Assembly: GCF_009379765.1 (NCBI RefSeq)
Contig: NZ_WHTD01000019.1
Coordinates: 1 to 64,000 of the forward strand
Source: Actinophytocola sp.
GTDB lineage: Bacteria; Actinomycetota; Actinomycetes; Mycobacteriales; Pseudonocardiaceae
Direction: 5' to 3'
DNA: 64,000 bases
Within the stretch, counting starts at the first letter, position 1; every line of letters starts with the position of its first letter. Below the pieces are notes generated by a model. That model searched no databases. It was not told the DNA's origin and saw nothing but the letters and a program-made list of their open reading frames with translations. This document shows, in pieces, positions 1-64,000 of this stretch. The position numbers and the translations under genes are program-made.

Positions 1-111
1 ATCAAGATCACCGATCGTGAGATGAGAACACTCCTCGCGCGGTATCTGACCCCACACGAGTGGCACGGCGAATGGAACTACACCATCAGCCCGACCGACA
101 CACCCAGTTGA
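1..111 (+). CDS. ISAzo13-family transposase, C-terminal end (partial)
   Basis: The window opens inside a reading frame that runs 36 codons to a TGA. The visible residues include ITDREM and, near the end, EWHGEWNYTI. The HGEWNYTI-type ending is characteristic of ISAzo13-family transposases as I remember them. The rest of the gene lies left of the window. The bases just after the stop (about 115-145, containing TTGTTCATTTCC) are a candidate for the right end of the insertion sequence, but no left end is visible to confirm a terminal repeat. Confidence 0.62.
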   Translation: MKITDREMRTLLARYLTPHEWHGEWNYTISPTDTPS

Positions 112-206
112 GCGTGTTGTTCATTTCCAAGCCCTTAGGCCGCGGTCCGCGTTTGCCGAACCCGATTGGTCCGCCCTGTCCCGTTGACGCCGATATGCCC
201 ACCGGA

Positions 207-836
207 TCACGAGCGGTACCGGCGGGTGCGCGGGTTCAAGCGGTGGTGGATCGCGGTCATGGCCTTGGGGTACGCGGTGGGGTCGTCGTGCAGAACGGAC
301 ATCGCGTTCGCCCGATCGAGGAAGGCGACCAGCTCGAACGCCAACTGGGCGGGGTCGGCGTCCGGGGCGAGCTCGCCGGCGTGCCGCGCCTGTTCGGCGG
401 TGTGCTCGATGAGCTCGGTCCATTCGGCGACGGATGCGGCGATCAGGTCGTGGACCGGACCCGGCTTGGCATCGAACTCGGCGGAGACGGCGGAGAAGAA
501 GCAGCCGCCGGGGAAGACGCGGCTGCGCGAGTAGTCGAGCTGGTTCTCGCACAACTCGGAAAGCCGCCGCAGGCCCGCCGGCACGGTCATCGCGGGCTCC
601 ACCACGCGCTCCCGGAAGATCTGGACGGCGGTGCGGATCGTCGCCAGCTGCAGGTCCTGTTTGGAGCCGAACAGGGCGAGCACGCCGCTCTTGCTGATGT
701 CGAGGTCGCGAGCGACTCCCGCGAGGGACAGGCCGTCCAGGCCGTCGGTCGAGGCGATGTCGGCGGCCCTGCGCAGGATCCTGCGCCGGGTCCTGTCGCC
801 GCGCGCGGTGCGGCCGTCGGTGCGCGTGTCGGTCAT
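207..836 (-). CDS. TetR/AcrR family transcriptional regulator
   Basis: A 209-residue protein with the TetR layout. A basic N-terminus leads to a helix-turn-helix at about residues 18-64, with recognition-helix residues ISKSGVLALFGSKQ. A helical ligand-binding domain follows, containing FPGGCFF, a motif common in the YcdC-like TetR_C group. It is transcribed away from the epoxide hydrolase gene at 946. A strong palindrome between the two (866-893) is the likely operator, so the protein probably represses itself and the hydrolase. The effector cannot be read from sequence, though an epoxide or aromatic compound would fit the neighbour. Confidence 0.9.
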   Translation of the reverse strand: MTDTRTDGRTARGDRTRRRILRRAADIASTDGLDGLSLAGVARDLDISKSGVLALFGSKQDLQLATIRTAVQIFRERVVEPAMTVPAGLRRLSELCENQLDYSRSRVFPGGCFFSAVSAEFDAKPGPVHDLIAASVAEWTELIEHTAEQARHAGELAPDADPAQLAFELVAFLDRANAMSVLHDDPTAYPKAMTAIHHRLNPRTRRYRS

Positions 837-865
837 TTCACCACCTCGTCCGAAATCCTAACAGA

Positions 866-893
866 CTATGTGACCGTCCGGTCGGTCATGTAG
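866..893. promoter_or_regulatory. Palindromic TetR-type operator
   Basis: The half sites TGACCG (871-876) and CGGTCA (883-888) are separated by 6 bases. They lie inside a longer near-palindrome running CTATG to TGTAG, with 11 of 14 base pairs matching. It sits between the divergent TetR gene and the epoxide hydrolase gene, about 30 bases from the regulator start, which is the classic position for a TetR operator. Confidence 0.7.
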
Positions 894-945
894 TACAGTC
901 CGGCTCGCACCTCAGACGAACGGTTCCCCCGAGAGGACGGCCGAC

Positions 946-2118
946 ATGACCAACACCGACGAGAACAGTGGCGGCACCGAGGTTCGCCCGTTCCGGATCG
1001 AGATTCCGCAGGCAGATCTCGTCGATCTGCGGGACCGGCTGGCCAGGACCCGGTGGTCGGCCGACCTCGCCGGCGCCGACTGGGAGCGTGGCGTTCCGGT
1101 CGGCTACCTGCGCGCTCTGGCCGACTACTGGGCCACCCGCTACGACTGGCGCGGGCACGAGGCACAGCTGAACGAGCTACCGCAGTTCACCACCACGATC
1201 GACGGGCAGAACCTGCATTTCCTGCACGTTCGCTCACCGCACGCCGGGGCCACCCCGTTGCTGTTGATCCACGGGTGGCCGGGTTCGGTGGTGGAGTTCC
1301 TCGACCTGATCGGGCCACTGACCGACCCGGCCGCGCACGGCGGCGACCCGGCGGACGCCTTCCACCTGGTGATCCCGTCCATCCCCGGGTTCGGGTTCTC
1401 CGGCCCGTTGACCGAAACCGGCTGGACCGACAGCCGGGTCGCGGCCGCGTTCACCGAGCTGATGGCCCGGCTCGGCCACGACCGCTTCGGCGTGCACGGC
1501 GGCGACGTCGGCGCGTTCGTCGCACCCCAGGTGGGCCGGGCGGCGCCGGAGCGGGTCGTCGGGGTGCATGTCAACAACCTGGTCACCTTCCCCACCGGCG
1601 ACCCGGCCGACATGGCGGCGCTCACCGAGGCGGAGCAGGGTCGGCTGGCGGAGATGAAGCGGTGGCAGGAGGAGCTCGGCGGCTACATGCAACTGCAGGG
1701 CACCCGGCCGCTGACCATCGCGCACAGCCTCAACGACTCCCCGGCCGGACAGCTCGGCTGGATCGTGGAGAAGTTCAAGGACTGGACCGACCCCGCCGCC
1801 AAGCTGCCCGAGGACGCCGTCGACCGCGACCGCATCCTCACCAACATCAGCATCTACTGGTTCACCGACACCGCCGCCTCCGTCGCCAACTCCTACTACG
1901 AACGGTTCAACGACCCCGGCATGTGGGCCCCCAAGCCGCGGGGCACCGTCCCCACCGGCGTCGCGGTCTTCACCACCGACACCTCCATCCGCGGCTTCGC
2001 CGACAAGGTGCACAACATCGTGCACTGGTCCGAGTTCGACCGCGGCGGCCACTTCCCCGCCCTGGAGGTGCCCGACGTGCTCGCCGACGACATCCGCACC
2101 TTCTTCCGCGCCCTGTAG
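946..2118 (+). CDS. Epoxide hydrolase (EHN-domain alpha/beta hydrolase)
   Basis: A 390-residue protein of microsomal epoxide hydrolase type, the usual length for bacterial members. The N-terminal EHN lid region (about residues 14-125) starts [10 protein letters not shown]. The oxyanion-hole motif HGWPGS is at 109-114. The nucleophile Asp187 lies in HGGDVGA, and the catalytic His is about 369 in GGHFPALE. Such enzymes open epoxides to diols through an ester intermediate. The ATG is preceded by GAGAGGA. The gene is divergent from a TetR gene with a shared palindrome, so it is probably induced by substrate. It has no obvious pathway partners downstream. Family assignment is secure; the substrate is unknown. 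Confidence 0.93.
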
Positions 2119-2351
2119 CCGAACCCGTGCCCTGACCCCAACTGTTGGTCTGCCTCGGACATCGCGGCGTCGCCGGTCGGCGGCGCCGCGGCGTCACACC
2201 CAGACCCGGTGGCGGCCTTCCCATGTCCGCCAAGGTTTCCGCGAGCAAGCCTGCCGGGGCCGCCGACGTCCGCGGCACACGCCTCCAGTCGCGCTCGGAC
2301 GTGGGATGGGGCCGTATCCGCGGGGTGATCCGGCACGACACCTGATCCCGC

Positions 2352-2582
2352 TCACGGTCGGCGGCCGGCGGGCTCGGCCCGCACCGGCGGTGAGCTGGTC
2401 GGGCTCGTCGGCGCCGCCGAGGTGGGGCTCGGTTCGGTGTCGACGCTCGGGGGTGCGGTGCCTGCCGCGTCGAGGAGCCCTCGATGGGCTGCGGCTCGTC
2501 CTCGGTGCTCACGCCGCAGCCGGGCGCACACAGGACGGCCAGGGCGGCGACCGCCGCGACCGCCGCGACGGCCCCGGGTCAT
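2352..2582 (-). pseudogene. Remnant of a secreted lipoprotein gene, frameshifted
   Basis: An ATG here overlaps the kinase stop codon (ATGA), as expected for the next gene of the operon. The frame that starts there reads basic low-complexity sequence. One frame over, the DNA encodes a textbook lipoprotein signal: a run of Ala/Val/Leu ending LCAPGCGVSTEDEPQPIEG. Returning to the first frame gives a natural-looking Pro/Ser/Thr tail that stops at 2352. The most economical reading is a lipoprotein start similar to those of GerMN-domain lipoproteins found beside actinobacterial sensor kinases. It is broken by small indels in the repetitive GCGGCGACC tract and truncated. It could also be a very short intact lipoprotein in a misread sequence. 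Confidence 0.45.
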
Positions 2583-3937
2583 TCGGCGGCCTCCGGGAGC
2601 TCGATGACGAAGCGGGCGCCGCCGCCCGGCCGTTCCTCGACCCAGACCCGGCCGTGGTGCCGGCGGATGTGTTGGGTGACGAGGGCGAGGCCGAGGCCGG
2701 CGCCGCTGTCGGTGGAGTCGCGGTCGGCGGGGGAGCCGCGGGCGAAGCGTTCGAAGATGTGTTCGCGGGCGTTGGTGGGGACGCCTGTGCCCGCGTCGTC
2801 GACCTCGATGCGGGCGTGGCCGTCGCGGCTCAGAATTCCCAGCCGTACCAACCCTTTGCCGTGCCGGGTGGCGTTGTCGAGGAGGTTGGTGACGGCGCGT
2901 TCGAGGCGGCGGCGGTCGGCGTGCACCCAGGGCCGCTCGGTGATGTCGAGTGCGTCGGGCGGGATGTGGCTGTGCTTGGCGGTGGCGTGGACGAGCGTGG
3001 CGAGGTCGACGAGCTCGAAGGTGGATCGGTCGGTGTCCTGGTCGCCGCGGGAGATTTCCAGGAGGTCGTCGACCATGCGGCGGAAGCGGTGCAGGTCGGT
3101 GTCGAGGAGGTCGACGGCTTGCCGGGTGTCGTCGGGTAGGTCCGGGCTGCGGCGTTGGAGTACGGACATCGCGTTGAGCATGGTGGTGAGAGGGGAGCGC
3201 AGCTCGTGGCTCACGTCGCCGGCGAAGCGGGTGTCGCGGGCGACCCGTTGCTGTAGTCGTTCCGCGGTGTCGTTGAACGCGTCGGTGAAGGGGATGAGGT
3301 CGGGGTCGTGGGTCGGGGGGAGCCGGACGCTCAGGTCGCCGTGCGCGGCTTTCGCCGCGGTGTCGGTGAGCTTGCGCAGTGGGCGCAAGGAGTGGGTGGT
3401 CGCCCAGCGGCCGAGCAGTGCGCCGGCGAGGCCGCTGGCGGCGGTCCCTGCGAGGAGGATCCAGCTGAGGAAGCGGAAGGTGCGGTCGAGCTCGCGCAGG
3501 GGTGAGACCTCGACATAGGTGGCCGACTCGGCGAGCAGGGGCAGGCCGACGGCGAGGACGGGGACGCCGTCGAGCGTGGTGCGTTGGTGAGCCGGAGTGC
3601 CGCGCTGGACCATGTCGAGGAACCCGCCGGGGAGGCGTTTGGGGTCGACGAGGTTGCCGCCGCTGATCATGTGGCCGTCGTCGACGAGCAGGACGGCCGA
3701 CTCGGCCTCGGAGCCCAGGCCGGTCATGAGCTCCTCGAGGCCGACGGAGCCGCGGCGCAGGACGGCGGCGACGAGGCGGGCGTTGCCGGTGGCTTGGGTG
3801 ACCGCGCTGCGCTCCCGCTGGTCGATCATGTAGCCGGTGGACAGCTGCCAGGTGGCGAGCGCGAGGGTGCCCGCGACGACGAGGGAGACGAGGCTGAACC
3901 AGGCCATCACCCTGGTGCGCAGCGGAAACCGGTTCAT
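2579..3937 (-). CDS. Sensor histidine kinase (HAMP, HisKA, HATPase)
   Basis: A 452-residue membrane kinase. Transmembrane helices lie at about residues 9-30 and 157-177 and flank an extracytoplasmic sensor of about 125 residues. A HAMP domain follows (about 178-230), then HisKA with phospho-acceptor His244 in DVSHELRSPL, and an HATPase with N-box NLLDNATRHG and G-boxes DAGTGVP and GAGLGLA. All catalytic motifs are present. Its partner is the OmpR-type regulator at 4122-4853. The two are separated by a repeat-filled gap of about 185 bases instead of the usual overlap. The signal sensed is unknown. Confidence 0.93.
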   Translation of the reverse strand: MNRFPLRTRVMAWFSLVSLVVAGTLALATWQLSTGYMIDQRERSAVTQATGNARLVAAVLRRGSVGLEELMTGLGSEAESAVLLVDDGHMISGGNLVDPKRLPGGFLDMVQRGTPAHQRTTLDGVPVLAVGLPLLAESATYVEVSPLRELDRTFRFLSWILLAGTAASGLAGALLGRWATTHSLRPLRKLTDTAAKAAHGDLSVRLPPTHDPDLIPFTDAFNDTAERLQQRVARDTRFAGDVSHELRSPLTTMLNAMSVLQRRSPDLPDDTRQAVDLLDTDLHRFRRMVDDLLEISRGDQDTDRSTFELVDLATLVHATAKHSHIPPDALDITERPWVHADRRRLERAVTNLLDNATRHGKGLVRLGILSRDGHARIEVDDAGTGVPTNAREHIFERFARGSPADRDSTDSGAGLGLALVTQHIRRHHGRVWVEERPGGGARFVIELPEAAE

Positions 3938-3978
3938 GGTTCGCTCTGTGACACTGGCTCGCTCCGCTGCTCGTCAGT

Positions 3979-4044
3979 CCCGCGAGTCCAACGCCCAGGA
4001 CCCGCGAGTCCAACCCCCAGGACCCGCGAGTCCAACGCCCAGAA
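3979..4044. repeat. Three tandem copies of a 22-bp GC-rich repeat
   Basis: Units start at 3979, 4001 and 4023. Each reads CCCGCGAGTCCAAC followed by GCCCAGGA or a near variant, so the period is exactly 22 with one or two changes per unit. They are flanked by TGGCTCGCTCCGCT motifs (3955 and 4068) and by CAGACACCGGCGGCC (4046), which recur at 31.66-31.77 kb. There are no spacers, so this is not a CRISPR array. It lies inside a two-component operon. Confidence 0.85.
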
Positions 4045-4121
4045 CCAGACACCGGCGGCCTGTGACACTGGCTCGCTCCGCTCGCTGGTGAGTGGGCCGT
4101 CGTCCTGTGGCACGGGTTCGC

Positions 4122-4853
4122 TCACTGGTCATCACCGGGGTGGTCGCTGGGGGACTCGGCGCGGTAGCCGATGCCGCGGGCGGTGGTGATGAGGGTGGGC
4201 TGGCTGGGATCGGGTTCGATCTTGCGACGGAGCCGGCGGATGTGGACGTCGAGGAGGCGCGTGTCGCCGAAGTAGCCGTAGTCCCAGACGCGTTCGAGGA
4301 GTTGTTCGCGGGTGACGACGGTGCCGCGGGCGGTGGCGAGGGTGCAGAGCAGCCGGAACTCGGTCTTGGTCAGCGGGATCTCGTCGGTGCCGCGCAGCAC
4401 CCGGCCTTCGGCGGCGCGGATGGTGAGGTCGCCGAGGTCGATCGTGTTGTCCTGGTCGGTGACCCGGGTGCGGCGGAGCAAGGCGCGGATCCGGGCGGCG
4501 AGCTCGCCCGCGTCGACCGGTTTGGTGACGTAGTCGTCGGCGCCGGCTTCGAGGCCGGCGATGACCTCGTGCGATGCGGTGCGGGCGGTGACCATGATGA
4601 TGGGCAGGTCGCCGCGTTCGCGGATCCGGGTGCACACCTGCAGGCCGTCGATGCCGGGCAGCATCAGGTCGAGCAGGACCACGTCCGGGTCGGGCGGGTC
4701 GGCGAGCAGTTCGAGTGCCTGTTCGCCGGTGGCCGCTTCGACCACCCGGTAGCCCTCGTCGGTCAGGGCGAGGCGCAGGGCGCCGCGGATGCGCGGGTCG
4801 TCCTCGACGAGCAGCAGGGTGGTGGTCACACCGGCGTCGTACTCCATGGTCAA
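4122..4853 (-). CDS. OmpR/PhoB-type response regulator
   Basis: A 243-residue response regulator. The receiver domain has the acidic pair EDD at 17-19, phospho-acceptor Asp62 in LDLMLPG and Lys111 in VTKP. A winged-helix DNA-binding domain occupies about residues 140-232, including LTKTEFRLL and the RLLDVHIRRLRRKI segment. The ATG chosen gives MTMEYDAG; an internal ATG or the GTG ten residues in (VTTTLLLVEDD) would also make a complete domain. It lies upstream of the histidine kinase on the same strand and is presumably its partner. Confidence 0.93.
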   Translation of the reverse strand: MTMEYDAGVTTTLLLVEDDPRIRGALRLALTDEGYRVVEAATGEQALELLADPPDPDVVLLDLMLPGIDGLQVCTRIRERGDLPIIMVTARTASHEVIAGLEAGADDYVTKPVDAGELAARIRALLRRTRVTDQDNTIDLGDLTIRAAEGRVLRGTDEIPLTKTEFRLLCTLATARGTVVTREQLLERVWDYGYFGDTRLLDVHIRRLRRKIEPDPSQPTLITTARGIGYRAESPSDHPGDDQ

Positions 4854-4882
4854 CGGCGATGCTACGCGGCTGGGTCGGCCTC

Positions 4883-4930
4883 GCGAGCCCCACTCGGCGG
4901 GGGACAGGCGGGTGCCGAGTGGGGACTCGC
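4883..4930 (-). terminator. Hairpin terminator below the MAB_1171c-type gene
   Basis: An inverted repeat pairs CCCCACTCGGC (4888-4898) with GCCGAGTGGGG (4914-4924). It is extended past a one-base bulge by GCGAG/CTCGC. It begins immediately after the stop of the minus-strand gene ending at 4935 and before the response regulator start, so it separates the two transcription units. No U-tract follows, as is common in actinomycetes. Confidence 0.65.
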
Positions 4931-4934
4931 GGGG

Positions 4935-6088
4935 TCAGGTGGCGGTGCGTTGGACTGCGTGGGAGAGCTCGATCAGGCGGTCGACGTCGGCGTCCAGGCT
5001 GTCGTCGCTCGGCATCGCGATGGGGATGGCCTGCGGCGGCACGGTCTGCCCGGCAGCGTGGGCCCGCAGCGCGCCGGTGAGCTGCTCGGCCAGGTGCTCC
5101 GGGACGGCCAGCTCGGCCGGGTCCGCGCCCATGTTCGCGAGGTACGGGCTGATCCGGACCAGCCCGTCCCGGCACTCGATGACCCTGCGGTAGTACCGGC
5201 GGTGCACGCTCCGCAGGCTCAGCGCGTCCCGCCAGGGGCTGATCGGCACCCGGCTCAGCGCGTCCTGCGGGAACCGCTCGTTCAGTACTGTCCACAGTGG
5301 ACGGAGGTGGCGATACGCGCGGCGGTGCCGGACCCACACCCGCAGCGCGGCCAGCCGGGTGACCACGGTCGGGTAGGCCATCCCCGCCACGAACAGCACG
5401 ATCCCGAGCAGCAGCAGGAAGATGCTCGTGATGACGATCGGCGGCGCGGCCGGGGTGCCGGCCCACCTGCTGACGTTCGACACCACGAACGTCGCCCCGG
5501 CCAGGGAGTCGCGGCCAACCCGCCGGAGGCGACCCGCAGCCCCCGACGCAGCCGCGGCTCGGCGCCGCGCGCGTAGCGGCGGGTCCACACGCATGCGGCG
5601 GCGAAGGCGTAGAGCAGGTAGCTGTTCGCCGCGATGTAGAACGCCGCGATGCTGTCCACCCCGACTGGACCCTCACCCGGCGTGGAGGTCACCGTGGCGG
5701 CCGGGACACGCAGGTCGGCCGGGATGGCGAGGTTGGCGGCGGTGACGACCGCCAGGGCGACCGCCAGCCCGACGGCCTCCCGGGCGGCCCGCCCCCTGGC
5801 GAGGCGCGCCTCGAGCGCGGAGAACTGGAAGAAGCAGACCAGGCTGTAGGCGGCGACCAGCAGCAGCCCGTGCTGGACGTAGCGGGCCGTCATCGCGTCG
5901 ACGCCGAGGAAGTCCGTGCCCGCGCTCGCCGCGATGCCGAACGGGTAGGCGACCGACCAGCCGGCCAGCAGCCCCGCCACCGCCCACCGCCGGACGTCCC
6001 CTGGTGAGCGGGCCACCAAGTACAGCATCCACGCCAGCGCCCCGAACGACGCGATCCCGTGGATGACATCGAACGCCGTGTAGGTCAC
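4935..6088 (-). pseudogene. MAB_1171c-type multi-span membrane protein, frameshifted
   Basis: The start GTG at 6088 overlaps the stop of the ImmA-type gene (GTGA). The first part (to about 5530) encodes TM helices including TAFDVIHGIASFG, CFFQFSALEARLARG and AAFYIAANSYLLYAF. The frame then breaks. The rest continues one frame over as GATFVVSNVSRWAG, a further TM helix (ITSIFLLLLGIVLFVAG) and a cytoplasmic tail. The span of 1154 bases is not a multiple of three, so a single-base indel at about 5500-5530 is sufficient. Layout and neighbours match the MAB_1171c-family putative transporter that commonly follows XRE-ImmA pairs in actinobacteria. The family name is recalled, not searched. Confidence 0.7.
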
Positions 6089-6645
6089 AGCCACCCCAAC
6101 CGGTCGGTCAGCGCGGTGCCCATGCGCTGCGCCGCGGCGTCCGAGGAGGCCGCCGGCGGGCCGACCGAGTCGAGCACCGAGGCCCACTCCAGGATGATCG
6201 TGGCGACCGTCTCCGCCTCGCGCTCCTGGACGGAGACGTAGGAGGTCCGGCGCAGCGCCCGGCGGACCGCGCCCGGCGCCAGGTCCGGGTACTCGTCGCG
6301 CAAGGTGGCCGGTTCGACGTCGGGGCAGAGCTGGTCCAGCAGTGTGTCGTCGTCCTCGTCGCTGCGGTGGCCGGCCAGGATGTGGCCGAGCTCGTGCAGG
6401 ATGATGTGGCCCTGGTGCGCCTTGCTGGTCTCCCGCTGGTACAGGATGTAGTCGGTGCTGTCGGTGGTGATCCAGGCGCCGAACGGGCCGGGTACGGGGA
6501 TCGGGTGCGCGACGGGTCTGATCGGCTTGCCCCGCTGCAGCCCGACCCGCCGGCACAGCTCGTGCACGTCGAGCGGCGGTCGGATGTCGAGCTCGTTGAG
6601 CAACCGCCGGCAGCGCCGGCGTAACTCCCGTTCGCGCACCGTCAT
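6085..6645 (-). CDS. ImmA/IrrE-type zinc metallopeptidase
   Basis: A 186-residue protein with the gluzincin-like motif HELGH at residues 84-88 and His93 just after it (HELGHILAGH). This is the active-site signature of ImmA/IrrE (COG2856) peptidases. The family cleaves or derepresses partner XRE repressors, as in ICEBs1 ImmA and Deinococcus IrrE. The XRE-type gene lies just upstream on the same strand and a membrane-protein gene overlaps its end by GTGA, so all three form one transcription unit. Here the XRE partner carries an internal stop, so the peptidase may have lost its normal substrate. Confidence 0.87.
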   Translation of the reverse strand: MTVRERELRRRCRRLLNELDIRPPLDVHELCRRVGLQRGKPIRPVAHPIPVPGPFGAWITTDSTDYILYQRETSKAHQGHIILHELGHILAGHRSDEDDDTLLDQLCPDVEPATLRDEYPDLAPGAVRRALRRTSYVSVQEREAETVATIILEWASVLDSVGPPAASSDAAAQRMGTALTDRLGWL

Positions 6646-6735
6646 ACCTCCCGACTCGCACCCCCAGCCCTGTGGCGTCAGCAGTTTTCCAGATCACCGC
6701 TCAAGTCGTCAGGCCCACCGCAGCTTCTCGCCCGT

Positions 6736-7197
6736 TCACTCTTCCGGACCAGTGTCGCGCTCGGCCCGCTCCAGCCGGTGCACGACGTCGAGCAGGTCCA
6801 TCACCTGGCGGCGGCCCGCGGGCGAGAGCTCTCCCGCGCGCAGCGCCATGAGCTGGGCGTCGCTGCTGCCCATGATCTCGTTCAGCCGCGCCTGCTAGGC
6901 CCTGAGCTCCTCGAGCTGCTGGTCGACCCGGTCGGTCACCTCGTTGTCGAAGAAGTACGAGACCGGAACGCCGAAGAACGCGGCGAGCGCCTGCAGGTGC
7001 TTGAAGGTGGGGTTGTCCTTCTTGCCCTTCCGCAGCTGCCAGATGTAGCTCTGCGAGATGGTCACCCCGGTCGCCACGATCGCCGTCGCCGCCTGCTCGT
7101 TGCTGTACTCGTGACCGCGCCGGGTGGTCGCGGTGGCGAACAAGTGGTTCAGCTTGTCGGCCAGGCTTCTGGCCCGTCCGGGCGCCTGTTCGGCCAT
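6736..7197 (-). pseudogene. XRE/EspR-like transcriptional regulator with in-frame stop
   Basis: The first 100 codons encode a helix-turn-helix protein (residues about 10-65, including ISQSYIWQLRKGKK and FKHLQALAAFFGVP) of the EspR/XRE kind. A TAG then occurs at 6895-6897. Reading on in the same frame gives 52 further natural-looking codons (QARLNEIMGSSDAQL to LERAERDTGPEE) and a TGA at 6736. The simplest cause is a TAC or CAG to TAG change. The truncated product keeps the whole DNA-binding domain and loses only the C-terminal helix region, so it may still bind DNA. Confidence 0.8.
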
Positions 7198-7267
7198 CGG
7201 TGCCCTCCCACCACCTCATGTCCTCTACCGACAGATAGACGTGATTGCGTGCCGTCATTTTTGTCAG

Positions 7268-7297
7268 TTGAAACCGGACGGTCAAGCAGTCTACGCT
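7268..7297 (+). promoter_or_regulatory. Possible sigma-70-type promoter for the GGDEF gene
   Basis: TTGAAA at 7268-7273 is followed after 18 bases by TACGCT at 7292-7297. It is about 75 bases upstream of the ATG at 7374, which itself has a good GGGAGG ribosome site. This is a pattern match only. Confidence 0.35.
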
Positions 7298-7373
7298 CCG
7301 CGGTGTCTTCTTCCACTCATGTGAAAGACGTTCTCATCCTATTGGCGTACCAGAGTCCAGGGAGGTTCCCGCG

Positions 7374-8420
7374 ATGCGGCTCGCCGGCGCGGACGACGCT
7401 CCCCTCGGACCGTGTTGTACTACGTGCGGTCAACCGCTCGGCTTCCGCACCACCGACAAGCTGACCGGCCTGCTCGACCGGTGGGCCTGGGACGAGGCGG
7501 CGGCCGAGATCCTCGGCGAGGTCGGTGACCAGCCCGCCGTGCTGTTGATGCTCGACCTCGACCGGTTCAAGGACATCAACGACACGCACGGGCACCTCGC
7601 CGGGGACGCCGTGCTGCGTGCCGTCGCGTCGGTGGTCCGGGGTGCGGTGCGCCAGATGGACATCGTGGGCCGGTACGGGGGCCACGGCGGCGACGAGTTC
7701 CTCGTGCTGCTGCCGGCCACCGACCGCGACCGCGGGGAGAAGGTCGCCGGGCGCGTCCTGGCCCAGATCCGCGCCGCCGCCGTGTCGGCGCCGTCGGCAC
7801 GCGACGGGATCATCACGATCACCGGCCTCACCGCGTCCATCGGCCTCGCGGCGCGGGAGCAGAGCTCCGACCACGACCTGGTCGCGTTGTTCCAGGGCGC
7901 GGACGCCGCGCTGCTGCACGCCAAGCACACCGGCCGGGACCGGATCGCGATGGCCAGCGCGATGGCCAGCGTGATGGCCACCGTCCGTGCCAGCGACGTG
8001 CCGCCGATCTGGCGGCAGTGCCGGCCCGACCTCGAGGAGATCCGTTTCCTCACCGACCTCACCAGCGAGTGGAGCAAGGCGTCGGTTCGCCGGGTCGCCG
8101 ACCGCGCCGGGCAGTCGCACTACGAGACCGTCCTGGCCGAGCAGCTGCGCGCGCTGCTGCGGATGCTGCCCGGCGAGCACGAGCTGGACGTGCTCGCCGC
8201 GCTGTCCTGCGGGCCGCTGCCGTACAAGGACGTGGCCGGCACCAAGCTCGACACCACGCTGCGCCGGCTGGAGCAGGCCGGGCTCGTGGCCTGCGACCGC
8301 GAGGGGGACACCGTCGCGTGCTGCTCGCTGACGCTCGCCGCGCGCGAGCTGCTCGACAAGCTTCTTCCCGCCATCGAGTGGGCCGGGAAGATCAGTTCCA
8401 CAGGGGCGGCAGGGGCGTGA
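7374..8420 (+). CDS. GGDEF-domain protein with C-terminal winged-helix-like region
   Basis: A 348-residue soluble protein with no membrane or PAS segment. The N-terminus has a cysteine cluster, CCTTC at 14-18. The diguanylate cyclase domain follows (about 25-195), with DLDRFKDIND metal-binding aspartates at 61-63 and the GGDEF signature at 105-109. The usual RYGGDEF is extended to RYGGHGGDEF, a three-residue insertion just before the active-site loop. The remaining 150 residues (LTDLTSEWSKASVRR and PYKDVAGTKLDTTLRRLEQAGLV) look like a MarR/HxlR-type winged helix. It may make c-di-GMP, or it may be a degenerate sensor that binds DNA. Confidence 0.8.
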   Translation: MRLAGADDAPLGPCCTTCGQPLGFRTTDKLTGLLDRWAWDEAAAEILGEVGDQPAVLLMLDLDRFKDINDTHGHLAGDAVLRAVASVVRGAVRQMDIVGRYGGHGGDEFLVLLPATDRDRGEKVAGRVLAQIRAAAVSAPSARDGIITITGLTASIGLAAREQSSDHDLVALFQGADAALLHAKHTGRDRIAMASAMASVMATVRASDVPPIWRQCRPDLEEIRFLTDLTSEWSKASVRRVADRAGQSHYETVLAEQLRALLRMLPGEHELDVLAALSCGPLPYKDVAGTKLDTTLRRLEQAGLVACDREGDTVACCSLTLAARELLDKLLPAIEWAGKISSTGAAGA

Positions 8421-8463
8421 GTGCGTGGCGGTGTGCGGGGGCAGCGCACCGCCACGCACTCAC
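8417..8463. terminator. Bidirectional terminator between convergent genes
   Basis: Perfect 17-bp arms (8417-8433 and 8447-8463; first arm GTGAGTGCGTGGCGGTG) surround a 13-base loop. The hairpin starts at the stop codon of the GGDEF gene and lies just before the end of the convergent methyltransferase gene, so it can serve both strands. Confidence 0.8.
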
Positions 8464-8487
8464 GAGAACGACCGTGTGGTGCGCGCG

Positions 8488-9297
8488 TCAGCTCTTGCGG
8501 GCGACGCCCGCGTAGAGCCCGTCCTTCTCCGGGTCCTCCGGTAGCTCGGTGCCCTGCTCCGGCCGCCACCGCGACGTCGTGACCAGGCCCGGCTCGACCA
8601 GCTCGAAGCCACCGAACAACTGGAGCACCTCGGCCCGCGACCTGGCGCGGACGTTGTTCTGGGACTTGCGCATCTCGCGGGTCAGCTGCTCGCCCCTGAT
8701 CACCGCGAAGTCGTCGGTGAAGTGGGTGATCGCGAGATAGCTGCCCGTCGCGATGGCGTCGCGGTACGCGGCGAACACCCCGACCGGGTCCTGCTCGTCG
8801 AGGATGTAGTGGCCGATCGTGACCGCGAGCAGCCCGATCGGCTGGTCGAAGTCGAGGACGCGCCGGGCGTGCTCGTTCTGGAGCACGAGGCCGGGCGTGG
8901 TGACGTCCGCGTGCACCATGACCGCTTTCTCGTTGCCCTCCAGCAGGAGCTGGCTGTGGGCGACCGCGACGTACTCGTTGTCCACGTAGACCACCCGGGA
9001 CCCGGGGTCGGCGGCTTCGGCGATCTCGTGCACGTTGCCCACGGTCGGGATGCCGGACCCCAGGTCGAGGAACTGCCGGATGCCGCGCTCGATCATGAAC
9101 AGCACGGCGCGGCGCAGGAACGCCCGGTTCATGACGGCGACCCGCTTGGCCTCCGGCTGGATCTTGATGAGCCGTTCGATGAACTCGCGGTCCGCGGCGA
9201 AGTTGTGGTTCCCGCCCAGCAGGTGGTCGTACATTCTTGCCGCACTCGGCCTGCTGAGGTCGACTGATGTGGGAACCCAGTTGGTCTGCTGCGACAC
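8488..9297 (-). CDS. PF04672-type SAM-dependent methyltransferase
   Basis: A 269-residue protein. After the opening VDLSRPSAARMYDHLLGG it has the glycine-rich SAM motif FLDLGSGIPTVGN, an acidic strand end VYVDNEY and a second motif HADVTTP. This order and the YDHLLGG(N/K) opening are typical of the actinomycete-specific Methyltransf_19 (DUF574) family, which is often present in many copies and has mostly unknown substrates. The GTG at 9297 is chosen because AGAGAGG precedes it at proper distance; a longer frame upstream lacks such a site. It stands alone. Confidence 0.88.
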   Translation of the reverse strand: MSQQTNWVPTSVDLSRPSAARMYDHLLGGNHNFAADREFIERLIKIQPEAKRVAVMNRAFLRRAVLFMIERGIRQFLDLGSGIPTVGNVHEIAEAADPGSRVVYVDNEYVAVAHSQLLLEGNEKAVMVHADVTTPGLVLQNEHARRVLDFDQPIGLLAVTIGHYILDEQDPVGVFAAYRDAIATGSYLAITHFTDDFAVIRGEQLTREMRKSQNNVRARSRAEVLQLFGGFELVEPGLVTTSRWRPEQGTELPEDPEKDGLYAGVARKS

Positions 9298-9450
9298 CGC
9301 ACACCTCTCTGTTTCGGATCCGTGACCGAAACAGTACTGACGGACGTCGGCCCGGCGGGAAGGGTTCACCCGGTTGGCCCAGCAAGTGAAACGGTGACCC
9401 CGAACGGGTTGCTCGGCCGGCGCGCCGCCGCCGGCCGAGCAACCGGACCA

Positions 9451-10785
9451 CTACCCGGCGGCGGGTTCGTCGGGGATCCCGTTGTCCGGTGGGGAGTCGG
9501 AGGCCGCCGAGTCGTCCTCCTCGATCGGGGCGTCGCCGATGTCGGTGACCAGGACCGGAGTCAGCTCCTCGCCCACACCGCCCTTGATCTCGACCAGCTG
9601 CATGCCCGAGATGCCCATGTGGCTGTCGGCCGAGAAGCGGAACGGGGCGAGCCCCGGTCCCTCGAAGTCCGCGCCGGCCTTCTCGATCGCCGCGACGATG
9701 CCCTCACGGGTGGGGTTCTCACCCGCGGCCTGCAACGCCTGCACGAAGGTGTAGGCCTGCGACATGCCGTACACGCGGTAGTTCGTCAGCTCGCCCTCGC
9801 CGCCTTGCTCGTCCCACACCTTCTGCCACAGCTTCATCCACGGGTCGTCCGGCACGTCGGTGCCCGGGATGTACTCGGTGGTCAGCACGCCGTCGAGCAG
9901 GCCGGAGCCGTCCTTCACCGCGCCCTCGGAGAACCTGGCGAGCAGCGAGCCGACGAGCGCCGGGTCGGAGCCCACGTTGCTGTAGAACCACTTCGGCTTG
10001 TAGTTCAGCCGCAGCGCGAGCAGCTGGCTCAGCGCGGTGTACGACGGCGTGTTGAAGCCCAGGATGAGGTCCGCGCCGGACGCCTGCAGCGCCGCCATCT
10101 GCGGCGCCACGTCGGTGTTGCCGGACTGGTAGCGCTGCACCTCGACGATCTGGTCCTCGAGGAACTGGCGCACGCCCTTCTCGCCGTCCCGGCCGAAGTC
10201 GTCGTCCTGGAGGAAGAGCCCGACCTTGGCGTCGGGCATGTTCGTCTTCACGTAGTCGCCGATGATCTTGCCTTCGATCTCGTAGTCCGGCTGCCAGCCG
10301 AACGTGAAGGGCTTGTCCTTCGGCGCGTCGCCCCACTGCAGCGAGCCGGAGGAGACGAACAGGTCGGGCACCTTCTCGCCGTTGAGGAAGTCGACCACCG
10401 CGCTGTGCGTCGGCGTTCCCAGCCCGCTCACCATCGCGAAGATCTCGTCGTTGAGGACGAGCTCGTTGGTCACCTGGCTGGTGTTGGTCGGGTTGTAGGC
10501 GTCGTCACGCACGACGAACTCGATCTTGCGGCCGTGCACCCCGCCGTTGGCGTTGACGAAGTCGTAGTAGGCCTGGTGCCCGCTGGGGATCTCGCTGTAG
10601 CCCGGCGCGGCCACCCCGGTCAGCGGGAAGTGGCCGCCGATCTTGATGCTGTCGTCGGTGATCCCGACGGTGGAGCCCTCGGACGGGGTGTCCTCGCGCT
10701 CGTCACCGGCGCCGCACGCGGCCAGTAACGCGCCTGTCGTCAGCACCGTGGTGACCAGCACGGTGGATCGGGGCCATCGCTTCAT
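9451..10785 (-). CDS. ABC transporter substrate-binding lipoprotein (LIV family)
   Basis: A 444-residue type I periplasmic-binding protein. The ATG at 10785 has GGAGG just upstream. A lipoprotein signal ends in LAAC with the lipid-anchored Cys at 24. The mature part opens with the family pattern DDSIKIGGHFPLTGVAAPG and contains YYDFVNANGGVHGRKIEFVV, typical of LivJ/amide-urea-type receptors. It is the last gene of a five-gene operon running livG, livF, livH, livM, binding protein. The ligand is unknown; a branched-chain amino acid, amide, short acid or aromatic acid is possible for this family. Confidence 0.93.
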   Translation of the reverse strand: MKRWPRSTVLVTTVLTTGALLAACGAGDEREDTPSEGSTVGITDDSIKIGGHFPLTGVAAPGYSEIPSGHQAYYDFVNANGGVHGRKIEFVVRDDAYNPTNTSQVTNELVLNDEIFAMVSGLGTPTHSAVVDFLNGEKVPDLFVSSGSLQWGDAPKDKPFTFGWQPDYEIEGKIIGDYVKTNMPDAKVGLFLQDDDFGRDGEKGVRQFLEDQIVEVQRYQSGNTDVAPQMAALQASGADLILGFNTPSYTALSQLLALRLNYKPKWFYSNVGSDPALVGSLLARFSEGAVKDGSGLLDGVLTTEYIPGTDVPDDPWMKLWQKVWDEQGGEGELTNYRVYGMSQAYTFVQALQAAGENPTREGIVAAIEKAGADFEGPGLAPFRFSADSHMGISGMQLVEIKGGVGEELTPVLVTDIGDAPIEEDDSAASDSPPDNGIPDEPAAG

Positions 10786-10825
10786 CGGTATTGCCTCCAA
10801 ATAGGTGCTGGGTAGTGGAGCTGGG

Positions 10826-11938
10826 TTACTGGGAGGACCCACGGCGGCGGGCGGCGGCGCGGACCCCGCCGACTACCCCGGCCGGCGCGAAGAGCACGAC
10901 GAGCATCGTGACCAGGCCGTAGATCAGTGGTGCCAGCTCGGCCGACCGCACGTCGCTCAGTCCGAGGTCCTGGCCGAGACCGGTGACCAGCTGCGGCACG
11001 AACGTGAGCATGGCGGCGCCGAGGAGCGCGCCGGTCAGCGTGCCGAGTCCGCCCAGGACGATCGCGGACAGCAGCAGCAACGACAGGGTCAGCGTGAACC
11101 CGCTCGGCGCCGCGATCCGCGCCGACAGCGCCAGCAGCCCGCCCGCGAGCCCGGCACACGCGGCGCTGACGACGAACGCGAGCACCCGCGCGCGGCCGAG
11201 GTCGATGCCGGCGAGCTCGGCGGCGACCTCGTTGTCCCGCACCGCCCGCCACGTCCGGCCGACCCGGCCGCGAGCGAGGTTGGCCAGCAGCACGAACGTC
11301 ACGATCAGGCAGAGCCAGCCGAGGTAGGCGAGGTAGCGGCTGCGGCTCATGTCCTGCCCGGTGACGAAGAACACCGCGTCGGCGAACCAGTTCGGGATCT
11401 CCGGCACGCGCACGTTCAGCCCCTGCTCCCCGCCGAGCGTCTCGCTGAAGTACAGGGGAATGCCGGGGACCGCCACCGCGAGCGCGAGCGTCGCGCCGGC
11501 CAGGTACGGCCCGTGCAGCCGCGCCGCCGCGACCCCGACGAGCGCACCCGCCACGAGCGTCACGAGGGTGCCCGCGAGCAGGATCACCGGCAGCGGCAGC
11601 GGGTTGTCGCCCTGGAGCAGCAGCGCGGCGGTGTAGGCGCCGATGGCCATGAAGGCCCCGTGCCCCAGGGAGATCTGCCCGTTGAGTCCGATGAGGATGG
11701 TCAGGCCGCCGGCGGCGATCCCGTAGTAGGCCATCGACGCGAACTGGGCGTTGCGGAACTGCCCGGTGCTCTCCAGCACGAGGACGACCACCACCATGGC
11801 CAGCAGCGCGAGGGTGAGGTGGCGGCGCAGCGGCGTCCGGCCCATGATCCTGTCCACACGGGACACCCGGCGCGATGGCGGGGAGGCCGCCGCGGGGCGC
11901 TCCGCGGACGAGGTGGGGGCCTCGGTGTTCGTGGACAT
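10826..11938 (-). CDS. livM: LIV-type ABC permease (LivM)
   Basis: A 370-residue integral membrane protein with an N-terminal cytoplasmic tail of about 55 residues rich in Ser/Pro/Arg. Multiple hydrophobic helices follow, with the BPD_transp_2 signature LIGLNGQISLGHGAFMAIGA, the ABC-interacting loop around WRAVRDNEVAAELAGID, and the GGLGTLTGALLGA segment near the C-terminus. It pairs with the LivH-type permease at 11940-12818, whose stop lies next to this start. The ATG chosen at 11938 (MSTNTEAP) avoids a longer, unlikely extension. Confidence 0.93.
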   Translation of the reverse strand: MSTNTEAPTSSAERPAAASPPSRRVSRVDRIMGRTPLRRHLTLALLAMVVVVLVLESTGQFRNAQFASMAYYGIAAGGLTILIGLNGQISLGHGAFMAIGAYTAALLLQGDNPLPLPVILLAGTLVTLVAGALVGVAAARLHGPYLAGATLALAVAVPGIPLYFSETLGGEQGLNVRVPEIPNWFADAVFFVTGQDMSRSRYLAYLGWLCLIVTFVLLANLARGRVGRTWRAVRDNEVAAELAGIDLGRARVLAFVVSAACAGLAGGLLALSARIAAPSGFTLTLSLLLLSAIVLGGLGTLTGALLGAAMLTFVPQLVTGLGQDLGLSDVRSAELAPLIYGLVTMLVVLFAPAGVVGGVRAAARRRGSSQ

Positions 11939-11939
11939 G

Positions 11940-12818
11940 TCACACCCTCCGCTCACGGACGTGGGCGAACAGGCCACCCGGGCGGACCAGCAGCACCGCC
12001 ATGAGGATGACCAATGAGGCGAGCGGCACCAGCTCGGATCCGACGTACCCGCTGACCAGGCTCAGCGACAGCCCCAGGGTCAGCCCGCCGGCCACCGCGC
12101 CGGCCGGGCTGTCCAGCCCGCCGAGCACGGCGGCGACGAAGCCGTACACCACCACACCGTCCATGTAGGACGGATGGACGAGCCCGCCGCCGGCGATCAG
12201 CAGGCCGGAGAGCGAGCCGACCACCGCGGCCAGCGCCCAGCCCAGGGTCAGCATCCGGCCGACCCGGACGCCGAGCAGCCGCGACATCTCGATGTTGAAC
12301 GCGGACGCGCGCATCTTCAGGCCGACGTTGGTGCCCCGGAACAGCAGCACCAGCGACACCATCACCGCGACCACCGAGAGGATCGTGAACACGCCGAACC
12401 CGGTGAGCGCGATGGTCGTGTCACCGAACTGGAAGCCGCGCAGCCCGAACGGCGCGGGGAACGACCGGTAGCGCGCGCCGAAGACCAGCGCGGCGACCGC
12501 GTGGATCACGATGAACAGGCCCAGCGTCAGGATCACCGCGTTGATCTCGGACTTGCCGACCATGTAGCGGATCACGAACCGCTCGACGAGCGCGCCGAGC
12601 ACCAGGCCGGACAGCAGCGCGACCACGAAGCCCAGCCAGTAGGACAGCCCGGCGTCGATGAGCACCAGCGCGATGTAGGTGGTGATCATCGCCATCGGGG
12701 CCTGCGCGAAGTTCACGATCCGGGTCGCCCGCCAGATCAGCACCAGGGCGAGCGCGAACGCGGCGTAGACCATGCCGAGCGTCAGTCCGGTGAGGACGGT
12801 GGTGGTCAGCTGCTGCAC
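11940..12818 (-). CDS. livH: LIV-type ABC permease (LivH)
   Basis: A 292-residue integral membrane protein starting from a GTG after a GGGG-rich ribosome site. It has the LivH hallmarks: the start LTGLTLGMVYAAFALAL, RIVNFAQAPMAMITTY, and near the end VVYGFVAAVLGGLDSPAGA. About eight transmembrane helices are visible. With LivM it forms the channel, energised by the LivG and LivF ATPases encoded directly upstream on the same strand (12-base gap to livF). Confidence 0.93.
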   Translation of the reverse strand: MQQLTTTVLTGLTLGMVYAAFALALVLIWRATRIVNFAQAPMAMITTYIALVLIDAGLSYWLGFVVALLSGLVLGALVERFVIRYMVGKSEINAVILTLGLFIVIHAVAALVFGARYRSFPAPFGLRGFQFGDTTIALTGFGVFTILSVVAVMVSLVLLFRGTNVGLKMRASAFNIEMSRLLGVRVGRMLTLGWALAAVVGSLSGLLIAGGGLVHPSYMDGVVVYGFVAAVLGGLDSPAGAVAGGLTLGLSLSLVSGYVGSELVPLASLVILMAVLLVRPGGLFAHVRERRV

Positions 12819-12830
12819 GGGGCCCCCTTC

Positions 12831-13541
12831 TCAGAATCCGAGGTAGGCGTGGCGGAGCTGCACGTCCTCGGCGAGTGCGGACGCCTTGTCCTGCACCACG
12901 AGCCGGCCGAGGTTGAGCACCACGCCCCGGTCGGCGATGGACAGCGCGCTGCGCGCGTTCTGCTCCACGAGCAGGACGGTGAGCCCGTCGGCGGCCACGA
13001 GCGTCTGCAGCAGGTCGAAGATCTGGACCACGATGCGCGGGGCGAGCCCCAGCGACGGCTCGTCGAGCAGCAGCACGGTGGGCCGGGCCATCAGCGCCCT
13101 GGCGATCACCAGCATCTGCCGCTCACCGCCGGAGAGCACGTGCGCCGACTGGCGGCGGCGCTCGGCCAGGATCGGGAACAGCGAGTAGGCGCGGGCCAGG
13201 TCGTCGATCTTGACCCGGGAGCCCCGGCCGAGCCCGCCGAGGCGCAGGTTCTCCTCGACGGTCAGCTGGGTGATCACTCCGCGGCCCTCGGGGACGTGCG
13301 CCAGCCCGATCCGCGCCATCTGCTCGGTGGGCACCCTGGTGAGATCGCGGCCGGCCAGGGCGGCGGTGCCGCGGGTGGGCCGGACGAGTCCGGAGATCGT
13401 GCGCAGCAGGGTCGTCTTGCCCGCGCCGTTCGCGCCGAGCACCGCGGTGATCTCACCCCGCGGGGCCTCGAAGCTCACCCCGTCAAGCGCGGTCACCGGG
13501 CCGTAGCTCGCGGTCAGGTCCGTGACGGTCAGCATCCCCAC
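12831..13541 (-). CDS. livF: LIV-type ABC ATP-binding protein (LivF)
   Basis: A 236-residue ABC ATPase with Walker A GANGAGKTT at about residue 33, the signature LSGGERQM, Walker B VLLLDEPSLGLAP and a switch His region in LLVEQNARSALSIAD, a LivF-type ending. The gene overlaps the end of livG by a few bases. A GTG at 13541 and an ATG two codons later are both possible starts. It works as a heterodimer with LivG below. Confidence 0.94.
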   Translation of the reverse strand: MGMLTVTDLTASYGPVTALDGVSFEAPRGEITAVLGANGAGKTTLLRTISGLVRPTRGTAALAGRDLTRVPTEQMARIGLAHVPEGRGVITQLTVEENLRLGGLGRGSRVKIDDLARAYSLFPILAERRRQSAHVLSGGERQMLVIARALMARPTVLLLDEPSLGLAPRIVVQIFDLLQTLVAADGLTVLLVEQNARSALSIADRGVVLNLGRLVVQDKASALAEDVQLRHAYLGF

Positions 13542-14338
13542 CGCCGCTCCGGGCGCGTCGCCGCCGTCTCATGTGGAACGTCCTCGCCGAGGTAGGCGGC
13601 CAGCACCGCGGGGTGCTCCCGGACGTGGTCCGGGCCGCCGCGGGCGATGACCTTGCCGAAGTCGAGCACCACGATGTCGTCGCAGACGCTCATCACGAGA
13701 TCCATGTGGTGCTCCACGAGCATCACCGAGGTGCGCACGGTCAGCCCGCGGATCAGCTCGCCGATCTCGGCCATCTCGTCGTTGGCGAGGCCGCTGGCCG
13801 GTTCGTCGAGCAGCAGCAGGTCCGGCTCGACCGACAGCGCCCTGGCCAGCGCGACCCGCTTGCGCACCGGGTAGGGCAGGCTCGCCGCGTACCGGTGGGC
13901 GACGTCGGCGATGCCGAGCTCCTCGAGCACCGCCATGGTCCGCTCGGTCAGCGCGCGCTCGTCGCGGCGGTGGCTCGGAAGCGCGAGCAGCGCGGACCAG
14001 AACGTGGTGCGGGCGTGCCGGGTGGCGCCGACCATGACGTTCTCGAGCACGGTCATGTGGTCGAAGAGGCCGAGATCCTGGAGGCTGCGCGAGATGCCGA
14101 GCCCGGCGAGCTGGTGCGGACGCAGCCCCCGCAGCTCCTGCCCCCGCCATCGCAGCAGCCCGGCGTCCGGCCGGACGAAACCGCACGCGACGTTGAACAA
14201 CGTCGTCTTGCCGGCGCCGTTCGGCCCGATCACGCCGAGCACCTGGTTGGGCGCCACCTCCAGGGAGACGTCCGACAGCGCCACGAGGCCCCCGAAGGTC
14301 ACCGACACCCCGGACATCTCGAAACCAGGTTCTGGCAC
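13529..14338 (-). CDS. livG: LIV-type ABC ATP-binding protein (LivG)
   Basis: A 269-residue ABC ATPase with Walker A GPNGAGKTTLFNVACGF, Walker B LLLLDEPASGLAN, and the LivG-specific loop after Walker A (WRGQELRGLRPHQLAGLGIS). The GTG at 14338 is selected because GGGAG lies seven bases upstream. It is the first gene of the LIV operon and is divergent from a PucR-type regulator at 14494, with a perfect palindrome in the shared promoter region, so control by that regulator is likely. Confidence 0.93.
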   Translation of the reverse strand: MPEPGFEMSGVSVTFGGLVALSDVSLEVAPNQVLGVIGPNGAGKTTLFNVACGFVRPDAGLLRWRGQELRGLRPHQLAGLGISRSLQDLGLFDHMTVLENVMVGATRHARTTFWSALLALPSHRRDERALTERTMAVLEELGIADVAHRYAASLPYPVRKRVALARALSVEPDLLLLDEPASGLANDEMAEIGELIRGLTVRTSVMLVEHHMDLVMSVCDDIVVLDFGKVIARGGPDHVREHPAVLAAYLGEDVPHETAATRPERRWGC

Positions 14339-14360
14339 GCACGGCTCCCAACGTCGGGAT

Positions 14361-14374
14361 GTGGTGCGCACCAC
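14361..14374. promoter_or_regulatory. Perfect 14-bp palindrome in the livG/PucR divergent promoter
   Basis: GTGGTGCGCACCAC is an exact palindrome 23 bases from the livG start. It is followed by another half-like element GGTGCGC (14378-14384) and, further on, GGCGCAC (14413-14419). Repeated GTGCGC half sites between divergent genes suggest binding by the PucR-type regulator. Confidence 0.55.
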
Positions 14375-14493
14375 TTTGGTGCGCGGAGCACGATCAGAGA
14401 CATAGGCGCGGCGCACAAAATAGGTCGTGCGAACCGACTCAATTCCGTCGCCCGGGTTGGTTCTTATGTGCGGCGGGTGCCACTCTTCTGACC

Positions 14494-15747
14494 ATGGACG
14501 TGGCGCACGGCAGCCCTCGGGTTCCCCCGTCCGGGGTTCCCGACCCCGCGCCCGAGATGGAGCACAAGATCGAACGGGCCTGGGCGTCACTGCTGGGCCA
14601 GGCCGACGCGATCGCCGACGACATCACGCTCACGCTGCTGGAACGCGATCCGTACTGGTCCGAACAGCGCCCGGACCGGCAGGCCGACCTGCGCGCGAGC
14701 AGCCGCGAGCACGTCCGCAGCGGCATCCGGGCGATGGCCGGCATGGCCGACCCGGAGCAGCGGGCCACGGACGTCTGGCGCGAGACGGGCCGGCTGCGGG
14801 CGCGCCAGGGCGTGCCGATGGACCGGGTCCTCAGCGCGTACACGCAAGGCACCCGCACGTTGTGGGAGGCGTTGCTGCGGCAGGGATGGGCCGAGAAGGT
14901 CCAGGTCAACGAGCACCTGCTCGTGCTCGCCGGCCAGAAGCTGTGGGCCGCGCTCGACGTCCAGAACGCGGTCCTCGTCGAGGCCTACCGGCGCGAGAGT
15001 AACCGGCTGCAACGGCAGAACCTCCAGCGCCAGCAGAACTTCCTCGACGGCCTGGTCGAGGGCAGGGGAGCGGATCCGGAGTTCGCCAGGGAGGCGCGCG
15101 AGGCGCTCGGCATCGGCCCCGACGAGGTGGTCGTGTGCGTGGTGGCACCGTTCATCGATCCGCTCGACGAGCCGCTGCGGGCACCGGAGGACCGGCTCGA
15201 GCGCGCTGGCCTCAGCTCGCACTGGCATGTTCGGGGCGGCAACTTCTTCGGCCTGATCCCGAGCGGGGCGCTGACCGTGCCGCAGCTGGTCCAGGTGCTC
15301 GAGCCGTGCGTCGCCGGCCGGGTCGGCCTCGCCCCGTGCGCCGACGGGCTGGCCGGGTTCGCCACCGCCTACCAGCTCGCGTCCCGGACCGCCGAGTCCC
15401 TTCCCCGCGGCACCCAGCGACTTGCTCCGCTCACCGACCGGCTGCCGGAGGTGCTGCTCGCGGGGAGCCCGGAGGTGCTGCCGGTGCTGGTGGCCGAGAC
15501 CGTCGGCCCGCTGCTGCAGCAGTCGCCGCCGCTGGCCCGAACGCTGCTGGAGACCCTCGAGGCCCTGCTCGCCCACGACGGCTCACCGACGCACGCCGCG
15601 GAGGCGCTGTTCTGCCACCGCAATACGGTGATCTACCGGATGAAGCAGATCGAGTCCCTCACCGGGCGGACCCTGCAGCGCCCGCAGGACAAGTTCGAGA
15701 TGGCGCTGGGCCTGCTGGCGACCGGGCGTGCCTTCACCGGCCGCTGA
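14494..15747 (+). CDS. PucR/CdaR-type transcriptional regulator
   Basis: A 417-residue protein starting MDVAHGSP. The first 170 residues form a helical, RsbR-like region (LERDPYWSEQRPDRQADLR, MDRVLSAYTQGTRTLWE). A middle GGDEF-like/CdaR region follows. The C-terminal HTH_30 DNA-binding domain (about 345-410) is marked by AEALFCHRNTVIYRMKQIE. PucR-type regulators usually activate neighbouring catabolic or uptake genes in response to the nutrient, and this one is divergent from the LIV operon. It lacks a strong AGGAGG site, so the start rests on the domain boundary. Confidence 0.88.
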   Translation: MDVAHGSPRVPPSGVPDPAPEMEHKIERAWASLLGQADAIADDITLTLLERDPYWSEQRPDRQADLRASSREHVRSGIRAMAGMADPEQRATDVWRETGRLRARQGVPMDRVLSAYTQGTRTLWEALLRQGWAEKVQVNEHLLVLAGQKLWAALDVQNAVLVEAYRRESNRLQRQNLQRQQNFLDGLVEGRGADPEFAREAREALGIGPDEVVVCVVAPFIDPLDEPLRAPEDRLERAGLSSHWHVRGGNFFGLIPSGALTVPQLVQVLEPCVAGRVGLAPCADGLAGFATAYQLASRTAESLPRGTQRLAPLTDRLPEVLLAGSPEVLPVLVAETVGPLLQQSPPLARTLLETLEALLAHDGSPTHAAEALFCHRNTVIYRMKQIESLTGRTLQRPQDKFEMALGLLATGRAFTGR

Positions 15748-15760
15748 CCGGCCCGCGCCG

Positions 15761-16645
15761 CTACCGTCGCGGATCAGCGCCGCGGGAGCGCCGAGGCGGA
15801 CGGGTCACCCCCAGGAACGACGCGATGGTCGTGGTGAACCAGGTGGGATCGTCGAGCCAGAGGAAGTGGGCGGCTCCGGGCAGGGTGGCGAGGGTGGCGT
15901 TCGGGAACAGTCCGGCGAGCTCGGCCACGACGCGCGGGGGGCTGTTCACATCGACTTCTCCGGCGAGCAGCAGGACCGGCGCGCCGAGGGTGGCCAGTGC
16001 CGCGCGGGTGGCTTCGGGGTGGAAGGCGCCCTCGGCGCCGTAGATGGCGGCGGCCCGGGTGTTGCGCCGCGTCTCGCCACTCACGTGGTGGGCTTGTGTC
16101 GCGGCGTCCCACCGGCCGTAGACGAAGGGGGTGAGGGCGGCCCGGTCGCCGTCCGTGGCCTGGCCGGCGTTGATCCTCTCGAAGGCCGCCGACGCCGGCC
16201 CGAACCAGGACTCGCCTTCGCGGAGCCGCACCACCTCGCGCCGGTCGTCGGCGGTGGCGGCGAGGCCGAGGGCGTAGGTGCTCGGCGCCACCAGGACGAG
16301 CTTGTCGATGTGCTCGGGGTACCGGGCCGCGTACAACACGGCGAGGTTCGTACCCCCGGAGTGCCCGAGCAGGTTCACGCGATCGAGGCCGAGATGCTCG
16401 CGCAGCGCCTCGACGTCGTCGACCAGGCGATCGCAGCGGTACGTGCCTGGGTCGGCCGGTGTCGCCGACTGCCCGGTGCCGCGGTGGTCCAGCAGGATCA
16501 GCCGAAGGCGCGCGGACAGGCCGCCGAGGTCGCCGAGGTAGTCGGAGTCCTGCATCGGACCGCCCGGCAGACACACCACCGGGGTGCCCTCGCCGAGCAC
16601 GTGGTAGGCGAGTTTCGTTCCGTCGTTCGCGGCGAGGGCAGGCAT
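15761..16645 (-). CDS. Alpha/beta hydrolase (proline iminopeptidase-like)
   Basis: A 294-residue alpha/beta hydrolase. The oxyanion-hole segment CLPGGPMQDSDYL is near residue 25, DHRGTGQS follows, the nucleophile is Ser96 in GHSGGTN, and the catalytic His is in GAAHFLWLDD near the end. The PGGP and DHRGTGQS pattern is shared with proline iminopeptidases and related small-molecule hydrolases. The ATG at 16645 (MPALAANDGTKL) starts right at the fold; a longer in-frame extension looks non-coding. It converges on the PucR gene and follows a TetR gene on the same strand. Confidence 0.9.
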   Translation of the reverse strand: MPALAANDGTKLAYHVLGEGTPVVCLPGGPMQDSDYLGDLGGLSARLRLILLDHRGTGQSATPADPGTYRCDRLVDDVEALREHLGLDRVNLLGHSGGTNLAVLYAARYPEHIDKLVLVAPSTYALGLAATADDRREVVRLREGESWFGPASAAFERINAGQATDGDRAALTPFVYGRWDAATQAHHVSGETRRNTRAAAIYGAEGAFHPEATRAALATLGAPVLLLAGEVDVNSPPRVVAELAGLFPNATLATLPGAAHFLWLDDPTWFTTTIASFLGVTRPPRRSRGADPRR

Positions 16646-16729
16646 GGACGGGATCGTCCCAGCGCCACCCCGACCGGGCAATCGAGATTCCCGTGGCGCG
16701 TACCCACCACGCGCCGGCACGGCGGGCGC

Positions 16730-17416
16730 TCAGCGTGCGGCCAGGTAGTCCAGGACCAGGTCGCCGAGCAGGGTCCGGTGCTGCGCGCGGCGTTCGGGGT
16801 CGAGCATGTCGCGCTTGAAGATGGCCTGGAACGTGTGCCGGTTCGCGATCCGGAACACGCAGAACGAGCTGATCACCATGTGGATGTCGAGCGGGTCGAC
16901 GCCGCCGCGGAAGACGCCGGCCGCGTGCCCGCGGTCGAGGATGCGGGCCAGCACGTCCAGTGCCGGGTTGGCGAGGCCGGACAGCGCCGTCGACCGGGCC
17001 ATGTGCTCGGCGTGGTCGATGTTCTCGATGCTCACCAGCCGGATGAAGTCCGGGTGCGACTCGTGGTGGTCGAAGGTCAGCTCGGCCAGCTGGCGCATGG
17101 CGTCGACCGGGTCGAGGTGCTCGATGTCGAGCTTCTGCTCGATGGCCCGGATCCCGGCGTAGGCGTGCTCGAGCACCTCGACGTAGAGCTGCTCCTTGTT
17201 GCCGAAGTAGTAGTAGATCATCCGCTTGGTGGTGCTCATCTTCGCGGCGATCTCGTCCACCCGGGCCCCGGCGTAGCCCTTGTCGGCGAAGTCGCGGGTG
17301 GCGACGTCGATGATCTCCGCGCGGGTCCGCCCGGCGTCGCGGGTGCGTTCCGCGCCGCCGGCGGGTCGGGGCGGCTGTCCGGCCAACGACTCGCCTCTCG
17401 TCTCGCTTGTCGTCAC
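16730..17416 (-). CDS. TetR family transcriptional regulator
   Basis: A 228-residue TetR protein with a charged N-terminal extension of about 28 residues. The HTH domain is at about 29-75 (MSTTKRMIYYYFGNKEQLY, a very typical recognition helix). A C-terminal domain follows with SHPDFIRLVSIENI, a feature of a TetR group often found beside shikimate/quinate or aromatic catabolism genes. The GTG start lies within a direct repeat of TGTCGTCAC (about 17408-17425), which may be its own binding site. Likely targets are the hydrolase downstream and the broken MFS gene upstream. Confidence 0.9.
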   Translation of the reverse strand: MTTSETRGESLAGQPPRPAGGAERTRDAGRTRAEIIDVATRDFADKGYAGARVDEIAAKMSTTKRMIYYYFGNKEQLYVEVLEHAYAGIRAIEQKLDIEHLDPVDAMRQLAELTFDHHESHPDFIRLVSIENIDHAEHMARSTALSGLANPALDVLARILDRGHAAGVFRGGVDPLDIHMVISSFCVFRIANRHTFQAIFKRDMLDPERRAQHRTLLGDLVLDYLAAR

Positions 17417-17453
17417 GTGTCGTCACTGTAGCGCCGGCCCGGAGCCACGCGGC

Positions 17454-18347
<894 letters not shown>

Positions 18348-18365
18348 ATTACGTCGCTATTGACA

Positions 18366-21300
18366 TTACTGACCTTCGGCGGTGAACACGTACGACCCGG
18401 CCGGCAGGTGGAACGTCCCGGCCGCGGTGGGCACCGCCTCGGCGGGATAGGTGATCGTCGACGGCTGGGTGGTGGGGACCTTGACGGTGGCCGAGGTGCC
18501 GGTCGGGACCGTCACCCGCAGCGTGAGCGTGCCCGCCGACACCGACCACTCGCTGACCGCCGCCCCGTACGGCGTCTCGTACCCGGAGCGGGCCGAGGTC
18601 AGGCCGCCGCCCGGTTTCGGGGCGACGAGCAGGCTCTCGTAGCCCGGGCTTGCCGGGCCGAGCCCGCCGACCTGGCGGTAGAGGAAGTCGCCGACCGAGC
18701 CGAGACCGTAGTGGTTGAACGAGTTCATCCCCGGGTCGTTGAAGGAGCCGTCGGAGCGGATTCCGTCCCAGCGTTCCCAGATGGTCGTCGCGCCGTTGCT
18801 CTGCATGTAGCCCCAGCCGGGGAAGTCCGGCTGCAGCAGGATCTGGTACGCCGTGGCGACGTGGCCGTGGTCGGCCAGCACCGGCAGCAGGTTCTCCACG
18901 CCGAGGAACCCGACCGACAGGTGCCCGCCGGTCGCGGCGACCTTCGCGGCGAGCTTGTCGGCCGCGGCCTGCCGCCGATCCGAGGGCAGCAGGCCGAACG
19001 CCAGCGCCAGCACGTAGCCCGTCTGGGTGTTCGCCCCGACGGTGCCGTCGGCCGCGGCGAACCGGTTGGTGAACGCGGCCGCCACCTGGTCGGCGAGCCG
19101 GCCGTACGAGGCGGCCTCGGCGGTGCGGCCGGTGGCGGCGGCCATCCGGGAGACCAGCCGGGCCGACCAGCCGAAGAACGCCGTGGAGATCAGGTCCTGC
19201 GCGGTGTTGTCGTTGACGTTGAGCCAGTCGCCGTAGGTCCACTGGTCGCGGATCAGGTCGCTGCCCGAGGTGTCGCGCAGGTAGTCGACCCAGCGGGCCA
19301 TGGCGGCGAAGTGCTCGTCGACCACGCGGGTGTCGCCGTAGCGCTGCCACATCGTGTACGGCACGATCACGCCCGCGTCGCCCCAGCCGGCCCGGCCGGC
19401 GCTGTCCAGCACCGCCGGCACGACGTCGGTGTAGGCGCCGTCGGCCCGCTGCGCGTCGACGAGATCGTCGGCGAACTTGTCGAGGAATGCCTGCGTCGCC
19501 AGGTTGAACGTGGCGGTGCCGGCGAAGATCCCGATGTCGCCGGTCCAGCCGAGGCGCTCGTCGCGCTGCGGGCAGTCGGTCGGGATGGAGAGCATGTTGG
19601 ACCGCTCGCCCCAGACGATGTTGTGCTGCAACTGGTTCACCAGCGAGTTGGAGGTCGTGAGCGTGCCGGGCTGTCCGCCGCTCGTCCACGCGGCCCGGCC
19701 GGTGATCATGTCCGCGGTGGGTGTGACACCCGCGGGCAGGCCGGTCACCTCGACGTACCGGTAGCCGTGCACGGTGAACCGCGGCTCGTAGGTCTCCACG
19801 CCGCCGGTGCCGGCCAGGGTGAACCGGTCGGTGACCTGCGCGCCCCGTATGTTGGCCAGGTACACCGTGCCGTCGGGGTTGAGCACCTCGGCGTGGCGCA
19901 TGGTGACCGTGGTGCCAGCCGGCCCGCGCACCGCGAGCCGGTTCCAGCCGGTGAGGTTCTGCCCGAGGTCGAACACCCACACGCCGGGCGTCGGCTGGGT
20001 GATCGCCGTCGGCCGGAACTCCTGCTGCACGGTCACCCCGTTGTCCACCTGGGACACGAGCGCCGGCTTGGCGTCGGTGCGCACGACGGGCGCGGACCAG
20101 GCGCTGTCGTCGAAACCGGGACCGTCCCAACCGGACACCGCGAGCCGGGCGTCGTAGGTCTCGCCGTGGTAGAGGTCGTCGGCGCGGATCGGTCCGCTGG
20201 TCACCTTCCAGCTGTTGTCGGTGCGCACCGTCGTGCTCGTGCCGTCGGTGAAGGTGAGCCGCAGCTGCGCCGAGTACCAGGGCCGCGTGCCGTACCGCTG
20301 GCTGCCGGCTATGCCGAGGCTGCCCGAGTACCAGCCGTTTCCCAGCCACGCGCCGAGTGCGTTGGCACCGTGGCGGATCTGCCCGGTCACGTCGAACACC
20401 TTGTACTGCACGCGTTTGTTGTAGTCGGTCCACCCGGGCGCGAGCACCTCCGCGCCGACCCGCGCGCCGTTGAGCCGGGTCTCGTGCAGGCCGAGCGCGG
20501 TGGTGAGCAGCCGCGCGCTCGCGACCGGCTTGTCGACGGTGAAGCCCTTGCGCAGCAACGGGGACGGCTGGGCCACCCGGACGTTGGCCGCCCACGGCCC
20601 GCTGCCGTAGGTGGCCAGCGCCCGCGCGGCCGGCCAGGCGCTGTCGTCGAAGCCGGTCCGCTCCCAGCCGGCCGGGCCGCTCTGGCCGGCCTTCCAGCCG
20701 GCGTCGGTGACCACCGTCTGTCCATCCTGGACGGTGAGCTTGCCGATGAGCCCGGCGGGGGACTGGGTGGTGTTCTCGCTCCGCACGGCGATCGTGTTGG
20801 TGCCGGCGACGAGCCGGCCGGTCAGGTCGACGACGGCGGCGCTCTTCCATGACTCGAACACCCGCGGCGAGGCGCTGACCTGCGTGCCATTCACCCACAC
20901 GTCGGCGGTGTCGTCGCCGGTGACCACGAGCGTGGCGCGGGCCGGCGCCGCGGCGAGGTCGAGGGTGCGCCGGAAGTACCGGGTCGCCGGCGGCACCCCG
21001 GCGGCCGGATCGCCCTCGGGGAACCAGATCCAGCTCGCTCCGGTGAGGTCGGGCGCGACCGCGGCCTGGCCGATGAAGTCGGCGGTCCACTCCGACGCCG
21101 GTGCGCGCAGGCCGGTCTCGAAGGTGTGGGTCGGGCTCCAGGCGCCGGCCCGGCCCTGGCCGTCCCACACCCGGACGCGCCAGGAGTAGCGGGTGAGCGA
21201 GGTCAGCGCGGGGCCGCCGTAGACCACGTCGACCTGCTGGCCGGACGCGACTCGCCCGCTGTCCCAGATGTCGCCGGCGTCGGTCGACACCACGACCTGG

Positions 21301-22037
21301 TAGGCGGCCTGGCGTTGCTGTGCCGTGGCGGACGCCAGCTTCCAGCCGAACCGCGGCCGTTCCGCGTCGACACCGAGCGGGTTCGCCCGGTGCTCGACGG
21401 TGCCGCTCGCGACCCGCAGCGGCGACGCGGTGTCCAGGTCGGGTGCCGCGACATCGCTGCTCCACGGCGAGATCCCGTAGGTGCCGAGGTCGGTGGCGGC
21501 CGGCCAGGAGCTGTCGGCGAACCCCGGTAGCTCCCACCCCTCGCCGACCGTGCGGTCGGCCTTCCAACTGCCGTCGGTGACCAGGTCGGTCGTGCCGCCG
21601 GCGGTGGCGACACGCACGCGCCCGATGACCCCGGCCGGTCCCGTCGCGGTGTTGCGCGCGGCGATCGCGATCGTGTTGGTGCCGGCGGTGATCGCAGGCC
21701 GGAGGTCGACGAACATCGCGCGGCGCCAGGAGTCGTCGCCGCGGGCCGAGGCGGCGAGCGGCTTGCCGTTGAGCCAGACGTCGACCGTGTCGTCACCGGT
21801 CACGACGAGCTGGGCGTCGCTGACCGCGCCGGCGGCCACGACGAAGGTCGTGCGGAAGTATCGGTGGGCGGCGGGCGCGCTGACGCGCGGGTCGCCCTCC
21901 GGGTACCAGACCCAGTGCGCCCCGGTCAGGCCGACCGGTGCGGCGGCGCTCGCGAGCCCGCCCGGTACGGCGAAGACGGACAGGACCAGGGTCGTGACAA
22001 GCACGGCGACCACCGCGCGGCGGCTGTTCCGGGGCAT
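18366..22037 (-). CDS. Secreted GH78 alpha-L-rhamnosidase, large multidomain
   Basis: A 1223-residue secreted enzyme with an N-terminal signal peptide (VVAVLVTTLVLSVFAVPGG, cleaved near ASA). Bacterial rhamnosidase domains are recognisable from VEHRANPLGVDAERPRFGWKL onward. The (alpha/alpha)6 catalytic part includes IPTDCPQRDERLGWTGD near residue 820, where the acid Glu of the family lies, and a C-terminal beta-sandwich ends the protein. A beta-sandwich module of about 110 residues is present twice: WVWYPEGDP near residue 42 and WIWFPEGDP near 336, each with VVTGDDT and VWVNG/VWLNG. It releases terminal rhamnose from plant or microbial glycans outside the cell. A GGGAG site precedes the ATG. 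Confidence 0.93.
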   Translation of the reverse strand: MPRNSRRAVVAVLVTTLVLSVFAVPGGLASAAAPVGLTGAHWVWYPEGDPRVSAPAAHRYFRTTFVVAAGAVSDAQLVVTGDDTVDVWLNGKPLAASARGDDSWRRAMFVDLRPAITAGTNTIAIAARNTATGPAGVIGRVRVATAGGTTDLVTDGSWKADRTVGEGWELPGFADSSWPAATDLGTYGISPWSSDVAAPDLDTASPLRVASGTVEHRANPLGVDAERPRFGWKLASATAQQRQAAYQVVVSTDAGDIWDSGRVASGQQVDVVYGGPALTSLTRYSWRVRVWDGQGRAGAWSPTHTFETGLRAPASEWTADFIGQAAVAPDLTGASWIWFPEGDPAAGVPPATRYFRRTLDLAAAPARATLVVTGDDTADVWVNGTQVSASPRVFESWKSAAVVDLTGRLVAGTNTIAVRSENTTQSPAGLIGKLTVQDGQTVVTDAGWKAGQSGPAGWERTGFDDSAWPAARALATYGSGPWAANVRVAQPSPLLRKGFTVDKPVASARLLTTALGLHETRLNGARVGAEVLAPGWTDYNKRVQYKVFDVTGQIRHGANALGAWLGNGWYSGSLGIAGSQRYGTRPWYSAQLRLTFTDGTSTTVRTDNSWKVTSGPIRADDLYHGETYDARLAVSGWDGPGFDDSAWSAPVVRTDAKPALVSQVDNGVTVQQEFRPTAITQPTPGVWVFDLGQNLTGWNRLAVRGPAGTTVTMRHAEVLNPDGTVYLANIRGAQVTDRFTLAGTGGVETYEPRFTVHGYRYVEVTGLPAGVTPTADMITGRAAWTSGGQPGTLTTSNSLVNQLQHNIVWGERSNMLSIPTDCPQRDERLGWTGDIGIFAGTATFNLATQAFLDKFADDLVDAQRADGAYTDVVPAVLDSAGRAGWGDAGVIVPYTMWQRYGDTRVVDEHFAAMARWVDYLRDTSGSDLIRDQWTYGDWLNVNDNTAQDLISTAFFGWSARLVSRMAAATGRTAEAASYGRLADQVAAAFTNRFAAADGTVGANTQTGYVLALAFGLLPSDRRQAAADKLAAKVAATGGHLSVGFLGVENLLPVLADHGHVATAYQILLQPDFPGWGYMQSNGATTIWERWDGIRSDGSFNDPGMNSFNHYGLGSVGDFLYRQVGGLGPASPGYESLLVAPKPGGGLTSARSGYETPYGAAVSEWSVSAGTLTLRVTVPTGTSATVKVPTTQPSTITYPAEAVPTAAGTFHLPAGSYVFTAEGQ

Positions 22038-22072
22038 GGCAGGGCTCCCACTCAGCAGACCGACGTCTCAGA

Positions 22073-22085
22073 TTTAAACGTTTCA
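22073..22085 (-). promoter_or_regulatory. LacI-type operator upstream of the rhamnosidase gene
   Basis: On the minus strand this reads TGAAACGTTTAAA, centred on the palindrome AAACGTTT (22076-22083), close to the LacI-family core TGAAACGTTTCA. It lies 36-48 bases upstream of the rhamnosidase start. No LacI gene is adjacent, so a distant regulator is implied. Confidence 0.5.
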
Positions 22086-22255
22086 TTTGACAGGGTGTGC
22101 ACAACTGTAATCACCGTGTCACGCGCACGCAACGGTCGGACTCGTACCGGGTAGGAGCTCCTTGTGCCGCAACGAAAAGGTGGCAGGACCGATGACCGGG
22201 TGGCGCACCGGTTCGGCCTGTCCACTCCGATCGGTCCTACCGCAAGGATCGTGGG

Positions 22256-22593
22256 GTGACCCAACAGCCGAAAGATCGACCGCGGTCCGATGGAAACCGG
22301 GTGCCGTGCCCGTCGCGACGGGCACGGCAGGTGGCACGTCCGCGACTTCGCGAGCGCCCGCGCGGTGCTCCGCGGCACCGACACCGTCCAGGCCGGTCTC
22401 GGGGTGGCGAAGGTGGCGAAGCTGTCCGCACAAGTGTCCCGGCGCGCACATCGCCATCCAGGAGTCGGACATCTTCCTCTCGACGCTGTTCGCCCTGGAC
22501 GGCGTGCGGATGACCACCCCGCCGCGCGTGTCGTTCAACGAGGACTTCGCCAGCTACGCGCCGCACGGCCTGACCGTCTCAGTAGGACGGTGA
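22256..22593 (+). pseudogene. Cytochrome P450 remnant with the central part deleted
   Basis: A GTG opens with TQQPKDRPRSD. After a one-base shift near 22318 the frame reads RRDGHGRWHVRDFASARAVL and TDTVQAGLG, the usual N-terminus of an actinomycete P450. At about 22430 the sequence jumps to the extreme C-terminus of a P450: CPGAHIAIQESD (the Cys-ligand loop) through SFNEDFASYAPHGLTVSVGR and a stop. About 300 residues, including helix I and the ExxR motif, are missing. It cannot fold as an enzyme. Confidence 0.8.
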
Positions 22594-22667
22594 GGCCGCA
22601 GGCCCTGGTGAAACACTTCGCGGATGTGTACCGTCCGGCTCATCCCGCCGTCGACGTTGGGAGAGTC

Positions 22668-24086
22668 GTGCGAACTCGCAGCCTGCCCGCCGGAGTCGTG
22701 CTCGTTCTCGCCGCGACCCTGCTCGCCGGCACACCCGCACACGCGTCGCCGGACCGCCGGCTGCCGATCGTGTTCGTGCATGGCAACTCCGGGTCGGCCG
22801 CACAGTTCGAGACCCAGTTCCAGCGCTTCGCCAGCAACGGGTACCCGCGGGAGCTGCTGTTCGCCTACGAGTACGACACGAGCGTGCCGGACAACACGGT
22901 GGCCGTCGCGGAGCTGGAACCCTTCATCGACGATGTGCTGGCGCGCACGGGAGCCGGCCAGGTGCTGGTGGCCGCGCACTCGCGGGGTACGACCGTCAGC
23001 CACGCCTACCTCGCCGACCCCGCGCACGCCGCCGAGGTCGCGAAGTACGTCAACCTCGACGGCCGCAGCTCCGACACGCCACCCGGTGGCGTGCCAACGC
23101 TCGCGGTGTGGGGTGAGTGGCAGTCACCGCCGGACCCGATCCGCGGCACGGTCGGGTCCATCGGCGGCGCACGGAACGTCTACAACAGGCAGTTCGGCCA
23201 CACCGAGACGGCGTCGTCGGCGAAGACGTTCGGCGACATCTACCGCTTCTGGTTCGGCCGGAGCCCGGCCACCACCGACGTCCTGCCCGAGCCGCCCGGC
23301 CGGGTCGAGGTCGCCGGCCGGGCGGTGCTGTTCCCGGAGAACATCGGCTACGCCGGCGCCGAGCTCGAGGTGTGGGAGGTCGACGCCACCACCGGCCGGC
23401 GCCGCGAGCGGCGCCCGGAGGCCACCTACCCGATCGACGAGACCGGCGCGTTCGGCCCGTTGTGGGTGCACGGCAAGAAGAGCTACGAGTTCGCCGTCAC
23501 CCGCGAGGACGGCTCCGTCCATCACTTCTACCAGCGGCCGTTCACCCGGGACGACTACTTCCTCCGGCTGAACACCGGCCGGCCGGGCGCCGGGCTGGAG
23601 GCGTTCACCAAGCACGATCCCCGGCACGTCAACCTGACCTTCGTGCGCGCTCGCGAGATGTGGGGCGACCAGCCCGACAGCGACGTGCTGACGGTGGACC
23701 GGCTCCGCGACGGCACACCGCCGCTGAACGTCCTCACGCCGAGCGTGGCCCCGCGGACGAGCCCCGGCGGCCAGGGCGGCAACACCGGCGAGGTCAACGC
23801 GCTGTTCCTCACCGACGTCGGCGCCCGCACGGCCACCGGCTACGCGGATCCCGACCAGCGCACCGATCTCGGGAAGAACCAGCTGTTCCCCTTCGACAAC
23901 CTGACGTTCCTCGCCGCCGCGGACGTGTACGTGCCCGCCGACACGCCGGCGAGGGGAACGGTGCGGCTCGCCCTGACTCCGCGCGGCGGCCGGACCGCGG
24001 CGGTCGTGAACGTGCCCGCCTGGCCGTCGGACGTTCACCGGATCTCGGTCACGTTCCCCGACCCCGGCCAAGGCCGGTGCGACTGA
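22668..24086 (+). CDS. Secreted alpha/beta hydrolase (esterase/lipase-like)
   Basis: A 472-residue exported protein. The GTG at 22668 follows TTGGGAGAG. A signal peptide (LPAGVVLVLAATLLAGTPAHA) is followed at once by an alpha/beta hydrolase: IVFVHGNSGSAAQFE (oxyanion hole), then VLVAAHSRGTTVSHAYLA with the nucleophile Ser in AHSRG. GHTETASSAKTF probably carries the catalytic His. The second half (from about residue 220) is beta-rich, with FPENIGYAGAELEVWEVD and HVNLTFVRAREMWGDQPDSD, and resembles the C-terminal part of actinomycete secreted hydrolases of about this length. The lipase class is not resolved. Confidence 0.82.
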   Translation: MRTRSLPAGVVLVLAATLLAGTPAHASPDRRLPIVFVHGNSGSAAQFETQFQRFASNGYPRELLFAYEYDTSVPDNTVAVAELEPFIDDVLARTGAGQVLVAAHSRGTTVSHAYLADPAHAAEVAKYVNLDGRSSDTPPGGVPTLAVWGEWQSPPDPIRGTVGSIGGARNVYNRQFGHTETASSAKTFGDIYRFWFGRSPATTDVLPEPPGRVEVAGRAVLFPENIGYAGAELEVWEVDATTGRRRERRPEATYPIDETGAFGPLWVHGKKSYEFAVTREDGSVHHFYQRPFTRDDYFLRLNTGRPGAGLEAFTKHDPRHVNLTFVRAREMWGDQPDSDVLTVDRLRDGTPPLNVLTPSVAPRTSPGGQGGNTGEVNALFLTDVGARTATGYADPDQRTDLGKNQLFPFDNLTFLAAADVYVPADTPARGTVRLALTPRGGRTAAVVNVPAWPSDVHRISVTFPDPGQGRCD

Positions 24087-24147
24087 GCACCGCGCCGAGC
24101 ACGACCCCGACCACGACGAGGCAGCCGCCGGTGATCGCCGCGATCAC
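24049..24147 (-). CDS. Possible 32-residue membrane micro-protein
   Basis: A GTG overlaps the stop of the upstream membrane-protein gene (GTGA). The 32 codons give VIAAITGGCLVVVGVVLGAV followed by a basic tail (LSRTGLGRGRG), that is one transmembrane helix with positive-inside residues. The coupling and hydrophobicity argue for translation. Against it, the frame overlaps the 3' end of the esterase gene on the other strand and a strong hairpin. Confidence 0.33.
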   Translation of the reverse strand: MIAAITGGCLVVVGVVLGAVLSRTGLGRGRGT

Positions 24148-24154
24148 CGGCGGC
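24124..24154. terminator. Perfect inverted repeat at the convergent gene ends
   Basis: Arms of 15 bases (24124-24138, GCCGCCGGTGATCGC, and 24140-24154) are separated by one base. The element sits 38 bases past the esterase stop and over the end of the opposing membrane-protein gene. A bidirectional terminator is likely. Confidence 0.6.
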
Positions 24155-24554
24155 TGGTCGGGATCTCCAGGTACCCGGTGATGCCGAGGATCCGGGACAG
24201 GCCCCAGGGGAGCAGGGCGAGCTGGTCGTTCCACAGGGTCATGGCGCGTTCGAGACCGAGCACGGCGACGAGCCCGCCCAGCGCGGCCGGCGGCAGGCCG
24301 GTCGCGACCAGGATCCGGCCGGCCGCGCGGGCGCGGGTCATGCCGTACCCGTTGCGCAGCACGGCGTAGGCGGTCACGAAGACGGCGAGGAACGCGGCGA
24401 ACGCCACCGTGACGTACACCGAGCGGGCGCCGGGCTCGGTCCAGAACGCGAACCAGTAGTGGCCGGGTCCGCGCGGCACGAGCGCGAGAAGCAGCACCAC
24501 GGTGCGCAGCAGGGCCAGGCCGCCGACCGCGGCCAGCAGCATCTGACCGGGCAC
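24144..24554 (-). CDS. Small integral membrane protein of unknown function
   Basis: 136 residues from a GTG at 24554, with four hydrophobic helices: LLAAVGGLALLRTVVLLLAL, VYVTVAFAAFLAVFVTAYAV, a segment around LVATGLPPAALGGLVAVLGL, and a final LPWGLSRILGITGYL. I do not recognise a family. An overlapping, longer frame upstream looks non-coding. It is divergent from the multidomain secreted protein at 24703 and convergent with the esterase. Confidence 0.6.
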   Translation of the reverse strand: MPGQMLLAAVGGLALLRTVVLLLALVPRGPGHYWFAFWTEPGARSVYVTVAFAAFLAVFVTAYAVLRNGYGMTRARAAGRILVATGLPPAALGGLVAVLGLERAMTLWNDQLALLPWGLSRILGITGYLEIPTSRR

Positions 24555-24603
24555 GGTCGAGCTATTGCGTCCATTGGACGTAACTTTGCCTCAAACCGTA
24601 CAA

Positions 24604-24628
24604 ACTTTCGTTGACCGTCGACGAAAGT
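24604..24628. promoter_or_regulatory. Inverted repeat upstream of the multidomain secreted protein
   Basis: ACTTTCGT (24604-24611) and ACGAAAGT (24621-24628) form exact 8-base arms around a 9-base spacer, 75 bases before the ATG at 24703 in an unusually AT-rich stretch. It resembles a repressor operator; the protein is unknown. Confidence 0.5.
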
Positions 24629-24702
24629 ATTCGTAAGTTCGGCTCCACGGGCTGTCCAGCCGAGGCGAACCCCTGCCGCCTCAACGGCCCCGAGGAGCAA
24701 CG

Positions 24703-27694
24703 ATGCACCTGTCCATCGACAAACCGTTCCGCCGTGCGCTGCCGGCGGCACTCGTCGTGCTGGCCACGGTCGGCGCCGGCCTCGTCATCGCGCCCGCGCG
24801 GGCGCACGCGGACGTCCCACCCCAGGAACCGGGCGTGACCCTGCGCGTGTTCGACGTGCAGGTCGGCCTGAACGAGATCTGCACCCTGAAACCCGGGCAG
24901 ACCCCCAACGTCGACAAGCTGATGCCGACGATCGACTGGACCACCACCGAGGACTTCGGCATCGGCGACTACTTCGTCTCCGAGGTCACCGGCAACATCA
25001 GCGTCGCGACCGCGGGCACCCACGACTTCCGGCTCACCAGCGACGACGGGTCTCGCCTGCGCATCGACGGCACCGTCGTGATCGACCACGACGGCCTGCA
25101 CTCGCCGACGTCCAAGGACGGCTCGGTCGCGCTGACCGAGGGCTACCACGCCCTGCGGATCGACCACTTCGACAACCAGGTCGACCAGCAGATCACGCTG
25201 GAATGGCGGCCGCCGGGCGCATCGGACTTCGTCGTGGTGCCGAGCTCCGTGCTGAGCACGGACGCGGGCGTCGTGCGGGTGACCGCGCCGGGGCGCAAGG
25301 AGTGCGAGGGCGTCACCGACACCCCGGGCGACGGCCTGCCGCTCACCGGCGTGCACCCGAACTACACCTTGACCAACCTGCGCCCCGACGGGTTCGAGCC
25401 ACAGGTGAGCGCGATGGACTGGCTGCCCGACGGCCGGCTGGCCATCGCCACGTGGGGCGGTACGGACAACGAGCTCGGCGAGGTCTACCTGCTGAGCAAC
25501 GTCACCGGCAGCACCGACCCGTCACAGGTGCTGGCGCAGCGGATCGCGAGCGGTCTCAAGGAACCGATGGGCATCAAGTACGTCGACGGCAAGCTGTACG
25601 TGTCGGAGAAGAACGGGCTCGTCGAGCTGAACGACACCAACGGCGACGGCGTGACCGACGACTACCGCACGATCGCCACCTGGCCCTTCGGCGGCAACTT
25701 CCACGAGTTCGCGTTCGGGCTCCTGTACCGGGACGGCTTCTTCTACCTCAACCTGTCCGTGGCCATCGACTACGGCGGCGCCACGACCGACCCGCAGCCC
25801 GCGCCGACCGCGGCACCACCGTCAAAGTCGACCGGAACACCGGCGCGGTGTCCTATGTGGCCGGTGGGCTGCGCACCCCGCACGGCATCGGGTGGGGTCC
25901 CGGCGGCGACGTCTTCGTCACCGACAACCAGGGCGGCTGGCTGCCGTCGTCGAAGCTGGTGCACATCAAGCAGGACCGGTTCTTCAACCACTACATGAAC
26001 CCGGACGGCCCGTTCGACTCCCAGCCGGTGACCCAGCCCGTGCTGTGGCTGCCGCAGAACGAGATCGCCAACTCGCCGAGCAACCCGGTCCTGCTGAGCG
26101 AGGGCGTCTTCGCCGGGCAGATGCTGTTCGGTGACGTGACCTACGGCGGCATCCAGCGGGCGTACCTGGAGCAAGTGAACGGCGAGTACCAGGGCGCGGT
26201 CTTCCGCATGACGCAAGGACTCGAGGCGGGGGTGAGCCGCATGAGCCTCGGGCCCGACGGCGCGATCTACACGGGCGGCATCGGCGCGGGCGGCAACTGG
26301 GGCCAGCCGGGCAAGCTCAGCCACGGCCTGCAGAAGCTGACCCCCAACGGCGCCAACACCTTCGACATCCTCGCGATGCGGGCGGTCCAGGGCGGCTTCG
26401 AGCTCGAGTACACCCAGCCGCTGTCGGCCGAGACCGCGCAGGACCTCGCGGCGAGGTACGAAGCCAGCCAGTGGCGCTACGTGCCCACCGCCGACTACGG
26501 CGGCCCGAAGGTCGACGAGCAGGCGCTGACCGTGACGTCCGCGTCCCTGTCCGCAGACCGCAAGAAGGTCACCCTCGCGCTGTCCGGTCTGCAACCGGGT
26601 CGCGTGGTCCACGTGCGGTCGCCGCGGCCGTTCGCGGCGGAGTCCGGTGAGTCGCTGTGGAGCACCGAGGCCTGGTACACGCTCAACTCCATGGTCGGCA
26701 ACACCGGACAGGCCACGGAGTACGAGGCGGAGACGGCCGGGCTGAGCGGCGGTGCCGCGGTCAACACCGACCACACCGGCTACTCGGGCACCGGCTTCGT
26801 GGACGGGTACTGGACCCAGGGTGCGACCACCACGTTCAACGTCAGCGCGCCGTCCGCCGGCACCTACAACGTCGGGCTCCGCTACTCCAACGGCCCGAAC
26901 CCGGTCGCCGGCACCAAGACGGTGAGCCTGTACGTCAACGGCACCAAGGTGCGGCAGCTGCCGCTGGCGAGCACCGGTGACTGGGAGACCTGGGCGACCC
27001 ACACGGAGGCCGTCGCGCTGGACGCCGGCTCGAACTCGGTGGCGTTCAGGTACGACAGCGGCGACGACGGCAACGTCAACCTCGACAAGATCACCGTCGG
27101 CTCGGGGCGCGGATCGTGCTGTTCGACGGGACGAACCTCCACGCCTGGGAGGCGCGCTCCGGCGGCGCGGCGACCTGGCCGGTGGCGGACGGCTCGATGG
27201 AGTCGCTCGGCGGCGACATCCGGACGAGGCAGAAGTTCGGCGACTTCCGGCTGCACGTCGAGTGGTACGAGCCCGAGTACCCGCCGGAGGTCACCGGGCA
27301 GGCCAGGGGCAACAGCGGCATCTTCCTGCAGGAGCGCTACGAGCTCCAGGTGCTCGAGTCGTTCGGTGACACCACTCCCGCGTCGAACGAGGCGGGCGCG
27401 ATCTACTCGAAGCGGGCGCCGGACAGCAACGCGGCGACGGCGTCCGGGACGTGGCAGACCTACGACGTCACGTTCCGCGCGGCTCGCTTCGACGCCGCCG
27501 GGAACAAGACCGCCAACGCTCGGGTGACAGTCGTCTGGAACGGCGTCGTCGTGCACGACGACGTGGAGATCGACGGCGGCACCGGCGACAGCCTGCCGGA
27601 GGACGCGGCACCGCAGTCGATCCGCCTGCAGGACCACGGCGATGCCGGCGCGAACCCGCGCTTCCGCACCATCTGGGTCGAGCCCTTGGCCTGA
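24703..27694 (+). pseudogene. Secreted PA14 / beta-propeller / CBM / DUF1080 protein, two frameshifts
   Basis: A GAGGAG site precedes the ATG. The encoded protein would be about 996 residues: a signal peptide (to ARAHA); a PA14-type sandwich (FRLTSDDGSRLRIDG near 115); a sugar-dehydrogenase-like beta-propeller (about 210-560, MDWLPDGRLAIATWGG, then NTGAVSYVAGGLRTPHGIG); a CBM6/35-type module (about 670-800, YEAETAGLSGGAA); and a C-terminal DUF1080/3-keto-glycoside-hydrolase-like domain (VLFDGTNLHAWEAR, GNSGIFLQERYELQVLES). The frame breaks once near 25805-25815 and once in GGGG at about 27102-27106. Each is repairable by one base, and every domain is otherwise well preserved, so sequencing error is as likely as real decay. 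Likely role: binding or cleavage of extracellular polysaccharide or keto-glycosides. Confidence 0.83.
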
Positions 27695-27740
27695 CCCGGC
27701 CCGACCAGGACGGGCTCGGCGACCATCCGGCCGCCGGGCC

Positions 27741-29531
27741 CTACCCGGTCGCCAGCACGTCCTCGAGCTCCGCCACGGCCGTGGTCAGCTCCTCGGCGAA
27801 GCGGTGCATCTGGTCGGCCACGTGCCGCGGGGTGCTCAGGTAGATGTTGAGCCCGTCGGGCAGCAGCACGTAGGCGACCCCGATGCACTGCGGGCTGGTG
27901 GAGCCGAAGCCGAAGTACTGGATGTTCGCCGACGGCGCGGAGCTGGTGCTCAGGTAGTCGTCGCGCATGACGAGCCAGCCGGGACTCTCGTAGAGCGCGA
28001 TCGGCTCGGTGGCGCCGGCCCGCTCGGCGATCAGCTGCAGCTCCCAGAGGTGCTGCTCGGGAGCGTCGCCGGCCTGGCACTCCTTCGCCAGGGCCACGTG
28101 CTTGGCCGCCGCGGCCCGGAAGGCGGCCGAGCGGGCGGCCCGGTCGGCGCTGTCGTCGTCCATTGTGGACACGAAGGTCAGCACCTCGGGGGTGACGACG
28201 CGCATCGCCTCCGTGCGGCCGTGCCGGTACTGGCGGGTGGCGATCGACTCGTAGGTGGCGCCGGTGAGTCCCTTCGCCCGCCGGTGGGCGAGCTGGTAGG
28301 CCATCTGCACGAACGCGTCCGGGGACATGCCGAGCTGCTTCGCCCTGCTCGCCCCGAAGTCCGCGAACGACACCGTCCGCGTCGCGGTGGCGTCGGCGTA
28401 CGCGGCGAACGACTCGCCGGCCTCCCGCGCGGTCCGGCCCAGCGTGGCGTCGAGGGTGAGCTCGATGCGTGTCGCGGTGGGCACCCCGGTCGCGGCGGGC
28501 GGGCCGGCGGGCGCCGTGTCGAGCTCTGCGGTCAGCATGATGTCGACGAAGCTGAGGATCGTGGTGCCGTCCAGACCGCAGTGCTCCACGTTGATCCCCG
28601 CGGTGCCGTCGGCGAACACGACCAGCGAGAAGGACTTGTCGAACCACCGGTTGCCGCTGTTGCCGTGCAGCAGCCCGTCGCAGGCCTGCTGGGTGTCCGC
28701 GGGCGAGACGTCCTCCAGGCACAGGCCGAACAACGCGGTCTCGAGCTCCTCGAATGCCGCCGCGTTGCCGGGGTCCGCGAGCAGGGTCTGCCTCGCGCCG
28801 GCCCACTCCGCCCTTGCCATCGTGGTGAGGTGCCCGGCGGCGGTGGCCGGGTCGGCCAGGACCTCGCCGGTCTTCATGATCGTGTGGAGCGCGGCGGCGA
28901 GGCTCTCGCGGTCGTAGGGCCGACCGTCCGGGTCGAGCACGTCCAGCCGGAACGGGGTGCCGCGGAAGAACACCACGAGGTGCCGGGCGGTCGAGGGCCC
29001 CGGCCACTCCTCGCTGTAGGGCGCCCGGACGGTGTCCTGCACGGCGCCGGGGATCCGGGTGGTGGAGAACAGGAACTTGTTCTGCACCATGGACAACGGC
29101 CGGCCGCGCTGGACGGCAGGCGGAACCGACTCGTCGTCAAGACGTAGCTTGTAGTCGACCGCCGCGGCCACGAGCGTGGCGGCCCGCTCCACCTGGTCCT
29201 GGCCGGAGTCGTGGAACAGGAAGAAGAAGTTGGCGTTGAGCGCGATCCGGTCCCGGCGGCCGAGGTAGCGGTAGGGCCAGAACTCGTCCAGCCAGCTGCC
29301 CACGTCGGGCCGCGCGTCGTAGCGTTCCAGGGCCGCCTGCAGCTCGTGGGCGGGGCTCTGCGGCGCGAGGAACGCCGCCACCGCGTCCTCGGTCCGCGCC
29401 CGCTGCGTCGCGGTGAGCAAGGGCGCGGACCATTCGAGGAACCGCCGGCAGGTGTCGGCCAGAGCGGGGACGGGCACCCGAGGGAGGTGCTCCTCGTTGC
29501 CGAAGGTGCGCGGGGACGGGTTGGGGTTCAC
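27741..29531 (-). CDS. Carnitine/choline-type O-acyltransferase
   Basis: A 596-residue cytosolic protein, close to the length of eukaryotic carnitine acetyltransferases. The layout is recognisable: LPRVPVPALADTCRRFLEW at the start, GRPLSMVQNKFLFSTTRIPG, the NRWFDKSFSLVVF segment, and the catalytic His in GINVEHCGLDG near residue 315. The C-terminus has the STS-like ATRQYRHGRTE and FGFGSTSPQCIGVAY. The family swaps acyl groups between CoA and the hydroxyl of carnitine, choline or a relative. The GTG overlaps the stop of the methyltransferase gene (GTGA), so the two are translationally coupled. Such enzymes are rare in bacteria. The actual acceptor is unknown. Confidence 0.85.
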   Translation of the reverse strand: MNPNPSPRTFGNEEHLPRVPVPALADTCRRFLEWSAPLLTATQRARTEDAVAAFLAPQSPAHELQAALERYDARPDVGSWLDEFWPYRYLGRRDRIALNANFFFLFHDSGQDQVERAATLVAAAVDYKLRLDDESVPPAVQRGRPLSMVQNKFLFSTTRIPGAVQDTVRAPYSEEWPGPSTARHLVVFFRGTPFRLDVLDPDGRPYDRESLAAALHTIMKTGEVLADPATAAGHLTTMARAEWAGARQTLLADPGNAAAFEELETALFGLCLEDVSPADTQQACDGLLHGNSGNRWFDKSFSLVVFADGTAGINVEHCGLDGTTILSFVDIMLTAELDTAPAGPPAATGVPTATRIELTLDATLGRTAREAGESFAAYADATATRTVSFADFGASRAKQLGMSPDAFVQMAYQLAHRRAKGLTGATYESIATRQYRHGRTEAMRVVTPEVLTFVSTMDDDSADRAARSAAFRAAAAKHVALAKECQAGDAPEQHLWELQLIAERAGATEPIALYESPGWLVMRDDYLSTSSAPSANIQYFGFGSTSPQCIGVAYVLLPDGLNIYLSTPRHVADQMHRFAEELTTAVAELEDVLATG

Positions 29532-30322
29532 GGTTGTCCTCGGGTCTCGACGGGCTCGGAAAAGTAGAGCTGGGCGCAGAGCCAGCCCTCGGTCTCCAGT
29601 TCGTGCGGTTCCACGCCGTTCGCGCGGAGGGCGTCCAGGATCTGCTCCTGCTCCCGCGGGTCGGCGAACCTGCGCTGCTTGACCATCCCGGCGACGCCGG
29701 TGGTGCGGTAGCCCAGCGCGGCGAGGCTCTCCGCGATCGGCTCGTAGGAGAACATCCGCAGCACGAAGTGCGCCATCGCGGGGCGCCGACCGTCCGGCAT
29801 GTCGGCGATCCGGGCGATGGTCCGCTCCGTGATGTAGCCGATGCACCCGGTCGAGACGACCAGGTCAACTCCGGCGAGCAGCGCGGCCTGGTGCTCGGTC
29901 GGGGCGTCCCGCTCCAGGTCCGCGGGAATCGCGTCGTCGATGAAACCGGCGGCGTGCGCGTACTCCAACGCGGGCGCCGAGGAGTCCAGCCCGATGAACC
30001 GGGCACCGCGGGACCGCCCGAGCGCCCGGTCGCGGTCGAGCAGCCCGGTGCGGTCGAGCCGGCCGGCTTCCTCGCCGGTGTAGTGGTCGTAGAGCTCGTC
30101 CATGGTCGCGTCGCACCGGTACAGCGCCGCGTTGACGCCGTAGGAGCAGCCGACGTCCAGCACGGTCGGCTGGGGGCGTTCCTCGATGAGCTTCGCGAAG
30201 TAGGGCTTCGCCAGCTGCGGCAGCTGATAGTCGAGCTCGCGCAGGGTGGCGAAGTAGGGGCGGGGATCGGGCTCGGTGTAGACGTGGTCGAGGGAGACCT
30301 TGCCGGTCGAGTCGAAGGGCAC
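29528..30322 (-). CDS. Class I SAM-dependent methyltransferase-like protein
   Basis: A 264-residue protein whose GTG follows AAGGAG at good spacing. Motif I is VLDVGCSYGVNAALY (about 54-68), with FIGLDSSAPALEYA as the second acidic strand and a post-motif DLVVSTGCIGYI. There is an unusual acidic insert between them (TMDELYDHYTGEEAGRLDR). The C-terminal third (FVLRMFSYEPIAESLAALGY) is typical of small-molecule methyltransferases. It sits between the oxygenase and the acyltransferase in one operon, so it probably N- or O-methylates the same metabolite. The substrate cannot be read from sequence. Confidence 0.8.
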   Translation of the reverse strand: MPFDSTGKVSLDHVYTEPDPRPYFATLRELDYQLPQLAKPYFAKLIEERPQPTVLDVGCSYGVNAALYRCDATMDELYDHYTGEEAGRLDRTGLLDRDRALGRSRGARFIGLDSSAPALEYAHAAGFIDDAIPADLERDAPTEHQAALLAGVDLVVSTGCIGYITERTIARIADMPDGRRPAMAHFVLRMFSYEPIAESLAALGYRTTGVAGMVKQRRFADPREQEQILDALRANGVEPHELETEGWLCAQLYFSEPVETRGQP

Positions 30323-30337
30323 TGGTCAGCTCCTTGC

Positions 30338-31210
30338 CTAGTCGAGCAAGCTGTCGCCGCGGACGGCTTCCGCGGCGAGATGCTCGGACAGGACCCGGCC
30401 GAAGAGCTGCCTGGTCCGCTCGGCGCTGCCGATCACGCCGGGCCGCTGACTGTAGGCGAAGATCGCCGTGTGCCGGGCCCGGCCGCCGCGCACGGTGCTG
30501 ACCCGGTGCAGCGCGAGGCGGCCGCGGAACAGCTGCAGGTCGCCCGGGCGCAGGGTGAGCCTGCGGACGAGGTGCTCGCCGTTGCCCGCCAGCACGGCGG
30601 CGACGTCGTCGACGTTCTCCTCGCCGGCGGAGCGGATGTTCGGGCAGTACTCGAAGACGCCGTCGCGGTCGGCCCGCCGGGTGAGCATGCTGACGGTGAA
30701 CTCGTTGGTGTCGAAGTGCCACGGGTGCGCCCTGCCCGGCGCGATCACGTTGAGGCACAGGCCCGACAGCGGGTCGGCGAGCTCGTACAGCCCGGGCAGC
30801 GCGAAGCAGTCGGCGACGAAGCGCTGGAACACCGGGCTGGTGTAGAGCTGGTGGATCACCGAGGACACCGGGATGTGGTCGCGGGCCACGAAGGCGTTGC
30901 CGCGTTCCATGACGGTGCGGCCGGGATGGCCGTCCGGCAGCGGCGCGTCGATGGCGATGTTGTAGGCGTTGACCAGCTCGACCCGGCCGTGTGCCAGCGG
31001 GGCGATCTCGGCGCACTCCCGTTCGAGCGCGTCCAGGAGAGACGGCCGGACGAAGTCGGCAAGGACACAGCAGCCGATGTCGTCCAGCTCCGCCCTCGCG
31101 CGGGCGACGACGGCCCGCCAGGCCGGCCCGTCGGGATCGGACAGGGGGTAGCGGTCGGTGTCGACCACCTCATCCACGGACACGGCTCCCGAGATGCTCA
31201 TGGAAATCAT
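30338..31210 (-). CDS. 2OG-Fe(II) oxygenase of the HalD/BesD (ArpA-like) type
   Basis: A 290-residue protein with the double-stranded beta-helix iron site: His165-Phe-Asp167 in HPWHFDTNEFTVSML, the distal His235 in LALHRVSTVRG, and downstream Arg residues (RARHTAIFAYS) suited to bind 2-oxoglutarate. The surrounding text (GLCLNVIAPGRAHPWHFD, DGVFEYCPNIRS, LRPGDLQLFRGRLALH) resembles the HalD/BesD group of free-amino-acid oxygenases. In halogenases of this group the Asp is replaced by Gly to make room for chloride. Here Asp is present, so hydroxylation is predicted. It is the first gene of the operon. Neither ATG at 31210 nor the one at 31201 has a ribosome site, so the start is uncertain. Confidence 0.82.
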   Translation of the reverse strand: MISMSISGAVSVDEVVDTDRYPLSDPDGPAWRAVVARARAELDDIGCCVLADFVRPSLLDALERECAEIAPLAHGRVELVNAYNIAIDAPLPDGHPGRTVMERGNAFVARDHIPVSSVIHQLYTSPVFQRFVADCFALPGLYELADPLSGLCLNVIAPGRAHPWHFDTNEFTVSMLTRRADRDGVFEYCPNIRSAGEENVDDVAAVLAGNGEHLVRRLTLRPGDLQLFRGRLALHRVSTVRGGRARHTAIFAYSQRPGVIGSAERTRQLFGRVLSEHLAAEAVRGDSLLD

Positions 31211-31414
31211 GGGTACAGCACGAGATCGTGGCACAACAGGACCAGCGGTCGTTGGTGACACACCCCACACACTCGGTAGCCGCCGAGGACTTCACCAGTT
31301 GCGGGTGATGGGTGGGGCCAGTTGGAGGACGACCGTGCGAGCGGTGCCAGCGATCCGGCTGACCGCACCGGCCACGCGACTGGCCGGCACGAAGCCGGCG
31401 GAGGAGGTGCGCCG

Positions 31415-31639
31415 GTGCCGCAACAGCGATACGAGTTTCGGGTGAGCGGCAGGCTTTCCGAGCGCGCGCAACACGCGGTCGGGAACTTCAGCGAGGTGCG
31501 GATCGTGCCGGACCCGCCGGAGACGATCATCTACGGTGCGGTCACCGACCAGGCCCACCTGCACGGGATCCTGGCGTTCCTGGAGAAGCTCGGGCTGCAG
31601 ATCGTGTCCGTGCACCAGCTGCCCGACGAGACCGAGTGA
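31415..31639 (+). CDS. Small protein of unknown function
   Basis: 74 residues from a GTG preceded by GGAGGAGG; a longer in-frame start at 31322 has no such site. It reads QRYEFRVSGRLSERAQHAVG, then EVRIVPDPPETIIYGAVTDQ and LHGILAFLEKLGLQIVSVHQ. It is predicted as a compact alpha/beta fold with no membrane segment or signal. I recognise the type from actinomycete genomes as a conserved hypothetical but cannot give a function. It is divergent from the oxygenase operon, with about 200 bases between them. Confidence 0.7.
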   Translation: MPQQRYEFRVSGRLSERAQHAVGNFSEVRIVPDPPETIIYGAVTDQAHLHGILAFLEKLGLQIVSVHQLPDETE

Positions 31640-31655
31640 CGGCACCCGGTGTCGG

Positions 31656-31771
31656 TTTGGCTCGCTTCGCTCGCTGGTGAGTGGGCCTGTTTCCGGTGTC
31701 TTCCCTCCTGTGCTGCTCACTCACTCGTTCCTCGCTCGCTCCGCTGCTCGTCAGTCCAGACACCGGCGGCC
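31656..31771. repeat. Second copy of a dispersed GC-rich repeat element
   Basis: Segments shared with the element at 3955-4100 are TTGGCTCGCTTCGCTCGCTG with GTGAGTGGGCC (31656-31687; compare 4068-4098), CTCGCTCCGCTGCTCGTCAG plus TCC (31735-31757; compare 3958-3980), and CCAGACACCGGCGGCC (31756-31771; compare 4045-4060). The blocks are in a different order in the two copies, and the 22-bp tandem units are absent here. Confidence 0.7.
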
Positions 31772-31811
31772 CACTCACGGCCCCGTGTCGTGGCTTGCTC
31801 GGTCCGCTCGG

Positions 31812-32303
31812 TCACGATGTCGGGGGCGTGGTGTTCGTCGGCGGGTCGGATGGTGAACCCGTTGTAGGGGAGCAGATGCTGGCCGCGTCGCCCAGTGCGG
31901 TGGCTAGGTCGCGTGCGGCGGCGCGCAGGCCCGTGGTGTCGATCGGCTGCGCCGTCAACGCGGTCTGCACGCGGTCGAGGGCCTGCCCGGCCTCGTCCAG
32001 ACCGGCGCGCGCGTCGGGCTCGACCGCGTCGCGGGCGGCGTCGAACGCGTCGGACAGCTCTCCCGCCGCCGCGCTCACCTGGTCGGCGGTCGCGTCTCCG
32101 GTGGCCAACCGGCCGACCTCGGTGACGAGCGTGCGGGCCCGGTCCGCAACGCCGGTGCATTCCGGCCGGATCCCGTCCGACGGGGCAGTGGTCGTCGGTG
32201 TCGTCGCCGGGGGCTCCTGGGCCGGTTCGCCGTTCGTGGGGGAACAGCCCACGTGCAGCAGCAGCGTCACGCAGAGCATCAGGGTCGGACGTCGAACGGT
32301 CAC
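31812..32303 (-). CDS. Putative secreted lipoprotein, function unknown
   Basis: 163 residues. A basic start and hydrophobic run end LLLHVGC with Cys20, an imperfect lipobox (His at -3). A Thr/Pro linker (PPATTPTTTAPSDG) and a helical domain follow, with VTEVGRLATGDATADQVSAA and LDEAGQALDRVQTALTAQPI. No family is recognised. It may be a cell-surface helical lipoprotein. Confidence 0.65.
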   Translation of the reverse strand: MTVRRPTLMLCVTLLLHVGCSPTNGEPAQEPPATTPTTTAPSDGIRPECTGVADRARTLVTEVGRLATGDATADQVSAAAGELSDAFDAARDAVEPDARAGLDEAGQALDRVQTALTAQPIDTTGLRAAARDLATALGDAASICSPTTGSPSDPPTNTTPPTS

Positions 32304-32308
32304 CCGGC

Positions 32309-32527
32309 CATGGTCACCGCTGGGCGATCGCGTCCGGTGTCGTCAGCGTCCTGGTCGGCATCGTCGTGCTCGCGTACCCGGTGTCCAGCGTGACCACGAT
32401 GATCTGGCTGTTCGGCATCGCCCTTGTCGTGATCGGTCTGACCGCGGTCGTGGGCGCGTCGTTCGGGGTCAGCCGCGGCCGGGCCACGTCCCGCGTCTCG
32501 CACGCCGCGGGCCCGGCCACCCCGTGA
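32309..32527 (+). pseudogene. HdeD/DUF308-like membrane protein fragment
   Basis: About 70 codons encode HRWAIASGVVSVLVGIVVLA, YPVSSVTTMIWLFG and IALVVIGLTAVVGASF, the repeated two-helix unit of DUF308/HdeD proteins, followed by a stop. Full-length members have about six helices, so most of the gene is missing. The open frame extends upstream across the lipoprotein start without a convincing start codon. Confidence 0.55.
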
Positions 32528-32616
32528 GGGTGTGTGCGACGCCGACATCAGACATGCGGTGATTGTGGATGTTCACTACGTGGAGCTGATCTGGGCCGCG
32601 CCGTAGGTTCACCAGC

Positions 32617-33369
32617 ATGACTGCTGGGGATCTCTCCGGAAGACGTGCGCTGGTCACCGGAGCGGCCAGCGGAATCGGCCGGGCCTGCGCCACGCGGCTC
32701 GCCGCCGCCGGGGTGAAGGTGGTGGCCGCGGACCTGGACGCCGGCGCGGTCCAGCGGGTGGCCGCGGAGATCGACGCGCAACCGGTGGTCGTCGACCTCT
32801 CCGATCTCGACTCCGTCGACCGGCTCGACCTCGACGTCGACATCGTCGTCAACAACGCCGGGCTGCAACACGTCGCGGCGATCGAGGAGTTCCCGCCGGA
32901 GCGGTTCTCCTACATCCTGCGGGTGATGCTGGAGGCCCCGTTCCGGATCGTGCGGGGCGCCCTGCCGCACATGTACGCCCAGGGCTGGGGCCGGGTGGTC
33001 AACATCTCCAGCGTGCACGGGCTGGTCGCCTCGCCGTTCAAGGTCGCTTACGTGGCCGCCAAGCACGGGCTCGAAGGGCTGTCCAAGGTGATCGCGCTCG
33101 AAGGGGCCGAGCACGGCGTCACGTCCAACTGTGTCAACCCTTCCTACGTGCGGACGCCGCTCGTGGAGAACCAGATCGCCGCGCAGGCCGAGGTCCTCGG
33201 CATGGAGCCGGGCCAGGTCGTCGACGAGGTGATGCTCGGGCCCGCGGCGGTGAAGCGGCTGATCGAGCCGGCGGAGGTCGCGTCGCTCGTGGTGTACCTC
33301 TGCGGCGCCGACACCTCCGGCGTCACCGGGGCGTCCATGCGGATGGACGGCGGCTGGACCGCCCGCTGA
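32617..33369 (+). CDS. 3-hydroxybutyrate dehydrogenase-type SDR
   Basis: A 250-residue short-chain dehydrogenase. The cofactor motif TGAASGIG starts at residue 14, with Asp39 after strand 2 favouring NAD+. NNAG is at 79-82, and the catalytic Ser131/132, Tyr145 and Lys149 are in place (SSVHGLVASPFKVAYVAAKH). NNAGLQHVAAIEEFP and CVNPSYVRTPLVENQIAAQA are strongly characteristic of D-3-hydroxybutyrate dehydrogenases, which oxidise 3-hydroxybutyrate to acetoacetate. It lies upstream of the GAF-PucR regulator and the second LIV importer on the same strand, so the importer may bring in a short hydroxy acid or related compound. Confidence 0.9.
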   Translation: MTAGDLSGRRALVTGAASGIGRACATRLAAAGVKVVAADLDAGAVQRVAAEIDAQPVVVDLSDLDSVDRLDLDVDIVVNNAGLQHVAAIEEFPPERFSYILRVMLEAPFRIVRGALPHMYAQGWGRVVNISSVHGLVASPFKVAYVAAKHGLEGLSKVIALEGAEHGVTSNCVNPSYVRTPLVENQIAAQAEVLGMEPGQVVDEVMLGPAAVKRLIEPAEVASLVVYLCGADTSGVTGASMRMDGGWTAR

Positions 33370-33408
33370 CGCATCACCGGGCGAGCCGAAGAACCGGGGC
33401 GAGGGGCT

Positions 33409-35301
33409 ATGGGAACCATCGGCGGCATGTTCTGGAACGACTTTCTCCGGCTGCTCACCCGGGACGCCGCCGCGGTCGAGTTCGAGGGCCCGTTGCTCGC
33501 GGCCCGGTCGGGCGGCGCGCCGCCGGAGGTCGTGGCGGAGCTAGCGGAGGGCAAGCGGCTCGCCCTCCAGGTCCGCGAGGTGCTCGCCAGCCGCCGGCGC
33601 AGGGAAGGCCAGCTGACCGCGTTGTTCGAGACCGCGGGCGACCTCGCGCGGCTCACCGACCTGGACTCGGTCCTCTATGCGATCGTTCGCCGGGCCCGCC
33701 AGCTGCTCGGCACCGATGTCGCCTACCTGACGATGCACGACACCGAGCGCGGCGACACCTACATGAAGGTCACCGACGGCTCCACCTCAGCCGCCTTCCA
33801 GAAGCTGCGGCTCGGGTTCGGCGAGGGGCTCGGTGGGCTCGTCGCGCAGACCGGGATGCCCTACGTCACCGCCAACTACACGACCGATCCCCAGTTCCGG
33901 CACACCGGCGGGATCGACTCGGCCGTCGACGAGGAGGGGTTGGCGTCGATCCTCGGTGTCCCGCTGCAGATCGGCCAGCGGGTGATCGGCGTGCTGTTCG
34001 CCGCGAACCGCACCGAGCGCCCGTTCACCAGGGAGGCGGTCGCGTTGCTGGGCTCGCTCGGCGCGCACGCCGCGGTGGCGATCGACCAGACCCGGCTGCT
34101 GGATGAGACCAGGGTCGCGCTCACCGAGCTGAACAACGCCAACCACCTGCTCCAGGCGCACAGCGCGGCGGTCGAACGCGCGGCGGCCGCCCACGACAAG
34201 ATGGCGCAGCTGGTGCTGACCGGCGGCGGGGTCGCCGACGTCGCGGTCGCGACCACCGAGGTGATCGGCGGGTCCCTGCTGGTGCTCGACGAGCAGGACC
34301 GCGAGCTCGCCCGGGTCGGGGAGCCCGGCCGGGTCGAGGCGAAGAAGCTGGCCGGGGCGGTCGCCGCGTCGCGGGCGACGGGCCGCGCCGTCCGGGAGTC
34401 CGGGCACTGGCTCGCGGCGGTCTCCGCGGGCACCGAGCACCTCGGTGCCTTGGTGCTCAGCGGAATGCCGGACCTCGAGGAGCCCGATCTGCGCATCCTC
34501 GAGCGCGCCGCGGTCGTCACCGCCCTGCTGCTGCTCGCCCGGCGGTCCGAGGCCGAGGTCGAGAGCCGGGTGCGCGGCGAGCTCCTCGACGACCTGCTGC
34601 GCCGCCGCGACCTCGACCCGGCCGTGCTCGTGGCGCGGGCCCGGCGGCTCGGCGCCGACCTCGACGTGCCGTACTCGGTGTTCGTCGCCGACATCGGCAG
34701 CGCCGACCGCCAGCGGGCCACGTTCGCGGCGAACCACCTGGCCCGCACCAGGTACGGCCTCAGCGGAACCTTCGACGGCGAGCTGGTCCTGCTGCTGCCC
34801 ACCGAGGAGCCGGGCCCGGTCGCCGGCACCCTCGTCCGCGAGCTGGGCTCGACCCTGTCCGCGGAGGTGACGGTAGGCGGCGCGGGCCCGGCGCGGGGCG
34901 CCCGCGACGTCGGGCCGACCCATCGCGAGGCGCAACGCTGCCTGGGCGCGCTGCGCACGCTCGGCCGGACCGGCGAGGGGGCCAGCTCGGCCGAGGTCGG
35001 CTTCGTCGGCCTGGTCCTGAGCGACCAGCCGGACGTGGCCGGGTTCGTCGAGTCGGCGCTCGGCCCGATCCTGGACTACGACGAGCGGCGGGGGACCGAG
35101 CTGGTGGGCACCCTGGAGACCTACTTCTCCCGCGGTGGCAACCTCACCCGGACCAAGGAGGCCCTGCACGTCCACGTCAACACCGTCACCCAGCGACTGG
35201 ACCGGATCGCGCAGCTGATCGGCTCGAACTGGCAGTCCCCGGAGCGGGAGCTGGAGCTCCAGCTGGCGCTGCGGCTGCACCGGGTGCGGGGTGGCCGATG
35301 A
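33409..35301 (+). CDS. GAF-domain PucR-family regulator
   Basis: A 630-residue soluble regulator. The N-terminal linker is followed by a GAF domain (about 68-235: LDSVLYAIVRRARQLLGTDV and LGVPLQIGQRVIGVLFAANR), then a second sensor region. The C-terminal PucR HTH_30 domain (about 545-620) is marked by GGNLTRTKEALHVHVNTVTQ. A GAGGGG site precedes the ATG. It lies directly upstream of the second LIV operon in the same direction. A candidate imperfect palindrome (ATGTGTGG/CCCACAT, 35320-35338) lies in the 100-base gap. It probably controls the importer and the dehydrogenase. Confidence 0.9.
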   Translation: MGTIGGMFWNDFLRLLTRDAAAVEFEGPLLAARSGGAPPEVVAELAEGKRLALQVREVLASRRRREGQLTALFETAGDLARLTDLDSVLYAIVRRARQLLGTDVAYLTMHDTERGDTYMKVTDGSTSAAFQKLRLGFGEGLGGLVAQTGMPYVTANYTTDPQFRHTGGIDSAVDEEGLASILGVPLQIGQRVIGVLFAANRTERPFTREAVALLGSLGAHAAVAIDQTRLLDETRVALTELNNANHLLQAHSAAVERAAAAHDKMAQLVLTGGGVADVAVATTEVIGGSLLVLDEQDRELARVGEPGRVEAKKLAGAVAASRATGRAVRESGHWLAAVSAGTEHLGALVLSGMPDLEEPDLRILERAAVVTALLLLARRSEAEVESRVRGELLDDLLRRRDLDPAVLVARARRLGADLDVPYSVFVADIGSADRQRATFAANHLARTRYGLSGTFDGELVLLLPTEEPGPVAGTLVRELGSTLSAEVTVGGAGPARGARDVGPTHREAQRCLGALRTLGRTGEGASSAEVGFVGLVLSDQPDVAGFVESALGPILDYDERRGTELVGTLETYFSRGGNLTRTKEALHVHVNTVTQRLDRIAQLIGSNWQSPERELELQLALRLHRVRGGR

Positions 35302-35464
35302 TCACGAGAACGCGGGCCTATGTGTGGACCGCCCACATCCGGCGTGGTGCTTGTGGACCCAGTGACCATGTTGCCGCGGTTCACCACTCCCTAGTGTCGT
35401 CGCCGTGACGAGTGCCACACCGCCCGCAGTGGAGCGGGCACAGCCGGCGATGGGGGAGACCCCC

Positions 35465-36253
35465 ATGCTGCGAACCCGCGGACTCTCGAAGGAGTTCAAC
35501 GGCTTCCGCGCCGTCAACGACGTCGACCTCAGCGTCGAGGCCGGCACCGTGCATGCCCTGGTCGGTCCGAACGGGGCCGGCAAGACCACGCTGTTCAACC
35601 TGCTGACCGGTTTCCTCAAGCCGTCGGGCGGCACCATCTCGATCGACGGCCACGACGTGACCGGCATGCGCCCCGAGCGGATCGCCCAGCGTGGCGTCGC
35701 CCGCTCGTTCCAGATCACCAGCCTCTTCGAGGAGCTCACCCTCGCCCAGCACGTCGAGCTCGCGCTGCTCGGCCGCGACGGTGAGGGCTACCGCTTCTGG
35801 CGCTCCGACAAGCGTCTGCGCCGCTACCGCGCGGAGACCGAGCGGCTCCTGGAACAGGTCGGGCTCGCCGGGCGGGCCGGGGTGACGGCCGGAAGCCTCG
35901 CCTACGGCCAGAAGCGGGCGCTCGAGCTGGCCCTCGCGCTGGCCCTGTCGCCGCGCCTGCTGCTGCTCGACGAGCCGACGGCGGGCATGGGTGTCGAGGA
36001 CGTCACCGGGACGATCGAGCTGATCCAACGGGTTCGCGAGGACCGCACGGTCGTCCTGGTGGAGCACAACATGAAGGTCGTCGGCGACCTCACGGACCGG
36101 GTCACGGTGCTGCAGTTCGGCAAGATCCTCGCCGAGGGCTCCTACGAGCAGGTGCGGGGCGACCCCCACGTCATCACCGCCTACCTGGGAGAGTCCGTGA
36201 GCGAGACCGGGAGAACGAGCGCCAGGCACGCGACGAGGAAAGACGGCGTGTAG
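35465..36253 (+). CDS. livG: LIV-type ABC ATP-binding protein (LivG), second system
   Basis: An ABC ATPase of 262 residues from the ATG at 35465, which follows GGGGGAG. A GTG at 35405 would add 20 residues but has no ribosome site. Walker A is GPNGAGKTTLFNLLTGFL, the LivG loop is ITSLFEELTLAQHVELAL, Walker B LLLLDEPTAGMG, and the switch region VVLVEHNMKVVGDL. It is the first gene of a five-gene importer operon (livG, livF, binding protein, livH, livM), in a different order from the first system. Confidence 0.93.
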   Translation: MLRTRGLSKEFNGFRAVNDVDLSVEAGTVHALVGPNGAGKTTLFNLLTGFLKPSGGTISIDGHDVTGMRPERIAQRGVARSFQITSLFEELTLAQHVELALLGRDGEGYRFWRSDKRLRRYRAETERLLEQVGLAGRAGVTAGSLAYGQKRALELALALALSPRLLLLDEPTAGMGVEDVTGTIELIQRVREDRTVVLVEHNMKVVGDLTDRVTVLQFGKILAEGSYEQVRGDPHVITAYLGESVSETGRTSARHATRKDGV

Positions 36254-36256
36254 CGG

Positions 36257-36973
<717 letters not shown>

Positions 36974-36993
36974 GAACAACAGGAGGAACACAC

Positions 36994-38253
36994 GTGGCAA
37001 CCAGGCTCAAGGCAGCGGGCGTGCTCACGGCCACCATGGCGGTCGGTGCCCTGCTCGCCGGGTGCGGTGCGGGCGGTCCGCAGAGCGGCGGCGGCAAGGT
37101 CAGCGGCGACGCCATCAAGCTCGGCGTCATCACCGACCTGTCCGGCGTCTACTCCGAGCTCGCCGGGAAGAACGCCGTCGAGGCCGTGCAGATGGCGGTC
37201 GACGACTTCAAGAAGAAGCACGCCGACGACGCGGTCACCGACAACATCGAGGTGAGCTCGGCCGACCACCAGAACAAGCCGGAGATCGCCAACACGGCCG
37301 CCCGGGAGATGTACGACCGCGACGGTGTGGACGCGATCTTCGACGTGCCGACCTCGTCGGCCGCGCTCGCGGTGGCCACGGTGGCCGGGCAGAACAAGAA
37401 GCTCTACTTCAACATCGGCGCCGCCACCACCGAGCTGACCGGCAAGCAGTGCAACCCCTATACCTACCATTACGCCTACGACACCTACATGCTCGCGCAC
37501 GGCACCGGGACGACCGTGACCGAGCAGGGCGCCAAACAGTGGTACATCATCTACCCGGACTACGCCTTCGGCCAGGACATGAACAAGAGCTTCACCGCGG
37601 CGATCGAAGCCGCGGGCGGCACGGTCGGCACCGCCGACCCCACCCCGTTCCCGAACGACAACTTCGCCACGTTCATGACGAAGGCACCCAACCTCTCCCC
37701 GAAGCCGGACGTGCTCGGCACGATGCAGGCCGGCGGCGACCTCGTCAACGTCGTCAAGCAGTACAACGAGTTCGGCCTGCGGGACAAGGGTGTCGACCTC
37801 GCCGTCGGGCTGATGTTCGACACGGACATCAAGTCCATCGGCGTCGCGCCGCTGGCCGGCACGCTCTTCACCACCGCCTGGTTCTGGAACATGGACGACC
37901 AGAGCCGGGAGTGGGCCGACAGGTTCAAGGAGCGCACCGGAACCCGCCCGACCTTCGACCACGCGGCCAACTACTCCGCCGCGACGCAGTACCTCGAGGC
38001 GGTCCAGCGGGTCGGAACCGACGACGCCGACGCGGTGCGCGAGGAGCTCGACGGGTACGAGTTCGAGGACTTCTTCGCCCGCGACGCGAAGTTCCGCGCG
38101 GAGGACCACTCCGTCACGCACGACTCCTACCTCGTCAAGGTGAAGGCGGAGGACCAGGTGAAGGAAGACTTCGACTTCACCGAGCTGGTCGAGAAGATCC
38201 CGGCCGGCGAGTCCTTCCGCAAGGCCTCCGACAGCGGCTGCTCGATGGGCTGA
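36994..38253 (+). CDS. ABC substrate-binding lipoprotein, second LIV system
   Basis: A 419-residue lipoprotein. The GTG at 36994 follows AGGAGGAA. The signal ends LLAGC (Cys about 27). The mature domain opens DAIKLGVITDLSGVYSELAG and has EVSSADHQNKPEIANTAARE and GIDAIFDVPTSSAALAV-like segments typical of type I binding proteins. Later motifs such as WYIIYPDYAFGQDMNKSF resemble receptors for small organic acids, amides or aromatic acids more than leucine. Its gene lies between the ATPase and permease genes, unlike in the first system. Confidence 0.92.
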   Translation: MATRLKAAGVLTATMAVGALLAGCGAGGPQSGGGKVSGDAIKLGVITDLSGVYSELAGKNAVEAVQMAVDDFKKKHADDAVTDNIEVSSADHQNKPEIANTAAREMYDRDGVDAIFDVPTSSAALAVATVAGQNKKLYFNIGAATTELTGKQCNPYTYHYAYDTYMLAHGTGTTVTEQGAKQWYIIYPDYAFGQDMNKSFTAAIEAAGGTVGTADPTPFPNDNFATFMTKAPNLSPKPDVLGTMQAGGDLVNVVKQYNEFGLRDKGVDLAVGLMFDTDIKSIGVAPLAGTLFTTAWFWNMDDQSREWADRFKERTGTRPTFDHAANYSAATQYLEAVQRVGTDDADAVREELDGYEFEDFFARDAKFRAEDHSVTHDSYLVKVKAEDQVKEDFDFTELVEKIPAGESFRKASDSGCSMG

Positions 38254-38281
38254 TCCAGTGCCTGTCTCGGGGATCATCATG

Positions 38282-38311
38282 TGAGGTCGTGTGCCGACCA
38301 ACGCGACCTCA
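38282..38311 (+). terminator. Hairpin between binding-protein and permease genes
   Basis: TGAGGTCG (38282-38289) pairs exactly with CGACCTCA (38304-38311) around a 14-base loop in the 150-base gap after the binding-protein stop. It could be an attenuator or RNA-stabilising hairpin that keeps the binding protein at higher levels than the permeases, a usual arrangement in importers. Confidence 0.5.
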
Positions 38312-38403
38312 GGGGATCGTGACGGCACTCAGCCACAATCAACCGGACCATCCGCGCCGTTCGCTGGGACGCAACCGACGCATTGAATTCCGGGGAGGCG
38401 CAC

Positions 38404-39276
38404 GTGGAACTGGTGCAGCAGCTGGTCAACGGTCTGGTGAGCGGCAGCTTCTACGCCCTGCTGGCGCTCGGCCTGTCGGTGATCTTCGGCATGCTCGGTG
38501 TGGTCAACTTCGCCCACGGCGCCTTCTACATGCTTGGCGCGTTCGGCGCCTTCGTGCTCCTGGACACCGTGGGGCTGAGCTGGTGGCTCGCGCTGCTCGT
38601 GGTGCCGGTGGTCCTCGGCGTCCTCGGCATGGTCTTCGAGCGGCTGTTCGTGGCGCGGCTGGTCCGGCTCGACCCGCTGTACAACTTTCTGCTCACCTTC
38701 GGCGTCGCGTTGATCCTGCAGGACGTCGTGCGGTTGCGGTACGGGGTCGCCTCGCAGCCCTACGCCCGGCCGGAGCTGCTCGACGGGTCGGTGAGCCTCG
38801 GCCTGTTCGACTACCCGAAGTACCAAGTGTTCGTGTTCGTCTTCTCGATCGTGGTCTCGGTGCTGGTCTGGCTGGTGCTGACCAGGACCAGGGTGGGCGT
38901 GATCGTGCGCGCGTCGACGGAGCGGCCCGAGCTGACCCGCTCGCTCGGCATCGACGTGCGGCGCTGGGTCACCCCGGTGTTCGGGTTCGGGATCGCGCTG
39001 GCGGGGCTCGCGGGCGTGCTCGCGGCGCCGATGCGCGCGGTCAACTCCAGCATGGGCGGGGACCTGATCATCGTGATCTTCGCGGTCGTGGTGATCGGCG
39101 GGCTCGGCTCCGTCTTCGGCTCTGTGGCCGCCGGCTACATCGTCGGGATGCTGTCGGCGGTGGGCAACCTCTACCTCCCGGCGCTCTCGCAGAGCCTGGT
39201 GTTCATCCTGATGGCTCTCGTGTTGCTGCTGCGGCCGGCGGGACTGTTCGGTCGTGAGGAGGGCGTGCACGCATGA
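38404..39276 (+). CDS. livH: LIV-type ABC permease (LivH), second system
   Basis: A 290-residue integral membrane protein from the GTG at 38404 after GGGGAGG. LivH hallmarks: LVNGLVSGSFYALLALGLSV, GVVNFAHGAFYMLGAFGAFV, TRVGVIVRASTERPELTRSL and VIFAVVVIGGLGSVFGSVAA. Its last codons overlap the livM start (ATGA). Confidence 0.93.
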   Translation: MELVQQLVNGLVSGSFYALLALGLSVIFGMLGVVNFAHGAFYMLGAFGAFVLLDTVGLSWWLALLVVPVVLGVLGMVFERLFVARLVRLDPLYNFLLTFGVALILQDVVRLRYGVASQPYARPELLDGSVSLGLFDYPKYQVFVFVFSIVVSVLVWLVLTRTRVGVIVRASTERPELTRSLGIDVRRWVTPVFGFGIALAGLAGVLAAPMRAVNSSMGGDLIIVIFAVVVIGGLGSVFGSVAAGYIVGMLSAVGNLYLPALSQSLVFILMALVLLLRPAGLFGREEGVHA

Positions 39277-40307
39277 TCATCTCCAGGCTCGTCGAGGGCC
39301 GGTCGCCCGCCGGGCGCCTCGGCCTGCTGGCCGTCGGGCTGGTGGTCGCGTTCGGGCTGCCCTGGTACATCTACCCGCCGGTGGCGCTGGATGTCGCGGC
39401 GTGGGCGTTGTTCGCGGTCGCGCTCGACCTGCTGCTCGGCTACACGGGTCTGCTCTCGTTCGGGCACGCCGCCTTCTGGGGCTCCTCGGCGTACGCCACG
39501 GGCCTCATCGCGATCGAGACGGGCATGCCTTTCTACGTGGCCGTGTTGGGCGGCGCGGTGGTGGCCGCGCTCATCGCCCTGCCGATCGCGATGCTGTCGG
39601 TACGTCGCACCGGTATCTACTTCGCGATGGTGACGCTGGCCTTCGCGCAGCTGATCTACTTCGTCGCCAACCAGTGGCGCTCGGTCACCGGTGGCGAGAA
39701 CGGTCTGCAAGGGATTCCCCGGGAGCTCTTCGGCGTCGACCTGTCGGACTCGTTCTACTTCTACTATGCGGCGATTCCCTTGATACTGCTCGGGTTCCTC
39801 GGCGCGTGGCGGGTGGTGCACTCGCCGTTCGGCCGGGTGATGGTCGCGATCCGGGAGAACCCCGCCCGCGCGCGGGCGCTCGGCTATCCGGTCGACCGGT
39901 ACAAGGTCCAGGTCTTCGTGGTGTCGGCGTTCCTGGCCGGCATCGCGGGTGGGGTGTACGCCGTGGGGCACGGGTTCGCCTCGCTGCAGGAGGTCTACTG
40001 GACCACCTCCGGCAAGGTGGTCGTGATGAACATCCTGGGCGGCATGGGCACGCTGTGGGGCCCGGTGCTCGGCGCGGGGATCATCGTGGCGCTCGAGGAC
40101 TACCTGGCCACGGCGGGCATCGACGCCGTGGGCACGGTGACCGGGGCGATCTTCGTGGTCACCGTGCTGCTGTTCCGCAGAGGCATCTGGGGCACCGCGC
40201 GGCGCCTGCTGCTCCGGTTCCGCCGCAACCGCACCACATCCGAGCCGGTGTCCGATGAGGAGCCGCTCACCCAGGAGCCGAGCCCGACACCGGCGCCGCA
40301 GGCCTGA
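39273..40307 (+). CDS. livM: LIV-type ABC permease (LivM), second system
   Basis: A 344-residue integral membrane protein with LivM hallmarks: LLLGYTGLLSFGHAAFWGSS, VRRTGIYFAMVTLAFAQLIY, VAIRENPARARALGYPVDRY and VVMNILGGMGTLWGPVLGAG. A Pro/Thr-rich cytoplasmic tail (EEPLTQEPSPTPAPQA) ends the protein. The ATG overlaps the livH stop. It closes the operon; no hairpin is obvious downstream. Confidence 0.93.
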   Translation: MIISRLVEGRSPAGRLGLLAVGLVVAFGLPWYIYPPVALDVAAWALFAVALDLLLGYTGLLSFGHAAFWGSSAYATGLIAIETGMPFYVAVLGGAVVAALIALPIAMLSVRRTGIYFAMVTLAFAQLIYFVANQWRSVTGGENGLQGIPRELFGVDLSDSFYFYYAAIPLILLGFLGAWRVVHSPFGRVMVAIRENPARARALGYPVDRYKVQVFVVSAFLAGIAGGVYAVGHGFASLQEVYWTTSGKVVVMNILGGMGTLWGPVLGAGIIVALEDYLATAGIDAVGTVTGAIFVVTVLLFRRGIWGTARRLLLRFRRNRTTSEPVSDEEPLTQEPSPTPAPQA

Positions 40308-40328
40308 CCGGAAGCCAGACTTTCGTGG

Positions 40329-40675
40329 GTGTCTGACGAACTGCCTGGCATGACAGGGTTTCAGCCACGCCTGCCTTGCCCTTTGCACGACATCATCGAT
40401 GACGGCACGCATCTCACCTACGACCAGGTGTGGGACGCGTTGAAGGTCACCGACGAGGACCCGGCGAACCCGGCCGACGTCGTGATGATCTACAGCGGCG
40501 CGTCGACGGCGACTCGTTCGAGCCGCGCGACGCGGTGAAGGGCGACATCGCCCGCGGCATCCTCTACATGGCCGTGCGTTACGACGGGTTCGCCGACCTG
40601 GAGCCGAACGACGCGGTGAACAACAGCTCGGCGCCGTTCATCGACCACCCCGAGTTCGCGGAAGCCATCTGGTGA
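40329..40675 (+). pseudogene. Endonuclease I family remnant with the catalytic middle deleted
   Basis: The first frame reads LHDIIDDGTHLTYDQVWDAL and ADVVMIYSGAST, an endonuclease I (PF04231) N-terminal half. The second frame picks up at DGDSFEPRDAVKGDIARGIL and ends SAPFIDHPEFAEAIW, the C-terminal part and usual last residues of that family. The segment between, which carries the WNREHVW-like active site, is gone, and the join near 40500 is also out of frame. Confidence 0.75.
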
Positions 40676-40759
40676 GCGGTCGGGTGCACCGGTCGGCTGC
40701 CGATCGGGCGCGCGTGCGCGTCCCAAGGGATCAATGTGGGCGCACGGTGTCGTGATCGA

Positions 40760-40791
40760 TTGACAGGGAACTCCGGCATCCCTCCTAATTC
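40760..40791 (+). promoter_or_regulatory. Weak candidate promoter for the secreted protein gene
   Basis: TTGACA at 40760-40765 and TAATTC at 40786-40791 are both good matches, but the 20-base spacer is longer than usual. The gene starts 45 bases further on. Confidence 0.25.
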
Positions 40792-40835
40792 TTTCGAACC
40801 CTGCTACCCGTAGGACGATCGAGAAGAGGGCCCGC

Positions 40836-41945
40836 GTGTACCCACGTGTCTTTCGCGTCGTCGCGTTGTCGTTCACCACAATGGCAGTCGCACTCGCCAG
40901 CTCCACCGTTCCCGTCCAGGCCGAGCCCGGCTCCGGTGCGCACACCGGAGTCTCGGCGGCGGGCACCGTCGCCGCGATCACCGACCGGCTCGCCCGACAG
41001 CTCGCCGCGCCACTGGCCGGCGACGCCCGGCGCGCCGGGCTGTTCTCGGCCACCGAAGCGGCGGCCACCGGAACGGCACTGTCCGGCGCCGCCGCGAGCC
41101 CGGCGCTCGACGGTGCGCTGCGCCAGGCCAACCGGGATGTGTTGGCCGCCAAGGGACTCCCCGCCGACGGGCCGTCGTTGCTGCGGCTTCGCCTGGCACA
41201 TCCCGACATGCGGGCGGCGCTGAGCCGCGGGGAGGCGCCGCTGGTCGCGGCCGCCCCGGCCGACGACGTCGCCACGACCGTGACCGCGTACGCCGGCGAC
41301 GGCGCGAAGGTCCTCCTCGACGCGAGGAAGGTGCCGCGGCAGCCCGTGTTCGTGGTCGAGGTCGACACCGCGAAGGCACTGCCGCTGGGCCTGGACGTGC
41401 TGCGGTCGGTCCTGGACCGGCACGGCATCACCGGCGCGCAGCCCGCCGCGGACGGCGGCTACTGGGCCACCCAGGTCCGGTCGGTGCGGCTGAACGACGA
41501 CAAGGAACCGTGGATCAAGGGCGACGCGGAGATCTTCGGCATCACGGGCGGGTTCGGCCTGGACGGCAAGGTCGCGGTGGACACCGTGACGATGCCCTAC
41601 CTCGACAACGACGGCACGACCTACTATCCGAACCAGCTGATCGTCCATTTCTCGGCGTACAAGTACAACCTGGCCGACTTCGTGATGATGGAGGACGACG
41701 GCGACACCAACTACCAGTCGCTCGCCGTCGCGCTGGCGAGCGCCCTGCTGACCATTGTGGACGGTGGGGCGTACGTCCCGCTGGTCAACGCGATCCTCAA
41801 CGCGATCCCCGCATCCTGGTGGACGGACGACCCGGACTATGTCGACTCCTGGTACACCCTGTCCACCGCGACGGGCGGCCAGCTCAACGGCGCCGCCGGC
41901 AACGGCTCGATGAGCCTGGCGCCGTACTGGGTCGCACCTCTCTGA
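40836..41945 (+). CDS. Secreted protein, DUF3103-like
   Basis: A 369-residue protein with a signal peptide (VVALSFTTMAVALASS, cleavage near VQA). The mature part contains a helical N-terminal region, then a beta-rich domain with VFVVEVDTAKALPLGLDVLR, EPWIKGDAEIFGITGGFGLD and VDTVTMPYLDNDGTTYYPNQ. The aspartate-rich MMEDDGDTNYQSLA and VDTVTMPYLDNDG suggest bound metal. I associate this layout with DUF3103 (actinobacterial secreted proteins of unknown role), from memory. It stands alone and ends in a strong terminator. Confidence 0.7.
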   Translation: MYPRVFRVVALSFTTMAVALASSTVPVQAEPGSGAHTGVSAAGTVAAITDRLARQLAAPLAGDARRAGLFSATEAAATGTALSGAAASPALDGALRQANRDVLAAKGLPADGPSLLRLRLAHPDMRAALSRGEAPLVAAAPADDVATTVTAYAGDGAKVLLDARKVPRQPVFVVEVDTAKALPLGLDVLRSVLDRHGITGAQPAADGGYWATQVRSVRLNDDKEPWIKGDAEIFGITGGFGLDGKVAVDTVTMPYLDNDGTTYYPNQLIVHFSAYKYNLADFVMMEDDGDTNYQSLAVALASALLTIVDGGAYVPLVNAILNAIPASWWTDDPDYVDSWYTLSTATGGQLNGAAGNGSMSLAPYWVAPL

Positions 41946-41967
41946 CAACTCCGCGACACACCAAAAC

Positions 41968-41995
41968 CCGCCGCCGCCCGCACGGGCGGCGGCGG
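41968..41995 (+). terminator. GC-rich hairpin terminator
   Basis: Thirteen-base arms (41968-41980 and 41983-41995; second arm CGGGCGGCGGCGG) lie 20 bases after the secreted-protein stop, followed by TTCGTCG. Confidence 0.75.
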
Positions 41996-42021
41996 TTCGT
42001 CGTGACGACATCTGTTCCTAG

Positions 42022-42036
42022 TGTATACGGTATGCA
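42022..42036. promoter_or_regulatory. GntR-type operator upstream of the aldehyde dehydrogenase gene
   Basis: TGTATACGGTATGCA is a palindrome with six of seven pairs matching around a central G, close to the TGTATACNGTATACA consensus of FCD-type GntR regulators. It lies in an AT-rich patch 60-75 bases before the start. No GntR gene is adjacent. Confidence 0.55.
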
Positions 42037-42096
42037 GTATGATGGAAGGAGTTGACCCAGGCACGGTGTCGTAGCGAACGGAGGCTCACGCCCCCC

Positions 42097-43458
42097 ATGT
42101 ACTCAGTCACCAACCCCGCGACGGGCGAGCTGCTCGAGGAGATCGAGAACGCGACCGACGAGGAGGTCAGGGCCGCGATCGACCGCGTCCACCGCGGGTA
42201 CTCGTCGTGGCGGCGGCGGCCGGTCGCCGAGCGCGCGGAGATCGTGCTGCGCGCGGCGGAGCTGTTCGCCGAGCGGGCCGACGAGCTCGCCGCGATCATG
42301 ACGCTGGAGATGGGCAAACGGATCAACGAGGGCCGCGGCGAGATCGGCGTCGTCGTCGACATCTTCACCTACTACGGGGAGAACGGTCCGGCGCTCGTGG
42401 CCGACGAGCCGCTGCCGATCAAGGGCGGCGAGGCGGTCATCGCCAAGCAGCCCATCGGCGCGCTGCTCGGCGTCATGCCCTGGAACTTCCCCTGCTACCA
42501 GGTCGCCAGGTTCGTGGCGCCGAACCTGGTGCTCGGCAACACGATCGTGCTCAAGCACGCCTCGATCTGCCCGCGGTCGGCGGCCGCGATCGAGCGGGTG
42601 CTGCGGGACGCCGGGGTGCCCGACGACGTGTACGCGAACACCTTCGCGTCCAGCAGGCAGATCCCGTCGATCCTCGCGGACCCGCGCATCGTGGGTGTGT
42701 CGCTGACCGGCAGCGAGCAGGCGGGCATCGCCGTCGCGGCCGAAGCGGGCAGGAACCTGAAGAGGTCCGTCCTGGAGCTCGGCGGGTCCGACCCGCTGAT
42801 CGTGCTGGACACCGACGACATGGACGAGACGGTGAACGCCACCGCGACGGCCCGGATGCGCAACTGCGGCCAGTCGTGCAACGCGCCCAAGCGGATGATC
42901 GTCATGGCCGACATCTACGAGGACTTCGTCGACCGGCTCACCAAACGCGTGGCGGACTTCTACCAGCCGGGGGACCCCGCGGACCCCGCGACGAAGCTGC
43001 CGCCGCTGGCGTCGGTCGGCGCGGCGGACGAGGTGGCCGCGCAGATCGAGACCGCGATCCGCCAGGGCGCGACGCTGCGCACCGGCGGGCAGCGCATCGA
43101 CGGCCCCGGCGCCTACGTCGAAGCCACCGTGCTGACCGACGTGACCCCGGAGATGGACGCGTACCGCGACGAGATCTTCGGCCCGGTCGTGCTGGTGTTC
43201 CGCGCGGAGACCGAGGAGGAGGCGATCGAGATCGCGAACGACTCGCCGTTCGGGCTGGGTGCCAGTGTGTTCGGCACCGACCGGGACCGGGCCCGCCGCG
43301 TCGCCGAGCAGATCGAGGCGGGCATGGTGTACCTGAACAGCTCCGGCGGGTCGCAGGCCGACCTGCCCTTCGGCGGGATCAAACGCTCCGGCATCGGCCG
43401 CGAGCTCGGCCCGCTGGGCATCGAGGAGTTCATGAACAAGAAGGCCATCCGCCTGTAG
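42097..43458 (+). CDS. NAD(P)-dependent succinate-semialdehyde dehydrogenase-type ALDH
   Basis: A 453-residue aldehyde dehydrogenase. The Rossmann part includes PWNFPCYQVARFVAPNL, the general base Glu227 is in LELGGSDPL, the catalytic Cys261 in NCGQSCNAPKR, and the C-terminal FGGIKRSGIGRELGPLGIEE is present. Short length and MYSVTNPATGELLEEIENA match the GabD/YneI group that oxidises succinate semialdehyde or related aldehydes. The ATG at 42097 is used; a TTG at 42052 in frame is right next to GGAAGGAG but with no spacing. A GntR-like operator lies upstream. Confidence 0.9.
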   Translation: MYSVTNPATGELLEEIENATDEEVRAAIDRVHRGYSSWRRRPVAERAEIVLRAAELFAERADELAAIMTLEMGKRINEGRGEIGVVVDIFTYYGENGPALVADEPLPIKGGEAVIAKQPIGALLGVMPWNFPCYQVARFVAPNLVLGNTIVLKHASICPRSAAAIERVLRDAGVPDDVYANTFASSRQIPSILADPRIVGVSLTGSEQAGIAVAAEAGRNLKRSVLELGGSDPLIVLDTDDMDETVNATATARMRNCGQSCNAPKRMIVMADIYEDFVDRLTKRVADFYQPGDPADPATKLPPLASVGAADEVAAQIETAIRQGATLRTGGQRIDGPGAYVEATVLTDVTPEMDAYRDEIFGPVVLVFRAETEEEAIEIANDSPFGLGASVFGTDRDRARRVAEQIEAGMVYLNSSGGSQADLPFGGIKRSGIGRELGPLGIEEFMNKKAIRL

Positions 43459-43470
43459 CCGGTGCCCAGG

Positions 43471-43533
43471 GGCATGCCCTGAACGACGCGCTCGGGACAG
43501 TGACCGCCTCGAGCGCGTCGTTCAGGGCATGCC
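43471..43533. terminator. Long perfect inverted repeat between convergent genes
   Basis: Arms of 24 bases (43471-43494, starting GGCATGCCCTGAACG, and 43510-43533) match exactly around a 15-base loop, directly between the ALDH stop and the stop of the convergent response-regulator gene. It is a bidirectional terminator, with longer arms than any other hairpin in the window. Confidence 0.85.
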
Positions 43534-43541
43534 GCGCCGGG

Positions 43542-44207
43542 TCACGGGTTGGTGGCGCGTACCAAGCCGGACTCGTAGGCCGCGATCACGAGCTGGGCCC
43601 GGTCGCGGACCTGGAGCTTGGTCAGGAGCCTGCTGACGTAGGTCTTCGCGGTGAGCGGGCTGATCACCAGCCGTTCGGCGAGCTCGGTGTTGTTCAGGCC
43701 GCGGCCGATCAGCGTCAGCACCTCGCGTTCGCGGTCGGTCAGCGCCGCGAGCTCGGCCGGGGCCGGGCCGGCCGGGTCGGGTTGGCGCAGCACCCGCTCG
43801 ATCAGCGTCTGGGTCGCGCCGGGGGACAGCAGGGCCTCGCCGCCCGCGACCGTGCGGATCGCGGCCAGCAGGTTCGCCGGCTTGGTGTCCTTCACCAGGA
43901 ACCCGCTCGCGCCCGCGCGCAGTGCCGCGACCACGTTCTGGTCGCTCTCGAACGTCGTGAGGATCAGCACCCGCACCCCGGCGAGGTCCTCGTCGGCCGC
44001 GATGGTGGCGGTCGCCGCGATCCCGTCGACCCCGGGCATCCGGATGTCCATCACGACCACGTCGGCCCGGCTCGACCGCGCCAGCCGGACGGCCTCGTCG
44101 CCGTCGGCGGCCTCACCGACGACGTCCATGTCCGGCGCGGAGCGCACGAGCATCGCGAACGCACTGCGCACGAGCTCCTGGTCGTCGGCCAGCACCACCC
44201 GGATCAC
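43542..44207 (-). CDS. NarL/LuxR-type response regulator
   Basis: A 221-residue response regulator. The receiver domain has DD at 8-9, phospho-acceptor Asp54 in VVMDIRMPGVDG and a Lys in GFLVKDTKP. The C-terminal LuxR HTH has LTDREREVLTLIGRGLNNTE and SPLTAKTYVSRLLTKL. The GTG start overlaps the kinase stop (GTGA), so the two are coupled. It probably controls the MMPL exporter upstream, as often seen for DesK/NarL pairs. Confidence 0.94.
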   Translation of the reverse strand: MIRVVLADDQELVRSAFAMLVRSAPDMDVVGEAADGDEAVRLARSSRADVVVMDIRMPGVDGIAATATIAADEDLAGVRVLILTTFESDQNVVAALRAGASGFLVKDTKPANLLAAIRTVAGGEALLSPGATQTLIERVLRQPDPAGPAPAELAALTDREREVLTLIGRGLNNTELAERLVISPLTAKTYVSRLLTKLQVRDRAQLVIAAYESGLVRATNP

Positions 44208-45364
44208 CGGGCACCCCCGGCCGGCGCCCCGGTCGGCGCCCCGGTCGGCATCCCGGTGGGCACGGTCACCGCGACCCGGAACCCGCCGGCCGGCCCGTTG
44301 CCGGTGTCGAGCCGACCGCCGACCGCGTGCGCGCGCTCGGTCATGCCGACGATCCCGTACCCACCACCGGTCCCGTCCGCGCCGTGCCCGTCGTCGGTGA
44401 CCTCGAGCCGCACCTGGTCGGTCCCGTACTCCAGCACCACCCGCGCCCGCTGTGCCCGCGCGTGCCTCACCACGTTGGTCAGCGCCTCCTGGGTGATCCG
44501 GTAGAGCGTCACCTCGACCGCGGAGGCCAGCGGCCGGCGCGTGCCCCGCACGTCCACGTCGACCGCCACCCCGACCTCGCCGGTCACCGACGCGAGCCCG
44601 GCGAGCCCGTCCAGGCCGGGTGCCGGCTGCCGGTCGGCGTCGGTCTCGTTGCCACGCAACACGTCCAGCGTGGTCCGCAGCTCCGCCAGCACCCCGCTGC
44701 TGGCGTCCGCCACGGTGTGCAGCGACCGGGTGATCGGCGCGAGCGTCGGGTCGTCGCCGCGCTCGTCGAGCAGGTGCGCGGCCACCCCGGCGTGCGAGTT
44801 GATCACGACGATGTGGTGCGCGAGCACGTCGTGCAGGTCGCGGGCGATCCGCAGCCGCTCCTCGGCGACCCGCCGCTCGGTGGACTCCGCGAGGAACGCC
44901 CGGTGGATCCGCACCGCCTGCCCGCCGACCGCGGCGACCACGAACCACCCGAGCGGGCTGATCACCTCGACCCCGGGCGGCCCGTCCTGCTTCAGCCCGA
45001 CGGTGAGCAGGAGCGCGAGCGACGTGACCCCGAGCACGACCAGCGTCGCCACCCGCGAGGTGCCGACCGACACCGTGTAGATCAGCACGACCGCGACCGG
45101 CAGCCCTGCCTCGTGCGCGTAGCCCAGCGCGTGGTAGACAATCTCCACCAGCACGCACGACAGCAGCGCGACCACCGGGTACCGCCGCCGGACCAGCACC
45201 GGCAGCGCGGACAGCACGAGCAGCGCGAGCCCGAGCGCGTCGATCGGCTCGCCGTCGATCCAGTGCCGGGGCAGGACGAGGACGGCGAACAGGATCACGA
45301 CCAGCAGCGCCGCGGTCAGCAGTACGTCCGATGTGCCGATCCCCAGCCTGCCCGCCGTCCTCAT
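44204..45364 (-). CDS. DesK-type sensor histidine kinase
   Basis: A 386-residue membrane kinase with five or six N-terminal helices (about 12-150). A HisKA_3 dimerisation helix has His178 in IARDLHDVLAHHIVVI, and an HATPase has QEALTNVVRHA and DDGHGADGTGGGYGIVGM. The C-terminal tail repeats TGAPTGAPAG-like residues. It lies between the MMPL gene and its response regulator on one strand, four bases after the MMPL stop. Such kinases sense membrane or small-molecule signals. Confidence 0.93.
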   Translation of the reverse strand: MRTAGRLGIGTSDVLLTAALLVVILFAVLVLPRHWIDGEPIDALGLALLVLSALPVLVRRRYPVVALLSCVLVEIVYHALGYAHEAGLPVAVVLIYTVSVGTSRVATLVVLGVTSLALLLTVGLKQDGPPGVEVISPLGWFVVAAVGGQAVRIHRAFLAESTERRVAEERLRIARDLHDVLAHHIVVINSHAGVAAHLLDERGDDPTLAPITRSLHTVADASSGVLAELRTTLDVLRGNETDADRQPAPGLDGLAGLASVTGEVGVAVDVDVRGTRRPLASAVEVTLYRITQEALTNVVRHARAQRARVVLEYGTDQVRLEVTDDGHGADGTGGGYGIVGMTERAHAVGGRLDTGNGPAGGFRVAVTVPTGMPTGAPTGAPAGGAR

Positions 45365-45367
45365 CCC

Positions 45368-47421
45368 TCAGCTCCGTTCAGCAGTGACGGTCACCGGCTC
45401 GTCCGTGGCCCGCGCCGGGTCCCTCGTCGCCGACCGGCCAGGCCACCAGATCCACCGGCGCAGACCCACGACCATGGGCGCCACCAGCGCGGGCGCCACG
45501 AGCAGAGTCTGCAGCAGAACCCCGACCGCGACCACCACACCGATCTCCACCATCGGCACGAACGGCAGCAACGCGAGCACCGCGAACGTCGCGGCCAGCA
45601 CCAGCCCCGCCGACGCGATCACCGGTCCGGTCACCGCCACCGCCCGCCGCGTGGCGGCCTCGGTGCCCAGCTCCGCGCGGTCCTCGGCGATCCGCGCGAC
45701 CAGGAAGATCGCGTAGTCCACGCCGAACGCCACCAGGAACACGAACACCAGCACCGGCATCGTCGGCTCCGCACCCGCGAACCCGAGCAGCCCGTGGAAC
45801 ACGAGCGTGCCGAGCCCCAACGCGGCGAGGTAGGACAGCACGACCGCGCCCACCACCAGCAGCGCCGCGGCGAGCGCCCGCAGCAGCAGGAACAGCACCA
45901 CGAGCACGACCCCGAGCACGATGGGGATCACCAGCCAGGTGTCCCGCGCGCTCGCCTCCTCGGTGTCCACCCGCTCCGCGCCCTGGCCGCCGACAGTGCC
46001 CCGCCCGGCAGGTCGGCGCGCAGCCGCGCGACCACCGCGGCCTCCTGGTCGCTGTCGGGTCCGGCCGCGGGCACGACGTCGACGAGGGTCCAGCCGCGGC
46101 CCTCCCGGTCGGTCTCCGCGGAGACGACGCCGTCGGTCGCCCTGGCCGCGGCCAGCACGTCGTCGACCCGGTCGGTGGGCGTGGCGACGGTCAGCGGCCG
46201 GCCGCCTTCGCCGGGGTAGGCCTTCGCCAGTGTCGCGAACCCGGTGACCGACTCCGGGGTGGTCGTGAACGAGTCGGCCTGGCGCAGGTCGGTCGACAGC
46301 CCCGCCATGCCGATGCCGAGCGCGCCGAGCGCGATCGCCGAGATCGCCGCGGTCCGCAACGGCCGGGCGAACACCCACCGCCACAGGTCCCGGCTCGCCG
46401 GGGGAGTGCTGCCGAGCGTCGGCACCCGTGGCCAGAACACCTTGCGCCCCAACGAGATGAGCACCGCGGGGAACAGCGTCAGCATGGTCAGCAGGGTGGC
46501 CACGATGCCGACCGCGCCGATCACGCCGACCCCGGAGATGTCGTTCATCTCGGCCACGAACAGGCACCCGAGCCCGAGCGCGACGGTCGACCCGGACGCG
46601 AGGATCGCCGGCCCCACCCCGCGCAGCGCCGCCCGCATCGCGGCGTGCACGTCGCCGTACCGGCGCAGCTGCTCCCGGTAGCGCGCGACCACCAGCAGCG
46701 CGTAGTCCGTGCCCGCGCCGAACACCATCACGATCATGATCGACGAGCTCTGCGTGCTGACCGTGAGGTCGAGTGCCCCGGCGACCACCCGCACCAGCGC
46801 CATCGACAGGAACGCCGCCGCTCCGACGGTCAGCAATGGCACCAGCCACAGGAACGGGCTCCGGTAGGTGAGGATCAGCAGGAACGCCACCACCAGCACC
46901 GTCACCAGCAGCAACGTGGTGTCGATGCCCTCGAACACGGCATCGATGTCCGCGCCGACCGCGGCCGGCCCCGTGACCTCCGCCGACAGCCCGGCCGGCA
47001 GGTCGGCGGTCACCGCCCGCACCCGGTCGACGAACGCGGATGTGGCTTCCTCACCGCCGCTCGCCGCCCGGCTGACCGCGAACATCAGCGCCGTCCCGTC
47101 CTTCGACGGCACCGGCGGCATTCTGACATCGAACTCCCGCGCGAGGGTGTCGTGCTGCTCGCCCACCGCGCGGTCGTCCGCGCCGGTGAGCCCGGCCGCG
47201 CGGTGGTAGACGACGAGCACGTCGTCGGTCCCGGTCCCCGGCACGCGGGACTCGACATCGTGCACCAGGGTCGACTCCGCGCCGGCCGGCAGCCGGTCGG
47301 TGGCGTCGTCGCTCTGCACCGAGTCCAACCCGGACGCCAGCGGGAACGCCGCCACCAGCAGCATCACCCACAGCGCCATCGTGGCCCATTTGCTTCGGTG
47401 CCCGGCGGGCAACGTGAACAT
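45368..47421 (-). pseudogene. MMPL/RND-family exporter, single frameshift
   Basis: A GGAGG site precedes the ATG at 47421. The first 480 codons encode the N-terminal half of an MMPL transporter: GLDSVQSDDATDRLPAGAES, transmembrane helices with MIVMVFGAGTDYALLVVARY, and the second periplasmic loop up to LRADLPGG. The frame then shifts near 45985-45995 in a GGGG run. It continues as RVDTEEASARDTWLVIPIVL, EPTMPVLVFVFLVAFGVDYA and the final helices to a stop at 45368. The span, 2054 bases, is one short of a multiple of three. Every other part is intact, so a base-calling error is quite possible. MMPL proteins export lipids, siderophores or antibiotics. Confidence 0.85.
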
Positions 47422-47727
47422 GGCGAACCTCCGTGTGTTGTGTGCACACGGTGGCTCGCGGGGCCTGTCCGGCGCGTCTGCCCACGGTGGACAGTCAGGG
47501 GTACTCCCGTGGTTGACCCCGCCGGTGGGGGGAGGCGAGCGGACCGGTGTTTTGGTTCTGCCGAACACCGCGGCGACCGGCTCGGTACGGGTAGACTCAC
47601 CGTTGATCTTCGCGTTTGCTCGGACCACGGTGGGCCGTTGGCACGCAGACAGGCTTGCGGGCGCGGTGCTTTTCGCCTATCGCCGTTCTGGCCGCGCGTG
47701 CCCGGCTACCCGAGGGGAGCACACGCG
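47422..47727. promoter_or_regulatory. Divergent intergenic region, MMPL and radical SAM genes
   Basis: No gene is supported in these 306 bases. Close to the MMPL start CCGTGTG (47431-47437) and CACACGG (47445-47451) form an inverted repeat overlapping the palindrome GTGTGCACAC. About 100 bases further on, GGTGTT and AACACC flank TTGGTTCTGCCG. Both are candidate operators. Confidence 0.4.
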
Positions 47728-49269
47728 ATGAGGATAGGAATCCTTGATCTTCTCGGGCCGCCGGCCCGTCGCCCGGTGGACATCGGCTACCAGCTGCTGA
47801 TCACCAAGCAGTACGCCAGCATCACGCCGCAGTCGATCTCGGTGTGGTGCCGGCGCCAGGGGCACGAGACGTTCTACGCCACCTACTACGGCCTCGGCCA
47901 GCCGCACCGGCTGCTGCCCGCCGACCTGGACGTGGTGTTCATCTCCTGCTACACGCAGGTCAGCCATCTCGCTTACGCGCTGGCGAAAATCTACCGCCGG
48001 GCAGGGATCCGGACGGTGATCGGCGGCCCGCACGCCAAGGCGTTCCCGGTGGACTGCCTGCGTTTCTTCGACCTGGTCGTGGGGGAGTGCGACCCCGAGC
48101 TGGTCACCGACATCCTGTCCGGCCAGTTCGACCCTGGCAGCATCATCTCCTCCGACCAGCCGTTCGACGACGTGCCCACCGTCGAGGAGCGGATGCCGGA
48201 GATCCGCGCGTCCGCCTTCTTCTGGGGCCGCAAACCGCTGATCCTGTCGGCGGTACCGATGCTCGCGAGCATGGGATGCCCGTACCGGTGCGACTTCTGC
48301 ATCGACTGGAGCAGCACCTACCGGCCGCTGCCCGCCGACCGGCTCGCGGCCGACCTGCGCTACCTCGCCCGGCACCTGCCGGGCAGGCTCATCGTGTTCC
48401 ACGACCCGAACTTCGCGGTCAAGTTCGACCAGGTCTTCGAGACGCTGGAGGCGCAACCGCCGGACCATCGCCCGCCCTACATCATCGAGAGCTCGCTCAC
48501 GGTGCTGCGCGGGGACCGGCCACGCCGGCTGAAGGAGACCAACTGCGCGATGGTCGCGCCGGGCGTCGAGTCGTGGACCGACTACTCGAACAAGGCCGGG
48601 GTCGGCCGCGAGGCCGGTGTGGCCAAGGTCGACCACGTGGCCGCACACTTCGCGCAGCTCGCGGAGAACGTGCCGTACCTGCAGGCCAACTTCATCTTCG
48701 GGCTCGACACCGACCGGGGCGACGAGCCGATCGAGCTGACCAAGCGGTTCATGGACCGCGCCCCGTTCGCCTTTCCGACCATCAACATCCCGGTGCCGTT
48801 CGGCGGCACCCCGCTGCACGACAAGCTGACCGCCGACGACCGCATCCTCGGCGCGATGCCGTTCAGCTTCTACTACGCGCCCTACCTGGTGACCACCATC
48901 AAGAACTACGACCCGATCACCTACTACGAGAAGCTCACCGAGCTGTACGCGCACGCCGCGTCGCCGGAGATGTTGCGCAAGCGGCTGCGGACCACGTCGC
49001 ACCGCGCCATCGGCTACGTGCACCGGGCCCGCACGGCCAGCTTCCGCACCGACATCGGGAGCTTCCGGCGGATACTGGGAATGCTGCGTTCCGACCGGAA
49101 GTTCCTGGCCTTCCACGAGGGGCGGAGCAACTCCCTGCCGGAGTACTACCGGCGCACCGGCGAACGCATGCTGGGCCGCTACGCCGAGCTGCTGTCCCCG
49201 GCCGACCGGACACCCGACCTGTCCCCGGCCGACACCCGGCGGCACCACCTGACCATCGAGCAGCGGTAG
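47728..49269 (+). CDS. B12-binding-type radical SAM protein
   Basis: A 513-residue protein; GAGGGGAGC precedes the ATG. The N-terminal third is a cobalamin-binding-type Rossmann domain (DLDVVFISCYTQVSHLAYAL, IRTVIGGPHAKAFPVDCLRF). The radical SAM cluster follows: Cys184, Cys188 and Cys191 in MGCPYRCDFC, with VFHDPNFAVKFD and FIFGLDTDRGDEPIELTKRF as later barrel strands. The DxHxxG B12 motif is not evident, so cobalamin use is inferred only from the fold. No peptide precursor or biosynthetic genes are beside it. It is divergent from the MMPL gene. The substrate is unknown. Confidence 0.85.
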   Translation: MRIGILDLLGPPARRPVDIGYQLLITKQYASITPQSISVWCRRQGHETFYATYYGLGQPHRLLPADLDVVFISCYTQVSHLAYALAKIYRRAGIRTVIGGPHAKAFPVDCLRFFDLVVGECDPELVTDILSGQFDPGSIISSDQPFDDVPTVEERMPEIRASAFFWGRKPLILSAVPMLASMGCPYRCDFCIDWSSTYRPLPADRLAADLRYLARHLPGRLIVFHDPNFAVKFDQVFETLEAQPPDHRPPYIIESSLTVLRGDRPRRLKETNCAMVAPGVESWTDYSNKAGVGREAGVAKVDHVAAHFAQLAENVPYLQANFIFGLDTDRGDEPIELTKRFMDRAPFAFPTINIPVPFGGTPLHDKLTADDRILGAMPFSFYYAPYLVTTIKNYDPITYYEKLTELYAHAASPEMLRKRLRTTSHRAIGYVHRARTASFRTDIGSFRRILGMLRSDRKFLAFHEGRSNSLPEYYRRTGERMLGRYAELLSPADRTPDLSPADTRRHHLTIEQR

Positions 49270-49337
49270 CCCGCGGCCTTCGACTGTCCATCCCGGACAG
49301 ATCGGTGTCTACTATGGACAGAGTGGGTGCCTCGACG

Positions 49338-51128
49338 TCAGGCTGAGCCGACCCGGAACGGGGACGGCACCAGCAGTTCCACGTTGCGGTCCTGCACGGA
49401 ACCGCGCCTGCCGTCCTCGCCCGGGACCGGCCTCGCCCGGGACTGCCAGTCGTTTCCGGCGAGCTCGCGGGCCAGCGAGGCCAGCGCGGTGGGGCTGTCC
49501 AGCCGGCCGCGGTGGGCGGCGGGCGCGGCCATGTCGAGGATCGTGCCGAAGATCGACAGGGTGCCGTCCTGGTTGTCCACCAACTCCAGCACCCGGGACT
49601 GCTGCGGCCAGTCGATGTGCGCCGCGGTGTTGACCTCCCAGAAGCCGCCGCCCGCCGGGGCGCGGTGCGGGATCACCGTGTTGCGGTGGGTGTGCCCGTT
49701 GACCCACAGCACGGCGTTGGGGAAGCGCAGCAGCAGGTCGCGCACGCCGGTGCCGCCGATCCGCGGTGGTGCGCCGGCGATGTTGTCCATCGTGGCGATG
49801 GTGTGGTGGCTGAACACGACGAAGATCCGGTCGCGGCAGCGTCGGGACGCGAGCTTGCCGGTGGCGTCGAGGTACCGGCTGCTTCCCGCGGTGAGCTCGC
49901 GCTCCAGCCAGGCGTACTGCTCGGGGTCGATCGAGCCATCCGACCCGCCGTTGGGGTTGACGGTGTCGAGCACGATGCCGCGGACCGGGCCGCGGTCGAA
50001 GGCGTAGTAGGCGTTCCCGGTCCGCAGGTTCCACCGGCCGAAGCCGTGCCCGCGGGGCGACGAGCTGGTGGCGAAGTGCTCGCGGATGGTCTCGAGCCGG
50101 CTGACGAAGCGCCGGTTCGGGTCGGCGGTGACCGTGCGCGCCGGGCCGGCCAGCAAGGTCGCGAGGCCGCGCGGGTCCAGTGCCTGCAACTGCAGCGCGA
50201 GCTGGACGATGTCGGTGCCCGGCGGCAGGTCGACGATCTTGCGGTTGCCGACCGCCACCGGCGCGAGCTCCGGTATCGGCGGGAGGTTTCCCTGGATGAG
50301 GCCGTCGTGGTTGCCGTAGGCGGTGAGCCACGGCGTGTCCAGCCCGGTGGCCCGGAACGGCCGGCGCACCGCGTCCAGCAGTCCCGGCACGGTGGGGTAG
50401 CCGAACGTGGCCCGCGGGAGGTCGTCCTGCTGCCCCGCCGGGGTGCCGTCCGGATGCCAGTAGCGCACGTCGTAGGACGCCTGGTCGGCGACGCCCTCGT
50501 AGCGCGACAGGTCACCGGAGTCGGGGCGCACCCGCTTACCGTCGAGGAGGTCGATGTACCAGCGGAGCTCGTTGAGCTGCACGTTGTCCACGTTGTCGCC
50601 GGTGGCGACGGTGAACGACAGCCGCCGGCCGGTCGCGGGCCCGTGCCGGACGAGGTTCATCGAACGCACCATGGCGTCGCTGATGTGCGCGGACATGAAC
50701 TCGTGCGCGCGGTAGGACGACTCGAACGGCAGCAGGCCCGCGAACGGTGAGCCGGGATCGTTGTACCGGTCGAGGAACTCCACCCTGGCCGGCGACTGGG
50801 TGTCCATCGTGTGGATGTCGGTGAGCTGGCCGAAGGCGAGGATCGGCCGGCCGCGCCCGCGCCTCCCGTGGCCGTCGCGGTGCCGGCTGGTGAGCAACTC
50901 GTCGCGGACCAGGTGCGGCTCGCCGGGGCCACTCACGATCGGCCGGTAGCCGCCCGCGCCGGGCGGCCCGAGCAGCAGCGTGCGGTCGAGCGTCGTGTGC
51001 TCCGGGTGAAGGTGGCCCGGGTGAAGGTGGCCCGGGTCGGCCGATGCCGTGCCGGTGCCCGACCCGGCCGCCGTCGCGGCCACCCCGAGGGCTCCGGCGC
51101 GCAGTGCGTCCCGTCGGCTCAGCTCCAT
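49338..51128 (-). CDS. Tat-exported metallophosphoesterase (TIGR03767-like)
   Basis: A 596-residue protein; GGAGG precedes the ATG. A Tat signal ([19 protein letters not shown]) leads to a His-rich linker ([13 protein letters not shown]). The calcineurin-like metal motifs follow in order: [45 protein letters not shown] and [13 protein letters not shown]. All the residues for a two-metal site are present. The length and the Tat start fit the actinobacterial TIGR03767-type phosphoesterases, which act outside the cell on unknown phosphate esters. It is transcribed alone. Confidence 0.9.
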
Positions 51129-51418
51129 TGCCGCCTCCACCCGTGCGCGGTACGAGGGCACGTCTGACGGATCATCGGCCGCGCGGTTCGCGCCAAGCGC
51201 GGTCCCTGTCCGTGTTACAGCGTTGTCGGCAGGGCCAAGTACGCCCGGTACGCGGCCCTACCGCCGCCTTGCCAACCACCTGCAGCACGAGTCGCATCGA
51301 CCATGATCCGCCACATGCGCCCTGGTGAACAGTCGGTGCATTGAACGCCCGCGCCGAAGCGCCGGTCAATGCCGCCGAACGGCCGTTCGCCGGACGCCAG
51401 GTGGATCAACGGGCTCGG

Positions 51419-52024
51419 TCAGACCGCCGTCCACACCTGGTGGGCGGCGGTGAGCGCGGCGGCCTGGTAGGGCGGCAGCAGGTCACCCTCGACGACCACC
51501 TCGAGCTGCCACTTCTCCTGCAGCACCACCCACAGCCGGGAGGTGAGGCCGCTGTACGCCCCCAGCTCGTCGGTCCCGGCGGCCACCTGCAGCACGTACA
51601 TCCAGGTCGGCCCGTTCGGCGCGCCGTCGAGCGGATCGCGCCACGCGCGGCGCAGCCGGCGGCCACCGTGCCGGTGCGCGTCCGCGGACAGCACGGCGTC
51701 GGCCCGGGAGGGGTCCGGCGCGGTCGCGGGGCCGGCCGGGACGAACCGGTAGAGCTGCGGCGGCGCGGTGTCGAGGATCGCGACGTCGTCCAGGTCGGGG
51801 TTGTCCGGATCCTCGAGCATGCCGCGGATCAGGTCGTGCTCCTCCCGCGTGACCCCCACGCCCTCGTAGGCGAGGCTGAGGAGCAGCGTCGACTCGGCCA
51901 GCTCCCGCTCGCCCGCGTAGTAGTGCTCGCGCACCGTCCCGACGATGTCGTCCGACAGGCGGCCCGCGAGCCGGGCGCAGACGCCGGCGATCGTGGCGTA
52001 GGTCCGTACGTCCATGTCGTTCAT
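51419..52024 (-). CDS. Putative immunity protein for an EndoU-type toxin
   Basis: A 201-residue soluble protein whose ATG overlaps the toxin stop codon (ATGA), as in polymorphic toxin-immunity pairs. It reads TYATIAGVCARLAGRLSDDI, TLLLSLAYEGVGVTREEHDL and ends LTAAHQVWTAV. There is no signal or membrane helix. I do not recognise the Imm family by name; the role is inferred from its position and coupling. The gene is intact while the toxin is dead, as expected for a leftover protection gene. Confidence 0.6.
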   Translation of the reverse strand: MNDMDVRTYATIAGVCARLAGRLSDDIVGTVREHYYAGERELAESTLLLSLAYEGVGVTREEHDLIRGMLEDPDNPDLDDVAILDTAPPQLYRFVPAGPATAPDPSRADAVLSADAHRHGGRRLRRAWRDPLDGAPNGPTWMYVLQVAAGTDELGAYSGLTSRLWVVLQEKWQLEVVVEGDLLPPYQAAALTAAHQVWTAV

Positions 52025-52641
52025 TTCTTGAACGGCCCGTGGTCGGTCCTGGTTTCCTTGCCGTTGGCGTCTATGACCATCTCGATGTCTCTCCCGCCCT
52101 TGTTGCCGCGCCACGTCCAGCTCTCGTCGCCGCCGACATCCGGATGACTATAACGAGGCGGGTTGCCCAAGGGGCTGCCCGACGGGGCCGGCGGCGCGGG
52201 CGGGTTGGTGATGGCGCCGGGATCGGCGCCGTTGGGCGGGTACGCGGTGCGGATCTCGCCGTTGGCCAGCACGGTCGTCTTGACCGTCACGCCGTCGACC
52301 TGCCCGGTGTAGTCGTAGGCCCAGGCGGGCTCGCCGTTGACGTCCTTGGTCGGGTACGGGCCCTTGCTCGGCGGCCCGCTCTGGGTGACCTGGTGCGCGG
52401 CGTCGAGGATGTCGTTGTCTTTCCAGTCCTTCGGGTACTAGGTCTTCTTCGGCAGGCCGGTGCCCGCGCGGTCGCCGCCGAGGATGTGTTCCTTCGAGGC
52501 GTCGCTGTGCTTGATGTCGTCCGCGCCCGGTGGCGCGGCCGGCTTGGGCGGGGGAGTCTTCTTGGGCGGCTTTCCGCCTGTGCCACCGTCACCGGGCGGT
52601 TTTCCACCGTCGCCCGGCGGCTTGCCACCGTCGTCGGGTGG
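52021..52641 (-). pseudogene. EndoU-type toxin tip, truncated, with in-frame stop
   Basis: An open frame begins after a TAA at 52642-52644 with a linker of PPGDGGKPPGDGG type. It then reads KHSDASKEHILGGDRAGTGL, the start of a bacterial EndoU nuclease. A TAG occurs at 52438-52440 where related toxins have Glu in a GKTEFPKDW-like motif, and YPKDWKDNDILDAAHQVTQS plus GVTVKTTVLANGEIRTAYPP continue in the same frame. The stretch between HILGGD and RAGTG appears to lack about six residues that carry the second catalytic His in EndoU toxins. The delivery part upstream is missing altogether. The product is a non-functional tip. Confidence 0.7.
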
Positions 52642-52742
52642 TTATTGTCACCGGTCCCTGGAACGGCTGGCCGCCGAAGGCGCCGTCCCACCTCTACGCT
52701 GACGACACGTCGTTCGCGAAGCACGATGTCCGGGAGGACGCA

Positions 52743-55016
52743 ATGGGGCGTCGAATCACCGTTGTCAAGGCCGTGGTCACCGCCGTGGCTGCCGCCGGTC
52801 TCGTCAGTACCACCGTCACCGCCGCGGCCGCGGGGCCGCCGTCCGGGTCGCACGGTGCGCTGCGGCTGGAGATGTTGTCCGGGCCCGCGCGGTACGTCAG
52901 TGGCGGGACGGCGCGGGTCCGGGTGGTGCTCCCGCGGTCCGTGCCGCTCGACGCGGCGACGGTGGCGGTCGACGGGGTCGACGTCAGCTCCTCGTTCGTC
53001 CCGGACGACCAGGCCCCGCACGCGCTGGAAGGCGTGCTGCGTGACCTGCCGGTCGGCGAGAGCACGGTCAAGGCGCGGGTGCCCGGGCGCGACCGGGCCA
53101 CGCTGCGGCTGGTGAACCACCCCGTCACCGGGCCGATGTTCTCCGGGCCGCAGCAACCCGACTTCTTCTGCTCGACGCCCGACCACCTGGCCGGGTTCGA
53201 CCTCACCGGACCGTTCCTCGACACCGACTGCTCGCTGCCGACCCGGGTCGACCACTACTACCGGTCCACCGCCGACACCTGGCGACCCTACGACCCGGCG
53301 GCGCCCCGCCCGGCCGACATGACCACGACCACGACGAGCGACGGCACCACGGTCGACTTCGTCATCCGGTGGGAGCGCGGCACGATCAACCGCTTCGTCT
53401 ACACGATCGCGGTGCTCGACCCCGAGGGGACCGGGCCGGCCGCGCTGCCGCACTGGAACCGCAAGCTGATCTACTACTTCGGCGGTGGCGTGGCCATCGG
53501 CCACTACCAGGGCTCCAACAACCAGAGCGAGTCCCGCTACGCCTACGGCCTCGGGCAGGGCTACGCGATCGCGTGGTCGACCGGCACGAAGACGAACACG
53601 CACTACAACCTCGTGCTCGGCGGCGAGACCGCGCTGATGGTCAAGTCGCGGTTCGTGACCGAGTACGGCGACCCGGAGTACACCGTCGGCCTCGGCGGGT
53701 CCGGCGGCGCCATCCAGCAGTACGTGTACGGCCAGAACCACAAGGGACTGCTCGACGGCGCGATCCCGCAGTACTCCTACCCGGACATGGTCACCCAGAC
53801 CATCCACGTCGGCGACTGCGAGCTGCTCGAGCGCTGGATGGACCTGAAGGTGCGCGCGGACCCGAGCTCCCCGTGGGGCGTGTGGACGAACCGCACGCTG
53901 ATCGAGGGGCTGGCCACGTCGGACACGGTGCCGAACCCGTACCAGCAGCTCACCCCGTGGCTACCGGCGCCGGGCTCGTCCGAGTGCGTCAACGGCTGGC
54001 GCGGCCTGTCCCCGCTCGCGCTCAACCCGAAGTTCGGCACCGCGCCGGGGATCACCCCCGAGCAGCAGGCGCAGGTCGAGTGGACGCACTGGAACGACGC
54101 GGTGAACGTCTACGGCCGCGATCCCGCCACCGGGTTCGCCCGGTCCACTTGGGACAATGTGGGTGTCCAGTACGGACTGAAGGCGTTGGTCGACGGGAAC
54201 CTCACGCCGGCGGAGTTCCTCGACCTGAACGCGTCGGTCGGCGGGTGGAAGGACCCGGCCGATGCGGTGCAGGAAGGCTGCCCGTTCGTTGCCAGCGCCT
54301 GCCCGGCCGACGTCGACGTGTGGAGCGCCAGGAACATCACCGCACCCGGGCCGGACGGCGTCGCCCCACGCACCGAGGGCAGCGTCGAGTCGATGCGCGC
54401 CGCCTACCGGTCCGGGCTCGTGTTCGACGGCCGGATCGACATCCCGATCATCGACTGGCGCCACTACCTCGACGCCGAGCTCAACATGCACAACGCCCGC
54501 CAGTCCTTCGCGTCCCGGCAGCGCATGCGGGAGCGGCAGGGGAGCGCGGCCAACCAGGTGGTGTGGTTCACCGACGCACGCCCGGCCCGCGCGTTCGACC
54601 AGACCCCGATGGCGCTCGCGGTGATGGACGAGTGGCTCGGCAACCTGCGTGCCCACCCGTCCCGGGGCGTGCTGGGCGCCAAGCCGGCGGCGGCGGTCGA
54701 CAGCTGCTTCGCCACCGACGGAACGTTGCTGTACCGCGGGAAGGACGCCTGGCGCGGGATCATCGACAAGGCTCCGGCCGGCCCGTGCACGCGGCGCTTC
54801 CCGATCCACGGCACGTCCCGCACCGTCGCCGGCGCCCCGTTCGACGAGCAGCACTACAAGTGCGCCCTGCAACCGGTGCGGGCGGCGATCGCCCACGGCG
54901 GCTACGGCTCGTGGCACCCCACGAAGGCGGAGACGGACCGCCTGACGCAGGTCTTCCCGACCGGCGTCTGCGACTACCGCAAGCCCGACGCCGGCCGGCC
55001 GCGAGCGTTCGGCTAG
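52743..55016 (+). CDS. Secreted DUF6351-family protein
   Basis: A 757-residue secreted protein. A signal peptide (VVTAVAAAGLVSTTVTAAAA) is followed by a beta-sandwich domain (about 35-125, YVSGGTARVRVVLPRSVPLD). A large alpha/beta-hydrolase-like region follows: LIYYFGGGVAIGHYQGSNNQ (oxyanion-type loop) and GLGGSGGAIQQYVYGQNHKG with a GxSGG nucleophile elbow. TRRFPIHGTSRTVAGAPFDE and WHPTKAETDRLTQVFP end the protein. Members of DUF6351 are actinobacterial secreted proteins without known activity. The Ser in GGSGGA suggests an esterase, perhaps a polyester or oligomer hydrolase. It stands alone. Confidence 0.82.
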   Translation: MGRRITVVKAVVTAVAAAGLVSTTVTAAAAGPPSGSHGALRLEMLSGPARYVSGGTARVRVVLPRSVPLDAATVAVDGVDVSSSFVPDDQAPHALEGVLRDLPVGESTVKARVPGRDRATLRLVNHPVTGPMFSGPQQPDFFCSTPDHLAGFDLTGPFLDTDCSLPTRVDHYYRSTADTWRPYDPAAPRPADMTTTTTSDGTTVDFVIRWERGTINRFVYTIAVLDPEGTGPAALPHWNRKLIYYFGGGVAIGHYQGSNNQSESRYAYGLGQGYAIAWSTGTKTNTHYNLVLGGETALMVKSRFVTEYGDPEYTVGLGGSGGAIQQYVYGQNHKGLLDGAIPQYSYPDMVTQTIHVGDCELLERWMDLKVRADPSSPWGVWTNRTLIEGLATSDTVPNPYQQLTPWLPAPGSSECVNGWRGLSPLALNPKFGTAPGITPEQQAQVEWTHWNDAVNVYGRDPATGFARSTWDNVGVQYGLKALVDGNLTPAEFLDLNASVGGWKDPADAVQEGCPFVASACPADVDVWSARNITAPGPDGVAPRTEGSVESMRAAYRSGLVFDGRIDIPIIDWRHYLDAELNMHNARQSFASRQRMRERQGSAANQVVWFTDARPARAFDQTPMALAVMDEWLGNLRAHPSRGVLGAKPAAAVDSCFATDGTLLYRGKDAWRGIIDKAPAGPCTRRFPIHGTSRTVAGAPFDEQHYKCALQPVRAAIAHGGYGSWHPTKAETDRLTQVFPTGVCDYRKPDAGRPRAFG

Positions 55017-55107
55017 GCCACGCGGAGGGGCCGGCTCGACCACACCGTAGGTCGGCTCGGCGACGTGGGGGGTCGACACGGCGACGTCGGGGCTGGGGCG
55101 CGGTGGA

Positions 55108-55366
55108 CTACTGACCGCTGTGCGCGCCCAGGGCGGTGGCCGCGGCCACCACGTCCACGAGACCCGTTCCCTTGTCGTAGCTGGAGGTGTACGGGGCGGC
55201 CGCCTGGTACGGAGCGCCCGCGGCGAACTTGTACGCGGTGGACTTCAGCGCGTTCTCGATCTCCGCCGGAGTGGCCGACGGCTTGGCCTGGAACAGCTGG
55301 GCCACGATGCCGGTGATCTGCGGCGCCGCCATCGAGGTGCCGCTGATCACGTTGTACGTGCTTGGC
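55108..55366 (-). pseudogene. Subtilisin-like serine peptidase, C-terminal remnant
   Basis: About 83 codons before a TAG contain TYNVISGTSMAAPQITGIVA, which holds the catalytic Ser of S8 peptidases, then FQAKPSATPAEIENALKSTA and TGLVDVVAAATALGAHSGQ. The Asp and His parts, the propeptide and the signal are missing. The coding sequence ends abruptly near 55366, beside the amylase promoter. Confidence 0.75.
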
Positions 55367-55443
55367 GAGCTACGGATGAGTCGTGGGCCGTTCGGCTCAA
55401 TCCCGGAGCTCCGGCGTTTACAGCGCGACCGTGCCGGCACTAG

Positions 55444-55483
55444 CCTGCAAGAAGTTTCAATCTCTTTCGCAAGATGCGGCAAG
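55444..55483 (+). promoter_or_regulatory. LacI/MalR-type operator at the amylase gene
   Basis: TGCAAGAAGTTTC (55446-55458) and CTTTCGCAAG (55464-55473), with a further GCAAG (55479-55483), form repeated and inverted CTTGC/GCAAG half sites 23-60 bases before the amylase start. Similar sites (CTTGCGCAGGCTTTC, CTTTCAGCAAG) precede the LacI gene at 58361. Confidence 0.6.
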
Positions 55484-55505
55484 CTCTCGACGAGGAGAGA
55501 TCGGC

Positions 55506-57263
55506 ATGCGAGAAAGAACCCTGCGCGCAACCGTCCTGTCCGCCGTGCTGCTGTCCACCGCCGTGCTGGCCCCGGCGGCACCCGCCTCGGCCGAGGCTCC
55601 GGTCGTCGCTCCGGTCGTCGCCGCCGACACCGGTGTCCCGAACGGTGACGTGATCGCCAACCTGTGGTCCTGGAACTGGCGCTCCGTCGCCGCCGAGTGC
55701 CGCGACCACCTCGACCCGGCGGGCTACGGCGCCGTCTGGGTCGCCCCGCCCGCGGAGTCCCTCCGGCATCCCAGTGGCGTCTGGTGGGACGTCTACCAGC
55801 CCTACAGCTACCGGCTCAACGGCCGGTTCGGCACGCAGGCGCAGTTCGCCGCGATGGTCACCGCATGCCACGACGCCGGCATCGAGGTCTACACCGACGC
55901 CGTGATCAACCACACCGGGGCGCAGACCGGCACCGGCTACGACGGCACGGTCATCACCGACAAGTACGACCCGCCGATGTACAGCCGCGGCGAGTACAAC
56001 GTGGACGTCTGCGACCACGCGATCAACAACTGGGGCGACCTGTGGGAGGTCCAGCACTGCGAGCTGCTCGACCTGCCCGACCTCAAGACCAGCGACGCGG
56101 GCGTCCGCGGCAAGATCGCCGGCTACCTGAACTCGCAGATCGCCCTCGGCGTGGACGGCTTCCGCGTCGACGCGGCCAAGCACATCCCGAGTGGCGAGCT
56201 CGCCGCCATCGTCGGGCAGCTCGACGACACGACCTCGGGCGCCCGCCCGTTCGTCTTCCACGAGGTCTTCCCCGGCGAGCCGCCCGCGCCGGGCGACTAC
56301 TACGGCAGCGGCGACGTACTGGACTTCACCTACGCGGACCGGATGAAGAGCGCCTTCCAGGGCGACATCTCGACCCTGTCGTCGTTCGGCCCGGGCTGGG
56401 GCATCCTGCCCGCCGCCAACTCGGTCTCCTTCGTCACCAACCACGACACCGAGCGCAACGGCCGCCATCTGACCTATAAGGACGGTGCGACGGCCACCCT
56501 CGCCAACGTCTTCCAGCTCGCCTGGAAGCACGCCACCCCGACCGTCTACGCGGGGTTCGACTTCGGCAACAGCGAGCAGGCACCCCCGAACTCCAACGGT
56601 TTCGTCACCGACACCACCTGCGGCGGCGGCTGGCACTGCCTCGACCGCGACCCCGCCGTCGCCGGCATGGTCGGCTGGCACAACGCGGTCGGCACCGCGA
56701 ACGTGACCGACTGGCAGTCCCCGGCGGCCAACGTCATCGGCTTCGGCCGGGAGAGCACCGGGTTCGTCGCCATCAACAACACCGGCGGCACGCACACCGC
56801 GCAGTACACCACCGGGCTACCGGACGGCACCTACTGCGACGTGACCAACGCCTGCGCGAGCCAGGTGACCGTCAGCGGCGGCCGGGCGACCATCGCCGTG
56901 CCGGCCAAGGGTGCGGTCGCCTTCCACACCGGCGGCGGCACGGGCGAGCCGAACCCGGGCCAGGTCAGCGTCGGCTACACCGTGCGGGCGGAGACCGTGT
57001 GGGGCCAGAACGTCTACGTCGTCGGCAACGTCGCCGGGCTCGGCGTGTGGAACCCGGCCGCGGCGGTGCCGCTGACCACCGGCACCGACACCTACCCGCG
57101 CTGGTCGGGCAGCATCGCGCTGCCCCCGAACACCGACATCGAGTACAAGTTCGTGATCAGGCAGGACAACCAGCCGGTGATCTGGGAGACCGGGGCGAAC
57201 CGGACCCTGCGCACCCCGGCGAGCGGCGCGCTGTCCGTGGACGGCGACTGGTTCCGGCGCTGA
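55506..57263 (+). CDS. Secreted alpha-amylase, GH13 with CBM20
   Basis: A 585-residue secreted enzyme; GAGGAGAGA precedes the ATG. Signal peptide RATVLSAVLLSTAVLAPAAP is cleaved near ASA. The GH13 catalytic residues are Asp222 (GFRVDAAKH), Glu253 (FHEVF) and Asp314 (TNHDTERNG); region I is YTDAVINHTGAQ. A beta-sandwich domain C follows (about 410-475), and a C-terminal CBM20 starch-binding domain (about 487-585, VGYTVRAETVWGQNVYVVG and WETGANRTLRTP). It hydrolyses internal alpha-1,4 bonds of starch outside the cell. The nearby LacI gene and the shared operator indicate maltose-type control. Confidence 0.95.
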   Translation: MRERTLRATVLSAVLLSTAVLAPAAPASAEAPVVAPVVAADTGVPNGDVIANLWSWNWRSVAAECRDHLDPAGYGAVWVAPPAESLRHPSGVWWDVYQPYSYRLNGRFGTQAQFAAMVTACHDAGIEVYTDAVINHTGAQTGTGYDGTVITDKYDPPMYSRGEYNVDVCDHAINNWGDLWEVQHCELLDLPDLKTSDAGVRGKIAGYLNSQIALGVDGFRVDAAKHIPSGELAAIVGQLDDTTSGARPFVFHEVFPGEPPAPGDYYGSGDVLDFTYADRMKSAFQGDISTLSSFGPGWGILPAANSVSFVTNHDTERNGRHLTYKDGATATLANVFQLAWKHATPTVYAGFDFGNSEQAPPNSNGFVTDTTCGGGWHCLDRDPAVAGMVGWHNAVGTANVTDWQSPAANVIGFGRESTGFVAINNTGGTHTAQYTTGLPDGTYCDVTNACASQVTVSGGRATIAVPAKGAVAFHTGGGTGEPNPGQVSVGYTVRAETVWGQNVYVVGNVAGLGVWNPAAAVPLTTGTDTYPRWSGSIALPPNTDIEYKFVIRQDNQPVIWETGANRTLRTPASGALSVDGDWFRR

Positions 57264-57272
57264 TCGGGGGCA

Positions 57273-58361
57273 CTAGCTCGGCGGCGGGGCGACGCCACGG
57301 TCGCCCTGCCGCTGGGGTCGCCGCGGCCCGGCTCCGGTCGAGCCGCGCACGACCAGCTCCGGCATGAAGACGAACTCCGCGTGCGGGGCGGGCGTGCCGC
57401 CGATCTCCTCGAGCAGGGCGTTGACCGCGGCCTGGCCCATGGCCTCGACCGGCTGGCGCAACGTGGTCAGCGGCGGGTCGGCGAACACGATCAGCGGCGA
57501 GTCGTCGAAGCCGACGACCGACACGTCCTGCGGCACCGACAGCCCGCGCTGGCGCGCCGCGCGGATGGCGCCGAACGCCATGAGGTCGCTGCCGCAGACG
57601 ATCGCGGTGCAGTCCCGGTCCAGCAACGCGTTCGCCGCGGCCTGGCCACCTTCGACGGTGAACAGCGAATGCTGCACGAGCTCCTCGGCCTCCTCCGCGG
57701 TGACGGGGAGGAGCGTGCGCATGTGCTGCACGAAGCCCTCGATCTTGCGGACCACCGGCACGAACCGGCGCGGCCCGATCGCGAGGCCGATGCGTTCGTG
57801 CCCCAGCTCCACCAGATGGGACACGGCCAGGCGCACCGCCGCGCGGTCGTCGGTGGACACGAACGGCGCGGACACCTTCTCGGTGTAGCCGTTGATCATC
57901 ACGAACGGGACGCCGCGGCCGGTCAGCTTGACGTAGCGGTTCATGTCGGCCGTCGAGTCGGCGTGCAGCCCGGAGACGAAGATGATCCCGGTGACGCCCC
58001 GGTCGACCAGCAGCTCGGTGAGCTGGTCCTCTGTGGACCCGCCGGGGGTCTGGGTGCAGAGCACGGGGGTGTAGCCGCGGCTGGTGAGCACCTGCTCGAT
58101 CACCTGGGCCAGTGCGGGGAAGATCGGGTTGCTCAGCTCGGGGGTGATCAACCCGACCAGGCCGGCGCTGCGTACCCGCAACCTGGGCGGACGCTCGTAG
58201 CCGAGCACGTCCATGGCGGCGACGACGGCCTGCCTGGTGGTGGCCGAGACCCCGGCCTTGCCGTTGAGCACCCGGCTGACCGTCGCCTCGCTGACCCCGG
58301 CCTGAGCGGCGATGTCGCTCAGCCGGGCGGTCACACCGGTCGACTCCCGGTCCTGGTCCAT
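57273..58361 (-). CDS. LacI-family repressor (MalR-like)
   Basis: A 362-residue repressor with the HTH and hinge (LSDIAAQAGVSEATVSRVLN) followed by the periplasmic-binding-protein-like core: LVGLITPELSNPIFPALAQV, IIFVSGLHADSTAD and VVGFDDSPLIVFADPPLTTL. It is convergent with the amylase gene, with nine bases between stops. CTTTC/GCAAG operator motifs lie before both genes, so it likely represses the amylase and itself. Confidence 0.93.
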   Translation of the reverse strand: MDQDRESTGVTARLSDIAAQAGVSEATVSRVLNGKAGVSATTRQAVVAAMDVLGYERPPRLRVRSAGLVGLITPELSNPIFPALAQVIEQVLTSRGYTPVLCTQTPGGSTEDQLTELLVDRGVTGIIFVSGLHADSTADMNRYVKLTGRGVPFVMINGYTEKVSAPFVSTDDRAAVRLAVSHLVELGHERIGLAIGPRRFVPVVRKIEGFVQHMRTLLPVTAEEAEELVQHSLFTVEGGQAAANALLDRDCTAIVCGSDLMAFGAIRAARQRGLSVPQDVSVVGFDDSPLIVFADPPLTTLRQPVEAMGQAAVNALLEEIGGTPAPHAEFVFMPELVVRGSTGAGPRRPQRQGDRGVAPPPS

Positions 58362-58369
58362 GCATTTAT

Positions 58370-58397
58370 GAAAGACCTTGCGCAGGCTTTCAGCAAG
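58370..58397 (-). promoter_or_regulatory. Autoregulatory LacI operator
   Basis: Within 9-36 bases of the repressor start lie GAAAG, CTTGCGCAGGCTTTC and CAGCAAG, repeating the half sites seen upstream of the amylase gene. Confidence 0.5.
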
Positions 58398-58420
58398 CCC
58401 ACGCCGCGACCGTGTGCTCG

Positions 58421-58839
58421 TCAGCGGGATCGGGACCGGTTGACGCCGATCATCGCCCGGTGGACGGCGGTGGGTTCGGGGGCGGGCGGCAGGGTGCCCG
58501 GCTCGTGGACCGCGAACGCCTGGATCATGTAGGCGACCAGGCGGCGCCAGGCGTCGGGAGCGGCGTCGCGCATGACCGCGACGACCCCGTGAACCCGTGC
58601 CAGGGGTCGGCGAGCGCGGCGGTGGTGGTGGTCGCGTAGGCGTCCATCGTGTCGGCGAAGACGGCGGCGACGAGGTCCTCGCGGGTGGGGAAGCGCCGGA
58701 AGAGGGTCGCGACCCCGACCCCCGCCTCGCGGGCGACCGCGGCCATGGCGACGGCGAAGCCCTCCGCCGCGTAGAGCCTGCGGGCCGCCACCAGGACGCG
58801 GTCGCGGTTGCGTTCGGCGTCGCCGCGCAGCTGCGCCAT
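58421..58839 (-). pseudogene. TetR family regulator with internal deletion
   Basis: The first 85 codons give a full HTH domain (VAREAGVGVATLFRRFPTRE) and the beginning of the ligand domain, to DPWHGFTG. The sequence then changes frame near 58585 and resumes at VVAVMRDAAPDAWRRLVAYM, a typical TetR C-terminal end that stops at 58421. About 60-70 residues of ligand-binding domain are missing, so a real deletion, not just one base, is involved. The DNA-binding part might still be made. Confidence 0.78.
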
Positions 58840-58958
58840 GCCCTCAGCGTACCGAAGTGGAATACCCCATCCAGTTCCGCTGTTAGGGTCGCGCGGACCG
58901 GACAAGCCGTTCCCCCTGACCCGTCGAGCAGTCGAGCAGTCGAGAAGAGACCATCACC

Positions 58959-59330
58959 ATGAACGTGTTCCTGTGGATCCTGCAGGGCTTCCTGGCCGCG
59001 ATGTTCCTCATGGCCGGGGTGCTGAAGTCCGCCCAGCCCAAGGAGAAGCTCGCCCCGAGGATGCCGTGGGTGGAGGACTTCTCCACCGGCACCGTGCGCC
59101 TCATCGGCGTCGTCGAGCTGCTCGCCGCGCTGGGCCTGGTCCTGCCGGGCGTCACCGGCATCGCCCCGGTGCTCACCCCGCTGGCGGCGACCGGCCTCGC
59201 GGTGACGATGGTGCTCGCCGCCCTCACGCACGCCCGCCGCAAGGAGTACTCCGGCATCGCGACCAACGCGGTCATCCTCATCCTGGCCGCCGTCGTCGCG
59301 TGGGGCCGCTTCGGTCCCTACCCCCGCTGA
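58959..59330 (+). CDS. DoxX-family membrane protein
   Basis: A 123-residue protein with four transmembrane helices: LWILQGFLAAMFLMAGVLKS, LIGVVELLAALGLVLPGVTG, a third around LAVTMVLAALTHA and a fourth around AVILILAAVVAWG. The pattern LAAMFLMAGVLK with a following KE-rich loop is that of DoxX-like proteins, small quinone- or redox-associated membrane proteins. It is divergent from the damaged TetR gene, a common arrangement for this family, so the regulator may once have controlled it. Confidence 0.88.
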   Translation: MNVFLWILQGFLAAMFLMAGVLKSAQPKEKLAPRMPWVEDFSTGTVRLIGVVELLAALGLVLPGVTGIAPVLTPLAATGLAVTMVLAALTHARRKEYSGIATNAVILILAAVVAWGRFGPYPR

Positions 59331-59334
59331 GCCT

Positions 59335-60003
59335 CTACCGAGCCTCCCGGGCCCGCCCGTGCGCGTCGTGCGGGAGGTCGGCGTAGTGCCATTGGTGGTC
59401 GCGGGTGAGCTGGCACGCCGCGTCGAGGTCGCCGGCGAGCAAGGCGGTCAGCAGTTCCTCGTGCTCGTCGGCCACGTCGTCCAGGGCGGGCTCGACGGCC
59501 AGGAGGGTGACCGCCGTGCGTGCCTCGATCTGCAGCGCCTCCCACGCATGCTTGAGGAGCTCGTTGTGCGCGGCGTCGACGACGTGCCGGTGGAACGACA
59601 CGCTGGCGGCGCCGATCGCCTGGATGTCACCGCCGCACGCCGCCGCGCGCATCGCGGCGACGTCGGCACGCAGGGCGTCGAAGGGGAGCGTGCGGGCCGG
59701 TAGCGCCAGCCGGGTCGCCGCTTCCTCGAGCGCGGCCCGGACGACGTAGCTCTCCCGCAGGGTCTGCTGGATGAAGTGGCGCACGAACGTGCCGCGGCGC
59801 GGCCTTGTCTCCACCAGGCCGATCGTCTCCAGCTCGCGCAGGGCCTCCCGCACCGGTGCCTGGCTCGTGCCGTAGCTCTCCGCGATGCGGGTCTCGACGA
59901 GGCGTTCGCCCGGCTCGAGCTCGCCGGAGACGATGCGCCGGACGAGCGCGTCCCGGATCTGCCGGCTCAGCGTGAGTCGGGGCAGCGGCTGGGTCTCGGT
60001 CAT
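59335..60003 (-). CDS. GntR-family regulator, FCD (FadR) subgroup
   Basis: A 222-residue protein. The winged-helix domain (about 10-72) includes RIVSGELEPGERLVETRIAE and TSQAPVREALRELETIGLVE. The FCD ligand domain has RAALEEAATRLALPAR, SFHRHVVDAAHNELL and DEHEELLTALLAGDLDAA with metal-binding Asp/His positions. It is divergent from the molybdenum hydroxylase operon, with an AT-rich palindrome in the gap. It probably represses the operon and answers to the substrate or product. Confidence 0.92.
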   Translation of the reverse strand: MTETQPLPRLTLSRQIRDALVRRIVSGELEPGERLVETRIAESYGTSQAPVREALRELETIGLVETRPRRGTFVRHFIQQTLRESYVVRAALEEAATRLALPARTLPFDALRADVAAMRAAACGGDIQAIGAASVSFHRHVVDAAHNELLKHAWEALQIEARTAVTLLAVEPALDDVADEHEELLTALLAGDLDAACQLTRDHQWHYADLPHDAHGRAREAR

Positions 60004-60070
60004 CGGTGGGCGCCTGCTCCTCGGGGCTTGACGGCCTGGTCGGGCCAAACGTACCGTCTCACGCAGGTTA

Positions 60071-60088
60071 TCAATTATCGATAATCGA
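60071..60088. promoter_or_regulatory. GntR operator, AT-rich palindrome
   Basis: ATTATCGATAAT (60074-60085) is an exact palindrome and continues outward to TCA/CGA with one mismatched pair. In such GC-rich DNA an AT-rich palindrome between divergent genes strongly suggests the binding site of the GntR protein, 68 bases from its start. Confidence 0.65.
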
Positions 60089-60216
60089 GTCTGCACGGGC
60101 GGCAGCAGCCGGCCGGACAGGAGCGCGACGAGGAACCGGTCGAGGTCGGGCGCGGTGGAGACCATCTCGGCGGCGGCTCACTGGGAGTACTCGACGACCT
60201 CGATGTGGAGGCACCC

Positions 60217-61026
60217 GTGCTGTCGAACGTGCACCTGCCGTCCTCGGCGGCGGAGGCGGTGGACCTGCTACGGGACGGCGGCTGGGTCGTCGGCGGCGGG
60301 ACCGTCGTGATGCCCCGGGTGAACACCGGCGCGGTGCCGGTCGGCCAGTTGATCTCCCTGCGCAGGGCCGGCCTCTCCGACATCCGGGTCGACGGAGTTG
60401 ACACCGGCGGCACGGTGTCGGTGGGTGTCGCCACCACCCTCGGCGCGCTCGGCGCGGACGGCCGGCTGGCGTTCCTCCACCCGGTCGTCCGGTCCATCGC
60501 GTCGCCGCCGGTGCGCAACCTCGCCACGGTGGGCGGGAACCTCCTCGTCGCCCAGCCCTACGGGGACCTCGCGGTGGCGCTCCTGGCGCTCGACGCGCGG
60601 GTCGACGTCGTGAGCGGCGACGGCGTGCGCGAGGTCCCGGTGGGGGAGCTGGCCGCAGGCCCCGCTGAGGTGGTCTCCGCCGTCCACTTCGCCCTGCCCC
60701 GGGCGGGAACCTGGTTCTACCGCAAGGCCATGCGGCGCAGGCACAACTCCGCGTCGATCGTGACCGTGGCCGCCGTGGTCGCCGTCGAGGACGGGGTGGT
60801 CCGGCACGCCCGGATCGCGCTCGGCGGGGTCGGTCCGCGGCCGATGCGGGCCCTCGCCGCCGAGCGGGCGTTGCTCGGCGCGCCCTTCGGCCGGTCCACC
60901 GTGGAGGCCGCGGCCGAGGACGCCCGGGAGGGCATCGAGCCGTTCGACGACGCCTACGCCTCGGCCTGGTACCGCACCCGCGTGCTTCCCGTCCACGTCC
61001 GCAGGGCTCTGCTCGGCGAGGAATGA
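60217..61026 (+). CDS. Molybdenum hydroxylase FAD-binding subunit
   Basis: A 269-residue protein of the CoxM/XdhB type. The GTG at 60217 follows GTGGAGG; a GTG at 60205 would add four residues. The FAD site is WVVGGGTVVMPRVNTG near residue 25 and ATVGGNLLVAQPYGDLA near 105. The C-terminal domain has RRRHNSASIVTVAAVV. It passes electrons from the 2Fe-2S subunit to FAD. It is the first gene of the operon, and its end overlaps the next start region. Confidence 0.9.
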   Translation: MLSNVHLPSSAAEAVDLLRDGGWVVGGGTVVMPRVNTGAVPVGQLISLRRAGLSDIRVDGVDTGGTVSVGVATTLGALGADGRLAFLHPVVRSIASPPVRNLATVGGNLLVAQPYGDLAVALLALDARVDVVSGDGVREVPVGELAAGPAEVVSAVHFALPRAGTWFYRKAMRRRHNSASIVTVAAVVAVEDGVVRHARIALGGVGPRPMRALAAERALLGAPFGRSTVEAAAEDAREGIEPFDDAYASAWYRTRVLPVHVRRALLGEE

Positions 61027-61037
61027 AAGGCTCGAAC

Positions 61038-61523
61038 ATGGCTTCCCGGATCGTGTCCCTGGCCGTCAACGACCGGCCGCACGAGTTCATCGCCCAGCCG
61101 GGCACGTCGCTGCTGACCGCGCTGCGGGACGCGCTCGGTCTCACCGCCGCGAAGCGCGGCTGTGCCCAGGGCGCGTGCGGGTCCTGCACGGTGCTGGTGG
61201 ACGACCGGGCCGTCCCGTCCTGCCTGGTTCCGGTCGAGACGGTCGACGGCTCGTCGGTGCGCACGCTGGAGGGGGTCGCGGTCGACGGTGAGCTGGACGA
61301 GGTGCAGAGCGCCTTCCTCGAGGACTTCGCCACCCAGTGCGGCTTCTGCACCGCGGGGATGATCATGACGGCCGAGGCGCTGCTCGCCGAGAAACCGGCC
61401 CCGACCCGGGCGGAGGTCGTCGAGGCGATCTCCGGCAACGTCTGCCGCTGCACGGGTTACGAGCCCATCGTGGCGGCCATCCTCGACGCGGCCGAGCGTC
61501 GGAACGCGGGGAGGACCGCCTGA
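61038..61523 (+). CDS. Molybdenum hydroxylase 2Fe-2S subunit
   Basis: A 161-residue protein of the CoxS/XdhC type with both iron-sulfur clusters: Cys42, Cys47, Cys50 and Cys62 (GCAQGACGSCTVL) and Cys101, Cys104, Cys136 and Cys138 (QCGFCTAGM, NVCRCTGYEPI). An ATG five codons earlier (61023) overlaps the previous stop and is an alternative start. Its TGA overlaps the ATG of the next gene. Confidence 0.93.
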   Translation: MASRIVSLAVNDRPHEFIAQPGTSLLTALRDALGLTAAKRGCAQGACGSCTVLVDDRAVPSCLVPVETVDGSSVRTLEGVAVDGELDEVQSAFLEDFATQCGFCTAGMIMTAEALLAEKPAPTRAEVVEAISGNVCRCTGYEPIVAAILDAAERRNAGRTA

Positions 61524-62926
61524 TGTCCTACCGGCGCAGCCCGATCGACGGCACCTACTTCGCCGGCGAACGCACGGGTGACTTCACCGTGATCGGCTCG
61601 GTGGTGAGCCGGGCCGACGCGCGCGGCCACGTGACCGGCCGGACCGAGTTCTTCGAGGACGTGCGCCCGACCGGCCTGCTGCACCTGAAGATGCACCGCT
61701 CGGCTCGACACAGCGCGTGGCTCCGGTCGGTCGACGTGACCGGTGCGCTGGCCGTGCCCGGCGTGGTGAAGGTACTGACCCACAAGGACATCCCGAACAA
61801 CCTCTACACCCCGCTCAAGCTGATCGGGGTCACCCCGGACGACGAGCCGATCCTGGCCGAGGGCAAGGTCCGCTACCTCGGCGAGCCGATCTGCGCCGTG
61901 GTGGCCGAGACCGAGGCGGCGGCGTACGCGGGTGCCGCCGCGATCAGGGTCGAGTACGAGGACCTGACCCCGGTGTTCGACGTGGAGGAGGCGCTGGCCG
62001 AGGATGCCCCGGTGGTCAACGAGTACCACGGCAGGAACTACTTCACCTACGAGGGACACCACTGCCGCCGGGTCCGGTTCGGCGACGTGGCGGCGGGGTT
62101 CGCCGCGGCGGACCACGTCTTCGAGTGGTGCTACCAGTCCTCGCCGATCGAGCAGGCCCCGGTGGAGACCACCGGGTGCGTGGTGGTTCCCCAGCCGGAC
62201 GGCCGGCTGCGCATCCACTCCGACACCCAGGCGTGCTTCTTCACCCTCGACAACACCGCGCTGATCCTCGAGACCGAGTTCAACAAGCTGCGCATCGTGG
62301 GCGGCACGGTCGGCGGCGGCTTCGGCGGCAAGGTCGACGTCGTGGTCGAACCGGTCGCGTGTGTGGCCGCGATGGTCACGCACCGGCCGGTCAAGTTCGT
62401 CTACGGCCGGCACGAGGAGATGCAGGTGTCCTCACCGCGTGCCGCGGAACGCATCTACATCAAGGACGGCGTGCTCGACGACGGCACGATCGTGGCCCGC
62501 CAGGTCACCGCCTACATCGACGCGGGCGCGTACTCCCGGCACACCCCCTACGGCACGACGAAGGCGGCGGCCCACTTCCCCGGCCCCTACACGATTCCCA
62601 ACGTGTGGGTCGACTGCCACTGCGTGTTCACCAACAGGACCCCCTCGAGCGCGATGCGCGGCTTCGGCGTGACCATCGCCGACTTCGCCCTGGAGTCCCA
62701 GATGGACCGGCTGGCCAGGGCGCTGAACATGGACCCGTTGCGGCTGCGGCTGCGCAACGCCTACCGGGACGGCGACATGAAGGCGCACCGCAAGGTCGCC
62801 GAAGGCACCGCGCTCGTCGAGGTCATCCAGAAGGCGGCCGAGCTGGTGGGGCACGAGCTACCGGAGTCCTACCGGTCGATGTCCTCGATGTCCCCCGTGT
62901 CCCCGGCGCAGGACGGAGGCCGGTGA
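61523..62926 (+). CDS. Molybdenum hydroxylase, molybdopterin subunit, N-terminal part
   Basis: A 467-residue protein corresponding to the first part of the usual single large subunit. The a/b hammerhead is VLTHKDIPNNLYTPLKLIG, then EYHGRNYFTYEGHH, and the cofactor motif GGTVGGGFGGKVD. Near the end are SSAMRGFGVTIADFALESQM and NMDPLRLRLRNAY. AMRGFG is the XDH/nicotinate-type motif; the CO-dehydrogenase AYRCSFR loop is absent. The protein ends with a short Ser/Met/Pro tail and TGA overlapping the ATG of the second part, so the cofactor subunit is split over two genes. Confidence 0.88.
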   Translation: MSYRRSPIDGTYFAGERTGDFTVIGSVVSRADARGHVTGRTEFFEDVRPTGLLHLKMHRSARHSAWLRSVDVTGALAVPGVVKVLTHKDIPNNLYTPLKLIGVTPDDEPILAEGKVRYLGEPICAVVAETEAAAYAGAAAIRVEYEDLTPVFDVEEALAEDAPVVNEYHGRNYFTYEGHHCRRVRFGDVAAGFAAADHVFEWCYQSSPIEQAPVETTGCVVVPQPDGRLRIHSDTQACFFTLDNTALILETEFNKLRIVGGTVGGGFGGKVDVVVEPVACVAAMVTHRPVKFVYGRHEEMQVSSPRAAERIYIKDGVLDDGTIVARQVTAYIDAGAYSRHTPYGTTKAAAHFPGPYTIPNVWVDCHCVFTNRTPSSAMRGFGVTIADFALESQMDRLARALNMDPLRLRLRNAYRDGDMKAHRKVAEGTALVEVIQKAAELVGHELPESYRSMSSMSPVSPAQDGGR

Positions 62927-63932
62927 TGGCGAAGCTTCCCGGGCGCGGCTACGCGGCGGTGAACTACCCGACCGGGATGAACCTCGGCGGCGACCCGTCG
63001 CAGGCGTTGATCCATGCCACCACCACCGGCACGTTCGTGATCTCACTGTCCTCCGTGGACCTCGGGCAGGGCCTCAAGACGGTCGTCGCCCAATGCGCCG
63101 CCGAGACGCTGGGCCTGCCGTTCGAGAACATCCTCGTCGACACCGCGGACACCGACACCGGACCGCACTGCATGGGCACGTTCGCGAGCCGCGGCACGCA
63201 CCGGGTCGGCAACGCGGTGATCATGGCGGCCGCCGAGGCGCGAGCCGTGATGCTGGACGTCGCGGCCGAGGAGCTCGAGGTCGACGCGGCGGATCTGGAG
63301 ACCGACGGCTCGGGGTTCGTGAAGCTCAAGGGCTCGGAGCTCAAGAAGATCCACATCACCGACCTCGCCCTGGCGGCGACTTCAAGCACGGCCGCACCAT
63401 CTCCGGCCGCGGCATCTTCATGAAGGAGAAGAGCGAGGTGGTGCCGGAGACCGGCGAGATGGATCCCGACTCCTGCCAGGCGCACGCGTGCACGGTCGCC
63501 GAGGTCGAGGTCGACGACGAGACCGGGGTCGTCGAGGTGGTGCGGATGTACAGCGTGTACGAGATCGGCCGCGCGCTGCACCCGGCGATGGCCACCCAGC
63601 AGGTCGAGGGCGGCGCGTGGATGGGCATGTCGCACGCGCTGTTCGAGGCGACGGAGCCGTACTACCCGGTCCGCGACCACGGGCCGAGGGACTTCACCGA
63701 GTACCTCATGCCCGCCGCGGGAGACATCCCCGAACAGCACAGCGTGCTGCTGGAACGCCCGGCGGCCAACGGACCCTACGGCGCCAAGGGCATCGGCGAG
63801 ATGACCGCGAACGCGCCCATCCCGGCCATCGCGAACGCGATTTTCGACGCGTGCGGCGTCCGGATGGAACAGATGCCGTTCACCCCGGAGCGCGTGCTGC
63901 GGGGCATCGACGCCCTGCGTGCCGACTCGTGA
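62926..63932 (+). pseudogene. Molybdenum hydroxylase, molybdopterin subunit, C-terminal part, frameshifted
   Basis: The ATG overlaps the previous stop. The first 150 codons read GRGYAAVNYPTGMNLGGDPS, SSVDLGQGLKTVVAQCAAET and FASRGTHRVGNAVI, the MoCoBD second domain. Near 63370 (GGCGGCGAC, probably one G missing) the frame moves and continues DFKHGRTISGRGIFMKEKSE to NGPYGAKGIGEMTANAPIPA, which holds the catalytic Glu. It ends at 63932. With one base restored the protein would be 335 residues. The long conserved stretch on each side makes a sequence error likely. Confidence 0.85.
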
Positions 63933-64000
63933 ACGAAACCGAGCTGGCGGGGCGGATGCGCGCCGAGCGGTACTTCGCCGACGAGGGTCTGCTCACCGCC
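63929..64000 (+). CDS. Start of a MoxR/CoxD-like AAA ATPase (partial)
   Basis: The GTG overlaps the preceding stop (GTGA). Only 24 codons are in the window: NETELAGRMRAERYFADEGL followed by LTA. The pattern of a helix ending YFADEGL(L)TA just before the P-loop region matches MoxR/CoxD ATPases, which often follow molybdenum hydroxylase genes and help insert the cofactor. The Walker motifs are outside the window. Confidence 0.55.
   Translation, partial: MNETELAGRMRAERYFADEGLLTA

Follow-up and report, generated by a model that had tools for sequence, protein, structure and literature searches.

The window analyzed here, a 64,000-nucleotide stretch of DNA from Actinophytocola sp., carries three enzyme genes in one run on the minus strand (OX-MT-AT, positions 27741-31210; open reading frame list). 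Do these genes belong together, and if so, what do they make? An initial annotation had described three families on one strand, with a 15-base gap and a GTGA overlap, and this layout was borne out by the ORFs and by Pfam and fold assignments:

30338..31210, minus strand: OX, first gene, predicted Fe(II)/2-oxoglutarate oxygenase of the HalD/BesD superfamily, 290 aa (ORF, Pfam HalD, AF2 model)
30710..30718, minus strand: H165-F-D167 of OX, putative metal-binding HxD of the hydroxylase type (alignment to HalB/HalD)
29528..30322, minus strand: MT, second gene, predicted class I SAM-dependent methyltransferase, 264 aa (ORF, weak Methyltransf_12 match, AF2 fold)
30137..30163, minus strand: VLDVGCSYG of MT, which we take to be SAM-binding motif I (conserved columns D56, S60, Y61, and G62)
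27741..29531, minus strand: AT, third gene, putative choline/carnitine O-acyltransferase, 596 aa (Pfam PF00755, PDB matches)
28581..28583, minus strand: His317 of AT, catalytic histidine position (aligned to the EH of CrAT/CPT2)
28053..28055, minus strand: Gln493 of AT, at the position of the carnitine-carboxylate Arg of CrAT and CPT2

The OX start is an ATG internal to a longer GTG ORF that reaches 31270. OX and MT are separated by 15 nt, and MT and AT overlap by 4 nt, the GTGA being common to both. A scan of positions 27400-31700 for sigma-70 promoters and terminators found none.

Conservation of the three genes as a unit

Among 100 relatives, which include the genome of the window, AT was present in 27. 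Strong OX matches (E<=1e-140) were found in 25 and strong MT matches (E<=1e-100) in 24, all within the AT-bearing set. The trio was adjacent in 21 of the 26 other AT-bearing relatives (22/27 counting the window). Departures from the full set include relative G044, with AT alone, relative G076, with AT and MT without OX, and relatives G029 and G054, where MT is missing. At 75 of 80 named actinomycete loci, the trio was adjacent with order and strand unchanged, and at 4 of the 80, MT and AT were fused as one ORF. Pairwise protein distances of OX, MT, and AT correlated with r of 0.86-0.90 at 69 of the 80 loci, the rest being fused, without MT, or outside the length limits. Repeated origins of fusion and of MT loss were not supported: on its well-supported branches, the AT tree forces at least one change for fusion and at least two for MT absence.

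PF00755 is rare in the phylum, being detected in 5 of 296 genomes, and three of these five represent the OX-MT-AT cassette. No match to AT was found among 72,556 plasmid records. A larger gene cluster was rejected, since outside OX, MT, and AT no gene family was common to more than 5 of the 27 loci compared (~8-26 kb, rough gene calls). The initial annotation had made its reading depend on co-occurrence of the three families in other genomes, and this is what was found. OX-MT-AT is a real cassette and more than a chance arrangement.

OX as a predicted hydroxylase of the HalD/BesD superfamily

OX matched the Pfam family HalD (PF23169) with an E value of 1.3e-11 and 44.8 bits, against a curated cut-off of 26. 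Among the matches listed for its AF2 model (pLDDT 89), HalB, HalA, HalD, BesD, and Hydrox (7JSD) were best, with Z scores of 19.6-20.5, and the next other fold was Tpa1 with a Z score of 16.2. The passed cut-off and the same predicted fold place OX in the HalD/BesD superfamily, as had been proposed, with an identity of 13-19% over the aligned structures. Halogenases of this superfamily have an HxG metal site, in which Gly replaces Asp. OX has HxD, invariant in 22 and 38 sequences; a halogenase was thus ruled out, and hydroxylation is supported.

According to PMC13244439, the metal ligands of the lysine hydroxylase Hydrox are HxD...H, as in OX, and BesD E123 and D143 form salt bridges with the lysine amino group (PMC10187165 is the other cited paper). 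In a weak alignment (E 0.007-0.018) that leaves the third BesD acid, D239, outside the mapping, these two acids correspond to L148 and T168 of OX, arguing against a free-lysine enzyme. Both acids were also absent from all 18 non-cassette OX relatives examined. Since OX is without the two amine-holding acids, binding of a free amino acid in the manner of BesD is not supported. In the same weak alignment, the carboxylate-binding BesD H137 corresponds to H162 of OX, which is kept across the cassette family. E170, an acid two residues past one lost position, could act as a substitute for holding an amine. An aromatic cage formed by F251/Y253 was also considered and was dropped because F251 corresponds by count to BesD N222, which contacts succinate. 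OX differs from BesD, then, in the absence of two of the three lysine-amine acids and in having MT and AT as its partners.

MT as a predicted class I methyltransferase

MT had no Pfam match at an E value of 0.001, and 19 of 21 members of its family weakly matched Methyltransf_12 (best E 4e-5). Its AF2 model (pLDDT 90) matched class I methyltransferases, with a best Z score of 12.6 and no distinct closest family among the matches listed; these cover N-, C-, O-, and S-methyltransferases, none of which clearly stands out. By its predicted Rossmann-like fold together with motif I, MT is a class I SAM methyltransferase.

AT and its acceptor

AT matched Carn_acyltransf (PF00755) with an E value of 9.5e-159 and 530 bits, against a cut-off of 22.3. 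Its PDB matches were CPT2, CrAT, CrOT, and ChAT (E 4e-66 to 2e-55), with CPT2 and CrAT at the top by score. With these eukaryotic enzymes AT shares a full-length match, the catalytic His, an STS motif, and equivalents of CrAT Tyr452 and Thr465, the carnitine-site residues, which as Y427 and T440 are invariant in 81 ATs. His317 is a His in 81/81, a count biased by the use of this stretch as one of two search patterns. The full-length match and the catalytic His assign AT, at the sequence level, to the choline/carnitine O-acyltransferase family. In contrast to its eukaryotic relatives, AT is encoded in a bacterial operon alongside MT and OX.

In CrAT, Arg518 (Arg in CPT2 too) binds the carboxylate of carnitine, and the Met564 position has a role in acyl length; choline acetyltransferase has Val at the Thr465 position and Asn at the Arg518 position. 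In AT, the Arg is replaced by Gln493. The residue is Gln in 81/81 ATs, a count biased by the use of APEQHLWE as a search pattern, and it is invariant in the 24 rows of alignment A3, which were collected without a search pattern. A distant actinobacterial PF00755 protein keeps the Arg. Because of this exchange, a carnitine acyltransferase proper was rejected, and the acceptor of AT is probably not carnitine itself. Choline acetyltransferase was rejected as well, AT having Thr440 and Gln493 instead of Val and Asn. Gln493 may be compatible with an acceptor with or without a carboxylate. AT also has Phe540 at the Met564 position (81/81), a bulky residue that suggests short acyl groups.

Betaine genes near relatives of OX and MT

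The gene context of relatives outside the cassette was analyzed at 18 OX loci, comprising 7 plasmid loci (from 92 records) and 11 non-cassette genomes and leaving out an eighth plasmid locus, a second Caballeronia, and at 25 MT loci, comprising 19 places and 6 of 23 plasmid records. A DddP-like M24 gene was found at 5/18 OX loci (5 of the 7 with ~40% identity or more), an MttB-family gene at 3/18, and a GbcA-like Rieske gene at 1/18. The Caballeronia locus also has genes for a ProX-like binding protein, a permease, and an ATPase. Near MT relatives, an OsmF-type binding protein was present at 5/25 loci and a GbcA-like oxygenase at 3/25. Every DddP, GbcA, and MttB match tested was below the curated equivalog cut-off. 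No marker gene of those sought was present at 10 of the 18 OX loci; at 17 of the 25 MT loci both betaine markers were missing, and 12 of the 25 were free of any marker. The OX relatives from Pantoea and Enterobacter that were examined had other gene contexts; of the 92 plasmid records carrying an OX relative, 70 are from Pantoea. MT was not found in the 12 non-cassette OX loci tested.

Next to the cassette itself, an OsmF/ProW/ProV-like betaine-type ABC operon directly follows AT in relatives G004 and G013, which belong to two genera. Betaine-type binding proteins lie close to just 3 of the 107 cassette loci, two of which are in the same genome. The betaine idea of the initial annotation thus draws support from some relatives and from the ABC operons at two cassettes, while many relatives are without such neighbors. 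Homologues of DddP (DMSP lyase), GbcA (glycine betaine monooxygenase), and MttB methyltransferases adjoin some OX or MT relatives but lie outside the cassette, which looks biosynthetic. These surroundings suggest a ready-made betaine as the OX substrate, with methylation preceding hydroxylation.

Proposed pathway and alternatives

Beyond the observed families, predicted OX and MT folds, conservation as a unit, fusion, and residues, we infer a substrate class, an order of steps, an acyl length, and a product. The reading we favor, with somewhat more confidence than doubt, is a self-contained pathway to an O-acylated hydroxy-betaine that is acylcarnitine-like but not acylcarnitine. MT would form a betaine (possibly a sulfonium analogue) by methylating the amine group of a small amino acid or a similar zwitterion. 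OX, with O2 and 2-oxoglutarate, would then introduce a hydroxyl on a carbon of this betaine, and AT would esterify that hydroxyl with a short acyl moiety delivered by CoA, probably acetyl or propionyl. Where MT is lacking, the betaine would be imported or come from another route. Carnitine biosynthesis follows the same logic of an N-methylated zwitterion, 2-oxoglutarate-dependent hydroxylation, and acyl-CoA ester formation. Its trimethyllysine and gamma-butyrobetaine hydroxylases belong to an oxygenase family different from that of OX, and the cassette differs further by its dedicated free-standing MT and an AT without the carnitine Arg.

The route originally proposed, in which OX hydroxylates a free amino acid like BesD or Hydrox before MT permethylates the product and AT acylates its hydroxyl, is in accord with HalB, HalA, HalD, and Hydrox as the best OX folds among the matches listed, with the gene order, with the retained H162, and with E170. 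Its hydroxylation, the conserved trio, and a betaine theme are supported, but the loss of two acids that salt-bridge the lysine amino group in BesD (PMC13244439), the betaine genes beside several non-cassette OX relatives, and the absence of MT from the 12 such loci tested make the route unlikely. De novo carnitine formation, with MT converting GABA to gamma-butyrobetaine, OX hydroxylating it to carnitine, and AT yielding acylcarnitine, would fit the top scores of AT to CPT2 and CrAT, the invariant Y427 and T440, and the betaine genes adjoining some relatives; the Gln at the carboxylate Arg position in the cassette ATs, where the distant PF00755 protein keeps Arg, renders it very unlikely.

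Tailoring of a non-betaine specialized metabolite, for example a hydroxylated scaffold that is O- or C-methylated and then acylated, would agree with the patchy distribution of the cassette and with an MT that has no assigned family and matches C- and O-methyltransferases. We give it a low probability: no scaffold-building gene or other neighbor recurs (27 loci, rough gene calls), and the solved AT relatives use carnitine or choline. A split function, with AT using carnitine or choline from the medium and OX and MT serving unrelated substrates, would account for the relatives with incomplete sets (G044, G076, G029, and G054), but is hardly credible given the confinement of strong OX and MT to AT-bearing genomes, the MT-AT fusions, and Gln493.

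Implications

In the open-access literature, we found no paper on the OX-MT-AT trio and none on a role of carnitine/choline-type acyltransferases in this phylum. The chances seem evenly balanced that the cassette represents an undescribed pathway widespread in actinomycetes, with a dedicated MT, a betaine-acting HalD branch, and a carnitine-type AT that would together produce an acylated hydroxy-betaine from primary metabolites. This would be a bacterial counterpart of acylcarnitine or acetylcholine chemistry, with an acyl acceptor other than carnitine or choline. The cassette ties a rare acyltransferase to its own hydroxylase and methyltransferase and thereby reduces the question to three genes and one product. 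If the proposal is true, the reach of HalD oxygenases would extend beyond free amino acids to betaines, a new PF00755 branch would gain an acceptor, and a class of small charged esters would be indicated for species of Amycolatopsis, Actinomadura, Nocardia, Frankia, and Streptomyces.

Conservation of the three-gene cassette

The cassette in the window spans positions 31210-27741 on the minus strand and consists of three genes:

30338..31210, minus strand, oxygenase gene OX, product matching Pfam HalD
29528..30322, minus strand, MT, class I methyltransferase by predicted fold
27741..29531, minus strand, acyltransferase gene AT, full-length match to Pfam Carn_acyltransf

The layout described in the initial annotation was borne out: all genes lie on one strand, OX and MT are 15 nt apart, and a GTGA is common to the MT stop and the AT start. 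In the AT tree, the window (genome size, 8.36 Mb) clusters with three Actinophytocola (Pseudonocardiaceae) sequences. On one side of the cassette (24703-27694), a probable multidomain gene with CBM35/CBM6 and 3-keto-disaccharide hydrolase domains seems split across three reading frames, a pattern that points to frameshifts in either the gene or the assembly. On the other (32617-35301), a gene matching 3-hydroxybutyrate dehydrogenase models precedes one for a GAF/PucR-type regulator, perhaps a regulator-target pair.

Conservation of the trio, which had been proposed as a check, was then assessed. AT was found in 27 members of a set of 100 relatives that includes the window's own genome; in 21 of the other 26 AT-bearing relatives, the three genes occur together. 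The remaining loci have OX-AT without an adjoining MT (G029, G035, and G054), AT alone (G044), or AT-MT without OX (G076). G035 has a strong MT match elsewhere in its genome, which brings to 23 of 27 the AT genomes with the full set, adjacent or not. Strong OX (E ≤ 1e-140) and MT (E ≤ 1e-100) matches were present in 25 and 24 of the 100 relatives, respectively, every one an AT genome; weaker MT relatives were detected in four more genomes without AT, and a marginal OX match in one. In a phylum sample of 296 genomes, strong AT, OX, and MT matches were confined to the same three genomes, and in one of these (G329) the genes are adjacent.

A scan of named genomes yielded 406 encoded relatives, the best 80 of which were retained. 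Among these 80, the order OX-MT-AT on one strand was found in 75 loci and OX-AT only in five. MT was strong elsewhere in one of the five OX-AT genomes, distant in another, and not found anywhere in three. MT and AT form a single ORF in four of the 80 loci (Streptomyces specialis, two Frankia, and Gandjariella). Pairwise protein distances of OX, MT, and AT were correlated (r 0.86-0.90; 69 of the 80 loci). No family besides the trio was present in more than five of the 27 relatives' loci, as judged from rough gene calls by a simple GC3 script. Thus, OX-MT-AT is a conserved unit.

OX metal site and amine pocket

The AF2 model of OX (pLDDT 89) best matched HalB, HalA, HalD, BesD, and the lysine hydroxylase Hydrox (Z 19.6-20.5); the next different fold was Tpa1 (Z 16.2). 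The metal site, H165-x-D167 plus H235, is of the hydroxylase type and invariant in sets of 22 and 38 sequences. OX is a HalD-superfamily hydroxylase.

In BesD, according to PMC13244439, the amino group of lysine forms salt bridges with E123, D143, and D239, and its carboxylate is held by R77, H137, and W241. In an alignment that is weak (E 0.007-0.018), although anchored by the HxxHx[DG] motif, two of these three acids, E123 and D143, correspond to OX L148 and T168, and BesD H137 corresponds to H162. H162 is invariant across the cassette OX family. None of 18 non-cassette OX relatives has His at this position, and none has an acid at the L148 or T168 position. An amine could still meet an acid, because the cassette family retains E170, two residues past T168, and Asp or Glu occupies this position in many relatives. 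The fold and metal site agree with the HalD/BesD-like oxygenase of the initial annotation, but the amine pocket differs from that of BesD.

AT acceptor and acyl sites

AT is closest by score to CPT2 and CrAT, and CrAT numbering was taken from the AT-CrAT alignment. AT His317, Asp321, Tyr427, Thr440, Ser528, and Ser530 correspond to CrAT 343, 347, 452, 465, 552, and 554; all six are invariant in 81 AT sequences. In contrast, CrAT Arg518 and Met564 are replaced by Gln493 and Phe540, both also invariant in the 81 sequences. For the named loci, invariance of His317/Asp321 and Gln493 is biased, because those stretches were search patterns; both are also invariant in a 24-row alignment found without a pattern. 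Its most distant row (G076, 49% identical) has Trp at the Met564 position. Gln493 looks like a mark of the cassette AT, because Arg is retained there in a distantly related PF00755 protein (28% identical) from actinobacteria. These residues suggest an acceptor that is not carnitine and acyl groups that are short. L219:9004-10716 encodes an actinobacterial carnitine/choline acyltransferase of a second, distant kind, in which the carnitine-site Arg is kept.

MT and its relatives

MT had no Pfam match at E 0.001, and 19 of 21 family members weakly matched Methyltransf_12. Its model (pLDDT 90) has a class I methyltransferase fold (best Z 12.6), and no one family stands out as the closest. Other families of the phylum carry distant relatives (three or fewer per genome), as do plasmids, including those of rhizobia and Streptomyces. 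Near 25 non-cassette MT loci, we detected OsmF-type binding proteins (five), GbcA-like oxygenases (three; E 6e-118 to 4e-125, below the GbcA cut-off), asparagine-synthase genes (10), and nitrilase-like genes (seven), counts that are not independent because most positive loci come from one family. Twelve of the 25 had none of these four markers, and 17 had neither of the first two, the betaine markers. In another actinobacterial family, L080, L086, L088, L089, L093, L094, and L096 are islands combining an MT relative with asparagine-synthase and nitrilase-like genes; some add an OsmF-type transporter or a GbcA-like oxygenase.

Betaine-related neighbors

Eighteen non-cassette OX loci (seven picked from 92 plasmid records, plus 11 genomes) were inspected. 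An M24 gene adjoins the OX relative in five, all among the seven with approximately 40% identity or more. The two M24 proteins tested of these five matched the DMSP lyase DddP (E 2e-98 and 5e-71, below the 600-bit equivalog cut-off); their top PDB matches were 4b28 and 4rzy/4s00/4s01, which are DddP entries. MttB-family genes occur in three loci, two of them near-identical and the third also carrying a GbcA-like Rieske gene. Genes for a ProX-like binding protein, a permease, and an ATPase also lie in the Caballeronia locus. None of these marker genes was found in the other 10 of the 18, Pantoea and Enterobacter among them, and no MT was found in the 12 of the 18 loci searched for it. Apparently, HalD oxygenases include a betaine branch. 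The side-by-side OX-like and DddP-like genes (L202:7941-13104; L203:7956-10193; L209, L210, and L212), from Pseudomonadota and Actinomycetota and joined in Caballeronia by a ProX-type transporter, look like an uncharacterized betaine or sulfonium degradation cluster.

In Actinophytocola G004 and in G013, from another genus, a four-gene ABC operon starts just past AT on the opposite strand. The G004 proteins are OsmF-, ProW-, and ProV-like, and the G013 binding protein is OsmF-like, all below curated cut-offs; the remaining genes of the G013 operon group with their G004 counterparts. Within the stretches retrieved around the cassette, such a binding protein was found in three of 107 loci, one of which (L110) is G004 met a second time. 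Given 129 PF04069 matches in the 27 AT genomes, two such genes within 1 kb of AT would arise by chance with p ~0.001 or less, a rough, post hoc estimate.

Proposed pathway

The three enzyme kinds are already known, and none is new; the trio combination, the AT acceptor-site change, and the apparent HalD betaine branch were not found in the open-access literature searched. Hydroxylation of an amino acid had initially been placed before methylation to a betaine and acylation of the hydroxyl. Betaine, hydroxylation, and acylation are retained in our model, but methylation probably comes first, because several OX relatives have betaine genes, and no MT, as neighbors and because some genomes with an OX-AT pair lack MT. 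The analysis shows the conserved unit, the enzyme families, their predicted folds, and the key residues; substrate, step order, acyl group, and product are all putative: MT would produce a betaine, OX would hydroxylate it, and AT would convert the hydroxylated betaine to an ester.
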